Shown here: piece after piece, positions 1-42,497 of the stretch | Numbering within the stretch: position 1 is the stretch's first letter | Layout of the letters: each line of letters starts with the position of its first letter | IMG/VR virus record: IMGVR_UViG_3300032046_000066 | Coordinates: 1-42,497 of that record | Source: a virus | Strand: one strand, 5' to 3' | Length of the DNA: 42,497 nt | Notes under the pieces: model-generated | Told to the model about the DNA's origin: nothing | Database searches by the model: none | The model's input: only the letters and a program-made list of their open reading frames with translations | Made by a program: the position numbers and the translations under genes

Positions 1-127
1 ATCCACCAGCATTGACGAACTCGTTCGCGCTTGATATCGTTATACACGCCGCGCCTAAGTTAGCGGTGTTCTCAGTCTGGACTCCACAATAACTGAATTG
101 CGTTAACGCTGCTCCACCTCCTACTAT
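1..127. repeat. Exact terminal repeat, left copy (circular contig overlap)
   Basis: These 127 bases recur without a mismatch at 42371-42497. The fiber gene that crosses the junction stays in frame when the two ends are merged. The simplest reading is a circular genome, or a circularly permuted one, cut at an arbitrary place by assembly. An overlap of exactly 127 also equals a common assembler k-mer size, so it need not be a biological terminal repeat. Confidence 0.95.
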
Positions 128-844
128 GTGGATGTCATCTGTGTTTCCGGAAAACGCGCAGTTCCGCACTTCAACCGCCACGGCGACATCAAAGGCCCTG
201 GCGTATGCGCCCAAAGTAGAGTTTGACACAATGATTTGCGTTCCTGAAGTGTCTGCGATGTACGCGACGACTCCACGTGACCCGTTCCGCAAAATACAAT
301 TTTCAACGCGACAGCAGTTGACGGATGCCGTAGATGCTCCACGCAGGTGGAAACAATAATCACCGCCATGTATTAGACACATTTGAAATACAAGATTATC
401 TGTTCCGTTAAAGGTTGAGTCATCCCGCATACAAGCTTCACTATTGTTCTGTTGGTACAGTTCGCATTGTATGAAATAAATCTTCGAATTAGCGGCGCGG
501 GACGTTATGATCACGGCTGGGCTTTTACTGCTGTTTTGCCGGAGTGATATTCCCTGAATAGTCAAAGGCGCAGTCAACCCGCTGCGAAAATCAAGAGTTG
601 GATCATTTGACGAAGATGTTGTTAGCGTGCGGCTACCGGTGTCGCTGGTCAGCTTTGCGAAGTTACTATTGATCTGAACTGATTCCGTGTGGTTCTCGTT
701 GAGCTGGATAGTGTCGCTGGCTCCCACTGCTCCCATTGCCGCAGCTATAGTTGTATAGTCGCAGCCGGAGGCGCAGACGGTATAGGTCGCGCCCTCAAGC
801 CGTGGCACTGTCACGAGAAGCATTAAGAGCAGTACTCGTTTCAT
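1..844 (-). CDS. Secreted beta-helix / Thr-Pro stalk protein, N-terminal part (continues at 42370)
   Basis: This is the first 281 codons of a gene that leaves the left end and resumes at 42370, giving a protein of about 653 residues in total. The start ATG overlaps the stop of the upstream gene (ATGA). The N-terminus MKRVLLLMLLVTVPRLEGA is a clear signal peptide. It is followed by a right-handed beta-helix-like region of short Asn/Ser/Cys-rich strands, with the opening pattern CDYTTIAAA...DTIQL. The same pattern opens the proteins at 2092-3705 and 12257-14350, so the three are paralogs. The gene lies in the late structural block, and a role as surface fiber or adhesin is inferred. No enzyme motif was seen. 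This segment is open throughout and was translated by hand. Confidence 0.85.
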   Translation of the reverse strand, partial: MKRVLLLMLLVTVPRLEGATYTVCASGCDYTTIAAAMGAVGASDTIQLNENHTESVQINSNFAKLTSDTGSRTLTTSSSNDPTLDFRSGLTAPLTIQGISLRQNSSKSPAVIITSRAANSKIYFIQCELYQQNNSEACMRDDSTFNGTDNLVFQMCLIHGGDYCFHLRGASTASVNCCRVENCILRNGSRGVVAYIADTSGTQIIVSNSTLGAYARAFDVAVAVEVRNCAFSGNTDDIHIVGGGAALTQFSYCGVQTENTANLGAACITISSANEFVNAGG

Positions 845-1215
845 GGAATCGGAACAACACTAATTGGGTTGTTCACGTCCTCCACTTTGAAATTAGTGTA
901 AGGACGGGACACTATGCTGGCAGCGGATGATGGACTCAAATTCAGGTCAACGGTCACATACCTTGACCCGTTCGGGTTGTAAGAAAGGCCTTTTTCTTTT
1001 TCGCTCGGTTCAGGAGCGGCGGATGAATATTGAGCGGCGGCGATATACCCCGTCTGCCAATTTCTATCGGTTGGTGGCTCAATGTAAAAGGTTACGCGCA
1101 CTCGCACCAGTCCATCAATCGCAGGGTCAGTTGTGGTTTCAAGTCGCTGACTGGCGTAATACCCACTTCCGGCCAGCCCCAGAAAGACCAGGCTGTAAAC
1201 GATGTAACGGTTCAT
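841..1215 (-). CDS. Small membrane-anchored or secreted protein, unknown
   Basis: A 124-residue protein with a hydrophobic N-terminus (YIVYSLVFLGLAGSGYYA), read as a signal anchor or signal peptide. The rest is polar and beta-rich, with no recognised family. GGTAGGGAAC just before the ATG is a fair ribosome site. The stop overlaps the ATG of the beta-helix gene downstream (ATGA), and the gene follows the 1221-2048 gene by only five bases, so it belongs to the same fiber operon. A helper for export or assembly of the neighbouring secreted proteins is possible but not shown. Confidence 0.75.
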   Translation of the reverse strand: MNRYIVYSLVFLGLAGSGYYASQRLETTTDPAIDGLVRVRVTFYIEPPTDRNWQTGYIAAAQYSSAAPEPSEKEKGLSYNPNGSRYVTVDLNLSPSSAASIVSRPYTNFKVEDVNNPISVVPIP

Positions 1216-1220
1216 GTTCC

Positions 1221-2048
1221 CTACCGTTCATAGCCGAATAAATCCAAGGAGTGATCACAGTCGGTCTCGGTGCTAAAAAAAATAATCGGGACATCAACGC
1301 CGAGCGAGGCACGCGGAAACGCGGACGATGATTCCATGCCACCTCGCGGAGAAAAAAACTTCTTGGCGATGATGGTGTTTCCGTTCCCGTCTACCATCCA
1401 ACAAGTCTGATAATCCTTGGTGCTGATGGTATAACCCATCAGAACTATTCTCTTGCCATCCCCGGGCGTCCACACTGTAACCCCGCTGGATTGCTTGCTG
1501 TTGTAATCTTCATGGTGACACTCGAACGTGTCAACATAGGGCATGATGTACCCTAGTAGATTCTCGCCGGCCGGAAGTGAGCCCGTCACTGTCACCGCAC
1601 CAGTATTACACGTGGTGACCTTGCCATCGATGCTCGTGGTGCCGGACATTATGGTGGCCGAGTTATCTTTGACAGTGGCCACATCCGCGAGAATGGTGGT
1701 GGCCTTGTCATAGATATTGTCCAGAGACGTAAGCGTCGTGGTGGCTTTGTCATCCAGGGACGTGACCTTGGACAAGATGGTGGTCGCCTTGCTCTCTATG
1801 ACACCAAGCTTGCCGGTCTGCTCATCCTGCTTCGCTGCGGTTGCGGCTCCCGCTGGCAGCGTGGATGACGTAACCTCCACCAATGGCTTCCCATCCTCGG
1901 ACGTCCTGACCATCCGGATGTCCTTGTCATCGGCCGTGACCCCAGCACCAACAGGTATGCTGTTAGAGTCCCGTTTGATCGTCTCGTTGGCCGAGTAAGT
2001 GGCCGTTCCAAGTGTTAACGCGACGATCATCGCGATCAGACGTTTCAT
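1221..2048 (-). CDS. Secreted coiled-stalk protein with C-terminal beta domain
   Basis: The start at 2048 is chosen for the strong AAGGAGG site eight bases upstream and because MKRLIAMIVALTLGTATYSA then forms a signal peptide. The 275-residue product has a middle region of repeated KATTIL / SLDDKATT units of about 14-21 residues, like the self-repeating segments of trimeric phage fibers. It then has TCNTGAVTVTG, a string common in phage structural proteins. The C-terminal part (VWTPGDGKRIVLMGY ... LDLFGYER) resembles the last 90 residues of the upstream beta-helix protein (IWTPAGGNSVGLLGY ... IGVWGTEE), so both may end in a similar beta-sandwich cap. The call as a tail-surface or secreted fiber is inferred. 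Confidence 0.8.
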   Translation of the reverse strand: MKRLIAMIVALTLGTATYSANETIKRDSNSIPVGAGVTADDKDIRMVRTSEDGKPLVEVTSSTLPAGAATAAKQDEQTGKLGVIESKATTILSKVTSLDDKATTTLTSLDNIYDKATTILADVATVKDNSATIMSGTTSIDGKVTTCNTGAVTVTGSLPAGENLLGYIMPYVDTFECHHEDYNSKQSSGVTVWTPGDGKRIVLMGYTISTKDYQTCWMVDGNGNTIIAKKFFSPRGGMESSSAFPRASLGVDVPIIFFSTETDCDHSLDLFGYER

Positions 2049-2091
2049 GTTCCATCCCTCCTTGGGCGATCCGGAAATAGCCGGGCGCCGG

Positions 2092-3705
2092 TTACTCTTC
2101 TGTCCCCCAGACACCGATATTGCTGGTCGCGGTATTGCCGTCGGACTCGACCGTCAACGCATCGTCGGCAGCGCCAAGCCAGATCGGCACGGCAGAAGAA
2201 ACGGTGGAGTTGCCAGCGGCCTCAAACGTCACGGTCTGGATGGTGACGCCATCGGAAGTTAGACGGATGACGTTAGGGCCATCCGCGTCGATCCAGTACC
2301 CGAGCAGACCAACACTGTTTCCGCCGGCGGGAGTCCATATCGGTTTCGTCCCATCCTCGGCGAAATGCTCAGCGCGTCCGGTGATATACTCGGCAGCGAT
2401 CGCGGTGAACGTCGTCGTGTAGACTGGGGTGTTGGTCTTGGTGAATGTTGCCGTGGCCGATGGGGTAAACGTCTTAGTGACGGTGAAGGTAGGCGTTGCG
2501 GTGAAGGTTGGGCTGGCCGTTGGCGTAACAGTCTTTGTGGCGGTCTTAGTTGAAGTAACAGTGAAAGTGCTGGTGGGGACCCACTGATAGGCGCCGATGT
2601 CCCACGGAGTACCAACGGGCCTCGCGACGCCATCATAATCATCAGTGATGGCATAGGTGCCGGAAGCTTCGACTCCAGCAAAACGCTGCGTGGCCGCCGC
2701 CTTTAGGTGCCAGTTGCTCACCGGATTCTCGAACTCACTGGCAGCGGTGATGGAAATAACCGAGGCACCAGCACCGGCCGGAGGGGTACCCACGAATGCA
2801 CAGTAATCGGAAGCAGCAGCCGTGGCCGGTGAAATAAACCTCGTGTTGGCTCCATTACCTGAAAACGAAGTGTTGACAATGGTAACGGGACAGGACGAGT
2901 CGACGCCATAAGACTTTGCGCCATAGATCGTGCAATTCACGATGTCGGCGACGTGATCCGATTCCGTCCCTTCTATCTTCACACCACGTCCGCCCGTCCC
3001 CGTCTGCGTGATGATGCAGTTATAAAGTACCAACTGCGGGTTCGGCGAGGAGGTGGCATACAGATATACACCATTCGTGTAGGCCTTTCCATGAGCGTCG
3101 ATTGTGCAGCTGACGAAAACATCGGGGTAGGATGGGCTACTTGTCCGCTGAATGTTGATGGTGGACTTATATGACTCTAGGCACTGAATGTTGGCGATCT
3201 TGCTGCAATGCACTGAACCACAAGCGCCAGTGATATTAATCGCAGACGACCCACCGAGTATCCTTAGCCCACTGTCGCCCAAAATGGTGACGCAAGCAGT
3301 CGAGGCCAGTCCACTCAGGTCAACGGCACTACCTCCCGTAGATGTGCTACCGACGGTCGGTGCATACCCTTGGCCGGACTGAACTCGCAACGTGATTTGT
3401 TTGGTCGGTTTGAAGACCTCGTTATAGGTCCCTGAGTCCCTGATCTCGATGATGTCGTTCACCCAGCAGGCGGCGACAGCATCGGCGATCGTCGAGTAGG
3501 TTCCGCCAGTTTTCTTGACGACGCGGGTGGTGACGGTGGGCGTGGGGGTTGGCGTGTTGGTGTTTTTCGGCGTGAACGTCCTGGTCCTGGTCTTGGTTGG
3601 CGTCCTCGTCTTGGATGGAGTATAGGACTTCGTGAAAGTCGCCGTGTCTGCAACCAGCACCGCACTCATCATGAACGCGGCGATTAGAGTTGCGATCTTC
3701 CTCAT
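2092..3705 (-). CDS. Secreted right-handed beta-helix fiber with two Thr-Pro linkers
   Basis: A 537-residue protein. Residues 1-20 look like a signal peptide (MRKIATLIAAFMMSAVLVAD). Residues 24-60 are a Thr/Pro/Lys-rich linker. Residues 62-375 form a beta-helix-like domain that opens with KKTGGTYSTIADAV and ends with DYDGVARPVGTPWDIGAYQ, the usual close of Pbl/right-handed helix secreted proteins. A second Thr-Pro linker lies near 380-430, and a beta-rich cap covers 440-537. GAGGAGAAGAAC precedes the ATG. It is a close relative of the protein at 12257-14350. The gene sits directly after the major capsid gene and starts the fiber block. A receptor-binding or host-surface role is inferred. A signal peptide on a virion fiber would be unusual. 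Confidence 0.85.
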   Translation of the reverse strand: MRKIATLIAAFMMSAVLVADTATFTKSYTPSKTRTPTKTRTRTFTPKNTNTPTPTPTVTTRVVKKTGGTYSTIADAVAACWVNDIIEIRDSGTYNEVFKPTKQITLRVQSGQGYAPTVGSTSTGGSAVDLSGLASTACVTILGDSGLRILGGSSAINITGACGSVHCSKIANIQCLESYKSTINIQRTSSPSYPDVFVSCTIDAHGKAYTNGVYLYATSSPNPQLVLYNCIITQTGTGGRGVKIEGTESDHVADIVNCTIYGAKSYGVDSSCPVTIVNTSFSGNGANTRFISPATAAASDYCAFVGTPPAGAGASVISITAASEFENPVSNWHLKAAATQRFAGVEASGTYAITDDYDGVARPVGTPWDIGAYQWVPTSTFTVTSTKTATKTVTPTASPTFTATPTFTVTKTFTPSATATFTKTNTPVYTTTFTAIAAEYITGRAEHFAEDGTKPIWTPAGGNSVGLLGYWIDADGPNVIRLTSDGVTIQTVTFEAAGNSTVSSAVPIWLGAADDALTVESDGNTATSNIGVWGTEE

Positions 3706-3731
3706 GTTCTTCTCCTCGGCCCCGTTTTAAC

Positions 3732-3791
3732 GCCGCATCGCGGCTTTCGATTCCGTTTTAAGGGCTTGGGCGGGAGCTTCCGCTCCCGCCC
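3732..3791 (-). terminator. Two hairpins between capsid and fiber genes (attenuator-like)
   Basis: The gap between the capsid stop and the fiber start holds a perfect 10-bp hairpin (GGGCGGGAGC at 3768-3777, loop TTCC, GCTCCCGCCC at 3782-3791). A second, shorter one lies at 3732-3744 (GCCGC / GCGGC with a 3-base loop). On the transcribed minus strand each is followed by a TTAAAACGG string but not by a proper T run. This fits an attenuator or RNA-stabilising 3' end for the highly expressed capsid message better than a full terminator. Confidence 0.5.
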
Positions 3792-3803
3792 TTGCCACTA
3801 CGC

Positions 3804-4730
3804 CTACGCTGGCGGCTGGATCCCGGTAACCTCCCAAACCTTCAGGGGGTTCTTGATCGCGAGCGCCAGGTCCTCATAGACATCAAACTCGTCATACTGG
3901 GACGACTTCTTCGCGAGTCGCTCCAGTTTCAGCGCCGTCAACTCCGAGACGAAGATATCGGTGCCGTACTCCAAGATGTAGAGTCGGCTCTCGTTCTGGC
4001 CGGTACCTTCATTCGTCGGGACATAGATCGACTTGTAGATGGGAATACCGTCGTAAGAGCTTACGCGGAAACCACCTTTCACTTCGATCGTGTCATTGAA
4101 ACGCTGGAACTCCTGATTCAATGCGTTGATCTCTCGCGACACGCGCCGCGAGGTGATGATCATGCTGGGCTGTCCGATCACCTGATCAATGGCCTCGTCG
4201 AGGATCGCTTTGGAGATTGGCGCCTCGACATCCTGCGTCCGGTTGTAAACGCCGCTGGAACACAGTTTATTCAGGCCGTCAAACTCCTTCGGAGCAGTGG
4301 AATCGCCGTTGATGATTCCGTTCTCCTCGATGTCGCGGACCTCCTGCAGTCCGCTCTCGATCTCATCCTGTAACGCCTCGCCGTAGCTCTTCCCCGCCGC
4401 CTGGAGTTTCCGCGTGACCTTCCCGCGATAGAAGATGGTCTTATACGCGAAGCCCTTCTGTGCGTAGGTGGAATTGACGGCCGACGGCTCCTCGGTGTCG
4501 TCAACGAACGCAGCGGCCCCGCGGGCGGTGCGCCGGTTGGCGATGTACTGGGAACCCTCGCCTTTCTTCCTGGGCATGTTCTGGCGCAGCGGGTTGTTGA
4601 CCTCGATGGCCTCGGCAATCGCCGTGTCGATCATGTCCTGGATCAGGTTGGCGCCGGAGGTCATGTCCAAAGCCTTCAGCAGCTCGTCATCACTGATCTT
4701 GTCGTCAAACAGTTTCATGTTGATGCTCAT
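3804..4730 (-). CDS. Major capsid protein (HK97-like fold)
   Basis: A 308-residue protein with the size and layout of a short HK97-type major capsid protein. It has a helical N-terminal arm, a middle segment with RKLQAAGKSYGEALQDEI (spine-helix-like), and a beta-rich P-domain-like second half ending in LALAIKNPLKVWEVTG, typical of capsid A-domains (FEDLALAIKNP is a recurring ending). GGAGGAGGTGAATCAG precedes the ATG and is among the best ribosome sites of the window, as expected for the most abundant protein. It follows the prohead protease, the standard order portal-protease-capsid. The N-terminus is short, so the scaffold function may sit in the C-terminal part of the protease. Confidence 0.88.
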   Translation of the reverse strand: MSINMKLFDDKISDDELLKALDMTSGANLIQDMIDTAIAEAIEVNNPLRQNMPRKKGEGSQYIANRRTARGAAAFVDDTEEPSAVNSTYAQKGFAYKTIFYRGKVTRKLQAAGKSYGEALQDEIESGLQEVRDIEENGIINGDSTAPKEFDGLNKLCSSGVYNRTQDVEAPISKAILDEAIDQVIGQPSMIITSRRVSREINALNQEFQRFNDTIEVKGGFRVSSYDGIPIYKSIYVPTNEGTGQNESRLYILEYGTDIFVSELTALKLERLAKKSSQYDEFDVYEDLALAIKNPLKVWEVTGIQPPA

Positions 4731-4773
4731 TCTGATTCACCTCCTCCTTCTTGGAATTGATGGCTTCGCTGGG

Positions 4774-5994
4774 TTAACGGTGCAGAAGGTGCTCCGACTC
4801 GAACAGCCGAGCCGTCGCCACCCGCAATCGATTCATGGGCGGTGCATCCTCGAACTTAATGGCGGCCTTGTTCTGAACGTCGATAACGCCTTTCCTTTGC
4901 GGGGCTGGTTGCGCCGCTTCAAGCTTTTTCTTCTCCTCGGCAAGCTTCTCGGCCACCTTGGCGTCGATCGCGGCCTGGACCTTGGGATCGCTGAGTGGGT
5001 CAACCGGCTTCTCCTCCACCTTGGCTGGCGCCACCTCAGCAACGGCTGCGGCCGGAGCTGGGGCATCGGCTGGCTTCTCTACCACCGGCGCCGGAGCGGG
5101 ATCCTCGCTTTTTTTCATGCCGTTCTTCGCCTCGGCCAGACCTTTAATTTCCTCAAGCATTTTTTTCCTTTCAGAAGATTTTTCGTCTCGGATTAATGCG
5201 GCCGCCAGGTCGGCGATGCGTTTCATCGCTCCGTTGGCCGCAGGGGTCTTCGGTTTGGGGTACGGGTAGCCGTTGGCATCGCTGGGGTAGGGATAGGGGT
5301 ACGGCGACGGGTAACCGTACTGATGGCAGAAATCCGACCACGCCTGATTGATCTTCTCATCGTCGCCCTCTGATAGTTGGATGCCGCTGATGTGACTCTT
5401 CCACTGCTCCGCGAGTTCATCAGGCATCGGGAAACCTTTTTGAACCTTCACCTCTTCTGGCAGGATTGTCATGGCATGTCCTCCACTTAATGCTTTCACG
5501 ATGCTTCCAAGTAGTGATTTTTCAGTCTCCTGCCAGTCAACCACTTCTGCCTCGGGGTTTGCAGGACAGGAGACCAGCGAACATTCCGTCAGGTACATCT
5601 TGCGGATTATTTTTGCGACCGTCTTGGTGGAAGGGTCAACTTCGTTGCCGGCCTCTATTACTTTCCCACGAATTGAAAACTTGTTCAGAATGCCCTCTTT
5701 AATTTTCTGCCTGACATCCAACTCTGTCGCCGATATCTCGGCCTTCACCCAAAGACCGTGACTGCTGAACTTTGTGGCAACCACCTTCCCAATCGGTCTG
5801 TTAGGATCATGGTTGAGAAGCATCGTTGAGTTTTTCATCAGGTCGTCACGTGAACCCTTGATCGCGTCTGGTGTTATCTTGTGCCCTTGGAGGTCGTAGT
5901 CGGTCGTCGAGACATAGCCCTCAATGAAAAACTTGGTGTCAGCGAACTCGTGCTTCCTGATTTCAAACTCTGCCACGAAAGGGACTGCGTTCAT
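4774..5994 (-). CDS. Prohead maturation protease with C-terminal scaffold-like tail
   Basis: The start is set at 5994 because ATGA overlaps the stop of the upstream ligase gene and GGAGG lies just before it, giving 406 residues. Residues 1-155 match the HK97 prohead protease (peptidase U35): the catalytic His lies in LLNHDPNRPIGKV (about H62), the Ser in NKFSIRGK (about S107), and a TECSLVSCPANPEA segment follows near 136-149. Residues 230-260 are Tyr-Pro repeats (YPSPYPYPYPS). Residues 290-380 are Ala/Pro/Glu-rich and helical, like a scaffold or delta domain that the protease would later remove. The tail is likely to substitute for a separate scaffolding gene, which is absent. Confidence 0.88.
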   Translation of the reverse strand: MNAVPFVAEFEIRKHEFADTKFFIEGYVSTTDYDLQGHKITPDAIKGSRDDLMKNSTMLLNHDPNRPIGKVVATKFSSHGLWVKAEISATELDVRQKIKEGILNKFSIRGKVIEAGNEVDPSTKTVAKIIRKMYLTECSLVSCPANPEAEVVDWQETEKSLLGSIVKALSGGHAMTILPEEVKVQKGFPMPDELAEQWKSHISGIQLSEGDDEKINQAWSDFCHQYGYPSPYPYPYPSDANGYPYPKPKTPAANGAMKRIADLAAALIRDEKSSERKKMLEEIKGLAEAKNGMKKSEDPAPAPVVEKPADAPAPAAAVAEVAPAKVEEKPVDPLSDPKVQAAIDAKVAEKLAEEKKKLEAAQPAPQRKGVIDVQNKAAIKFEDAPPMNRLRVATARLFESEHLLHR

Positions 5995-8900
5995 CTCGCC
6001 TCCACTCGTTGAGATTTTCCGAACCTCCAATGCGGCGTTTTTCCATCGTCCCGCTGCGCGACCCAGAGACCGCGCATCTTGCCGTCACGGATGTCGTACT
6101 TCTTGAACGTAGGATTGTCGATTAGGATTACGAGCTTGCCACTATCAAGGATTGAGACGGTGGCAGAGGAAGCTTTCGTCGGGTTCATCGGATGCCCTGG
6201 TTCAGGATTGCCTTGATACCTGATACCAGACTTCCACTCGTCTTGCTTAAATGTAGCAGAGACCATTTCGCTTGTCAATGGATTATTTTCAAGAACAAAG
6301 CGGTCTAGCGTTTTCCCGCCTTTGTCCACGCGAAAGTCCCAATGCCACTCGGTGAACCCTTCTCTAACCGGCTTGGCTCCCGGCGTCCTGAATCCATGAA
6401 ATTGCAACGCATAGTCGGCCTCGCCTGCCTTCAAAACGGAGTCGAGATTGGCAACAAGAGCATCACGCACCTTCCTCGCCTCGTCTCCTTTCTTTTCCCA
6501 GTACCGGTATTCTGGCAGTATCTTCTTACGGAGAGCATCAGGCAGAGCCGATACTCCATCCGGTGGCATCCATCCCTTCTCGACCTCGCGCTTGGTTATA
6601 ACGATTGGCGTTTGGTCTTCCGGCTGGATGGCAACCCAGAAAGTGGATGTGGTTTCGCTGCCTTCTTCTACTCCTGGCGGTAGTGCGTTCTCGATCCCCT
6701 CCGATATCGTGTCCCGCGCCAGCCGTCTTATCAGCAACCTGCCGTTCAGCTTTCCGGATAGAAAATACTCATGGGTGTCTAACTTTTGGGCGCCGTATTC
6801 TATGGTCCCGCCATCGATGATAGAGAACACACCGCGGTGCTCCTTGGTTGAACCAGGTGCAGGGAATGGTTGCGTCACGCCTTCAACATTGATCCAGTCC
6901 ACCGGCTCGGGCGCCTTTTCAAAAGCGCGAAGTTGAGCGGCAACGATATTGCCGCTTCGCGTCTCCCTGTCCTTAAACTTTCCTGTCTTCCAGTCAATCT
7001 TCCAGTTGGAATTGACGGCATCCTGGGTCTTGGCTTCCTGCAAGGTCTCCACCGGATTTTTTATGGCGTCGGGGATGAGGTCAGCGATAGTCCACCCGAT
7101 TAGAAACTTTTTATCCTGGTTCTCGGCCCGGAGGTCGACGTGCGCGCTCTTGCCTCGGTAGTGGTGCTGGCAGACGTAATCATACTTTACATCCTCGCTG
7201 GGTGAGACCATATACGGATCAGACTGCTTCTCGATTGCATCATCCCACCCCAGACTCAGGCTTTTTTCCATCTTGTAGATCGTCTCCCCGTCCGGGGAAA
7301 TCTCCTTGAGCGAGAGGACTCCGCCGTCGGCGGCGGCGCGCAGTGCTTCAGCGATGGTGAATGGCTGCTCCTCAACGACTTTCATCACTCGTGGGGCCCA
7401 TGCTCCGATGGTAACGAATCCCTCGGGGTCAACCGTGTAGTTGAGGGTTTCAAACTCGACCTCGATGACATCGCCAGGGTCAGCTTTAATCGCGGTCGAG
7501 AAAGTCTTGCCGACTTCCAAGTATTCCATCCCGGCCACCTCGGCCACGTCCTTCGGATTGACCTTCTCGTCTTCAATCGCCAGCCCGAAATCATAGTTGA
7601 AAGTTCCAGGCACCTTCGTCTCAATCGCATCGAGGACTATTCCCCGCAACAGAGCCGAGACGTGGAACTTGACCCAGCCCTCGCGGGAGTTGCCATCGAG
7701 GTAATAGACAGACCCGGCTTTCTTGGCGACATTGCCCTCGCTGCCGGGGGTCGTGGTGACCTTCAAGGTATCGGCCTTGAGCTCGGCCACGTCCTCGGCC
7801 TTGAAGTGAGGCGCTAGATTGATGCGCTGCTTTAGGTCAGGGTCGCCCGTCGTTGACTGCCTGATTCCCACGCTTCGTAGTTTCCGCAGGCGTTCCTCCA
7901 GCGGCTTCTTGTGCAAGTCCTCGCCGTTGAGATAGAGCAAGTCAAAGACGTTAAAGACGATATTGGAATCAGCAGCTGGATCGCCAGAGTGAGCATAAGC
8001 GGCTACCGCCTCGCGCGGGAAATGCTTGCCGTCCATATCCCACAACTCCACCTCGCAATCCAGCACGGCCCCGGCGCCGACTTTGAGGTCTCGGAAGGAC
8101 TCGACAGCGCCTGGAAAGCGGGATGTGTTATCTTCGCCGTCCTCGCTCATGATTTTAATGCCGGTCCCTGCTGGCGTGTCCTTGATGAAAACAACGTGCC
8201 GTGCTCCATCGTATTTCTTCGATGAGTAGACCGGAAAGTCATCCTCTTTGAAAAGTGAAATGAAGTTGTCGATGCTCTGCCGCTGTTCCGGCTGCGCGCC
8301 CTTGGTGGGCTTCATCGGCAGGAAGAACCGCATGGGTTTCACCACATCATCCTTGAGCGAGGCCTGCGCCTCCTCCTTCACCTTTTCCGATGCCGCGCGC
8401 TGCTTCACGATATCCAACGACTCCTCGTCTTGGCTCATGCGGATCACCTTCATGTCGCCGGGGATCAGCGCGAGATCGTAGGCGGGGATAAAGGAGGTGA
8501 ATGGCCCGGAAGGATCGTTCCCGATGAGGTGCAAGCTCTCCTTCAGCGGGTGTCCTTCGGGTAGTGATCTAATCAGCCGGAAATACAGACGCCGTAAGAG
8601 CTCGTCAATGCTCGGAATGCGCGCCAGGACGTCCAGGTCATTGTCTGATTCACCATTGTTGATGACGCCACCGGTGAAAACCACTGCTCCTTTATGGAGT
8701 ATAATTTGCTGGTTGAAATACTTGAAGATGTCCTCGACCCTGGCCTTGGGCTTTCCCGCGCCGGCCCCAGAAGGATTAACCGGCGCCAGCTCCTGCTTCA
8801 TGAACGGCTTGGACAGTCGGTTCAACTCGTCTTCGTCCTCGTGGTGCTCAAAGCCCCGCCGTCCCATCTCTTGAACCACCAGCACGTGGCGGTTGACGAT

Positions 8901-9416
8901 GTCTTCCACGGATCGCGGCTGACCTTCAATGACCACCTTCTCGCCCCCGGTCTTGCGATTGAAAAAGATGTGCAGTAGCCGATGGACCTGCACGAGGTCT
9001 TGGTCGGTGTACTTCCCCAGTGCATTCCCGAACACTCTTTTCAACAGGTCGTAATATTCCTGTGTCTTGAAGATCACCTCTCCGGTCACCATCCGCGGGC
9101 CCCGTTCTCTGGCCACCCGTCTTGGCTTGTCGAACGCTTTGAAAACGAATTCATGGGCGTTTAGTTTCCTGGCATCCGGCCACCAGCGGCGGCGCTCGTT
9201 GTCGCTGATCTGATGCTGGTCCCGTAGACCATCGAACTCCTTGACCGTTATCTCCCTCGGCGCTTTCAGCTCCACTTCGCCGATGGCTGCATCGCCTTCT
9301 ACCAGCAAAACGGACTTGCCAATCAGATCACTCAGTCTGTCTTCTTGCACAATCAAGGTCTTGGTGCCGTCAAGAACCATTTCCCCGTGGGGTTTAACGA
9401 CCATGAGGGCTTTCAC
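5991..9416 (-). CDS. ASCH-nucleotidyltransferase-ATP DNA ligase-double LigD phosphoesterase-like fusion
   Basis: An 1141-residue fusion protein. The start is GTG, overlapping the portal stop (GTGA), with GGGAGGTGAAGC before it. Domains read by motif: residues 1-105 look like an ASCH/PUA-like domain (ILD-GTKT start, ERRRWWP, HEFVFKAFDKP). Residues 240-325 look like a nucleotidyltransferase fold (TGG...GESDNDLDVL). Residues 365-680 are an ATP-dependent DNA ligase: motif I KYDGAR with K401, motif III near E455, IIIa NVFDLLYLNGEDL, motif IV EGNVAKK near 560, motif V GWVKFH with K583, then an OB-fold. Residues 745-900 and 1000-1141 each carry the LigD 3'-phosphoesterase pattern Q-x-H ... H-x-D-x-R (CQHHYRGKSAHVDLR; LQFHGF ... 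WHWDFR). The ligase is probably active. Activity of the other domains is inferred. No Ku or primase-polymerase gene accompanies it. The place between portal and protease suggests co-production with the head. Confidence 0.85.
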   Translation of the reverse strand: MKALMVVKPHGEMVLDGTKTLIVQEDRLSDLIGKSVLLVEGDAAIGEVELKAPREITVKEFDGLRDQHQISDNERRRWWPDARKLNAHEFVFKAFDKPRRVARERGPRMVTGEVIFKTQEYYDLLKRVFGNALGKYTDQDLVQVHRLLHIFFNRKTGGEKVVIEGQPRSVEDIVNRHVLVVQEMGRRGFEHHEDEDELNRLSKPFMKQELAPVNPSGAGAGKPKARVEDIFKYFNQQIILHKGAVVFTGGVINNGESDNDLDVLARIPSIDELLRRLYFRLIRSLPEGHPLKESLHLIGNDPSGPFTSFIPAYDLALIPGDMKVIRMSQDEESLDIVKQRAASEKVKEEAQASLKDDVVKPMRFFLPMKPTKGAQPEQRQSIDNFISLFKEDDFPVYSSKKYDGARHVVFIKDTPAGTGIKIMSEDGEDNTSRFPGAVESFRDLKVGAGAVLDCEVELWDMDGKHFPREAVAAYAHSGDPAADSNIVFNVFDLLYLNGEDLHKKPLEERLRKLRSVGIRQSTTGDPDLKQRINLAPHFKAEDVAELKADTLKVTTTPGSEGNVAKKAGSVYYLDGNSREGWVKFHVSALLRGIVLDAIETKVPGTFNYDFGLAIEDEKVNPKDVAEVAGMEYLEVGKTFSTAIKADPGDVIEVEFETLNYTVDPEGFVTIGAWAPRVMKVVEEQPFTIAEALRAAADGGVLSLKEISPDGETIYKMEKSLSLGWDDAIEKQSDPYMVSPSEDVKYDYVCQHHYRGKSAHVDLRAENQDKKFLIGWTIADLIPDAIKNPVETLQEAKTQDAVNSNWKIDWKTGKFKDRETRSGNIVAAQLRAFEKAPEPVDWINVEGVTQPFPAPGSTKEHRGVFSIIDGGTIEYGAQKLDTHEYFLSGKLNGRLLIRRLARDTISEGIENALPPGVEEGSETTSTFWVAIQPEDQTPIVITKREVEKGWMPPDGVSALPDALRKKILPEYRYWEKKGDEARKVRDALVANLDSVLKAGEADYALQFHGFRTPGAKPVREGFTEWHWDFRVDKGGKTLDRFVLENNPLTSEMVSATFKQDEWKSGIRYQGNPEPGHPMNPTKASSATVSILDSGKLVILIDNPTFKKYDIRDGKMRGLWVAQRDDGKTPHWRFGKSQRVEAR

Positions 9417-12199
9417 GCTTCACCTCCCGGCGTCTCGATGACTGGGACTATGGTACACCGGCAGTTGGAAACTATTACTTTCTTGTTGCTGGACTTACCG
9501 GCTCCGGCATGATACAATCCGAACAAACCCGACTGGAGGTCGTAAACATGACCAGAAAAATCAAAGGCTCGGACGTTGACAATTTTATCAGATTGCACGA
9601 AACCGGAAGCTCGGTTAAGAAAATCTCGGAGCTGTCTGGGTTCTCCCGCGTAAGCATTGTGCGGCATCTCAATAGGCGAGGGTTCAGACAACGCAATCGC
9701 TCGGAGTCCATGTATCTGCGGATGAGACAGTCCACTGCCGCCCAACGCCAACGCTGGTCTCAAGCCGCCCACAAATCTGTCAAAGGTAGCAAGAGAACGA
9801 TTGAAGAATTGTCCCGCAGAGCACATGGCGTTGAAAAGGTGGCCCGAACCAATTTGGCCGAGGAAACTATGGCCTCGTGGCTGCGCAATGCTGGACTTTC
9901 CATCACCCCACAAAAGGCGGTGGGGCCCTATAATATCGATCTTGCCCTGGATACCCCGTCCATCGCCGTGGAGATTTTCGGGGGACACTTTCACGCGACG
10001 GGTAGACATGCCGCAAGATTTTTCAAGCGTACTAACTATTTGCTCGATTCGGGATGGGCGGTAATCATCGTCCAAGTAGACGCGCTTCGTCATCCCATGA
10101 AAATCGGAGCAGCGAAGCACATCATCGCCCTGGCACAGGAACTTGGCCGCGACCCATCCCCTCGTCGTTGCTATAGGGTGATTTTCGGTGACGGCGAGCC
10201 TGCCACCGTCTGCAAATCTTATTTCAATCGCCCTGCCGATGTAAAAGCTCTTGGCTGCTGCGACTAAATCAGGTATCACTACCTCCTGATTTGGTAGGAT
10301 GCAGTTGGGATGCACCGGCAGAAGGCCACCGGCTTCGTCTACCGGATAAGGCCCGGCTGCCGCCAACGCCAGACATTCTTCCTCGGCTCCGGTGGCCGTC
10401 AGGATGTTCACCATGGTCACGCCCATATCCCTGAACGCCGCTGCCCTTCCCGTTGCTGTTGCTCTGATGGTTTCGGTCCTGGCCACTAACTCGGCCCAAG
10501 CGGTGTTGCTGATGGTCCTCGTGGTGGCCTCTCTAATCGTCTCTCCAGTCGAATCGTCAACCACTGCTCCGACGCTAATCGTTCTCGGCCTGCTCCATGC
10601 TCCACTTACTCGATCGCGCAGCTGTTGGACATCTTCACCGGCCCTGATGCCATCCGATAATGCTTCCTTGATGGATTCTCGCAAGCCATCGGCAAAATCT
10701 TTTATCGGCAATGCCAGCGCGGCCTTTATCCCCTCGAAGTCATCGGGGCCGGGGCCGAACTCGCCGGAGACCTGCTTGACCACAACCATGGACCTTGCTT
10801 CATGCGCCGACTGTTGCATGGTGTGCTTGCTCTCGGCAAGGATGGCGTCTCGCAAAGCGTCGGGATCAACCAGAGCTGCCACTTCCTCCGGCGACCTGGC
10901 CTTGGCCACTGCGGTGACAGTAAGGAGCTCCTGTCTGCGCAATTCCTTCTCCACCGTGTTTTTCGTTCTCTTGAACCCGCTGGAGTTTACAACCCAGTCC
11001 GCGGGTTGACTCGCCCGTGGCTTCATGCCCTTCTTAATCACTCCGGTTAAGCCCAGCTCCGCTCTCACTTCGTCTGGCGTCATCACACCAGACTGCAAAT
11101 AAATTTGGTGCTTCCTGGCCACCTTCTCGTCGGTGTCAGCTTCCTCGGCGTCCTGGCTGGCCTTGTTGAATCGGAAGACGCAATCCACTATTCCCATCGC
11201 GTCTCGGACTATTTTACGGTTGATCCGCCGCTCTATCCTCTCCTGGTGCGGGATCACGACCTCATTCTGGAACGTGAAGTCCTGGCTCTTGCCGGTGCCT
11301 GCCCCGATGTTGCCGGTCTCGATGATGCCGAGCTTTGCCGGTGGGACGCCATAGACCGCCAGGATTTCTTCTCGGTTGAACTTCCTCAATTCCAGGAACT
11401 CAACGTCCTGGGGTGCCTTCTGTAGGTCCTTGAACGTGACCTCTCCTTCCAGCAGTAGGTCCTTGTGGGCATTCTCCGGCCCTTGAAATTCGCTGCGGAG
11501 GTATTCTCGGTTTCTCTTGATCTGCTCTTCCGTCGCACCCTTCATTGAAAACACGCCACGCGGGCGGGCCGCATTTTTGAAAAACGCTCGGTTGTAGGAC
11601 TGAGCATAAATATCGGTCTCGACAGGAGTGAACAGAGAGTTCAACGGAGAGACGCCGAGCTGGTCCCGTCCCTGGCTCGAAAGTTTAAAGTGCGTGACCT
11701 CTCGCTTGGTGAAATCAACACCCGCGTCCGGCTGAGAGTAACCGGTGACGTTGCCATGGTCGTCAATCTTGACTTCCGTGATTGTCGGCTTGAGGTTATA
11801 AATCTGCTTCAGCTTATCTCCTGTAAAAACATTCTCGGTGAACCCGTTGCCGAATATTAAGAGGTCTTCGCTCACGTTCTGTAGGACATCATTCCAGTCG
11901 TCATCCTCGTTTGGCTCGGCAAGCAGTGACATAACCGCCTTCTTGGATGCCTCTCCTCCTTCGAGGTACCATCCCTTGGAAAGCGTGGCCTTGGTGATCA
12001 CGTCAACGCAGGCGCGAACCCAAGAGACGACCAAATAAATCTTGTAGAGCAGCCGAAAGTCAATCATCTTGGCGGCGTAAATCCCGCTCGACAGTTCGGC
12101 TCCTCCCTTGGAATCTTTACGGACGTAGAACGTCCCGCGAGAGTCACGCATCCGTTCTATCTTCTTCTCCGTGATATAGTTCTTCACAATTTCAAACAT
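9413..12199 (-). CDS. Portal protein fused to MuF-type head morphogenesis domain, interrupted by an intein
   Basis: A 928-codon gene with AGGAGGACGAG before its ATG. Residues 1-430 are a phage portal protein (VSWVRACVDVITKATL near the start; GVPPAKLGI and SQDFTFQNEVVIPHQERIERRINRKI in the later helical part, typical of HK97/SPP1-like portals). Residues about 470-632 plus 913-928 are a MuF/SPP1-gp7 domain (ELVARTETIRATATGRAAAF, ending HPNCRCTIVPV). The string HPN-CRC is split by a 280-residue intein at 633-912, so the mature protein would be 648 residues. A portal-MuF fusion is known in some phages. The intein lies at the most conserved MuF motif, a typical homing site. The next gene starts within the stop codon. 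Confidence 0.9.
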   Translation of the reverse strand: MFEIVKNYITEKKIERMRDSRGTFYVRKDSKGGAELSSGIYAAKMIDFRLLYKIYLVVSWVRACVDVITKATLSKGWYLEGGEASKKAVMSLLAEPNEDDDWNDVLQNVSEDLLIFGNGFTENVFTGDKLKQIYNLKPTITEVKIDDHGNVTGYSQPDAGVDFTKREVTHFKLSSQGRDQLGVSPLNSLFTPVETDIYAQSYNRAFFKNAARPRGVFSMKGATEEQIKRNREYLRSEFQGPENAHKDLLLEGEVTFKDLQKAPQDVEFLELRKFNREEILAVYGVPPAKLGIIETGNIGAGTGKSQDFTFQNEVVIPHQERIERRINRKIVRDAMGIVDCVFRFNKASQDAEEADTDEKVARKHQIYLQSGVMTPDEVRAELGLTGVIKKGMKPRASQPADWVVNSSGFKRTKNTVEKELRRQELLTVTAVAKARSPEEVAALVDPDALRDAILAESKHTMQQSAHEARSMVVVKQVSGEFGPGPDDFEGIKAALALPIKDFADGLRESIKEALSDGIRAGEDVQQLRDRVSGAWSRPRTISVGAVVDDSTGETIREATTRTISNTAWAELVARTETIRATATGRAAAFRDMGVTMVNILTATGAEEECLALAAAGPYPVDEAGGLLPVHPNCILPNQEVVIPDLVAAAKSFYIGRAIEIRFADGGRLAVTENHPIATTRGWVAAKFLCQGDDVLRCSDFHGMTKRVYLDDDYRPSRIEQIVSTLEKSCGMSTRRVKVSPENLHGDGRGIQGKIDIIGPHRLLWGDGKSSIAQPRGHSFLGQIGSGHLFNAMCSAGQFFNRSLATFDRFVGGLRPALALGGSGLSHPQIHGLRAIALSEPSPIEMPHNAYAGEPRQLRDFLNRASGFVQSDKIVNVRAFDFSGHVYDLQSGLFGLYHAGAGKSSNKKVIVSNCRCTIVPVIETPGGEA
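9490..9518 (+). promoter_or_regulatory. Promoter-like sequence for the antisense endonuclease
   Basis: TGGACT (9490-9495), a 17-base spacer and TACAAT (9513-9518) form a fair sigma70-type pair on the plus strand. It lies about 30 bases upstream of the endonuclease start codon and is followed by GGAGGT (9535-9540), seven bases before the ATG. It lies inside the region coding intein block F on the other strand. The -35 match is only four of six, so this is tentative. Confidence 0.45.
9548..10267 (+). CDS. Vsr/DUF559-like homing endonuclease, antisense inside the intein
   Basis: 239 residues from the ATG at 9548, chosen over the upstream ATG at 9509 because GGAGGT sits seven bases before it. 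Residues 5-45 form a helix-turn-helix of the Hin/resolvase type (SVKKISELSGFSRVSIVRHL). Residues 100-180 form a PD-(D/E)xK/Vsr-like nuclease core: LAEETMASWL helix, YNIDLALD with D131, IAVEIFGGHFHA with E142 and H147/H149, K160, then GWAVIIVQVD. This matches the EDxHD homing nucleases and DUF559-type nucleases. It is the only plus-strand gene supported by a ribosome site. Every codon lies exactly opposite a codon of the intein (9548-9550 pairs with one intein codon), so both proteins are read from the same 720 bp. It presumably cuts intein-free portal genes. Confidence 0.82.
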   Translation: MTRKIKGSDVDNFIRLHETGSSVKKISELSGFSRVSIVRHLNRRGFRQRNRSESMYLRMRQSTAAQRQRWSQAAHKSVKGSKRTIEELSRRAHGVEKVARTNLAEETMASWLRNAGLSITPQKAVGPYNIDLALDTPSIAVEIFGGHFHATGRHAARFFKRTNYLLDSGWAVIIVQVDALRHPMKIGAAKHIIALAQELGRDPSPRRCYRVIFGDGEPATVCKSYFNRPADVKALGCCD

Positions 12200-12256
12200 C
12201 TCGTCCTCCTAATCGCTGGCAGGGTAAAATCCATATTTAGTCAGTTCAATCCTATT

Positions 12257-14350
12257 TTATGGGGAATAGTACTGCAAATATGATCCGGCCAAAACGGTGG
12301 TGTTCGCCGCCGTTGAAGTGTTTTGCGCCCACCTAAAAGAGAACGTCCCGCTGTTCGCTCCCGTTTGGCATGTCACGTCAAACATGGCAAACCCGCCCGT
12401 CGTTCCCGTCCCAAGGAAAGCCTGTTCCGCTGGGTTAGTTACATCGGGCGCAAGGGCAAACGGTACTGATCCCGGAACGCAGCCGCTACGATAACTTCGG
12501 AAGGTTGCAAACCCCGCAACCCCGGTAAATCCCATATCGCATTTAAAATCAGCGGTGGCAGTAGTGTCGAAAAAAATCATCATTTTAATTCGATACCAGG
12601 TATTAGCGGCCATTGAAAACTGCAAGGCCGCGTCTACGTTCACCGTAGCATCGGACTGTATCGTTTCAGATGATGATTTAGGAACGGCTATCCAAGGCAA
12701 TGTTTGCGGCGTAGCAGTCGGCTCCGGCGTCAATACCGCCGTCAATGCAGCAGCCACTGCCGTCTGCACGTAAGGAGCCGAACTCGTGGGCACGGGTATC
12801 GCTGTCGCTGTTGCTACTGGTGTTAATACTGCCGTCAGCGCGGCCGCTACTTGCGTTTGCACGTAAGGCACGGACGACGTAGGCACTGGGATTGCCGTTG
12901 CCGTCGGTGCAGGCGTTGGGATAAACGTCATCACCAGCGTCTGATTCGCCAAGCCCTTCGTCGTCTCGCCCATATCGGGTATAGTGGTCGGCGTCGGCAC
13001 GGGCGTGCATGGCGCGAGAGTAGGGACAGGAGTTGGCGGCGGCGTCGGCCACGTCGTCGGGACTGGCGTCGGTATCAAGGTTGCGATCATCGTGAAATTA
13101 GCCGCACCCTTAACCGTCGCTCCCATGTCGGGGATTGTCGCTGATACCCCTGTTATTCCGGCGCCGTCACCCTCAAATATTCCCGTTATTGTCGCAGGCA
13201 GGGAATATGTCGGCCACGGCGTCGCGGTATCAACGGGAGTAGGCGGCGGTGTCGGCCAGTCAGGAGTGAGCGTCACGGTGAAGGTTGGCGTGACAGTGAA
13301 CGTCTCGGTGGCCGTTGGTGTCTCCGTTGGTGTTGAAGTAAACGTTGGCGTCATGGTCATGGAGTAGATGGTTGAGCTCTCGTAGCATCCCATGTCCCAA
13401 TAGTTGAACTGAGGGTAAGCCGTCCCGTCCAAGTCATAAGTCACCCCGTTCGACGTCCCTGACGTGCCGACATTGAATAACGCAGAGCCGGTCTTCAGTC
13501 TTGGGTTACTACACGGAGAGATCATCGCATCTGCGGCGGTGATCTTGATACAACCTGGGCCGAGACTTGCAGGCAAGGTATTGGCAAACGCCGAGTATGA
13601 CACCCGCGCGGGAGTCCCCGGATAGGTGAACTTCGCATCGGTGCCATTGCAAGCAAAAACGCAATCGATGACTGTAACTCGTTCGTCTGTGTCCACGCCA
13701 TAAAGAGTGCAGCCCAGGACGTCCGCCGAAACCATGATTCCCACCGGTCCCGTTTGTGATCCGGTGACCTTGACTCCCGTTCCACCACCCGTTGAATCGG
13801 CGGTAACCAGGCATGCCAGCAGCTTGAAGTTGGGAAGAGGCGACGCCGTGGTCGCATAATAGAATCCGACCAAAGCATTGCTGGACCCGCCGACGGAACA
13901 CCTGTCAAAAACATCCGATCCGGTTGCCGCGCTCGAGCGGGATAGATGAATGATCTCATCTGACGTTGAATCGAACGTGCAGCGAGTGGCCAAGATATTC
14001 CCGCAGCCGGAGGATGCCAGGACCGCATAACCTTGGCTGGAGACTATCATCCCTGTCACCGTCAAGGTCTCGGATGTTGAAAGGCCATTTAAGACCAGAC
14101 CATATCCGGACGAGGATCCCGCGCGCGGCGAACACCCATTCCCTGCGGCAAGAGTAATCGAGATCGTCGGCGCGAACGCTTCGTTGTAGGTCCCTGAGTC
14201 GTCTACCCTGATGGTGTCGCCGCCGGACGCCGCCGCCAGCGCAGATGAAAGAGTAGAGTATGCCCCGCCGGTCTTCTTGACAATCAGCGTCGCGGCCGAC
14301 GCTGGCGCCACCAGTATAGTCACCATTGCCGCTATAATTAATATTTTCAT
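12257..14350 (-). CDS. Secreted beta-helix fiber with long Thr-Pro stalk and jelly-roll-like tip
   Basis: The start at 14350 overlaps the TerL stop (ATGA) and gives MKILIIAAMVTILVAPASA, a clear signal peptide; the product has 697 residues. Residues 20-330 are a beta-helix opening KKTGGAYSTLSSAL...DTIRVDDSGTYNEAF, closely matching the protein at 2092-3705. Residues about 330-560 are a Pro/Thr/Val stalk in which motifs such as ATAIPVPTSS(V/A)PYVQT and IPDMG.T.KG..N recur twice. The last 140 residues end in TVLAGSYLQYYSP, an ending frequent in phage receptor-binding tips with a beta-sandwich. Its place between TerL and portal is unusual for a fiber gene and suggests insertion of a duplicated copy. 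It uses weak ribosome sequences and is probably translationally coupled. Confidence 0.85.
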   Translation of the reverse strand: MKILIIAAMVTILVAPASAATLIVKKTGGAYSTLSSALAAASGGDTIRVDDSGTYNEAFAPTISITLAAGNGCSPRAGSSSGYGLVLNGLSTSETLTVTGMIVSSQGYAVLASSGCGNILATRCTFDSTSDEIIHLSRSSAATGSDVFDRCSVGGSSNALVGFYYATTASPLPNFKLLACLVTADSTGGGTGVKVTGSQTGPVGIMVSADVLGCTLYGVDTDERVTVIDCVFACNGTDAKFTYPGTPARVSYSAFANTLPASLGPGCIKITAADAMISPCSNPRLKTGSALFNVGTSGTSNGVTYDLDGTAYPQFNYWDMGCYESSTIYSMTMTPTFTSTPTETPTATETFTVTPTFTVTLTPDWPTPPPTPVDTATPWPTYSLPATITGIFEGDGAGITGVSATIPDMGATVKGAANFTMIATLIPTPVPTTWPTPPPTPVPTLAPCTPVPTPTTIPDMGETTKGLANQTLVMTFIPTPAPTATAIPVPTSSVPYVQTQVAAALTAVLTPVATATAIPVPTSSAPYVQTAVAAALTAVLTPEPTATPQTLPWIAVPKSSSETIQSDATVNVDAALQFSMAANTWYRIKMMIFFDTTATADFKCDMGFTGVAGFATFRSYRSGCVPGSVPFALAPDVTNPAEQAFLGTGTTGGFAMFDVTCQTGANSGTFSFRWAQNTSTAANTTVLAGSYLQYYSP

Positions 14351-15639
14351 CCGATCACCGTTATTCCTGGCTCGATGTATGAATCCTCGGCGTTGCCGAT
14401 GGCCAGCGACATCACGCAGTCGTCGTGCGCGCCCTCCGGCGCCGAATATTGCAGGTTCCCCGATCGGGAAGTCCGATATCCGAACAACCGCAGTTCGTTC
14501 AGGAAGTCCGGCCACGGCGGGATCACCAGCTGGCCCCGCTCCAGGTCCAGGGCGAGCTTCTCTATGATCTCCGCCTTCTTCGCGCTCTGGATATTCACCG
14601 GCTCAATAACCACCATCGGGAGATCTCGCACCAGCATGTCGATCAACGGATCACCGATGCCGTTCTGTTCTGGCTTCACCTTCACCGGCCGCCACCGCTC
14701 GATGAACTCCCGCAACCGAGTCAACTGGAACCCATAGTCCACTCGGCCGAGCCTCTCTCTGGCCACCGCCGCCTTCGGCTTGATCGACACATCGATCGCG
14801 GTGAACACTGTGTAATCTCGGCGCTTGCCCCAGTCGACCGAGACCACGTACCGATGCCCTGCGACGGGCCCCGCCAGTTCCGTCCCCACCGCCGCGGCGT
14901 CCGGGTCCCTGAACACGTCTCCGTCCTCGTCCACGAACTCCGCGAGTATTTCCTGCCGGTATACTCGCTCGGTCATGCCCTGACACGCCTCCTGAATCTG
15001 GTCCGGCTCCAGTGTCGTGTTCGCATACGTCGGGAATCTCCACGAGTCCCAGGCCGTGAGGCTCGGGTCCTGCCCGTTGCCGTAAAGACGCTTGACGAAA
15101 TTATTACGCGCAGTGAAAATTCCGATGGCGCGACCGCCCTTGTCGATCAGCGCCGGTTGAATACACCTCGCCCACGCCGTCTCATTCCAGTCCTGCATCT
15201 CGTCGCATACCGCCCCCGCTAAACCCTCGGCCGCAAGCGACTCCTCCACCTCCGCAGACATGAAGAACATCTCGCTCCCGTTCTTCAGCCGCGTGTATAA
15301 CTCTGCCTTCGACTCATCGGCCACCAACTCCTGCGGCCTGATCTTCAACCACTGCCGCCATGCCTTCCTCGTCACCTTGTAAATCGAACCGACCCACCAA
15401 TAGACCCCGTCCGACTCCAACCCCATCCGCAGCAATTCCGGCACGGCGTGCAACGTCTTCGATAACCGACGACCACCGCACACCATCCTGAACCGCGCGC
15501 CTGAATCATAAAAACCCGGGCGCGAATATTCAAACTCGCCCGATGCCATGTCGTACCCCGACGCATAAACCCACTCCAGAGGAGTGTATGGCAGCTCCAC
15601 CTGCCTCTCCGGAAGAACTCTCTCCCCTGTCACTATCAT
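14347..15639 (-). CDS. terL: Terminase large subunit
   Basis: 430 residues. The ATPase domain has a degenerate Walker A (VCGGRRLSKT, 54-62) and Walker B AGAVCDEMQDW (D146, E147). The RNase H-like nuclease domain shows VVSVDWGKRRDYTVF (D269), KPEQNGIGDPLID (E324) and PEGAHDDCVMSLAI (D406/D407), the three acidic positions of terminase nucleases. The length is at the short end of the family. It powers DNA packaging through the portal and cuts the concatemer. The start overlaps the stop of the 15636-15926 gene (ATGA). A separate TerS candidate lies 680 bases upstream. Confidence 0.92.
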   Translation of the reverse strand: MIVTGERVLPERQVELPYTPLEWVYASGYDMASGEFEYSRPGFYDSGARFRMVCGGRRLSKTLHAVPELLRMGLESDGVYWWVGSIYKVTRKAWRQWLKIRPQELVADESKAELYTRLKNGSEMFFMSAEVEESLAAEGLAGAVCDEMQDWNETAWARCIQPALIDKGGRAIGIFTARNNFVKRLYGNGQDPSLTAWDSWRFPTYANTTLEPDQIQEACQGMTERVYRQEILAEFVDEDGDVFRDPDAAAVGTELAGPVAGHRYVVSVDWGKRRDYTVFTAIDVSIKPKAAVARERLGRVDYGFQLTRLREFIERWRPVKVKPEQNGIGDPLIDMLVRDLPMVVIEPVNIQSAKKAEIIEKLALDLERGQLVIPPWPDFLNELRLFGYRTSRSGNLQYSAPEGAHDDCVMSLAIGNAEDSYIEPGITVIG

Positions 15640-15926
15640 TTTCCCATCCTCTTCATCTCCTCCAACACCGCCACCGTTATCTCGCGCTCCAAAAACCCAC
15701 CCGCTGAACTGAATATCGGCACGCGCCGTCCGTCCGCTTGCTTGCTGCTCGGCGGCAACACCCGCAATCCCATCCCCACCCTGTCCGGGTATACCGCAAA
15801 CCCTCCTACCCGCAACGTCCCTCCAATCTCCACCTCCACCGTCGCCACTCGCTCGCCCTTCGCAGGATCGTCCATCTTCACCGTGACCTTCGTCACCTTC
15901 ATCTCCATCACCCTACCGCCGCCCAT
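15636..15926 (-). CDS. Small protein, possibly SpoVG-like
   Basis: 96 residues. GGAGGGGGCGGG precedes the ATG at 15926; a later ATG at 15908 is a weaker option. The pattern (KVTVKMDD...RVATVEVEIGG.L.V.GFAVYPD....RVLPP, closing with an ITVAVLEEMKRM helix) resembles the SpoVG fold: two strands, a short conserved proline loop and a C-terminal helix. The match is weaker than for the protein at 26146-26457. If correct, it would be a small DNA- or RNA-binding regulator placed directly before TerL. The stop overlaps the TerL start (ATGA). Confidence 0.7.
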   Translation of the reverse strand: MGGGRVMEMKVTKVTVKMDDPAKGERVATVEVEIGGTLRVGGFAVYPDRVGMGLRVLPPSSKQADGRRVPIFSSAGGFLEREITVAVLEEMKRMGK

Positions 15927-16101
15927 CCCGCCCCCTCCTCTCCGCCGAAATCCGATTCAAAAAAATTGTCAGACTGTTTCCTAAATAAAATTTAAAGAAA
16001 AATGCCAGGGACAGAAAGAGGGGGGTGAATGCGCCTTCCATGCGCGCTTTTACGCTTTTCCCTTTGGCCTTCTTCTTCCCCGCCATGGCGATCGATCTCA
16101 T
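15913..16101 (-). CDS. Small basic protein with one hydrophobic segment
   Basis: 62 residues from the ATG at 16101, which overlaps the upstream stop (ATGA) with GGAGGGTGGACGAGG before it. The N-terminal 20 residues are lysine-rich (AGKKKAKGKSVKAR). A stretch TPLFLSLAFFFKFYLGNSLTI could be a membrane helix, and the end is Arg-rich. No family was recognised. It overlaps the next gene by 14 bases. Coupling and ribosome site support it, but there is no homology evidence, so it may be a chance reading frame. Confidence 0.5.
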   Translation of the reverse strand: MRSIAMAGKKKAKGKSVKARMEGAFTPLFLSLAFFFKFYLGNSLTIFLNRISAERRGRDGRR

Positions 16102-16325
16102 CCTCGTCCACCCTCCACGTCCCTGTTTATAATGACCATCGTCATGACCTGCGCCTGCCTGTTTCTCTCGGCCTGGTGCGGTCGAATGCCGTCGAAGAAC
16201 AGGAAGAGGAACGGACGCCCGGTCTGCCGTGTCCACTCAACCGCGCCGGCCACTGTCTTGACCCGATCCGGGTCCGGGACGATCTTCGCGGACTTGATCC
16301 CCGCTGCTATCCTCGGCTCCATCAT
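16098..16325 (-). CDS. Small conserved-looking phage protein, unknown
   Basis: 75 residues. GAGGAGG lies five bases before the ATG, and the ATG overlaps the TerS stop (ATGA). The protein is compact and mixed alpha/beta: SAKIVPDPDRVKTVAGAVEW ... GRPFLFLFFDGIRPHQ ... MTMVIINRD. The layout resembles small packaging-module proteins, but no named family could be assigned. It belongs to the terminase operon. Confidence 0.7.
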   Translation of the reverse strand: MMEPRIAAGIKSAKIVPDPDRVKTVAGAVEWTRQTGRPFLFLFFDGIRPHQAERNRQAQVMTMVIINRDVEGGRG

Positions 16326-17224
16326 TGCTGCCTCCTCAGCACTTGTTCTCCGGACGGAGAGACCACATCAATCCCCAACTGCACCCGCCTCGACATCCGC
16401 CGCGACTCCCTGGTCCCTGTACCGCTCGGCAGCACGGCGACCCTCTCCGCTCTCGGCGTTATTGCAATCACCTTCCCCGCATCTTCCTCTTCCGTCGGAT
16501 CCGGCGCCATCAGCCTCGACCGCACCTCCGCCTCCCTCCGCTTCCTCTCCTGCACCGGAGATGCTTGTTCTGCGTCCTTTCCCCGTAAATTTTCTATTAA
16601 ACCGCTTAATTTCCCCTTGGCGACATCCTCGACCCCTCGTAAACTGCCTTTCCCGGCCACATCTTCCGGTGCTCGATTCTCCGAGGTTTCGCGCCTCTCC
16701 ACCCGTTCTTCACGCCTGAACGATACTACGACGTGCTCCTGCCTACTCGTGGCATCCCCACGCAACAACTGAATCCGCTCCAGCAACGCCAGCTTTACCT
16801 TCAGCAGTCCTTCCAGGCTCGTCGCCTTCACCTTGCCCTTCTGGCCATCTATAAGCGCTATATCCCGCAATAGCTCCGTCTCCACGCCCTTTCTCCAGGC
16901 AGCTAGCCCCTGGGCGCTCTCAGCCTCAAACTCCGCCTCCGTCATCCCCGCAAGCTCCTCCCACCTGTCCTTGTCGCGCCACTCCATGACGGTGTTACGC
17001 GACACACCGAAATTCCTCGCTAAAACGCTTACGCTACGGACACCGGCGCAGTACATCAATGCTGCTTCTCGGCGTTTTCCCGTGTGCTCTGTCCTTCGGA
17101 GAAACGTGAATCTCGTGCTTTTCTTGGCTTGGAGAACTTCGGCGGAAGTGATTGGTTGTGCGTCTGCAATGGTGACTGGTTCTTCCTTGGCTGGCTTTTG
17201 TCTTGGCGTCTTTGGGCTCGTCAT
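16322..17224 (-). CDS. terS: Terminase small subunit-like DNA-binding protein
   Basis: 300 residues. A helix-turn-helix lies at about 50-95 (KRREAALMYCAGVRSVSVLARNFGVSRNTVMEW), the usual N-terminal DNA-recognition unit of small terminases. A central helical region of about 100-150 (ALLERIQLLRGDAT) could serve oligomerisation. The C-terminal half is charged and disordered-looking, longer than in most TerS proteins. It is the first gene after a strong promoter with an operator-like repeat, and TerL follows after three small genes. The function as packaging-site recognition subunit is inferred from position and the HTH. A transcription regulator is the alternative. Confidence 0.75.
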   Translation of the reverse strand: MTSPKTPRQKPAKEEPVTIADAQPITSAEVLQAKKSTRFTFLRRTEHTGKRREAALMYCAGVRSVSVLARNFGVSRNTVMEWRDKDRWEELAGMTEAEFEAESAQGLAAWRKGVETELLRDIALIDGQKGKVKATSLEGLLKVKLALLERIQLLRGDATSRQEHVVVSFRREERVERRETSENRAPEDVAGKGSLRGVEDVAKGKLSGLIENLRGKDAEQASPVQERKRREAEVRSRLMAPDPTEEEDAGKVIAITPRAERVAVLPSGTGTRESRRMSRRVQLGIDVVSPSGEQVLRRQQ

Positions 17225-17248
17225 TATCCCTCGGCCTTTTAAAGAGTA

Positions 17249-17295
17249 AGAGGTGCTACGGTCAATTTATAGCACCTCTCGCCCGCCGGTGTCAA
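17249..17295 (-). promoter_or_regulatory. Late promoter overlapped by a perfect inverted repeat
   Basis: On the minus strand TTGACA (17290-17295) and TATAAA (17266-17271) are separated by 18 bases, a near-consensus sigma70 promoter for the terminase and head operon. A perfect inverted repeat, AGAGGTGCTA (17249-17258) and TAGCACCTCT (17270-17279) with an 11-base centre, covers the end of the spacer, the -10 box and the likely start point. This is the position of a repressor operator. A second possible pair, TTGACC-N17-TTAAAA, lies slightly downstream. TerS starts 25 bases after the repeat. Confidence 0.75.
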
Positions 17296-17317
17296 TAACT
17301 ATTTTCGGATCGCCAAC

Positions 17318-17530
17318 CTAATCCTCTCCTTCTGGCTCTCGGACGATCTGCTCGCCACCTTTCAAATCGTTCTCGAGCGCATCCTCCAGCAGCTTAATCT
17401 TAAACTCTGCTTCCTCGATTAGACGATTGAGTGATGCGGTCATCCTGATCAGTCTGCGGCCGAGGTCTTTCCTCTTGGCCTTCTCGCGTGATAAATCTTT
17501 GCGAACACTCTCGCGGATTATCGGATTCAC
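17318..17530 (-). CDS. Small coiled-coil protein
   Basis: 70 residues from a GTG at 17530 that overlaps the upstream stop (GTGA). AAGGAGGGGAA before it is the same ribosome site used by several neighbours. The sequence is strongly helical and charged (RKDLSREKAKRKDLGRRL; EEAEFKIKLLEDALEND), consistent with a coiled coil. No known family. It is the last gene of the early run and ends shortly before the late promoter. Confidence 0.65.
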   Translation of the reverse strand: MNPIIRESVRKDLSREKAKRKDLGRRLIRMTASLNRLIEEAEFKIKLLEDALENDLKGGEQIVREPEGED

Positions 17531-17745
17531 TTCCCCTCCTTGCCCCGTAGGGATGAAATCAACTCCTTCTTCTTGCGCGGCCACCAGCTTATCACCACGC
17601 GCCCGAAAACATACTTGCCCTTGATAACCTTGCAGCCGGACATTTTCTTCTGGTGGATGTTGCCGTGGCCCCGTTCCAACTCGCACCTCACCACCAGCCC
17701 GTCCCCTAGCGGGTAGGTCGCGCTGCACCTGCGGGGCGCGGTCAT
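17527..17745 (-). CDS. Small zinc-binding-type protein
   Basis: 72 residues. The motif C-x14-C-x5-GHGNIH (CSATYPLGDGLVVRCELERGHGNIH) is a Cys/His pattern found in many small phage and actinobacterial proteins and probably binds zinc. The ATG overlaps the stop of the frameshifted gene upstream (ATGA) and has AAGGAGGGGAA before it. The C-terminus ends in GKEGK because it is translated from the ribosome site of the next gene. Confidence 0.7.
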   Translation of the reverse strand: MTAPRRCSATYPLGDGLVVRCELERGHGNIHQKKMSGCKVIKGKYVFGRVVISWWPRKKKELISSLRGKEGK

Positions 17746-17931
17746 TTCCCCTCCTTGCCGTCGGCCTTGCCACGTAGGGCGGTTAGCTCGGCGTCAAGTT
17801 TTTCAAGCTGGCGTTTCACCTCGTCGTATACCGGCCTATATCTTTCTGCCATTTGGGCCAATTCCTCAAACCGGATGTTCAAGTCCTCCCTCACCCTCTC
17901 CAGCCCCTATTGCAAAAAATCTATAAGACAT
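17742..17931 (-). pseudogene. Frameshifted small gene (intact if one G is removed)
   Basis: AGGAGGTAATTA before an ATG at 17931 is an excellent start, but that frame stops after 21 codons. One base removed from the G run at 17904-17907 (CCCC on the plus strand) would join it to a 50-codon frame ending GKEGK at 17742. The restored 62-residue product (AIGLERVREDL ... LEKLDAELTALRG) matches parts of the 18438-18857 protein (ALERVRF ... LKEIDAEITALK). It is therefore a diverged paralog that is broken or expressed by frameshifting, or the run holds a sequencing error. A short product could also start at an internal ATG (MAERYRPVYDEV). Confidence 0.6.
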
Positions 17932-17947
17932 TAATTACCTCCTGTAA

Positions 17948-18091
17948 TTAATTACAACGTTTGAGCATAATATCCACCATAACAATTGCAACCCTGGCCG
18001 CTACCCTTCCTACTGTTCCAATAAACTTTTCTTTAGTAGCTTTTAATAACTGTTCGCGCATCTCCACGAAAACATCCTTCCATGACCTCAT
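17948..18091 (-). CDS. Small amphipathic protein
   Basis: 47 residues, MRSWKDVFVEMREQLLKATK to KRCN, found by direct translation. The ATG overlaps the upstream stop (ATGA) and follows GGGGAGGGTGAG. The sequence is one or two helices, with a hydrophobic second half (GRVAARVAIVMVDIML). A 12-base palindrome GTAATTAATTAC (17944-17955) covers the stop. Function unknown; support comes only from coupling and the ribosome site. Confidence 0.55.
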   Translation of the reverse strand: MRSWKDVFVEMREQLLKATKEKFIGTVGRVAARVAIVMVDIMLKRCN

Positions 18092-18441
18092 CTCACCCTC
18101 CCCTCGTCGTAGGCCCGGTGATATTGTTCTGCCGCGTCATCTTGCCGCGCGCGCTCGCGGCCGCAATGCTCGCAGATAATCGCCGGTGGCTTTGTCTTTT
18201 CCCCGCAGCACCGGCATAACGCGGCGTCGGACGATATCTCGTAGCGGTAGTAGGGATGTCCTGGCACCTTGCGGCTGATGATCGTGCCGGGGCCGAAATG
18301 GGCGTTTAGTTCCGACGCCATCTTGCGATAATCAAGCACGTGCGCGGTCACAAAATCAACGGCGGTCATGCTACCATGCAACAACATGGATAGCACCCCG
18401 AGAGCCGACGGCTTCAACTCGCTCGGTTTGTTGTCGCTCAT
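18088..18441 (-). CDS. Small protein with two CxxC zinc-ribbon pairs
   Basis: 117 residues starting at the ATG that overlaps the upstream stop, with AAGGAGGGGAA before it. Residues 75-95 contain CRCCGEKTKPPAIICEHCGR, a zinc ribbon. The first 60 residues are helical (ALGVLSMLLHGSMTAVDF). A nucleic-acid or protein-binding accessory factor is likely, but no named family was recognised. Confidence 0.7.
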   Translation of the reverse strand: MSDNKPSELKPSALGVLSMLLHGSMTAVDFVTAHVLDYRKMASELNAHFGPGTIISRKVPGHPYYRYEISSDAALCRCCGEKTKPPAIICEHCGRERARQDDAAEQYHRAYDEGRVR

Positions 18442-18857
18442 TTCCCCTCCTTGCCGGCGGACTTTAACGCGGTGATTTCGGCGTCAATTTCTTTTAGTGC
18501 CTCCGCTGTGCCTTCCTTCCGCCCCTTTTCGTATGGCGCGATTAACCTATAAGACGACTCGTTTTCTTGCGGCTTCCATGCCTTTTCGTTGGCTGCAAAC
18601 TTTTCCACCAACCAATCAATAGTAAACCTCACCCTCTCCAGCGCCGCTATCGCTCTGGCGTTGAGGATATCCTCCACCTCTCGCTCTGCGTGCACCCGTC
18701 TGTCACGCTCTATTTTCCCGGTTGCGCAGTTCGCCCAAGACCCTCCTTTGGCAAGCACGGAACATCCGTCAACGGCATCCGTGGCCTTCGGCGTGCCTTC
18801 AAGACATGTCAGGAGGTCATCGGTGTTACAGTAACAACTCTTAATTTCCTCGCTCAT
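18438..18857 (-). CDS. Small phage protein, cysteine-rich N-terminus
   Basis: 139 residues from the ATG at 18857, set by the ATGA overlap and AAGGAGGGGAA. The N-terminus has CYCNTDDLLTC and CSVLAKGGSWANC, suggesting bound metal or disulfides. The C-terminal half is helical and ends LKEIDAEITALKSAGKEGK, which is paralogous to the end of the frameshifted gene at 17742-17931. Function unknown. Confidence 0.65.
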   Translation of the reverse strand: MSEEIKSCYCNTDDLLTCLEGTPKATDAVDGCSVLAKGGSWANCATGKIERDRRVHAEREVEDILNARAIAALERVRFTIDWLVEKFAANEKAWKPQENESSYRLIAPYEKGRKEGTAEALKEIDAEITALKSAGKEGK

Positions 18858-19228
18858 TTCCCCTCCTTGCCGTCGGCCCATCCCATCCGCTTCCGGCAAT
18901 ATTCACAGGTTATTTTGTTCATGCTTGGCGTAAATGCTAATAGCGCACCTCTGGTTTCTTTTCCGCATAACGTTAATCCACCCCCACCAAGGTGGACTAT
19001 ACCGTCTCCGAATGGCCAATTGCAAACTGCCCAGTGGATCACCGGATCGGTCGCGCGCTGAACGATCTTTCGCCCCGATGGCTTATGCCAACCCCCACAC
19101 GCTGGACAACGATGCCCACCTGTTGCCTTGGCCCAGGCCATTCTCCCACTCCATGGTTTGCCTTTCTTGTTCTCGGTCATCCTTCTTCTTGTTGTTATTC
19201 CGAAATCACGAACCATCTTGTTCTTCAT
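18854..19228 (-). CDS. Zinc-ribbon-type small protein
   Basis: 124 residues from the ATG at 19228, which overlaps the upstream stop (ATGA). Two cysteine sets are visible: CPACGGWHKPSG near residue 40 and CEYCRKRMGW at the end, with a further LTLCGKET between. This pattern recurs in small phage and plasmid proteins that read as zinc ribbons. It ends in GKEGK like several neighbours. Function unknown. Confidence 0.68.
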   Translation of the reverse strand: MKNKMVRDFGITTRRRMTENKKGKPWSGRMAWAKATGGHRCPACGGWHKPSGRKIVQRATDPVIHWAVCNWPFGDGIVHLGGGGLTLCGKETRGALLAFTPSMNKITCEYCRKRMGWADGKEGK

Positions 19229-19611
19229 GACGGCACCCATCCCTTCAGAAGACAATCAAGTTTCCCCGCCTCTCGGATCACATCCTCCATTGACCGCGCT
19301 GTAAAACTCCGATCAACCTGTAACCCTTTCCACCACGCTTGGTAGTGGATATACCCGCGGCACTTGCGCGTGGACCAATCTACACAGAATCCGTCTCCTA
19401 TGAAACTTACAGAGAGACTACTCCAGTGGCTAAGTCTCGCCCTAAATATTTTCTTGGCTTCCCGGATGGCCGGATGCCATGCTTCTTTTCGCGCTGCTTT
19501 TACCTTTCTTTCCAATATGAGGTGCAACCATTTCATCCGGTATTCTCTGTTGGTCTCGCGCAGGATGAACCCCTTGTTCGTCGAGATCATTGCTTCTCGG
19601 ATGGCGTCCAT
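19225..19611 (-). CDS. Hypothetical protein of the early run
   Basis: 128 residues; GGGAGCTAAC precedes the ATG. The first 60 residues are basic and helical (LERKVKAARKEAWHPAIREA). The second half is beta-rich and aromatic (DWSTRKCRGYIHYQAWWKGL) and ends in a helix (SMEDVIREAGKLDCLLKGW). No family was recognised. The upstream gap of about 50 bases carries 10-base tandem repeats. Confidence 0.65.
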   Translation of the reverse strand: MDAIREAMISTNKGFILRETNREYRMKWLHLILERKVKAARKEAWHPAIREAKKIFRARLSHWSSLSVSFIGDGFCVDWSTRKCRGYIHYQAWWKGLQVDRSFTARSMEDVIREAGKLDCLLKGWVPS

Positions 19612-19660
19612 GTTAGCTCCCGTTAGATCGCGTTAGTTCGTGGTAGTTCGTGGTAGTTCA
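19612..19660 (-). repeat. Degenerate 10-base tandem repeats in a gene gap
   Basis: On the minus strand the gap reads GAACTACCAC, GAACTACCAC, GAACTAACGC, GATCTAACGG, GAGCTAACAT: five units of ten bases that lead into the ribosome site of the next gene. The period of about one helix turn makes a protein-binding array conceivable; slippage-born repeats are the plainer explanation. Confidence 0.55.
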
Positions 19661-19662
19661 TG

Positions 19663-19977
19663 TTATCCCCGGATGGACCTTCCGGCAACCGGTGGCTCGG
19701 CCGGACCATCCGGCCTGAGCTTCTCGGCGGTGCCGATTTTGAAGGGTAACTGCCCATCGCCTTCTCTGGGATCCGATAATCCGGTTGCCGTCGCCTTGAC
19801 TATCTTTAACGTTGCTTCCAGCCCTTCGAGCACATACAACTTGCCCTCCTCGAGCAGATAACAAAACCTTACGCTGTCCGGCGTCTTCTCCTCCCTTTCC
19901 CGTTCCACCTCTTGGAGTTCGTAGATTTTAAACTTGCAACCGAACTTGAATCTCAATACGTCCTTGGCCTTTTCCAT
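19663..19977 (-). CDS. Hypothetical protein of the early run
   Basis: 104 residues with AGGAGACAC before the ATG. Residues 1-65 look folded (FKFGCKFKIYELQEVERERE ... FCYLLEEGKLYVLEGLEATL), and the last 40 are Gly/Pro-rich and probably disordered. No family was recognised. It sits between a LexA-type HTH protein and the 19225-19611 gene in the co-directional run. Confidence 0.65.
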   Translation of the reverse strand: MEKAKDVLRFKFGCKFKIYELQEVEREREEKTPDSVRFCYLLEEGKLYVLEGLEATLKIVKATATGLSDPREGDGQLPFKIGTAEKLRPDGPAEPPVAGRSIRG

Positions 19978-19984
19978 GTGTCTC

Positions 19985-20230
19985 CTATCTGCCTCTTACT
20001 CGGGCTGGGTCGAAACCAGTGCCACCACAGTGATCACATTTCCACTCGTCGAACATTCCTTCCTCGGCCAAACGCTGAAGTAGCAGCCAGGTGGAAGCCG
20101 GACTCTTCAAGTCCATCGCCGCAGCCAGCGCGCGGGTTGACGGGAACCTGCCGGTGGAGATAATCAGATCCCGCACTTTACCCCGCGCTTCCGCCAACCT
20201 GACTTCTCGCTCTTTCCTTACTCTTGGCAT
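19985..20230 (-). CDS. LexA-type winged-helix protein with CxxC
   Basis: 81 residues. Residues 15-60 (KVRDLIISTGRFPSTRALAA ... LLQRLAEEG) match the N-terminal DNA-binding domain of LexA: a helix, a short loop with phi-PS-x-R, a recognition helix and a wing. The LexA protease part is absent. Instead the protein ends with CDHCGGTGF, half of a zinc knuckle. It starts at TAATG overlapping the upstream stop. It is the only small candidate regulator in the early region, and a target such as the inverted repeat at the late promoter is possible but not shown. Confidence 0.72.
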   Translation of the reverse strand: MPRVRKEREVRLAEARGKVRDLIISTGRFPSTRALAAAMDLKSPASTWLLLQRLAEEGMFDEWKCDHCGGTGFDPARVRGR

Positions 20231-20487
20231 TATTCACCCGCCTCTTCCATCGCTTTTTTTGCCGTGGCAATGAACTCCTGGTCCTTCAGAAGACCCTCGA
20301 CCAACCAGTCCGGCACTCGCACTTCCTTGCCGCCGAAATTAGCCAGCGCACTCATGATCTCGATGCAGGTCCCTGTCGGTGGACAGCTATCATCCGGGTC
20401 TTTTCCCATCCGCCCTGGCTTCCCAGGTTCAACCTTCACCGTCAGCACTAGCTCGATGTTTGCGTTGTAGGCCATCACCTTAATCAT
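20230..20487 (-). CDS. Hypothetical protein of the early run
   Basis: 85 residues; AAGGAGAAGGAGT precedes the ATG. Beta strands come first (ANIELVLTVKVEPGK), then a loop with CPPTGTC, then helices (LVEGLLKDQEFIATAKKAME). No family was assigned. It overlaps both neighbours by a few bases, so translation is coupled. Confidence 0.65.
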   Translation of the reverse strand: MIKVMAYNANIELVLTVKVEPGKPGRMGKDPDDSCPPTGTCIEIMSALANFGGKEVRVPDWLVEGLLKDQEFIATAKKAMEEAGE

Positions 20488-20776
20488 ACTCCTTCTCCTT
20501 TCTGCAGTCGGCGCATAGTCCTTTGATTACTCCGTCCTGCATGAAACCGCATGAATTGCAATACTGTTGGACATCTTCGGTTTTCATATCTCCAAGACGA
20601 CCGAGATACATGGCCACCGCGGCCCTGTTACCATCATAAGTTCCTCTGTCTTGGAAATACGCTTCCCGATATGCTCCCTTCGAGCTGTCGATGAGGATTA
20701 GACAGGCCCCGTAGGGCCCGTCTATTACCTCGCCATTCAGCGCATCGCACATGACTGCCGCGCCGTTAATTGTCAA
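20480..20776 (-). CDS. Small zinc-finger-type phage protein
   Basis: 98 residues from a TTG at 20776, chosen because GGAG lies seven bases before it; the first ATG (20752) lacks a ribosome site. The end CNSCGFMQDGVIKGLCADC is a CxxC-x13-CxxC zinc ribbon. The middle (GNRAAVAMYLGRLG) is helical. It overlaps both neighbours. Function unknown. Confidence 0.6.
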   Translation of the reverse strand: MTINGAAVMCDALNGEVIDGPYGACLILIDSSKGAYREAYFQDRGTYDGNRAAVAMYLGRLGDMKTEDVQQYCNSCGFMQDGVIKGLCADCRKEKEYD

Positions 20777-20999
20777 TGGCCTTCTCCTTTCTTGCTTGCC
20801 TGAACTTCTCCGATTCGGGACAGGTTGAAAAGTGAGGGACACGACCGTAGACCATCTTCCCCTCTGGCGTCATGACACCTGTTTTCTCGGCGTTGAGCGG
20901 GGCTGCCTTCCCGGTGTTGGTCGTGAACCACACGATGCCGGCTCCACACCCTCGACACTTCGACAGTGAAAGCTTCCAGAAATCCGGCCTGGTCTCCAT
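20766..20999 (-). CDS. Small zinc-ribbon protein
   Basis: 77 residues from the ATG at 20999, overlapping the upstream stop by one base (TGATG) with GGGAGGAGCTG before it. CRGCGAGIVWFTTNTGKAAP is a conserved string of small phage proteins, with a distal HFSTCPES providing further ligands. This kind of protein appears in many phage early regions without a known role. Confidence 0.7.
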   Translation of the reverse strand: METRPDFWKLSLSKCRGCGAGIVWFTTNTGKAAPLNAEKTGVMTPEGKMVYGRVPHFSTCPESEKFRQARKEKAIDN

Positions 21000-21691
21000 C
21001 AGCTCCTCCCCTCTCCGGCGATCCGCTCGGTGGAGACGGCCTTGACTCCGGGAATGGCGAGTTCGTTCTTGAGTTCTCTGGCCAGTGAGTTCAGCCTGGT
21101 GGCGTTGGGTAGGAGAAGCGATTGCTCTGCCTTCCCTTCGGCCACGGCCTTGATCAGCGCCTTCAAGTCCGTTACCTCCGCGCTCCACGTCTGGTAGGTC
21201 TTGATTCCATCCAGTTTGGGAGTCGGACGTTTGACCTCCACCGGCGCCACGGCCACCGGCTCTTCCTTCAGCCGCTTGACCTCCTCGCGGTCCCGGTTCT
21301 TCTTGGCCTCTTCCAGCAGCCGACGCCGTTCTTCCTCGGCCTTGGCCACCGCCGCTTCGTACTTCTTGCGCTCCTCTTCCTCGCGCTGGCGTCGCATCTT
21401 CTCGGCATAGGCAGCCATCGTCTGCTTCACGGCTGCCTCGGCCTCGTCGGGGATCCTCCGCAGCTCGGACTTTAGCGCCCGGACCTCGTCCAACGCGGCT
21501 CGTTGCTTCTTCAGGATGGGATCGAACTTGTCGTCGATCCGCTTCTGCACCGTCTTGATGTCCTTGAGAAACTCAGCGGCAGCACCCCACGTTGCTTGCG
21601 TGGTGACCTTCATCTCCCTGGCCTTGGCCAGCACTGCCCCGCCCTGAGTCTCGATCTCCTTCCGCTCCGTCAACGCAATGAGTTCAGACAT
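20999..21691 (-). CDS. Coiled-coil phage protein of the recombination region
   Basis: 230 residues; GGGAGAACAGC precedes the ATG. Residues 40-150 form a long charged coiled coil (EKMRRQREEEERKKYEAAVA). The C-terminal 60 residues look globular (YQTWSAEVTDLKALIKAVAE ... LNSLARELKNELAIPGVKA). This two-part layout (LDEVRALKSELRRIPDEA coil plus small C-domain) is common in phage proteins encoded near RecT-type annealing genes. The role is unknown; DNA-bound scaffolding or recombination helper is an inference. Confidence 0.75.
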   Translation of the reverse strand: MSELIALTERKEIETQGGAVLAKAREMKVTTQATWGAAAEFLKDIKTVQKRIDDKFDPILKKQRAALDEVRALKSELRRIPDEAEAAVKQTMAAYAEKMRRQREEEERKKYEAAVAKAEEERRRLLEEAKKNRDREEVKRLKEEPVAVAPVEVKRPTPKLDGIKTYQTWSAEVTDLKALIKAVAEGKAEQSLLLPNATRLNSLARELKNELAIPGVKAVSTERIAGEGRS

Positions 21692-22172
21692 GCTGTTCTC
21701 CCGTTAAAGATTGACTGATGCTCGACATCCACTCCGACGATCTCCTCCTTTCCCTTAAAAAAGTGAAAGACGCCTTCAGCGTTTCCATCTCCTCGGCGTA
21801 GTGGATGATGAACTCCTCGATTGACGATAGCTCGGTAAGCCCGTCTGGCATCCACGCCATTCCGAAAAGTATATGCTTAATCTCTGGCAAGCTCGTCTCG
21901 CCGATCATCAACTTCACGGCGAACATCCTCAGCCGTCTCACCTTGGGATGTTCGACGTTCCTGGCCGCGCCATGCGCCCACCCATTATGGCACGATCCCC
22001 TCGGGTAGCTGCATAGTGGGAACTTGTTGTTCTGGTCCTCCTTCCGAGTTCCTCTGCCGGCGATGTGATGGGCGTGCATGGTCGGCATTGAACAAAGACG
22101 CCACACGCCATTGACTATCACCGGCCTCCAACACCATGGATGGCCGCGCCTGTATTGCTTCTGCCGTCTCAT
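21684..22172 (-). CDS. HNH/NinG-like cysteine-histidine nuclease candidate
   Basis: 162 residues from the ATG at 22172, which has AAGGTGAGGTG before it. Residues 10-75 have the Cys-rich HNH layout: HPWCWRPVIVNGVWRLC, then HAHHIAGRGTR (catalytic His pair), then NKFPLCSYPRGSCHNGWAHG. This resembles phage HNH endonucleases and the NinG/Rap family of recombination nucleases. It follows a RecU-like gene, and a role in processing recombination intermediates is reasonable. A free-standing homing nuclease is the alternative. Confidence 0.72.
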   Translation of the reverse strand: MRRQKQYRRGHPWCWRPVIVNGVWRLCSMPTMHAHHIAGRGTRKEDQNNKFPLCSYPRGSCHNGWAHGAARNVEHPKVRRLRMFAVKLMIGETSLPEIKHILFGMAWMPDGLTELSSIEEFIIHYAEEMETLKASFTFLRERRRSSEWMSSISQSLTGEQHV

Positions 22173-22176
22173 CACC

Positions 22177-22659
22177 TCACCTTGCGATGACTTCATACGC
22201 GGGTCCTTTCTCCACGTAAACCGCATCCGGCATCGCCACCGCCAGTCCTTCAAGATCGAACCTGGGCCAGCTGGTCACCTTACGCGCGGCGACCAGACCG
22301 TATCTGAAGATGACGATGCTGACTCGGCGATCCGTTTTGCCTCCTTTTAAAATAAAGCCAACTGCCACCAACCCATCATGCTGGATTAGGTGGTCTCGCT
22401 GCTTTTCGCTCAATTGTTCCACGTGGAACGTCATCCCTCTCTCGGTCATGGCCTTCACAATCTTTACTTCCATGCAGTCTGTCGCCCAGACTAAGTCCGT
22501 GCCCTTGAAAGGAAGGAACCGCTTCCCGTCTCCTGCCACCGCCCAGCTATCCGGTATCTTCACCCATCTTCCTATTTTCGTCCCGATCCCCAACCTCTGC
22601 ACCACCTCAGGCCTTGCACAAATCTCTCTGACCTTCTGCGTTATATCCTGCTCTTTCAT
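22177..22659 (-). CDS. RecU-like PD-(D/E)xK nuclease (Holliday junction resolvase candidate)
   Basis: 160 residues; AGGAGGTCAAGAAAG precedes the ATG. The nuclease core is read as GTDLVWATDCMEVKIVKA (Asp, then E-V-K), followed by TFHVEQLSEKQRDHLIQHDG and LVAVGFIL. This order of acidic pair, F...L...Q..HL and G-F-I matches RecU/PRFA-type resolvases. It would resolve branched DNA before packaging. A VRR-NUC-type nuclease is the alternative. Confidence 0.68.
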   Translation of the reverse strand: MKEQDITQKVREICARPEVVQRLGIGTKIGRWVKIPDSWAVAGDGKRFLPFKGTDLVWATDCMEVKIVKAMTERGMTFHVEQLSEKQRDHLIQHDGLVAVGFILKGGKTDRRVSIVIFRYGLVAARKVTSWPRFDLEGLAVAMPDAVYVEKGPAYEVIAR

Positions 22660-23029
22660 CTTTCTTGACCTCCTCTCTGAACTGACAGTTAATGCTCGGC
22701 GTCACCCATTCCAGGTTGTCCAGCTTGTTGTTTGTTGGGCATCCATCCTTGTGGTGCGCCTGCGCTTTTTCTGGCTTGTACCATGCGAAAGCATCCAGCA
22801 CAAGCCGGTGGACCCATCTCTCGCGCCGATCGCCATCCACGGTGCTCAGTCTCACGGTGACATAGCCGTTTGAACTAATCCTGGTGGCGAGCAGCCTCGT
22901 CCGCGCACCAATCTTCCGGTTCGCTCTACCTCCTCTCGTCCAGAATGAACGGACCCGACCCTGATCTGATACCTCATAGATTCCCACAAACCCGACCACC
23001 GGCTTCCATTCCTCGATGCAATCCTGCAT
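22607..23029 (-). CDS. NUMOD4-HNH homing-type endonuclease
   Basis: 140 residues; AGGAGGAGCC precedes the ATG. Residues 5-30 are a NUMOD4 motif (EEWKPVVGFVGIYEVSDQGR). Residues 70-115 are an HNH_3 motif (VHRLVLDAFAW ... AHHKDGCPTNNKLDNLEWVT). Both are signatures of free-standing phage homing endonucleases. The gene ends 53 bases inside the RecU-like gene, an overlap unusual in this genome and a hint that it was inserted there. Confidence 0.85.
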   Translation of the reverse strand: MQDCIEEWKPVVGFVGIYEVSDQGRVRSFWTRGGRANRKIGARTRLLATRISSNGYVTVRLSTVDGDRRERWVHRLVLDAFAWYKPEKAQAHHKDGCPTNNKLDNLEWVTPSINCQFREEVKKDERAGYNAEGQRDLCKA

Positions 23030-23037
23030 GGCTCCTC

Positions 23038-23880
23038 CTAGCTGTCAATGAGCATCTTGCCGCCGCATCTATCGTCTAAACACCTGGGTGGTGCATCCAG
23101 TGGCCCGTATTCCACCATTCGTGAACCGCCACACTTTTGGCACTTGAACTTTTCACAACTGGTGTGCGATAAATTGGGCCGTCCCTTGGGCCGGACGTCC
23201 TTGCCGCGCGCACCAGCCTTGTCCCACTCCCCACTGATTATCTTGGCGAGGTGCTCCGGCCGCAACCGATATGCTCCAGCCGCCAGTGTCCCGATCGCCA
23301 CGGCTGCCTTCTCCCTGCCGTGGGCCTTGATGCAGTCTGCGGCCGCCATTATCTCCGGCATGGTGGGGACCCGGCGCGCAACCGGCTGGTATGTCCGAAC
23401 GATGAACTCGGTGACATCCAGAACCGGTTCCGGTTCCGGTGTACACCCTTTCCTTTCCTTTCCTTTCCTTTCCTGGGAACTGGGGGCAGTTCCCTCGTGA
23501 GTACCACCCCCAGAACCGATGTCAGTACCGGCTTTAGTACCGCGTTCGGTACCGATGTCAGTACCGCGCCTCCTGCGTCCCAGGTATGCCCTGTTGTCTT
23601 CGGCCAAGTCCACTATCGTCAGTGGCTTGGTAGCTATGAGCCGGGAGTTGACCAGACGTTCGATGTGATACTGCAGCTGGTCCGAGGTGAGGTCCAGCAG
23701 GTCGGCAAGCGTCTTCTCCCCAGCCTCCATGCCCATGATCTCGACCCGGCCATTCTCGATGTCATCTCCCGTCTTCTGACAGGCGAGCAGGTAGAGCCGT
23801 AGATAGACTCCAACGGTCGCACACTCTAGCTCTCGGCTCTTCTGGATGAACCTCTCGATGTTAAGCTGAAGATTTTCCAT
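23038..23880 (-). CDS. Replication-initiator-like protein (winged helix, zinc C-terminus)
   Basis: 280 residues from the ATG at 23880 (GGAGGGACCG before it). Residues 1-100 resemble the winged-helix start of phage replisome organisers (TVGVYLRLYLLACQKTGD ... LADLLDLTSDQLQYHIERL). A Gly-Thr-rich linker (RGTDIGTERGTKAGTDIG) and a lysine-rich part encoded by five AAAGG repeats follow. Residues 160-230 look like a DnaD/initiator C-domain (FIVRTYQPVARRVPTMPEI). The end has CQKCGGSRMVEY ... CLDDRCGG, a zinc knuckle. It probably opens the origin and recruits host helicase, since no helicase or polymerase gene is present. Confidence 0.65.
   Translation of the reverse strand: MENLQLNIERFIQKSRELECATVGVYLRLYLLACQKTGDDIENGRVEIMGMEAGEKTLADLLDLTSDQLQYHIERLVNSRLIATKPLTIVDLAEDNRAYLGRRRRGTDIGTERGTKAGTDIGSGGGTHEGTAPSSQERKGKERKGCTPEPEPVLDVTEFIVRTYQPVARRVPTMPEIMAAADCIKAHGREKAAVAIGTLAAGAYRLRPEHLAKIISGEWDKAGARGKDVRPKGRPNLSHTSCEKFKCQKCGGSRMVEYGPLDAPPRCLDDRCGGKMLIDS
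23447..23474. repeat. Pentanucleotide microsatellite in a coding region
   Basis: Five copies of CCTTT (AAAGG on the coding strand) plus a partial sixth lie inside the linker of the replication-initiator-like gene. Because the unit is five bases, gain or loss of one copy shifts the reading frame, which could switch off the C-terminal part. Confidence 0.85.
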
Positions 23881-25069
23881 CGGTCCCTCCGGACTTGGGT
23901 TTTCGTTCTGCAAGTTTTGTCCTCCGTTCGATCTTGATGATTCCTTCTGCCTTGGCCTTGAAGTCGGCGATCTTCTCCTCTGGTAAAAGTTTGAACAGTT
24001 TCTTCTTCAGCTCCTCGAAAGACGATGCCGACAGGTCCATGTAGTCCAGGATGTCCAATCCGTACTCTCGGAATAAACCGGAGATCAGCCGCGGCGGGAA
24101 GGTCCTCGAATCCTCCGGCCAATAATTCCAGACCCGCTTCCCATCACCAGCGTCAATCTCGATGGGACCGGATTCCTCGACACGGCTACCGATCACGCCT
24201 CGTAATGCCTTCTTCCGAGCCGTCATGATCGATATCTTGGCGTCAACATCCTTTAGCTCCATGATGGCTCGGCCAGCATCCTTTATCTCCTCGTGGTGCG
24301 CGACGTACTGCGTCGAATAGGCCGGACACGTTGACCGAACGGGGCAGTTGTGGCAATACTGGTTGACGCGTGGTTCAAACTGGCCGGCCTTGATGCCGGT
24401 GATCACCGAGTCGATCCAGTCCTTGACGCCCATGGCATTGTCGGCATCGATCTCGACCGAATTCTCTGGTGGATCGTGCCGGAACATCCAGTGCGTGAGT
24501 TTGAACCTTCTGATTCCTGGAACGATCAACGAGGCGGCATAGGCATACGTCAGCAGCTGGGGATCCTCTCTGAGTTCGGCCTTGGAGCATATCTCCCTGC
24601 TCGTCTTGAAGTCTATGATCTCAAGGCCGTCCTCCATGAAGGTATCGATGCGGTCGATGATGACCTTCAAGCCCACGCCATCCTGGTAGGGCACTACCAC
24701 CTCGACCTCGGACCCGTGCATCCGGCCGACGGTCCTGGAAAGAGACCAGGCATAACGAGTCAATGCTCGTTCCGCCAGGGCAATGTCCGCCGGTGGGATC
24801 TCCCCAGCACCAACCTCGTCCTTCATCGCGGCCTTAAACACCTTGGCCACGTCCCCAGGGTCAAGGTCCACCTTCCTCTTCTGCGCCAGGATGTTCAGCG
24901 CACGGGCAGCCAGGTGCATCACGTGGCCGAATTTCATCGGATAGTTCCGATCTTGTTCCTTGCCGTCGAAATACTTTGCGTGATACAGACGAGGGCACCT
25001 GGCATAGGTGGAGCACTGCGTGAATGAGATATAATCCTTTGGCAGTGCCTTGGACCTACTTTTTGGCAT
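23861..25069 (-). CDS. Cas4/RecB-family exonuclease with Fe-S cluster motif
   Basis: 402 residues; AGGAGGTAACCA precedes the ATG. The PD-(D/E)xK core is VIIDRID (D139), [11 protein letters not shown] (D153, K155) and QLLTYAYA (Q171). Four cysteines fit a 4Fe-4S cluster as in Cas4 and AddB: C25 in YARCPRLYH, and C239, C242 and C248 in [14 protein letters not shown]. The C-terminal 120 residues are helical and basic. It directly follows the annealing protein and overlaps it by 14 bases. The pair resembles the exonuclease/annealase two-component systems of phages. Confidence 0.88.
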
Positions 25070-26201
25070 TGGTTACCTCCTCAACCACGCTTCCAGCCTT
25101 GACGACCTCGTGCTCCGACGATCGCAACGTCCTCTGGACCTTGGCGATCATATCATCCAGCGCCACCTCCGGCACCTCGATGATTGACTCGGCACCGTGC
25201 CGAGACTTGATGGTCTTCTTGACCTCCTGCTTCTCGACTCCAATCTCGGCCGCGAGGTCCATCATCAGCTTGCCTTTTTCCATCTTGGAGATCAGGGTTG
25301 TCAGGTCGGCGTCGGACAGTTCGAGGTTTGAACCGACCCCGTAGACCCTGGCAACGTATGCCTTGACCCACTCCTTGGAGTCACCAAGCTCTCCGGCCAG
25401 GATGTAGACCCGCTGAGCGTTCTTCCTGTGCTTGGCGAGCTGGTCTGGCGACACCAATGACTTTTCCGGCTCCTCCACCTTCATCTCGTCGTGGGTGTAT
25501 AGGCCGGATAGTTCCGCGGGGAACGCCTTCCGCAGGGCCTGGCTCTCGGCGCACTTGGCCAGCTGGTTGGCGGGCATATCACCCCACATCCGTGTGGGTC
25601 TCGGTGCTCCATCCTTTGATTTGATAGTTTGGACATATTCGTCGTAAAGCGCAACGCCCCAGACCGGCCGCTCGACGCCTTGCAGGTAGACGCCTACACG
25701 CGCCGCCACCGGCGGCTCCGGCGGCGTCCAGACGTCACGCCACACGCCATCCTTGCCGCACCACTGCGGACCCTCTTGTCCAGCATACTTTCCGGTCCGC
25801 TGAGCGATTAGCCGGAGACCATCCACCGCCATCTGGATGGTCATTCGATAGTCCCAGTCACCGTACTTCTTGGACTCGGGATTGTACTTCTCGTCGTTCC
25901 ACTGCCTGCGGCGGATCGCATATATCTGCCGCAGCAAAGGATTGAGACCGGTGTTCTTGCAGGTGTAGATGAAGAGCTTGAACTCGAGGTCCGACACGCC
26001 GGGCGCCGCAACCTGTTTGATTAGGTCCAGCTCTTCTCGGGTGTACTTGACCACCATGCCAGACTTCCTCTCCTGCAGCACCACACCATCAAGGTGTAGT
26101 CTATTGCCGTCGGCCATCTTGACCAGAGCAGCAGCTGGTGACGGCTTAGAACGGGAGGTCTTCGTCCTTCCTTTGGCTCGACCACTCTTTTTCTTTTTCA
26201 C
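25056..26201 (-). CDS. bet: Single-strand annealing protein (Bet/RecT family)
   Basis: 381 residues from a GTG at 26201 with AAGGAG six bases before it. The Bet/RecT core is clear: [25 protein letters not shown]-type string at 75-100, [28 protein letters not shown], and [24 protein letters not shown]. The N-terminus is a lysine-rich extension and the C-terminus is charged. It anneals complementary single strands during phage recombination and works with the nuclease encoded next. It overlaps the SpoVG-like gene by 56 bases. Confidence 0.92.
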
Positions 26202-26457
26202 TAGGAGCTCCTTGTTGGTTATAAGCAGAGATTACCGACTCGCCGATCGACTGTCGCAGCTCGCGGCTCAGCGTAAACACGATATCGATGTACTTGTCAC
26301 CCTCCTTTCGTGATGGGAATGCGAAAAACTTCTCCTTCTCACCCTGGACGATTTTGCAGTCCCGAATCACCAGAACGTCATCCAGCGTGACAGAGCAGTA
26401 GGCAATGATCTTCCCCTTCCCTTGTGTTGGATAGATTCGGACTTCGGTCACTTTCAC
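26146..26457 (-). CDS. SpoVG-like nucleic-acid-binding protein
   Basis: 103 residues from a GTG with GGAGGTGATC upstream. The whole SpoVG layout is visible: [47 protein letters not shown] and a closing helix ([11 protein letters not shown]). SpoVG proteins bind DNA and RNA and act as pleiotropic regulators in bacteria. In phages they usually sit by recombination genes, as here. The C-terminal tail [15 protein letters not shown] resembles the acidic tip of single-strand DNA-binding proteins (DDLPF), so it may also serve as an SSB-like partner. Confidence 0.85.
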
Positions 26458-26503
26458 TTGCGATCACCTCCTTTTGCGGCGGCGTTGTTGCCGCCTGTTA
26501 GCA

Positions 26504-26728
26504 TTAGTCTATCCGACCGAGAAACTCCAAATCTGATGGGGAACTCCACTCCGGGGCATCGTTATCCCAACATTCAGACAGCGGCTTTTTTGCGACTACG
26601 TGGGCGAAATAATTGAATGGCAGTAACTTCGCACCATGCAGGCCGCCAACTTCCACTACCAGATACATCACGCCCGGCTTCTCGACGTTAGATACCACGT
26701 CGCCCTTCTTCACATTCTCCATTTTCAT
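26504..26728 (-). CDS. Small hypothetical protein
   Basis: 74 residues, with GGAGGGGAAGGG before the ATG and an ATGA overlap with the repeat-protein gene. The beta-rich start (KKGDVVSNVEKPGVMYLVVE) resembles small SH3-like barrels, followed by FNYFAHVVAKKPLSECWDN. No family was assigned. Expression is coupled to the repeat proteins. Confidence 0.65.
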   Translation of the reverse strand: MKMENVKKGDVVSNVEKPGVMYLVVEVGGLHGAKLLPFNYFAHVVAKKPLSECWDNDAPEWSSPSDLEFLGRID

Positions 26729-27825
26729 CCCTTCCCCTCCTTTATCGCGTTATCACATTTTTTGCGCACGTCCGGCGGCAAAAGTGCGGCCGCGTATTCC
26801 AGCGCCGCCCCCGGCTCCGCCTTCGCGCAAGACGCCAGCACCGACGGCGGCAATAGCGCGGCTGCGTATGCCAGCGCCGCCCGTGGCCTCGCCTTCGCGC
26901 AAGACGCCAGCACCGACGGCGGCAATAGCGCGGCTGAGTATGCCAGCGCCGCCACCGGCCTCGCCTCCGCGCAAAACGCCAGCACCGACGGCGGCAACTG
27001 CGCGGCCGCGTATGTCAGCGCCGCCCCCGGCTCCGCCTTCGCGCAAGACGCAAGCACCGACGGCGGCAACAGCGCGGCCGCGTATTCCAGCGCCGCCCAC
27101 GGCCATGCCTCCGCGCAAGACGCCAGCACCGACGGCGGCAACAGCGCGGCCGCGTATTTCAGCGCCGCCACCGGCCTCGCCTCCGCGCAAAACGCCAGCA
27201 CCGACGGCGGCAACTGCGCGGAGGCGTGTAAAAGCGCCGTATCCGGCTCCGCCTTCGCGCAAGACGCCAGCACCGACGGAGTCAAAAGTGCGGCCGCGAA
27301 TTCCAGCGCCGCCCCCGGCTCCGCCTTCGCGCAAGACGCCAGCACGTCCGGCGGCAACAGCGCGGCTACGTATTTCAGCGCCGTATACGGCTCCGCCTTC
27401 GCGCAGGCCGCGAACACCGACGGCGGCAATAACTTGGCGGCGTGTAAAAGCGCCGTATCCGGCCTCGCCTTCGCGCAAGACGCCAGCACCGACGGCGGCA
27501 AAAGTGCGGCCGCGTATTGCAGCGCCGCCACCGGCCATGCCTCCGCGCAAGACACCAACACCGACGGCGGCAACTGCGCGGAGGCGAATTGCAGCGCCGC
27601 CACCGGCCATGCCTCCGCGCAAGACGCGATGGTTGCCATCGCGGCCGGCGTCAGTAAGTCCTGGCGCTTGCCGCACCTACCCGCCAACCATAGCGGCCAG
27701 GATTTGTCTGGCGGGTCAGCGCACGTCAGCACCGCCAGCGGCCCATCCAGCGTCAGCGCCCATGCCTTGCCATCAGCACACGCGCCGTCCAGCAACTCCA
27801 AATCTCGCTTGCTCCAGGTGGTCAT
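26725..27825 (-). CDS. 24-residue repeat protein A (12 repeats)
   Basis: 366 residues. Residues 1-66 are an N-terminal domain (TTWSKRDLELLDGACADGKA ... LWLAGRCGKRQDLL). It is followed by twelve tandem 24-residue units of the form CAKAxPxxALxYAAALLPP then SVLAS. Two helices per unit are expected, so the product is an alpha-solenoid of the kind used for protein binding. The Cys and the Pro-Pro pair are nearly invariant. The units are also near-identical at DNA level (72-bp period). The next gene upstream is a sister with seven repeats. AAAGGAGGGGAA precedes the ATG, which overlaps the stop of the sister gene. Function unknown. Confidence 0.85.
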   Translation of the reverse strand: MTTWSKRDLELLDGACADGKAWALTLDGPLAVLTCADPPDKSWPLWLAGRCGKRQDLLTPAAMATIASCAEAWPVAALQFASAQLPPSVLVSCAEAWPVAALQYAAALLPPSVLASCAKARPDTALLHAAKLLPPSVFAACAKAEPYTALKYVAALLPPDVLASCAKAEPGAALEFAAALLTPSVLASCAKAEPDTALLHASAQLPPSVLAFCAEARPVAALKYAAALLPPSVLASCAEAWPWAALEYAAALLPPSVLASCAKAEPGAALTYAAAQLPPSVLAFCAEARPVAALAYSAALLPPSVLASCAKARPRAALAYAAALLPPSVLASCAKAEPGAALEYAAALLPPDVRKKCDNAIKEGKG

Positions 27826-28390
27826 TTCCCCTCCTTTATCGCGTTCTCACATTTTTTGCGCACGTCCGGCGGCAAAAGTGCGGCCGCGTATTCCAGCGCC
27901 GCCCGTGGCCTCGCCTTCGCGCAAGACACCAACACCGCCGGCGGCAACTGCGCGGCCGCGTATTTCAGCGCCGTAAGCGGCTCCGCCTTCGCGCAAGACG
28001 CCAGCACCGACGGCGGCAATAACTTGGCCGCGTATACCAGCGCCGCCCGTGGCCTCGCCTCCGCGCAAGACACCAACACCGCCGGCGGCAACTGCGCGGC
28101 CGCGTATGCCAGCGCCGTATACGGCAATTCCTCCGCGCGGGCCGCCAGCACGTCCGGCGGCAACAGCGCGGCCGCGTATACCAGCGCCTCCCACGGCCTC
28201 GCCTTCGCGCAAGACACCAACACCGCCGGCGGCAACTGCGCGGCTACGTATTTCAGCGCCGTATACGGCCATTGCTCCGCGCGGGCTGCCAGCACGTCCG
28301 GCGGCAACAGCGCGGCCGTGTATACCAGCGCCTCCACTGGCTTCGCCTTCGCGCAAGACGCGATGTTTGCCAGCGCTGCTGGCGTCAGCA
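26753..28390. repeat. Coding tandem repeats of about 72 bp in two arrays
   Basis: About 19 copies of a 72-bp unit lie in the two sister genes, with a strongly GC-rich consensus that contains GCGGCCGC. The N-terminal coding parts (about 27656-27830 and 28390-28565) and the array ends are almost the same in both genes. This shows a recent duplication with unit-number change. Several other frames stay open across the arrays because of the repeated composition. Confidence 0.85.
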
Positions 28391-28559
28391 AATCCTGGCG
28401 CTTGTCGCACCTACCCGCCAACCATAGCGGCCAGGTTTTGTAAGGCGGGTCAGCGCACGTCAGCACCGCCAGCGGCCCATCCAGCGTCAGCGCCCATGCC
28501 TTGCCGTCAGCACACGCGCCGTCCAGCAGCCGCAAATCTCGCTTGCTCCAGGTGGTCAT
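27822..28559 (-). CDS. 24-residue repeat protein B (7 repeats)
   Basis: 245 residues from the ATG at 28559. It has the same N-terminal domain as protein A with very few changes, then seven 24-residue units. Two unit types alternate: CAKARPWEALVYAAALLPPD and RAEELPYTALAYAAAQLPPA. It ends in the same DVRKKCENAIKEGK tail. It is the first gene after the early promoter, about 40 bases from the likely transcription start, so it is probably made at once on infection. Immediate-early position and a binding-solenoid structure would suit a host-takeover or anti-defence protein, but this is only an inference. Confidence 0.85.
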   Translation of the reverse strand: MTTWSKRDLRLLDGACADGKAWALTLDGPLAVLTCADPPYKTWPLWLAGRCDKRQDLLTPAALANIASCAKAKPVEALVYTAALLPPDVLAARAEQWPYTALKYVAAQLPPAVLVSCAKARPWEALVYAAALLPPDVLAARAEELPYTALAYAAAQLPPAVLVSCAEARPRAALVYAAKLLPPSVLASCAKAEPLTALKYAAAQLPPAVLVSCAKARPRAALEYAAALLPPDVRKKCENAIKEGK

Positions 28560-28609
28560 TTTCCTACCCTCCCTTTTTGCGGCGGCCTCGTTGCCGCCTC
28601 TGTGGTGCA

Positions 28610-28638
28610 AATATACAGCTGTTCTGTTACGGTGTCAA
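28610..28638 (-). promoter_or_regulatory. Early promoter, near-consensus sigma70
   Basis: On the minus strand TTGACA (28633-28638), a 17-base spacer and TATATT (28610-28615). It is the best promoter in the window and stands before the whole early run. The spacer contains ACAGCTGT, a small palindrome. No other gene start lies between it and the repeat protein B start at 28559. Confidence 0.85.
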
Positions 28639-28650
28639 GATAAATCTGCG

Positions 28651-28660
28651 CGCACGTGCG
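28651..28660. promoter_or_regulatory. Palindrome upstream of the early promoter
   Basis: CGCACGTGCG is a perfect 10-base palindrome lying 12 bases upstream of the -35 box and next to a run of six T. It may be a binding site for a regulator or part of a weak hairpin. There is no direct evidence of function. Confidence 0.4.
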
Positions 28661-28687
28661 TTTTTTGTTTATAGGACAAACTATAGC

Positions 28688-28717
28688 AAAATCGCGCCAC
28701 GTTTAGCTGTGGCGCGA
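28688..28717 (-). terminator. Rho-independent terminator at the end of the lysis block
   Basis: Perfect 9-base stem TCGCGCCAC (28692-28700) and GTGGCGCGA (28709-28717) with an 8-base loop, followed on the minus strand by TTTT. It lies about 80 bases after the last lysis-block gene and before the early promoter. It therefore separates the late and early transcripts. The T run is short. Confidence 0.68.
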
Positions 28718-28796
28718 CTTCGTGAATCTATGCACAATGGCTCAATGAGTCTATCGGTCGTTCAACCTTGGCCAACCTGGTGCGATTTTATGGCTA

Positions 28797-29207
28797 TTAC
28801 AGCGCCCCCACGAACGAAACGGTGACCATTCCGTGATTCTTCACTTTCTTGGTCCCGTTTTCTTGCTCGTCGAGCTGCATCAGGTAATAGCCGCCGAACT
28901 TGGCGTTGATGCTCGGCGGGAGTAGACACCGCACGTGTCCACCGGTGAGTTTGCGGAGATTGATGTTACCACCGAAAGCCCAGGCCGTGTATTTGTCGGG
29001 CACACCACCGATGCCACCCCGCAACTCGACGAGATCGTAAATACCGATGAAGCCCAGAGTCAACGTGGTGCCGATGGCGAAGTCAAAGTCCAGACCACCC
29101 GCGGCCTCGAACAAGTTCTGCGGGAGCGTCAACGGCTTAACTTCGGGGTCCGCCTTTGCCATCGTCACCGACATGAGCAGCACCAGAACCAGCAGCAGAT
29201 TTTTCAT
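28797..29207 (-). CDS. Secreted small protein, last gene of the late run
   Basis: 136 residues from the ATG at 29207, where AAGGTGAAGAAG precedes it and MKNLLLVLVLLMSVTMAKA makes a signal peptide. The mature part is Gly-rich and beta-stranded (FDFAIGTTLTLGFIGIYDLV; MVTVSFVGAL), suggesting a small beta-barrel or outer-membrane-associated protein. Its place after the lysis genes would suit an outer-membrane disrupting or exclusion protein, but no family was recognised. Confidence 0.75.
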   Translation of the reverse strand: MKNLLLVLVLLMSVTMAKADPEVKPLTLPQNLFEAAGGLDFDFAIGTTLTLGFIGIYDLVELRGGIGGVPDKYTAWAFGGNINLRKLTGGHVRCLLPPSINAKFGGYYLMQLDEQENGTKKVKNHGMVTVSFVGAL

Positions 29208-29346
29208 CTTCTTCACCTTTCGATTTATAGTGAGGGCACGTCCCGTTGCGGTGCCAGTAGCACCCACCTATGATGTCCCAAGATTTACCCCGATGCACAC
29301 ATTCCTGGTTTTCTTGGGAGCATCCTTGGCACTCAGAGTGAGCCAT
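29137..29346 (-). CDS. Small cysteine-rich protein
   Basis: 69 residues with a weak ribosome site, starting three bases before the upstream stop. CQGCSQENQECVHRGKSWDI, then CYWHRNGTCPHY, suggests metal binding. It overlaps the signal-peptide gene by 71 bases, more than usual here, so the last 25 codons may be non-essential or the gene may be spurious. Confidence 0.5.
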   Translation of the reverse strand: MAHSECQGCSQENQECVHRGKSWDIIGGCYWHRNGTCPHYKSKGEEDEKSAAGSGAAHVGDDGKGGPRS

Positions 29347-29348
29347 CG

Positions 29349-29561
29349 CTACTGCGGCACCTCGACCTTGGCCTTGAGGACCTGCGAACTGACGACATAC
29401 ACGGCGGCGACAACCGCAATGCAGATCACGCCGGTGATCCTCAGCGACACAGGGATGGTGTTGTCACGCAGGGTGTCCATGATCACGGCGACCGCGCCAC
29501 CGCTCACCGCCAGGTTGCGGCTCACCCACTCCTTTAACTTCTGCAGCAACAGCTCTTTCAT
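29349..29561 (-). CDS. Small membrane protein (holin candidate)
   Basis: 70 residues with GGAGGTTAAAG before the ATG. One strong membrane helix (SLRITGVICIAVVAAVYVVS) follows an amphipathic N-terminus (MKELLLQKLKEWVSRNL). A position among muralytic genes and a size typical of small holins support the call. Helper or antiholin roles are possible, since 31094-31396 is a second candidate. Confidence 0.6.
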   Translation of the reverse strand: MKELLLQKLKEWVSRNLAVSGGAVAVIMDTLRDNTIPVSLRITGVICIAVVAAVYVVSSQVLKAKVEVPQ

Positions 29562-29579
29562 CTTTAACCTCCATTAGAA

Positions 29580-30071
29580 TTAATAAATTTTCTCCAGCTC
29601 TTTATAGTACGTTTTCCAACCGATGGCGGGGTTCCACCGCTTGCAAGCGTAGGCCAAGAACGGAAACTTGAACCGCGCGAACTCCTTGGCCCTAAAATCT
29701 CCTGCCGACCAGTCCCGCTGGTACAATGCGAGGAGTCGAGCGGCGGCCCAGGCCTGGGTGTAAACGGGGTGCTCGTCGCGCATATCTGGCCTCACTCTCC
29801 CGACACCCATCTCGAGGCCGTGCCTTCCGTTTTCGAGCTTCCGGATGGCTCGCATCAGTCGCAGATTAACCACGAAGTCACCGGATGCCATTTCAATCGC
29901 TTCAGTGAAATCATGGGGTCTGCTTTCCATAGGACTTGGCAGGTCGAGCGCGACGGCCATCACGCCCGACCTGCCAGTGTGAGCGCACGGCCCGAAGATA
30001 AAAGCACCAACGATGAGCAAGTAAAGCTCAATCCGTGTTGCTCCGTTCATCGCGACCGTGCGCCACTTCAC
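29580..30071 (-). CDS. Signal-anchored lysozyme-like protein
   Basis: 163 residues with an ATGA overlap upstream. The N-terminus has a hydrophobic segment (IELYLLIVGAFIFGPCA) and could be a signal-arrest-release or lipoprotein-like anchor. RLMRAIRKLENGRHGLEMGV has the Glu-Asn-Gly motif of a lysozyme-like family of phage muralytic proteins. The end (FKFPFLAYACKRWNPAIGWK) matches the closing W...Y pattern of that family. E79 is the likely acid. It would act on peptidoglycan at lysis. The assignment is by motif only. Confidence 0.6.
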   Translation of the reverse strand: MKWRTVAMNGATRIELYLLIVGAFIFGPCAHTGRSGVMAVALDLPSPMESRPHDFTEAIEMASGDFVVNLRLMRAIRKLENGRHGLEMGVGRVRPDMRDEHPVYTQAWAAARLLALYQRDWSAGDFRAKEFARFKFPFLAYACKRWNPAIGWKTYYKELEKIY

Positions 30072-30502
30072 ATGCAGTCCTTTTCGGCGATGGCGATGTT
30101 GGCCTTGGCCTTGTCGACCCTGGCTCCGGCGCGCTCGTCCGATGCTTTGGAGTTAGCATCCACCGACAACTGAAATTCTTTCATGGCGGCGGAGCAATCG
30201 CCTTCGGCGAGCAAAATCACGCCCAGGTTGTTGTGGGCCCAGAACTGCTCAGGGTCCGCGGCGATGGACTCGAGCAGCAACTTCTTGGCTCCATCCATGT
30301 CACCGGACACCAACAACTTGTAGGCCTGGGCATTGAGCGCGTTTCCTTTTCCGACGTTGGTGGTGGCGATCCCCGCGGCCTTCCCGTAATCCTTGGCCGC
30401 GAAAGCGGCCTCGAAAGCCGCGCTTTCCCGTTGGTACTCCCCGGCCAGCGCAATGCCGACAGTCAAGAGAGTTACCAGAGCGACAGAGATTAACGTCCGC
30501 AT
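30068..30502 (-). CDS. Exported TPR-repeat protein
   Basis: 144 residues from the ATG at 30502 (AAGGAGGAGTG before it). Signal peptide MRTLISVALVTLLTVGIALA. Then tetratricopeptide-like helices: AAFEAAFAAKDYGKAAGIAT and PEQFWAHNNLGVILLAEGDC, with SAAMKEFQLSVDAN. TPR proteins bind other proteins; here it would be periplasmic. It lies between two muralytic genes, suggesting a role in lysis or the cell envelope, perhaps of host origin. Confidence 0.8.
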   Translation of the reverse strand: MRTLISVALVTLLTVGIALAGEYQRESAAFEAAFAAKDYGKAAGIATTNVGKGNALNAQAYKLLVSGDMDGAKKLLLESIAADPEQFWAHNNLGVILLAEGDCSAAMKEFQLSVDANSKASDERAGARVDKAKANIAIAEKDCM

Positions 30503-30515
30503 CACTCCTCCTTGG

Positions 30516-31097
30516 TTAAACGACGTCCCCACTATCTTCCTGCATTGCTTTCAGCTTGGCATATACCGCCAAGAATTTCGCCGCATAGTCCGGGTCCGTC
30601 GCCCATCTGAACGGACCCGCCAGAAGGCCACTGACAAAATCAGAGGGGTTATCCTTGGCTTCAAACGCCTTCGGAAATAGCCTGACGAGGCGCGACAGGT
30701 ATTGATCCACCGCCCCTTCCGGTGTCGCCCAGTCGGCGAAGTTCTCAAAGACCTTGATGGTAAAATATGACAGCACCCAGATCTGACCCTCCTCATCTGT
30801 CTTCACCACCGGATCGCCTCTCCAGCCACCAATCCTCACCTCGATGATGTCCGCTTTCCTTGCGTTAATAAAATCCACCGCCTTCTTGGCATCGGTGAAT
30901 ATCTCCATGGTTGGCTTGCGGCACACCAGACCCTTCCAGTCAGACGGCGCTTTCATGCCCCAATAATTGTTTAGACCAACAACGTGATCGAACCAGCCGG
31001 TCTCGAGGACAGCATGTGCAAGGATGATGAGGTGGTCAAAGTCAATGGCTCGGGACCTCACCGCCTGGTCGAATAGTCTCTTCCGTTCAGTGTTCAA
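30516..31097 (-). CDS. Endolysin, GH73/FlgJ-like glucosaminidase
   Basis: 193 residues. The glucosaminidase signature is DFDHLIILAHAVLETGWF (catalytic E32) with GLNNYWGMKA, and a Tyr/Trp-rich middle typical of GH73. It lacks a signal peptide, so it would rely on a holin to reach the wall. It cleaves between GlcNAc and MurNAc. The start overlaps the stop of the holin candidate upstream (ATGA). Confidence 0.85.
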   Translation of the reverse strand: MNTERKRLFDQAVRSRAIDFDHLIILAHAVLETGWFDHVVGLNNYWGMKAPSDWKGLVCRKPTMEIFTDAKKAVDFINARKADIIEVRIGGWRGDPVVKTDEEGQIWVLSYFTIKVFENFADWATPEGAVDQYLSRLVRLFPKAFEAKDNPSDFVSGLLAGPFRWATDPDYAAKFLAVYAKLKAMQEDSGDVV

Positions 31098-31396
31098 GCC
31101 TTGCCTCCGGCTATCTTCCCCAGGAGCCGTGTTTGCTCCTTGGTCTCATCCACCATGACCTTCAAGAGCGTTGTCTGCTCCACGCTTCTGTCGGCCAACT
31201 TCACTGATATCTCCTTGATGTCGGTGGTATCACGCTTTACCTCCGAAATAATTTTATCGGCATCTCCTGCGCCGTTGTCTCCATTGCCGTTCTTCCGGCG
31301 GTTCAGCATGTCAAGGAAAAGCTTCACGCCAACCGCCAAACCACCAACCGATGCCGCACCCGACGCGAACGATATTGTGATTCCGCCGTCATCCAT
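31094..31396 (-). CDS. Holin-like / XhlA-like membrane coiled-coil protein
   Basis: 100 residues. The N-terminal ISFASGAASVGGLAVGVKLF is one membrane segment. A basic stretch (RRKNGNG) and an amphipathic coil (EVKRDTTDIKEISVKLADRS...ETKEQTRLL) follow. The arrangement resembles hemolysin XhlA-type phage membrane proteins, though the order of coil and helix differs. It is coupled to the endolysin gene, the classic holin position. Confidence 0.65.
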   Translation of the reverse strand: MDDGGITISFASGAASVGGLAVGVKLFLDMLNRRKNGNGDNGAGDADKIISEVKRDTTDIKEISVKLADRSVEQTTLLKVMVDETKEQTRLLGKIAGGKA

Positions 31397-31422
31397 GACG
31401 ATCTCCTTGGGTTGTTGTGCCC

Positions 31423-31815
31423 TCAGACATCTTCCTCGGCCCCACCCGCAACCACCTTAACCGTGAGTGTCTTGTTCGCACCTACCGAGGTGTTAATCCA
31501 CAACTTCAATTTCTGCTGGTCTGCCATCTCAATGTTCTTCTCCACCCAGACGAAACCCGTGTCACTCGTGGCGGCGGCCGGAGTGCCACTTTTCCACGAA
31601 ACTTTGCCTAATTCGTTGTCCGAGCTATCTGTGATTACCAAGCCGTGGCCGGTTATTTCAGCGGCGGTTCCGGCCACGGCGCTGATATACCACAGTATTG
31701 ATTTGAGCAAGACCTTTTTGTTTGCCGCAACCTGGAAAATGGTATCAGTAGCTTCACCGGAATCTTCCGTGACTTCAAACTCTCCACACGCGAATTGCTT
31801 ACCATAAATGGCCAT
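31423..31815 (-). CDS. Structural beta-sandwich protein of the tail
   Basis: 130 residues. The sequence is beta-rich (FEVTEDSGEATDTIFQVAAN; GHGLVITDSSDNELGKVSW; KTLTVKVVAGGAEEDV) with the look of a small receptor or decoration protein. Several phages place such a protein after the fiber gene. No named family. It ends the tail module before the lysis block. Confidence 0.65.
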   Translation of the reverse strand: MAIYGKQFACGEFEVTEDSGEATDTIFQVAANKKVLLKSILWYISAVAGTAAEITGHGLVITDSSDNELGKVSWKSGTPAAATSDTGFVWVEKNIEMADQQKLKLWINTSVGANKTLTVKVVAGGAEEDV

Positions 31816-31824
31816 ATCGTCCTC

Positions 31825-33180
31825 CTATAAACCGAGCCAGGCGATCACGTCAGTCGCACCGCTGGTGTAAAGTATTCCGTTGACGTGAACATCACCACCA
31901 AAGATGCTATCACCTCCAACATCCAGATCGCCTTTTACCTCCAAATCATTGAAGACCTGGAGGTTGTATAGGTTACAACTTCCGTCTGCCTCGTACTTCA
32001 CCAGCACAGGGAACTCAAACCCCACAACCGATTTGCCAACATGGAGTTGAACCCCGTCAACGTAGACGGCCGTGGAGTCGGCGTAAGCATCTCGCCAGTG
32101 GGGGAATATACGCAACGTCAATGAGGTCACATCGTTGTCAACGTAGGCCTTGAGCATGGCGCGGGTCCACGTCTTGGTGTTGGTGTTGACAATGGTAAAG
32201 GTGTCAACGGCCGGGCTGGCGCCGGTTTGAATGAGGGATACATAGGTTTCATTCGCTGAGGCATACGTTCCCGCCAACTTGATCCATGCCGTCACGGTAA
32301 CCCATCGGCCACGCATGACAAGAGGATTAAGTATGGACGTCTGTGCGTAATGAATAGAGTTGGTGCCATCGTTGGTGATCTTGAGCGACTTGTCGCCAAA
32401 CAGTGCGTCAGCATCCTGGGCGATGGTCGCGTTGTTGGCCGTCCAAGCATACACGCCGCCGGTGTCGTCGAGCATCTCGAAGCTGCCGTTACGGACCTGA
32501 TTGACCCTCACCATTTCCGGCCTGGTCTCCACCGAAGAAAACAGGAATCTGTCGGCTTTCGGGATGATGAACGAATTGCCAGACGAACCCTCGTAATCGT
32601 AAATGGTCTTGGGGACATTGGGGTTGGCTCCGGACGGATATAAGAAAACCCTGGCGATCTCGATGGTGTTGTCTGGTATCTGTTCAGGCTTGGGTGACGC
32701 AGCAGGAAGACCGGTCGTAATTCCAGCGGTCCCATCCGCTCCGATATAAACAACATCTATTCTGGGATTGGTCTCGCCAACCGAAAAGTCGGCGGGATCA
32801 AGCTCCTGCAGGTCATCGGAATGGAATAGTGCCCCGTTGACGATCCCCTCACCATAGTCCACATAGACCTTGTCGTTTTCTGGTGACCAAGCAGTGACGG
32901 CACACTCGTTGAGCACTCCTGCGATAATTCCGTCATGGCCAACTCTCTGGCCGGAGCGGATCCTCGTCTGTAGGTCCGTGGCATCATCCCTGGCAGCAAT
33001 GACCTCGGCCGAACTTGACGCTGGGGGGGATCCTCCGTTTTCGAGGGCCTCAATCGAGACCGCGTGAGCAGCAACCGCCGCCGCCACCTTCTCGTAATTG
33101 TCACGGTGCGGGAATGAGTCGATCATCGACTGGAAAAGAATCTCGTTGAGCTGAGCCGTGCCTTCCAACCTATAGGCCAT
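31825..33180 (-). CDS. Tail fiber / baseplate protein with carbohydrate-binding-like domain
   Basis: 451 residues. The N-terminal 200 residues look like a baseplate-attached domain (VGHDGIIAGVLNECAVTAW ... NPRIDVVYIGADG). Residues 235-390 resemble a CBM4/9-type jelly roll (VRNGSFEMLDDTGGVYAWTA; VTAWIKLAG; VYVDGVQLHVG). The end (LEVKGDLDVGGDSIFGGDVH) has the hexad-like repeats of trimeric phage fibers. It probably binds host glycans. It is coupled to the tail-tip gene by a TAATG overlap. Confidence 0.78.
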   Translation of the reverse strand: MAYRLEGTAQLNEILFQSMIDSFPHRDNYEKVAAAVAAHAVSIEALENGGSPPASSSAEVIAARDDATDLQTRIRSGQRVGHDGIIAGVLNECAVTAWSPENDKVYVDYGEGIVNGALFHSDDLQELDPADFSVGETNPRIDVVYIGADGTAGITTGLPAASPKPEQIPDNTIEIARVFLYPSGANPNVPKTIYDYEGSSGNSFIIPKADRFLFSSVETRPEMVRVNQVRNGSFEMLDDTGGVYAWTANNATIAQDADALFGDKSLKITNDGTNSIHYAQTSILNPLVMRGRWVTVTAWIKLAGTYASANETYVSLIQTGASPAVDTFTIVNTNTKTWTRAMLKAYVDNDVTSLTLRIFPHWRDAYADSTAVYVDGVQLHVGKSVVGFEFPVLVKYEADGSCNLYNLQVFNDLEVKGDLDVGGDSIFGGDVHVNGILYTSGATDVIAWLGL

Positions 33181-34676
33181 TATACCACCCTCCTGGCCGC
33201 ACCTCGAAAGGTGTGGTCCTCTGAAGCTTCGTCCCCGATCGCGTATTGCTCATCATAAATTCTCCCTGCGTCATACCAGAAACCAACGTCATACCTCTGC
33301 CCTAATTCTACCAGACCGGCATACTCGGTTTCAATCTTTGTTTTTAGCATGGCCTGATCCGAGCTGTACTCGTGCCGCAACCCGACGGAATAGTAGAGCC
33401 GCTTATCGTTAGAATACTTCTCGACCACTCGGTAGAGGTCATTGATCTGGCCCATGAGCCAGCCATGCCCGACGTCGAACTCCGCACGGACCCGCTCCGA
33501 GAAAACGGCAACGCCCAGGATATCAGCAAGGTTTCGTGCCTCGGCATCGCTGGCGATGAAGCGATTAACCACTTCGCGTGTCTTTCCCCGCTTCAATCGT
33601 ATGTTTTCACCTGATGCAGCCTCGCCCCTAAAACCACCAGCTGTCACCTTGTCGCCCCAAACCTTCACTCCCCATGTCGTTCCACCGGCGCCACGCTTGT
33701 CGAGCTTGATGGTGGTCAACGTCCGGTTGGTTTCAAACAGCTCCACATCCCCACTGGTCTGCTGCCAGACAACACGGATGCTTGGCGTGTGGGCATAGGC
33801 GAGCGTCACCGGCAACGCGCCGACCACGCCTGAGGTGGTTGCAAGTGTCAATCCGGCGCTTACCGTTGGATTGGCCGTCTGGAGGACAGTCAGGCGCTTG
33901 GCCAGCTTCAGCGTATCGTCGCGTCTGGAATACGAGTCGGAGACGTGCAGCACCCAGTGAAACACATAGTCGGCTGCCAGCGGATTATTGCTCGGTATCT
34001 CCAGACCAAGTTTGTTGTTTTTAGACGTGAGCCGGTAGGCATCTTCCAGCTGCAGGTATTCAATCACCTCCGAAAGCAGGTGAGCAGCATTTTCGTTGGT
34101 GACCGCTGGCGCGGTTATAAAAGTCGAGGTCTGTAAGATGTCATACTCGTCGGACGTTAATCCTACCCGTTCGAGAATCTCGATGATGTAATCGGACGCC
34201 CTGATCGACGCCTCGGCAGCCAGTGACAATTCGGAGTCGACCAGGACTCCCATCAGGTCCCTGGCTGTTACTCGACACACCGCGCTTGGCGAAACATCGA
34301 ATGATGGGTCATCGCTCAGGAACACACCCTGCGGGAAGTATTCCGGAGTGCCGTTCAATTTGTGGCCGAGTTCAGGAATGAACCTTCTCCCCCGCTTTAT
34401 CACGCCATCATACGTCCCCCCGAATCCCGTGGTGAACTGTTTCTTTTCGTTTGCGAAGGTCAAAGTCAGACGCGAGGCAGGAGGAACCAACAGGTATCCG
34501 CTTTCACGCTCATCATCCCTGTCGATAGCTATTCCCATTTCCGTCACGTCTTGAGTGATAGTCTGCTCCATACCATCGTCGTCAACATACTTGACGCGGC
34601 AAACGGGATGCGTGACCGCGCCACGAAGCAGGTTGAAATATTGCTCTTGCTTGGACGCTGGTGTTAAAGTGTGCAT
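33180..34676 (-). CDS. Tail tip / baseplate hub protein
   Basis: 498 residues. The N-terminus resembles tail hub proteins (VCRVKYVDDDGMEQTITQDV; LTLTFANEKKQF). The middle is DYIIEILERVGLTSDEYDIL ... LLSEVIEYLQLEDAYRL, the part of siphovirus tail-tip proteins that reads as a gp27-like ring. The end (RLYYSVGLRHEYSSDQ) is also common there. It would cap the tail tube after the distal-tail-like protein. No peptidase motif was noticed. Confidence 0.72.
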   Translation of the reverse strand: MHTLTPASKQEQYFNLLRGAVTHPVCRVKYVDDDGMEQTITQDVTEMGIAIDRDDERESGYLLVPPASRLTLTFANEKKQFTTGFGGTYDGVIKRGRRFIPELGHKLNGTPEYFPQGVFLSDDPSFDVSPSAVCRVTARDLMGVLVDSELSLAAEASIRASDYIIEILERVGLTSDEYDILQTSTFITAPAVTNENAAHLLSEVIEYLQLEDAYRLTSKNNKLGLEIPSNNPLAADYVFHWVLHVSDSYSRRDDTLKLAKRLTVLQTANPTVSAGLTLATTSGVVGALPVTLAYAHTPSIRVVWQQTSGDVELFETNRTLTTIKLDKRGAGGTTWGVKVWGDKVTAGGFRGEAASGENIRLKRGKTREVVNRFIASDAEARNLADILGVAVFSERVRAEFDVGHGWLMGQINDLYRVVEKYSNDKRLYYSVGLRHEYSSDQAMLKTKIETEYAGLVELGQRYDVGFWYDAGRIYDEQYAIGDEASEDHTFRGAARRVV

Positions 34677-35096
34677 TCATGCCTCTTGGATTGTCAACGT
34701 GCAACGCCACGAGTGCTTCCCAGACTGCTTCCCCACTCGCCGGGCCGTAAAGCCAGCAATATACCCGATGATGGTCCCGTCAGTCCGGCCAATAATGGGA
34801 TCCGAGTGAATATAGGTCACCTGGATGGTGCGGTCACCACCTCCCTTTCGAATGTCATAGAGCCGCGTCGGAACATTGTCGTTTGGCTCGAACCACGCGA
34901 CGGAGAACCTATACTTGTCGTCCTCGGCTTGTTTCCTCTTGGCGTCACCCAGGGTGGTGAACTCTCGGATATTCTCCGCAGGGTTTTCAAGGCCTTCGAC
35001 AGACGAATAGTCATAAGTGAATTCAACGGTGTCGGATGGGCCAAACACGCGGGGATTTTTGGCCTTGCTCTTGAGAATGATTTCTTGGGAATCCAT
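34677..35096 (-). CDS. Distal tail protein-like, small
   Basis: 139 residues, beta-rich (SDTVEFTYDYSSVEGLENPA; YRFSVAWFEPNDNVPTRLYD; DRTIQVTYIHSDPIIGRTDG). The position between tape measure and tail tip is that of a distal tail or baseplate wedge protein. No clear family motif. It is coupled to the tape measure stop. Confidence 0.62.
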   Translation of the reverse strand: MDSQEIILKSKAKNPRVFGPSDTVEFTYDYSSVEGLENPAENIREFTTLGDAKRKQAEDDKYRFSVAWFEPNDNVPTRLYDIRKGGGDRTIQVTYIHSDPIIGRTDGTIIGYIAGFTARRVGKQSGKHSWRCTLTIQEA

Positions 35097-37570
35097 TATG
35101 CTATCGCTCCTGAATATCTGCGTTTAGACATCTGCACGGCCTTAGTGATGTAATCTATTGACGCCTCATCCACTTGGCCCGTCAGTGTCTTGATGTTGAA
35201 AACGAAGGTGTCGCCTCCGCCGGTGGCCCCCCCGGAGTTAATAGCGGCAATACCACCAGGGCCGCCGACGGCTGCCACGCCACGTTGTGTCAGCACCGCC
35301 TCACCCTGCTGGACCCCGATCAGCATATCTTCCCCGGCTGGTAATAACCCGTTTTGAGCGCCGATCATACCGCCTTCAGAAAATCCCAAGAGGCCGCCGG
35401 TCGCGGCCTTAAGGGCAGCTTTCATTAGCGTAAACACCAGCCACTTAGCTATCATGTCGGAGATGGCATTGATCACTGCGGATTTTAAACCTTCCCACAT
35501 TGCCTGGACTCCCTGGGTGAAGTTCGCCGTCCCCGCGAGCATTCCAGCAATCGAGGTGCTCCATGCCGACTGAGTGCCTTGAAGGATCGAGGTTGTTAGC
35601 TCCTGGAACGCTTGCATTCGTAACGCCTCGGAGTCATGAAACCTCTGCCCTTCCGTGGCGATCCAGGTGTAATAGTCCGCCCATGATAGTTTTCCACCTT
35701 GGACGAGCAGCAGCAGCGCGGCCTTTCGTTTTTCGTATTCAATCAATTCCTGTTGCGTATATTTTCGGGCCAGGGCTATCGCCTCGGCTTCGGTCACGTT
35801 GAAATCGCTTTGCGCTGCTTCTTTCTCCTTGGCCGCGCTCAGGTATGCCTCCATCTCTACTTTCGCCGCATCAGCCCGTCTCTGTGAGGTCTTCTCGGAC
35901 TGTGAAGCTGAAGCATTATCTTGCCGCATCCTCTCGGCCGCAGCCATGTTCAGCCCCCTGATCCGGCGGATCAGGTCATCATGGCTGGAAATATTTGGTC
36001 TCATGCCGTTCTGCTCAAGTATTTTATTGGCCAGCGTCACCTCGTCGGTTTTCCCCCGCACTTTGTCGAGTTCGGTTGCGACGCGAGTCAGTGAATCGGC
36101 CAACCCTTTATTTGAGGCCGCAGTTGAATTGGCCTGGTCCCGGGCCAAAATCTGCTTCTCTTTCCAGTCCAGAATCTTGTCGCCCACATAGGCAATGGCG
36201 GCCGCGAGCGCCAGCCATGGCGCGACCGCCGTCAATACCTGCATCGCCCGGCCAGCCACGGCCGCCGCGCCTGAGGCCATGAGCAGGTTGTTGGTCATGA
36301 TTTGGATGGCAACGGCGGTCATTCCTGTAACACTCCGGATAATGGCCATCGTGGAGCTTAACATCACCCAGGCCTTGGCCGCGCCGGTGATAGCCGTCAC
36401 CAACAACAGCAGTTTCCCAACCTCCACCACCATGACTTGAATTAGTGCTTGATGATCGACGATCCACCTGGACATTGACGGCGCGCTTTCCTTGATGCCA
36501 TCTACCCACTGCCGGACGATTGGCAGTAGACCCGTCCCAAATGCAATGACCACTGCTTCCAGTGATCCTTTCAGTTTCTTCATGCTGCCATTGAAGGTAT
36601 CCAGCTGCTGCGATGCCATCCGTGACGCGGAGTCCGTCCCGGATAGTCTCTCGCGCATGGCGGCCAGGTCCGGCAGGCCATCTTTGACCACCCTGAACAG
36701 TGCGATGCCGCGATCGCCAAATATCTTGGCGGCGTCCGCGTTCGAGAGGTTGGCGTCGTGTAGCCGTTTCAGGAGCTCTATCGGTTTAGGGAGTAAAGAT
36801 GCCAGCTCATCCAGCGAAATACCATGGCGTCGGAGCGCCTCCGCCACATCCTTGGTGGGTGCGGCCAAGTTAAGCATCACCTGGCGCAGGGTCATCCCCG
36901 CACGGGCGCCCCGAACACCCATTTCGGATAGTGTCACGAGGATAGCGGTTACATCTTCGAGGCTTTGCCCGATGGTCGCGGATGCTGGCGCGGCGCTGGA
37001 CAGGGCCCCTGACAGTTCATCCAGACTGACAGAGGTTGTCCCTGCGGCGGTGGCGAATACGTTCGTCAACCGTGTTGTCTCGGAAACATCCAACCCGAAC
37101 GCGCGCAGAGTAGCATCGACCACCTCCACCGTGGCGCCGATTTCAGCTTGTGCGGCCGAGGCCAGCTGGAGAGTAGGAATGAGAGAACTGCGAAAGTCTC
37201 CGGCGGTCCTGGCGCCAGCCTTCCCGAGCGCAAGCATCGCCTCGGCCGATTGCATGATCGAGAAGGATGTGGTCTGGCCGGCCTCGATGGCTATCTCTCC
37301 GAGGACTCTGAGTTCTTCGCCAGAAGCACCTATGACAGCTCCGACATTGGCCATCGCCTGCTCGAAGTTACCGGCCTGACTGGTGGCGACACCCATCGTT
37401 GCGCCATAAGCTGCAGTCATCCCAGCGGCCTTGGTGAACCGCTTGCCCACATCGGACACGGCGGTGCCCAGGCCCTCGGCTGAATCTTTGGCCTTCGAAA
37501 TTGCCGAGAAAAAGCCCTCGGCATCAAGCCTCAACCGCGCAAGTAAACCACCGACGTCCTGTTCAGCCAT
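35096..37570 (-). CDS. Tail tape measure protein
   Basis: 824 residues. The N-terminal part (residues 50-340) matches TP901-type tape measure proteins: FEQAMANVGAVIGASGEEL, AGQTTSFSIMQSAEAMLALG, VFATAAGTTSVSLDELSGAL, LSEMGVRGARAGMTLRQVML. Hydrophobic segments follow at about 370-470, then a coiled coil. The C-terminus is GGLLGFSEGGMIGAQNG and LPAGEDMLIGVQQGEAVLTQ, the usual end. It sets tail length; at this size a tail of roughly 120 nm would be expected from the general rule. Hydrophobic helices may help DNA entry. Confidence 0.93.
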   Translation of the reverse strand: MAEQDVGGLLARLRLDAEGFFSAISKAKDSAEGLGTAVSDVGKRFTKAAGMTAAYGATMGVATSQAGNFEQAMANVGAVIGASGEELRVLGEIAIEAGQTTSFSIMQSAEAMLALGKAGARTAGDFRSSLIPTLQLASAAQAEIGATVEVVDATLRAFGLDVSETTRLTNVFATAAGTTSVSLDELSGALSSAAPASATIGQSLEDVTAILVTLSEMGVRGARAGMTLRQVMLNLAAPTKDVAEALRRHGISLDELASLLPKPIELLKRLHDANLSNADAAKIFGDRGIALFRVVKDGLPDLAAMRERLSGTDSASRMASQQLDTFNGSMKKLKGSLEAVVIAFGTGLLPIVRQWVDGIKESAPSMSRWIVDHQALIQVMVVEVGKLLLLVTAITGAAKAWVMLSSTMAIIRSVTGMTAVAIQIMTNNLLMASGAAAVAGRAMQVLTAVAPWLALAAAIAYVGDKILDWKEKQILARDQANSTAASNKGLADSLTRVATELDKVRGKTDEVTLANKILEQNGMRPNISSHDDLIRRIRGLNMAAAERMRQDNASASQSEKTSQRRADAAKVEMEAYLSAAKEKEAAQSDFNVTEAEAIALARKYTQQELIEYEKRKAALLLLVQGGKLSWADYYTWIATEGQRFHDSEALRMQAFQELTTSILQGTQSAWSTSIAGMLAGTANFTQGVQAMWEGLKSAVINAISDMIAKWLVFTLMKAALKAATGGLLGFSEGGMIGAQNGLLPAGEDMLIGVQQGEAVLTQRGVAAVGGPGGIAAINSGGATGGGDTFVFNIKTLTGQVDEASIDYITKAVQMSKRRYSGAIA

Positions 37571-37775
37571 TTAGTGCTTTCAACTCTCGTTTTATTGTTG
37601 ACAGCCGCTTCCTCTTGACGGAAGGTTTAGCCCAGACCAGAGATGATAACGCCAGCAGAGATATCTCGCCCTCAAGATGCCTTCTCCGTCTCTCGCTTTC
37701 TAGTGCTCGCATGATATCCGGCACCTCCTCGGGCTGAAGATTCAAGACGTCTTGCTTACTCCAACCGCAATTCAA
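37563..37775 (-). CDS. T-frame of the tail chaperone (frameshift extension)
   Basis: 70 codons in the second frame (CGWSKQDVLNLQPEEVPDIM ... RLSTIKRELKALNG). This is the T domain that should be read only as part of the G-T product. It would tether tape measure and tube proteins. It overlaps the start of the tape measure gene by eight bases. Confidence 0.75.
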   Translation of the reverse strand: MNCGWSKQDVLNLQPEEVPDIMRALESERRRRHLEGEISLLALSSLVWAKPSVKRKRLSTIKRELKALNG

Positions 37776-38200
37776 ACCGAAATACCCGATCCACCGCTGG
37801 AGCCAATCGGGAGAACGTTTTTTTTTGAACCAAGATCGCCAAAGGACTTTGCTGTTTTCCCAAAGTTGTTGACATCGGCAACCTTGCGGAGGATCACATA
37901 GATATCCTCGATCTCACACTCCTGTTCGAGGTACTCGGCAGGGATGTTGGTGCATCCGGTAATCACATCCTGATATTCCTTACCGAGTTCGGCCAGGAGG
38001 TCGGGCAGACGCGACAACAGCTTATCCATGCTGAACCCCTTGGGATCGATACCCAGCTCACCGAGTGGCCCAAGAAGCCGCATGAAAAACCGCGCCAGTT
38101 CTATCCGCTGCCCGAGCGGTACCCTCCGCGCCGTGAAGTTGCGGCCTCGAATGGTAAACTTATTTGCCTCCGGCAGCGAGTCCATAACCTTGTCTTCCAT
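37563..38200 (-). CDS. Tail assembly chaperone fusion G-T, made by -1 frameshift
   Basis: In the upstream frame the codons TCA AAA AAA AAC hold the slippery string A AAA AAA AAC (nine A at 37818-37826). A -1 slip continues as KRSPDWLQRWIGYFGLNCGW into the downstream frame (37563-37775), giving a G-T fusion. This matches the lambda gpG/gpGT system and its position before the tape measure gene. The ratio of the two products controls tail assembly. The second frame alone has only a TTG start and no good ribosome site. Confidence 0.85.
37772..38200 (-). CDS. Tail assembly chaperone G
   Basis: 142 residues; AGGAGGTCGGGCG precedes the ATG. Helical (LGQRIELARFFMRLLGPLG; LPDLLAELGKEYQDVITGCT), as tail chaperones are. 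It ends SKKNVLPIGSSGGSGISV when the ribosome does not shift at the A9 run. Position between tail tube and tape measure is standard. Confidence 0.85.
   Translation of the reverse strand: MEDKVMDSLPEANKFTIRGRNFTARRVPLGQRIELARFFMRLLGPLGELGIDPKGFSMDKLLSRLPDLLAELGKEYQDVITGCTNIPAEYLEQECEIEDIYVILRKVADVNNFGKTAKSFGDLGSKKNVLPIGSSGGSGISV
37817..37826 (-). promoter_or_regulatory. -1 ribosomal frameshift slippery site
   Basis: Minus-strand AAAAAAAAAC contains two overlapping X-XXY-YYZ heptamers, AAAAAAA and AAAAAAC, in the phase of the upstream chaperone frame. Re-pairing in the -1 frame is perfect for both codons. The GC-rich sequence downstream may give the stimulating structure. Confidence 0.85.
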
Positions 38201-38233
38201 CGCCCGACCTCCTAACCGGTTCTTGACCTTGGC

Positions 38234-39100
38234 CTAGGTGGTAGTGAAAATGCTCGTGAAGGCCTGGGTCATCTGATTGCCGGACACGTCCTTGAGGCCG
38301 TTGACTACCACTCGGTAATCAGACGAACCGCTCAAGCTCGCGTTCGGGTTGAGGGTTATCGTTGACAGCGCAACATCCCAACTCAGCGCCGCTGCGACCT
38401 GCACCCCGTCGGCATCCTTGATCAGCATGACGGTTGAAGCCGTCATCGACGCTGAATCCAGGTCGTTGTCGTCCATGGTTATGACGACATTCGCCGTGAC
38501 AGAGACGCCGGACTGTTCGTCCGTCGGAACGATTGAATCAACAGCGGGAGCCGTTACGTCGGCACTCACCGTCTTGTCGCCGATGATGGCAATGCGCCGC
38601 CCGTCATCCTGGCCAACATCGACCAGCGCGCGGAACGTCACCTCATAACTCCGGACATCGTTGTAGGTGTAGGAAAAGGTAACCGGCTCGGAAACGTACG
38701 CCAGCCAGACGGTCAGATCCTCGGACACGTCCGCCGTGGCATTGGCTATCGGGTGAAGCGTCAGCTCTCCGGCATAACTCCTCGCGCGGAAACCAGTCGT
38801 CCGCCCGAACGTCACGGCCTCCTTCCCTCCATCTATGACCTGCGTTGCTCCAGGGATCACCTTTCGGAGGTTGGACATCGTGAACTCCGACAGTGTGACC
38901 GTGACAGTCAGGTTTTCGGAGGTCAATAAGGCATCGACAGGGGATTCGCCGTGTTCGTCAACGACCACGTCTTCCCATGCCTCTTCGATTTCGACCTCGG
39001 CGCCGTCCTGAGTGAAACCCAGGAAAGCACCCTTGTAGTAGACGGAACAGGGCCCAGCCTTGATGGAGTCAAGCGTCCCATGCTGCGTTTCGGTACTCAT
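38234..39100 (-). CDS. Major tail tube protein with C-terminal Ig-like domain
   Basis: 288 residues; GAGGAGGTGATTACGA precedes the ATG. Residues 1-180 look like a tail tube protein (GPCSVYYKGAFLGFTQDGAE; DALLTSENLTVTVTLSEFTM). From about 190, TAPAVDSIVPTDEQSGVSVT ... LSGSSDYRVVVNGLKDVSGN is a bacterial Ig-like domain of the Big_5/SbsA type. Such domains decorate the outside of tubes and bind weakly to cell surfaces. Confidence 0.85.
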   Translation of the reverse strand: MSTETQHGTLDSIKAGPCSVYYKGAFLGFTQDGAEVEIEEAWEDVVVDEHGESPVDALLTSENLTVTVTLSEFTMSNLRKVIPGATQVIDGGKEAVTFGRTTGFRARSYAGELTLHPIANATADVSEDLTVWLAYVSEPVTFSYTYNDVRSYEVTFRALVDVGQDDGRRIAIIGDKTVSADVTAPAVDSIVPTDEQSGVSVTANVVITMDDNDLDSASMTASTVMLIKDADGVQVAAALSWDVALSTITLNPNASLSGSSDYRVVVNGLKDVSGNQMTQAFTSIFTTT

Positions 39101-39106
39101 TCGTAA

Positions 39107-39307
39107 TCACCTCCTCTCAACATAATTTATCCCGTCAATTTTGATGCGGCTGAGTCGACCGAACTGCTCCTCCGTCACCTCGCCCTCGGTGGCTCGTCCG
39201 ATGAAGGGAACACGAAGTCCACCCAGCGCCCGGACCTTGACCATGCTCACCCTCTTGGATTCGCCGCGGGGTTTCTTTTCCTTTTTCGTCTTGGCTTGCT
39301 TGTTCAC
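39107..39307 (-). CDS. Small basic protein of the tail module
   Basis: 66 residues from a GTG at 39307 that overlaps the upstream stop (GTGA), with AGGACAGG before it. Lysine-rich start (NKQAKTKKEKKPRGESKR) and a small folded end (VRALGGLRVPFIGRATEGEV...FGRLSRIKI). No family known. It sits between tail terminator and tube genes. Confidence 0.65.
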   Translation of the reverse strand: MNKQAKTKKEKKPRGESKRVSMVKVRALGGLRVPFIGRATEGEVTEEQFGRLSRIKIDGINYVERR

Positions 39308-39711
39308 ACTACCTGTCCTTTCACAAATGCCGTGTAGTTGGCCACTAACATTGCTCTCTCCTGCTCGTCTATTCCCAGGTACGATGGCATCCCTACACTG
39401 GTAAAATTGTAGCACGTGAGAGTCGGTAACGCAATGTTCCATCTCCGGTGCAGCAGGTTGTATATTTCCTTTGCCTTATCCATTGCCGACGCCGTGTTTT
39501 CTGATAGGACCATCACCTGGAAGTTTCTGCGCGTGACCGGAATCTCGCCATCGGAAGCTGATGGCGTCGGCGAGATGATAACTGAGTTTTTTATTTCAGG
39601 CGGGGCGTTGATGATGTAAATGCCCCAGCCGGTGCCGGAGTCCATGCCGAACGTTCCGACGCCCTGGTCTTCCAACCACTCTCCAAGCTCATCGAAAAAC
39701 TGGACCTCCAT
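39304..39711 (-). CDS. Tail terminator / minor capsid-type protein
   Basis: 135 residues. FDELGEWLEDQGVGTFGM at the start, then GIYIINAPPEI, and VTRRNFQVMVLSENTASAMD-KAKEIYNLLHRR, is the layout of small phage proteins (minor capsid / tail terminator, gpU-like) with a helix-strand-helix core. The position before the tail tube gene supports a role capping the tail. Confidence 0.72.
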   Translation of the reverse strand: MEVQFFDELGEWLEDQGVGTFGMDSGTGWGIYIINAPPEIKNSVIISPTPSASDGEIPVTRRNFQVMVLSENTASAMDKAKEIYNLLHRRWNIALPTLTCYNFTSVGMPSYLGIDEQERAMLVANYTAFVKGQVV

Positions 39712-40091
39712 TATGTGACCTCATCAATCCTGGCACCAACGATCTGGGCCATCTTATCGCTATTCTCCTCGACGGCAGTCTGTAGGTATTTCCACTGGCC
39801 GTGGACATGATTGAAGGGCTTCTCGTGCTGGAGAAAAGCATAGTGCCTGGTGTACCGAATCAGTGAGACGATAGATTTGCCTACCCACTTGGCACGTTCC
39901 CAGATAGCGGTTGCCCGTAGCACTCCCGTCTTTACCGGGACCAACTCTTGGGATCGCGTAAAAACAATACCGGTGAACTCGTTCATTCCCTGCTCGGCCT
40001 TTACCCTCACGGCCAAAGCGGCATTATCGAGCTTTTTTTTAAGCTCGGCGATCCCTTCGACCTTGAAATCTATACGCACCAGGTCTGCCAT
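39711..40091 (-). CDS. HK97 gp10-like neck/tail component
   Basis: 126 residues. RIDFKVEGIAELKKKLDNAA at the start, SQELVPVKTGVLRATAIWE, and RYTRHYAFLQHEKPF give the HK97-gp10 pattern (V-x-T-G-x-L-R and Y-A-x-x-x-E-x-G-like). These proteins lie in the neck between head and tail. It overlaps both neighbours by one base. Confidence 0.85.
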   Translation of the reverse strand: MADLVRIDFKVEGIAELKKKLDNAALAVRVKAEQGMNEFTGIVFTRSQELVPVKTGVLRATAIWERAKWVGKSIVSLIRYTRHYAFLQHEKPFNHVHGQWKYLQTAVEENSDKMAQIVGARIDEVT

Positions 40092-40396
40092 CAGACTAAA
40101 ACCTCTTTATGGTGAATGGTGCCATCCTGCCCGGGAACTTGCTCAACACTTATAACCTCCCATTGCTCGCCGGCATAAACGATAAAGTGACCGGGGCTGA
40201 CCACGACCGTCGGCATGAAAAAGATGGTGTACTTGGCGACGCGCTCTTTTTGGTTCAGATCATAGATCAGTCTATTAACCGGCTCTATCCTTGCCAGGTA
40301 ATAGTTGGTTGAGCCAAGTTCAGTCTGCCCGTACTTCGTCCGGCCGGATGGCGCGCGCACTCCCACGGTCTGGCGCAGCAGGGTTTCAAATGCCAT
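40091..40396 (-). CDS. Head-tail stopper/closure protein
   Basis: 101 residues of mostly beta structure (TNYYLARIEPVNRLIYDLNQ; FMPTVVVSPGHFIVYAGEQW; EVISVEQVPGQDGTIHHKEV). This matches the small barrel proteins that close the connector in siphoviruses (SPP1 gp16 / HK97 gp7 type) in size, strand order and position. Confidence 0.75.
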   Translation of the reverse strand: MAFETLLRQTVGVRAPSGRTKYGQTELGSTNYYLARIEPVNRLIYDLNQKERVAKYTIFFMPTVVVSPGHFIVYAGEQWEVISVEQVPGQDGTIHHKEVLV

Positions 40397-40399
40397 GTC

Positions 40400-41011
40400 C
40401 TACCTCCGCACCGCATAGAAGTCTCTCTTGGCGTACCTGGAGATCATCGACCAGACCTTCATGGGGATAGCTTTCTCGGCCTCCTGTGATGTCGTTGCCG
40501 GATCGGCGACGCGATAGGAGTAATTGCCGATCCGCTCGGACTGCATACCCGAAGCGATCACGCCTTTGTTTTCGACCAGGTAACCCGTCATCAAGACTGC
40601 GGCAAGCTCGATATCCTTGGGGATTGATGCTCCGCTATACCCTGCCGTGTATGTCACCTCGACGTTTTTATCGCCAAGGGTTATTACCGGCTCCAGGCCG
40701 GTCCGGGTGTTGGTTTGCAGCTTGATCATCCCTTCGTCGTAGTAGACGACATAATCAGTCGTGGCCACTACCTCATCATCTACCTTCAGCACTACGGCAG
40801 GAGTTGAACTCACCGGCCACCGGCGCAGGAAAATATACGGCGACCCGCTCCCATCATACTCCTCGGTGGCGGCGGATGACCGGAGGTCCCTGTCCCATGC
40901 TTTGTTGAACAGGTCAGTGACCATGGGGATCAGCACGTTGATCAGCGCATCCTTGTCGCTGCTGTAACCCATGATCAACTTGACGGTGGACAGCGAGCAG
41001 TAATCAGCCAT
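40400..41011 (-). CDS. Head-tail adaptor (gp6-like connector)
   Basis: 203 residues from the ATG at 41011, set by the AAGGAAAGTA site and a one-base overlap with the upstream stop. Helical first third (LINVLIPMVTDLFNKAWDRD), a beta insert (PAVVLKVDDEVVATTDYVVY) and helical end (ELAAVLMTGYLVENKGVIAS) match the HK97 gp6/SPP1 gp15 adaptor family. It forms a ring under the portal. Confidence 0.8.
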   Translation of the reverse strand: MADYCSLSTVKLIMGYSSDKDALINVLIPMVTDLFNKAWDRDLRSSAATEEYDGSGSPYIFLRRWPVSSTPAVVLKVDDEVVATTDYVVYYDEGMIKLQTNTRTGLEPVITLGDKNVEVTYTAGYSGASIPKDIELAAVLMTGYLVENKGVIASGMQSERIGNYSYRVADPATTSQEAEKAIPMKVWSMISRYAKRDFYAVRR

Positions 41012-41232
41012 TACTTTCCTTTCGCCGCCTTCTTTTTCTTGGCGGCTTGCTTGGCGGGCGGTTCGTTGGCGCCGCCGATTAGCTTCCAGCCCCGGCGCAT
41101 GAGGTGGCGCTTGGTCGTCTCCATCCTGCAGACAGCTACCCCATCGCACACCGTGACCACCTCATAGTAGGTATAGACAATATAATTCTTCGCCTTCACT
41201 GTCTTGGGTGGTGTCAGTCTGTACTCCGTCAT
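41011..41232 (-). CDS. Small protein with lysine-rich tail
   Basis: 73 residues from the ATG at 41232, chosen for AAGGAGGATGCG before it. Beta strands (YRLTPPKTVKAKNYIVYTYY; EVVTVCDGVAVCRMETTKRH) and an Ala/Lys tail (KQAAKKKKAAKGK). No family. It opens the connector module right after the fiber gene. Confidence 0.7.
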   Translation of the reverse strand: MTEYRLTPPKTVKAKNYIVYTYYEVVTVCDGVAVCRMETTKRHLMRRGWKLIGGANEPPAKQAAKKKKAAKGK

Positions 41233-41252
41233 CGCATCCTCCTTGTTAGGTG

Positions 41253-42497
41253 TTACAGGTATTTCCACAGCCGGCCGCCCTGGAAGAATGGTGTCTGTGT
41301 TGGAGTAGCCGTAGGCGTAACCGTTTCTGTCGCGGTAGGCGTCCATGTGCTTGTGGGGCTGGCAGTCGGAGTGTATGTTGCCGTCCAGGTCGGCGTGTCT
41401 GTTTCGGTGTCCGTACTCGTTGGCGTGTCAGTGGGCGACGAGGTTGGCGTGTCTGTATAGGTCGGCGTGTCAGTCCACGTGAAGATCATTGGCGTCAACG
41501 TATCCGTCGGCGTGGCCGTTTCCGTGTCCGTAGGAGTATCGGTATCGGTCGGAGTAGCGGTTGATGTTGGTGTGCCAGTTTCCGTGTCGGTGCTGGTCGG
41601 AGTATCAGTGCAAGTGGGGCTGGCCGTTGGCGTCCATGTTGGCGTGTCGGTATCCGTCCACGTTGGTGTGTCCGTCACCGTGTGAGTCCAGGTAGGTGTG
41701 TCGGTGTAGGTGGGAGTATCAGTTTCTGTGTCCGTAGACGTTCCGGTGGGCGTGTCGGTACAGGTTGGCGTCCAAGTCGGGGTATCCGTGTAGGTTGGAG
41801 TCGCCGTTTCTGTATCAGTCCCTGTCCACGTGGGCGTGTCAGTGAGAGTTGGAGTATCCGTTTGTGTATCGGTGGACGTTGGTGTATCAGTGTAACTTGG
41901 AGTAGCCGTTTCGGTCGCGGTCGCAGTCCACGTTGGCGTGGCGGTCGGCGTATCGGTCGGCGTCGCGGTCGCAGTCCACGTTGGCGTGGCGGTCGGCGTA
42001 TCGGTCGGCGTCGCGGTCGCAGTCCACGTTGGCGTGGCGGTCGGCGTATCGGTCGGCGTCGCGGTCGCAGTCCACGTCGGCGTGTCGGTCGGCGAGTGGG
42101 TTGGAGTAGGCGTGGGAGTAACGGTGAATGATGGCGTCCACGTGTTAGTAGAGCTTATGGTAAACGTTGGAGTGCTTGTTGGCGATGCCGTTTTAGTCGG
42201 CGATGCCGTGAACGTTTCAGTATAGGTGTTGATTTCCTCTTGGTATTCAAACGCTCCAATATCAAAGCCATAGTTCTTGGGCCGTGTGTTCCCATCGTAG
42301 TCGGTAGTGATTCCGGTGATGGACACGCCAGCGTCAATACATTTCGCCGTGGACCTAAGGTGATAATCATATCCACCAGCATTGACGAACTCGTTCGCGC
42401 TTGATATCGTTATACACGCCGCGCCTAAGTTAGCGGTGTTCTCAGTCTGGACTCCACAATAACTGAATTGCGTTAACGCTGCTCCACCTCCTACTAT
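41253..42497 (-). CDS. Secreted beta-helix / Thr-Pro stalk protein, C-terminal part (joins 844-1)
   Basis: This is the rest of the gene that starts at 844. The frame is open through the junction (codon spanning 1 and 42370 is TAT) and ends at 41253. The first residues here ([20 protein letters not shown]) close the beta-helix. About 330 residues of Thr-Pro repeats follow ([17 protein letters not shown] and variants), ending [13 protein letters not shown]. Unlike its two paralogs it has no beta-rich cap after the stalk. The Thr/Pro run would be an extended, possibly glycosylated rod. Bases 42371-42497 repeat the left end, so they are counted twice in the window. Confidence 0.85.
41915..42090. 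repeat. 48-bp coding tandem repeat
   Basis: A 48-base unit coding [16 protein letters not shown] recurs with exact spacing: identical landmarks start at 41923, 41971, 42019 and 42067. The copies are nearly perfect, showing recent expansion inside an already repetitive stalk. Copy number may vary between genomes or be miscounted in assembly. Confidence 0.9.
42371..42497. repeat. Exact terminal repeat, right copy
   Basis: Identical to bases 1-127. See the left copy; a circular genome of about 42,370 bp is the best reading. Confidence 0.95.

Follow-up and report, generated by a model that had tools for sequence, protein, structure and literature searches.

It is assumed that the endonuclease of an intein is one of its in-frame domains, and the locus analyzed here raises the question of whether a mobile intein can instead have it as a complete gene on the opposite strand. 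The window, a virus record of 42,497 bases (IMGVR_UViG_3300032046_000066), contains a gene for a portal-MuF head-protein fusion with an intein inside it, and antisense to that intein runs a long reading frame for a nuclease (Table 1). We assign a probability of roughly 0.86 to the reading that the intein is mobile and has its homing endonuclease in a separate opposite-strand gene with its own promoter, all of whose codons are shared with the intein. A preliminary description of the window had claimed a 280-residue intein in portal-MuF with Cys1, block B T-E-N-H, block F and an Asn-Cys end, a 239-residue HTH plus Vsr/DUF559-like nuclease with codons exactly opposite those of the intein, a GGAGGT seven bases before the nuclease ATG, and a promoter-like pair upstream. 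All of its coordinates check, and each of these elements was recovered in the analysis that follows.

Table 1. Features of the portal-MuF locus in window coordinates. Counts out of 89 refer to distinct relatives with His at block F; 25 other loci were skipped.
Feature	Position	Strand	Basis
Portal-MuF head-protein fusion, 928 aa, intein-interrupted	9413..12199	-	Pfam Phage_portal 7e-56; HPN/CRC junction
280-aa intein (Cys1 to Asn280) inserted in the MuF part at HPN/CRC	9464..10303	-	Blocks A, B, F, G conserved
Hint splicing domain, N-terminal part, residues 1-128	9920..10303	-	AlphaFold2 pLDDT mostly 65-94
Intein block B, T-E-N-H	10178..10189	-	24 inteins all keep T39 and H42
Intein middle, residues 129-218, predicted disordered	9650..9919	-	AlphaFold2 pLDDT <50
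Hint splicing domain, C-terminal part, blocks F and G	9464..9640	-	Motif conservation; AlphaFold2
Intein block F, G-H-V-Y-D-L	9536..9553	-	Antisense is most of the nuclease Shine-Dalgarno, spacer and start codon
-35-like element TGGACT	9490..9495	+	Perfect TTGACA in 14/89 distinct relatives
-10 element TACAAT, TG at 9510-9511	9513..9518	+	Perfect TATAAT in 43/89 distinct relatives
Shine-Dalgarno GGAGGT, 7-nt spacer before ATG	9535..9540	+	GGAGGT in 36/89 distinct relatives
Antisense nuclease gene, 239 aa plus stop	9548..10267	+	Pfam MTES_1575 6e-7, DUF559 0.003
Helix-turn-helix DNA-binding domain	9563..9682	+	Predicted helices 7-18, 23-30, 34-43 (AlphaFold2)
PD-(D/E)XK / Vsr-like nuclease domain, residues 103-201	9854..10150	+	I-Bth0305I catalytic domain is the top solved-structure match

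The family profile of the intein matches solved inteins (KlbA, 2jmz, 1.4e-12) over both ends, structural matches of its AlphaFold2 model are inteins, and Pfam Intein_splicing is found in 23 of 24 relatives; the window intein alone scores weakly in Pfam (0.019, no match at E 0.01). Because the ends match solved inteins, a plain insertion without an intein is ruled out. A group I intron was also considered and rejected, there being no Rfam match in 9000-10700 and the host frame being open throughout. Residue 1 is Cys in the window and in nearly all relatives, the exceptions including Ser in locus L019 and Ala in REQ3, and the hosts of related inteins match Pfam Phage_Mu_F, Phage_min_cap2 or VG15. 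The AlphaFold2 model of the window intein has confident structure mainly at its two ends, residues 1-128 and 222-280, and no nuclease family match was found in Pfam for the in-frame residues 129-218, where the canonical arrangement would place an embedded endonuclease. Nuclease and intein residue numbers sum to 253, codon position 1 of one lying opposite position 3 of the other and position 2 opposite position 2. The minus-strand interval is annotated in Table 1 as an intein, and the sequence is best described as an intein with a nuclease gene antisense to it, codons back to back.

By its sequence the nuclease is a complete HTH plus Vsr/EDxHD-like (I-Bth0305I-like) protein. Its reading frame can be extended upstream to an ATG at 9509, and the conserved start is that at 9548. 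The AlphaFold2 model has a pLDDT of 83. In the profile search 3hrl ranks first (2.9e-8) and the homing endonuclease I-Bth0305I second (3r3p, 3.4e-6), and in Foldseek searches 3r3p is best (4.6e-3, 9.7e-3), followed by 3hrl and Vsr, with E-values from 4.6e-3 to 6e-2 and probabilities of ∼1. The window nuclease has one HTH copy where relatives often have two, and relatives match HTH_7, HTH_58 and HTH_23. The seven closest relatives all have E105, D131, E142, H149, H154 and R161. Outside this group H149 and H154 are not kept, so that some members may be inactive or may use other residues. The E-D and H-H spacings equal those of Vsr (E25/D51, 26 residues; H64/H69, 5 residues), a likeness treated as a lead only.

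Antisense to the C-terminal motif of the intein, the sequence appears to encode a sigma-70 promoter for the nuclease together with its Shine-Dalgarno sequence and start codon. The promoter match in the window is modest (TGGACT-17-TACAAT, 9/12 plus a TG before the -10) and weaker than in many relatives, where the pair is often perfect. In the best relatives the antisense of I-V-K-N reads TTGACA, that of L-Y reads TATAA, and that of D-L-Q plus H gives GGAGGT...ATG; several distinct loci have a perfect TTGACA-17/18-TATAAT, and some have weak promoters or Shine-Dalgarno sequences. Compared with synonymous recodings, the promoter signal is stronger (combined P=7e-11, 28 loci). The comparison is weak for the Shine-Dalgarno sequence (combined P=0.012), the conservation of which is not independent evidence because the peptide itself nearly fixes it.

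The preliminary description had treated the arrangement as one odd case; the arrangement stands as it was noted, but it belongs to a large family. Searches with the nuclease only gave 101 loci, 21 in bacterial genomes and 80 (of 263) in viral contigs, and in 101/101 the nuclease lies antisense, in register 0, inside an open frame having the intein N-terminal motif, the C-terminal motif being present as well in 99. The bacterial-genome loci, from Firmicutes, Actinobacteria, Chloroflexi, cyanobacteria and others, are probably prophages. From the intein side, all 23 viral-contig loci found by the intein search have the antisense nuclease in the same register, and 84 of 85 loci found with the first 63 residues of the intein alone carry it, these locus sets overlapping with those of the nuclease searches. 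Of the 85, only L251 departs from this: at the same site it has a mini-intein of 190 aa, which lacks the middle region and the nuclease and whose antisense strand is full of stops. In L188 the nuclease has two stops and the intein frame is still open, and in L200 both frames are broken. Alignment-based searches were required, since the window nuclease as a single sequence found nothing in viral contigs; the A1 and A6 profiles had diverged too far for the pattern search. Among isolate phages 125 records match the nuclease and 98 the intein, the carriers including Jersey-type Salmonella phages, Kagunavirus coliphages, and phages of Pseudomonas, Gordonia, Vibrio, Cronobacter, Klebsiella, Aggregatibacter and others, and in all but one of the isolate loci examined the nuclease is nested in a head-protein gene. 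Homologue searches with both translations thus find relatives that keep nuclease and intein together, and neither of the two findings that had been named in advance as telling against a gene, related inteins without an antisense frame and host frames full of stops, describes the family. The shared register, together with the Pfam matches to nuclease, HTH and Intein_splicing families, argues that the antisense frame is not there by chance, and the nuclease-in-intein arrangement is conserved and widespread across many phage groups.

Several observations indicate that the element moves. Joined flanks without the intein match ∼400 phage records in one place, as exact empty sites, and the 60 best of these matches cover 299-300 of 300 bases unbroken. 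Precise in-frame insertion with intein-free homologues is found in Guernseyvirinae relatives: the MuF gene is 1044 bp in PIZ SAE-01E2 and 1860 bp in LP31, the difference being exactly the 816-bp intein. Inteins of PhiSTP2 and W5_chr3 are 99.6% identical (0.4% divergent) in exteins that are 15.7% divergent, and those of Snoke and PK1 diverge by 2.6% in exteins diverging by 14.8%; the low intein divergence is due in part to double coding, the same region diverging by up to 21% in other pairs. It is the exact empty sites and the near-identical inteins in diverged exteins that argue for movement. Other insertion sites are also used. Phage fEg-Eco06 has a relative at another MuF site, its HPN/CRS site being empty, and L176, L207 and L211 are at further sites, two of them in proteins not identified by Pfam.

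Acinetobacter phage P1068 has an uninterrupted MuF gene with an intact PMCKCR site and no intein, and its nuclease relative, a free-standing gene for 297 aa, lies on the other strand in tail-to-tail orientation to MuF, the ends of the two overlapping by a few bases. The frames opposite this free-standing gene are full of stops, and the openness of the nested frames is therefore attributable to shared coding. The arrangement in P1068 would point to a convergent free-standing endonuclease next to its target as the forerunner of the nested form.

These data bear on a different use of the protein, in which the antisense product is real but serves the phage as a regulator or as a nuclease against competitors, the intein being only its carrier. 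The HTH domains do resemble those of regulators and resolvases, and cutting of intein-free rivals would exclude competitors too. The patchy presence at an exact site, the near-identical inteins in diverged exteins, the decay states and the free-standing copy beside the target gene nevertheless fit homing, and we consider the regulator or anti-competitor explanation unlikely.

Constraint was then compared between the two strands. In 39 nuclease loci no stop was seen in the host frame against 222 (221.6) expected from the codon usage of each locus, the 39 loci not all being independent; with the P1068 control, this bears out the earlier proposal that the intein frame is kept open by its shared codons. 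Among 12 Guernseyvirinae inteins, residues 1-68 and 239-272 vary most at intein third positions, whereas in the middle variation peaks at intein first positions, which are the nuclease wobble positions. Substitutions per opportunity are 0.309 for changes synonymous in both frames, and for nonsynonymous changes 0.187 (intein only), 0.076 (nuclease only) and 0.025 (both); since the comparison of double- with single-nonsynonymous rates is confounded by codon position 2, the regional pattern and a recoding control were relied on instead. When the nuclease is recoded at random, the intein identity actually seen is recovered opposite nuclease residues 21-100 (z 0.4-1.7), only partly opposite residues 101-190 (z 7-10), and not opposite the ends (z 13.7 and 39.1). 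The regional variation and the recoding control together indicate that constraint is divided between the splicing domain and the nuclease. Constraint alternates along the element, acting on the intein frame at the splicing ends and on the nuclease frame in the middle. Opposite nuclease residues 35-100, the nuclease alone accounts for all or nearly all of the protein-level constraint on the intein middle, and part of the intein middle is largely a passenger. Distances between nucleases and between intein ends are correlated (Mantel r 0.37, permuted maximum 0.135), indicating that nuclease and intein are inherited together.

It is very unlikely that the nuclease is translated from an insert that has lost splicing and is merely tolerated, a state proposed for the ShiLan domain. 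Splicing is predicted here from sequence, and the window intein ends in S-N/CRC, with Ser rather than His before Asn280. Ser in this position is, however, frequent in the family (37 SN/C against 44 HN/C and 18 KN/C), Cys1, TxxH, block F and Asn/Cys+1 are kept across very divergent loci, and constraint is strongest at the Hint ends. That the antisense frame is no gene, and arose only through intein coding bias or stayed open by chance, can be dismissed: although this register favors long antisense frames in GC-rich DNA and the window has other spurious ones, the comparative data refute it (0 stops in 39 loci, register in 101/101, P1068 control), as do the nuclease and HTH family matches, the model with its endonuclease core (pLDDT 83), the stronger constraint on nuclease than on intein in the middle, the presence of Shine-Dalgarno and promoter, the free-standing homologue, and the stop-filled antisense of the L251 mini-intein without nuclease.

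Under the favored reading of a mobile intein with an opposite-strand homing endonuclease, host RNA polymerase, starting at the internal sigma-70 promoter and probably early, would make the nuclease mRNA. The nuclease would cut the conserved MuF site of intein-free co-infecting phages, and repair would copy the element into the cut gene. The late sense transcript would be translated through, with the intein splicing itself out of the head protein. Homing and a separate transcript for the nuclease are what we infer from comparative sequence. A frameshift in the nuclease would, through the shared codons, disrupt an essential head protein as well, and this cost should slow nuclease decay. On a broader proposal, that these loci form a wide class of double-coded phage elements in which code sharing acts as a mutational lock against the usual decay of the homing cycle and which originated from a P1068-like free-standing endonuclease, our judgment is evenly balanced.

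Like canonical large inteins (LAGLIDADG/HNH, for example PI-SceI), the element has a Hint domain predicted to be self-splicing, sits exactly at a conserved site, is present or absent among relatives and moves horizontally. It differs in that the nuclease is separate, on the opposite strand, Vsr-like and provided with its own promoter and Shine-Dalgarno sequence, and in that the in-frame middle is predicted to be unfolded. I-Bth0305I and the EDxHD homing endonucleases provide the closest solved fold, a significant profile match and similarly modular DNA-binding parts. Known members of the EDxHD/Vsr-like group are reported (Taylor 2011; Dassa 2009) to be intron-encoded or free-standing between split-intein halves ('fractured genes'), whereas the window nuclease is antisense and double-coding inside a continuous intein. 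An out-of-frame, same-strand HNH endonuclease is known in a methylase insert (PMC11855218). This ShiLan-type hidden endonuclease is likewise an apparently homing, other-frame gene in a stop-free in-frame insert, but it lies on the same strand, is of the HNH type, and has no splicing domain and no detectable Shine-Dalgarno sequence, in contrast to the antisense gene of the window with its Shine-Dalgarno sequence and promoter in a real intein. Antisense homing endonuclease genes are known in myxomycete nuclear group I introns, where the gene also lies opposite its self-splicing host element and has its own transcript (PMC9548176); in those introns the gene overlaps non-coding RNA, whereas in the window every nuclease codon also codes for the spliced protein. 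In the papers searched, no antisense endonuclease within an intein was found; a preprint on non-canonical actinophage intein architecture is the main risk to a claim of novelty.

One stretch of DNA would here encode two selfish proteins, one of the clearest cases in which each strand carries a full-length protein under selection, and natural variants number in the hundreds. The origin of overlapping genes, shared constraint, the avoidance of decay by selfish elements, and the effect of antisense transcription on an essential late gene become testable, and the family may be a source of inteins and site-specific nucleases that all address a single conserved site in phages. The antisense gene is mostly unannotated in isolate phages, with automatic 'hypothetical' calls as in PK1, and in Snoke (PMC6776784), fEg-Eco06 and a Vibrio phage the intein is annotated and the antisense gene is not. 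Several spurious long open reading frames lie elsewhere in the window.

The MuF gene of Acinetobacter phage P1068 lacks an intein and retains an intact target motif, and a free-standing relative of the nuclease gene lies tail to tail with it, an arrangement that is a likely precursor state of the form in which the nuclease gene is nested antisense within the intein. At locus L188 the nuclease is interrupted by stops and the intein frame is still open, a case of nuclease decay by substitution, with no frameshift. In several relatives (L001, L011, L019, L036, L047, and L050) the nuclease HTH is doubled and the intein middle is lengthened along with it, which argues that nuclease modules drive intein length.

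The intein of Escherichia phage fEg-Eco06 is inserted at SRTST|CRARDG (| marks the junction), a second MuF site. The HPN|CRS site, where the intein usually sits, lies ∼20 residues farther downstream in this gene and is unoccupied. The antisense element also occurs in the host proteins of L207 (HDHYS|C..SN|CGAA) and L211/L216 (PNQIGA|C..SN|CSIN), which received no name from Pfam and are probably not MuF.

Coordinates of features in the window and in related loci
Feature	Locus	Position	Strand	Remark
Decayed nuclease, intein frame open	L188	2328-3269	-	two internal stops
Free-standing nuclease relative	L255, Acinetobacter phage P1068	1806-2699	+	annotated hypothetical
Intein locus	L052, Escherichia phage fEg-Eco06	1396-3387	-	second MuF site
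1141-aa ORF with ATP-dependent DNA ligase domain	window	5991-9416	-	domain match 3e-22
752-aa ORF	window	12257-14515	-	upstream of portal gene

The ligase-domain ORF, an unusual neighbor for head genes, shares 4 bases with the end of the portal-MuF gene and contains long unassigned stretches besides the ligase domain. The 752-aa ORF carries long, Thr/Pro-rich, low-complexity repeats.
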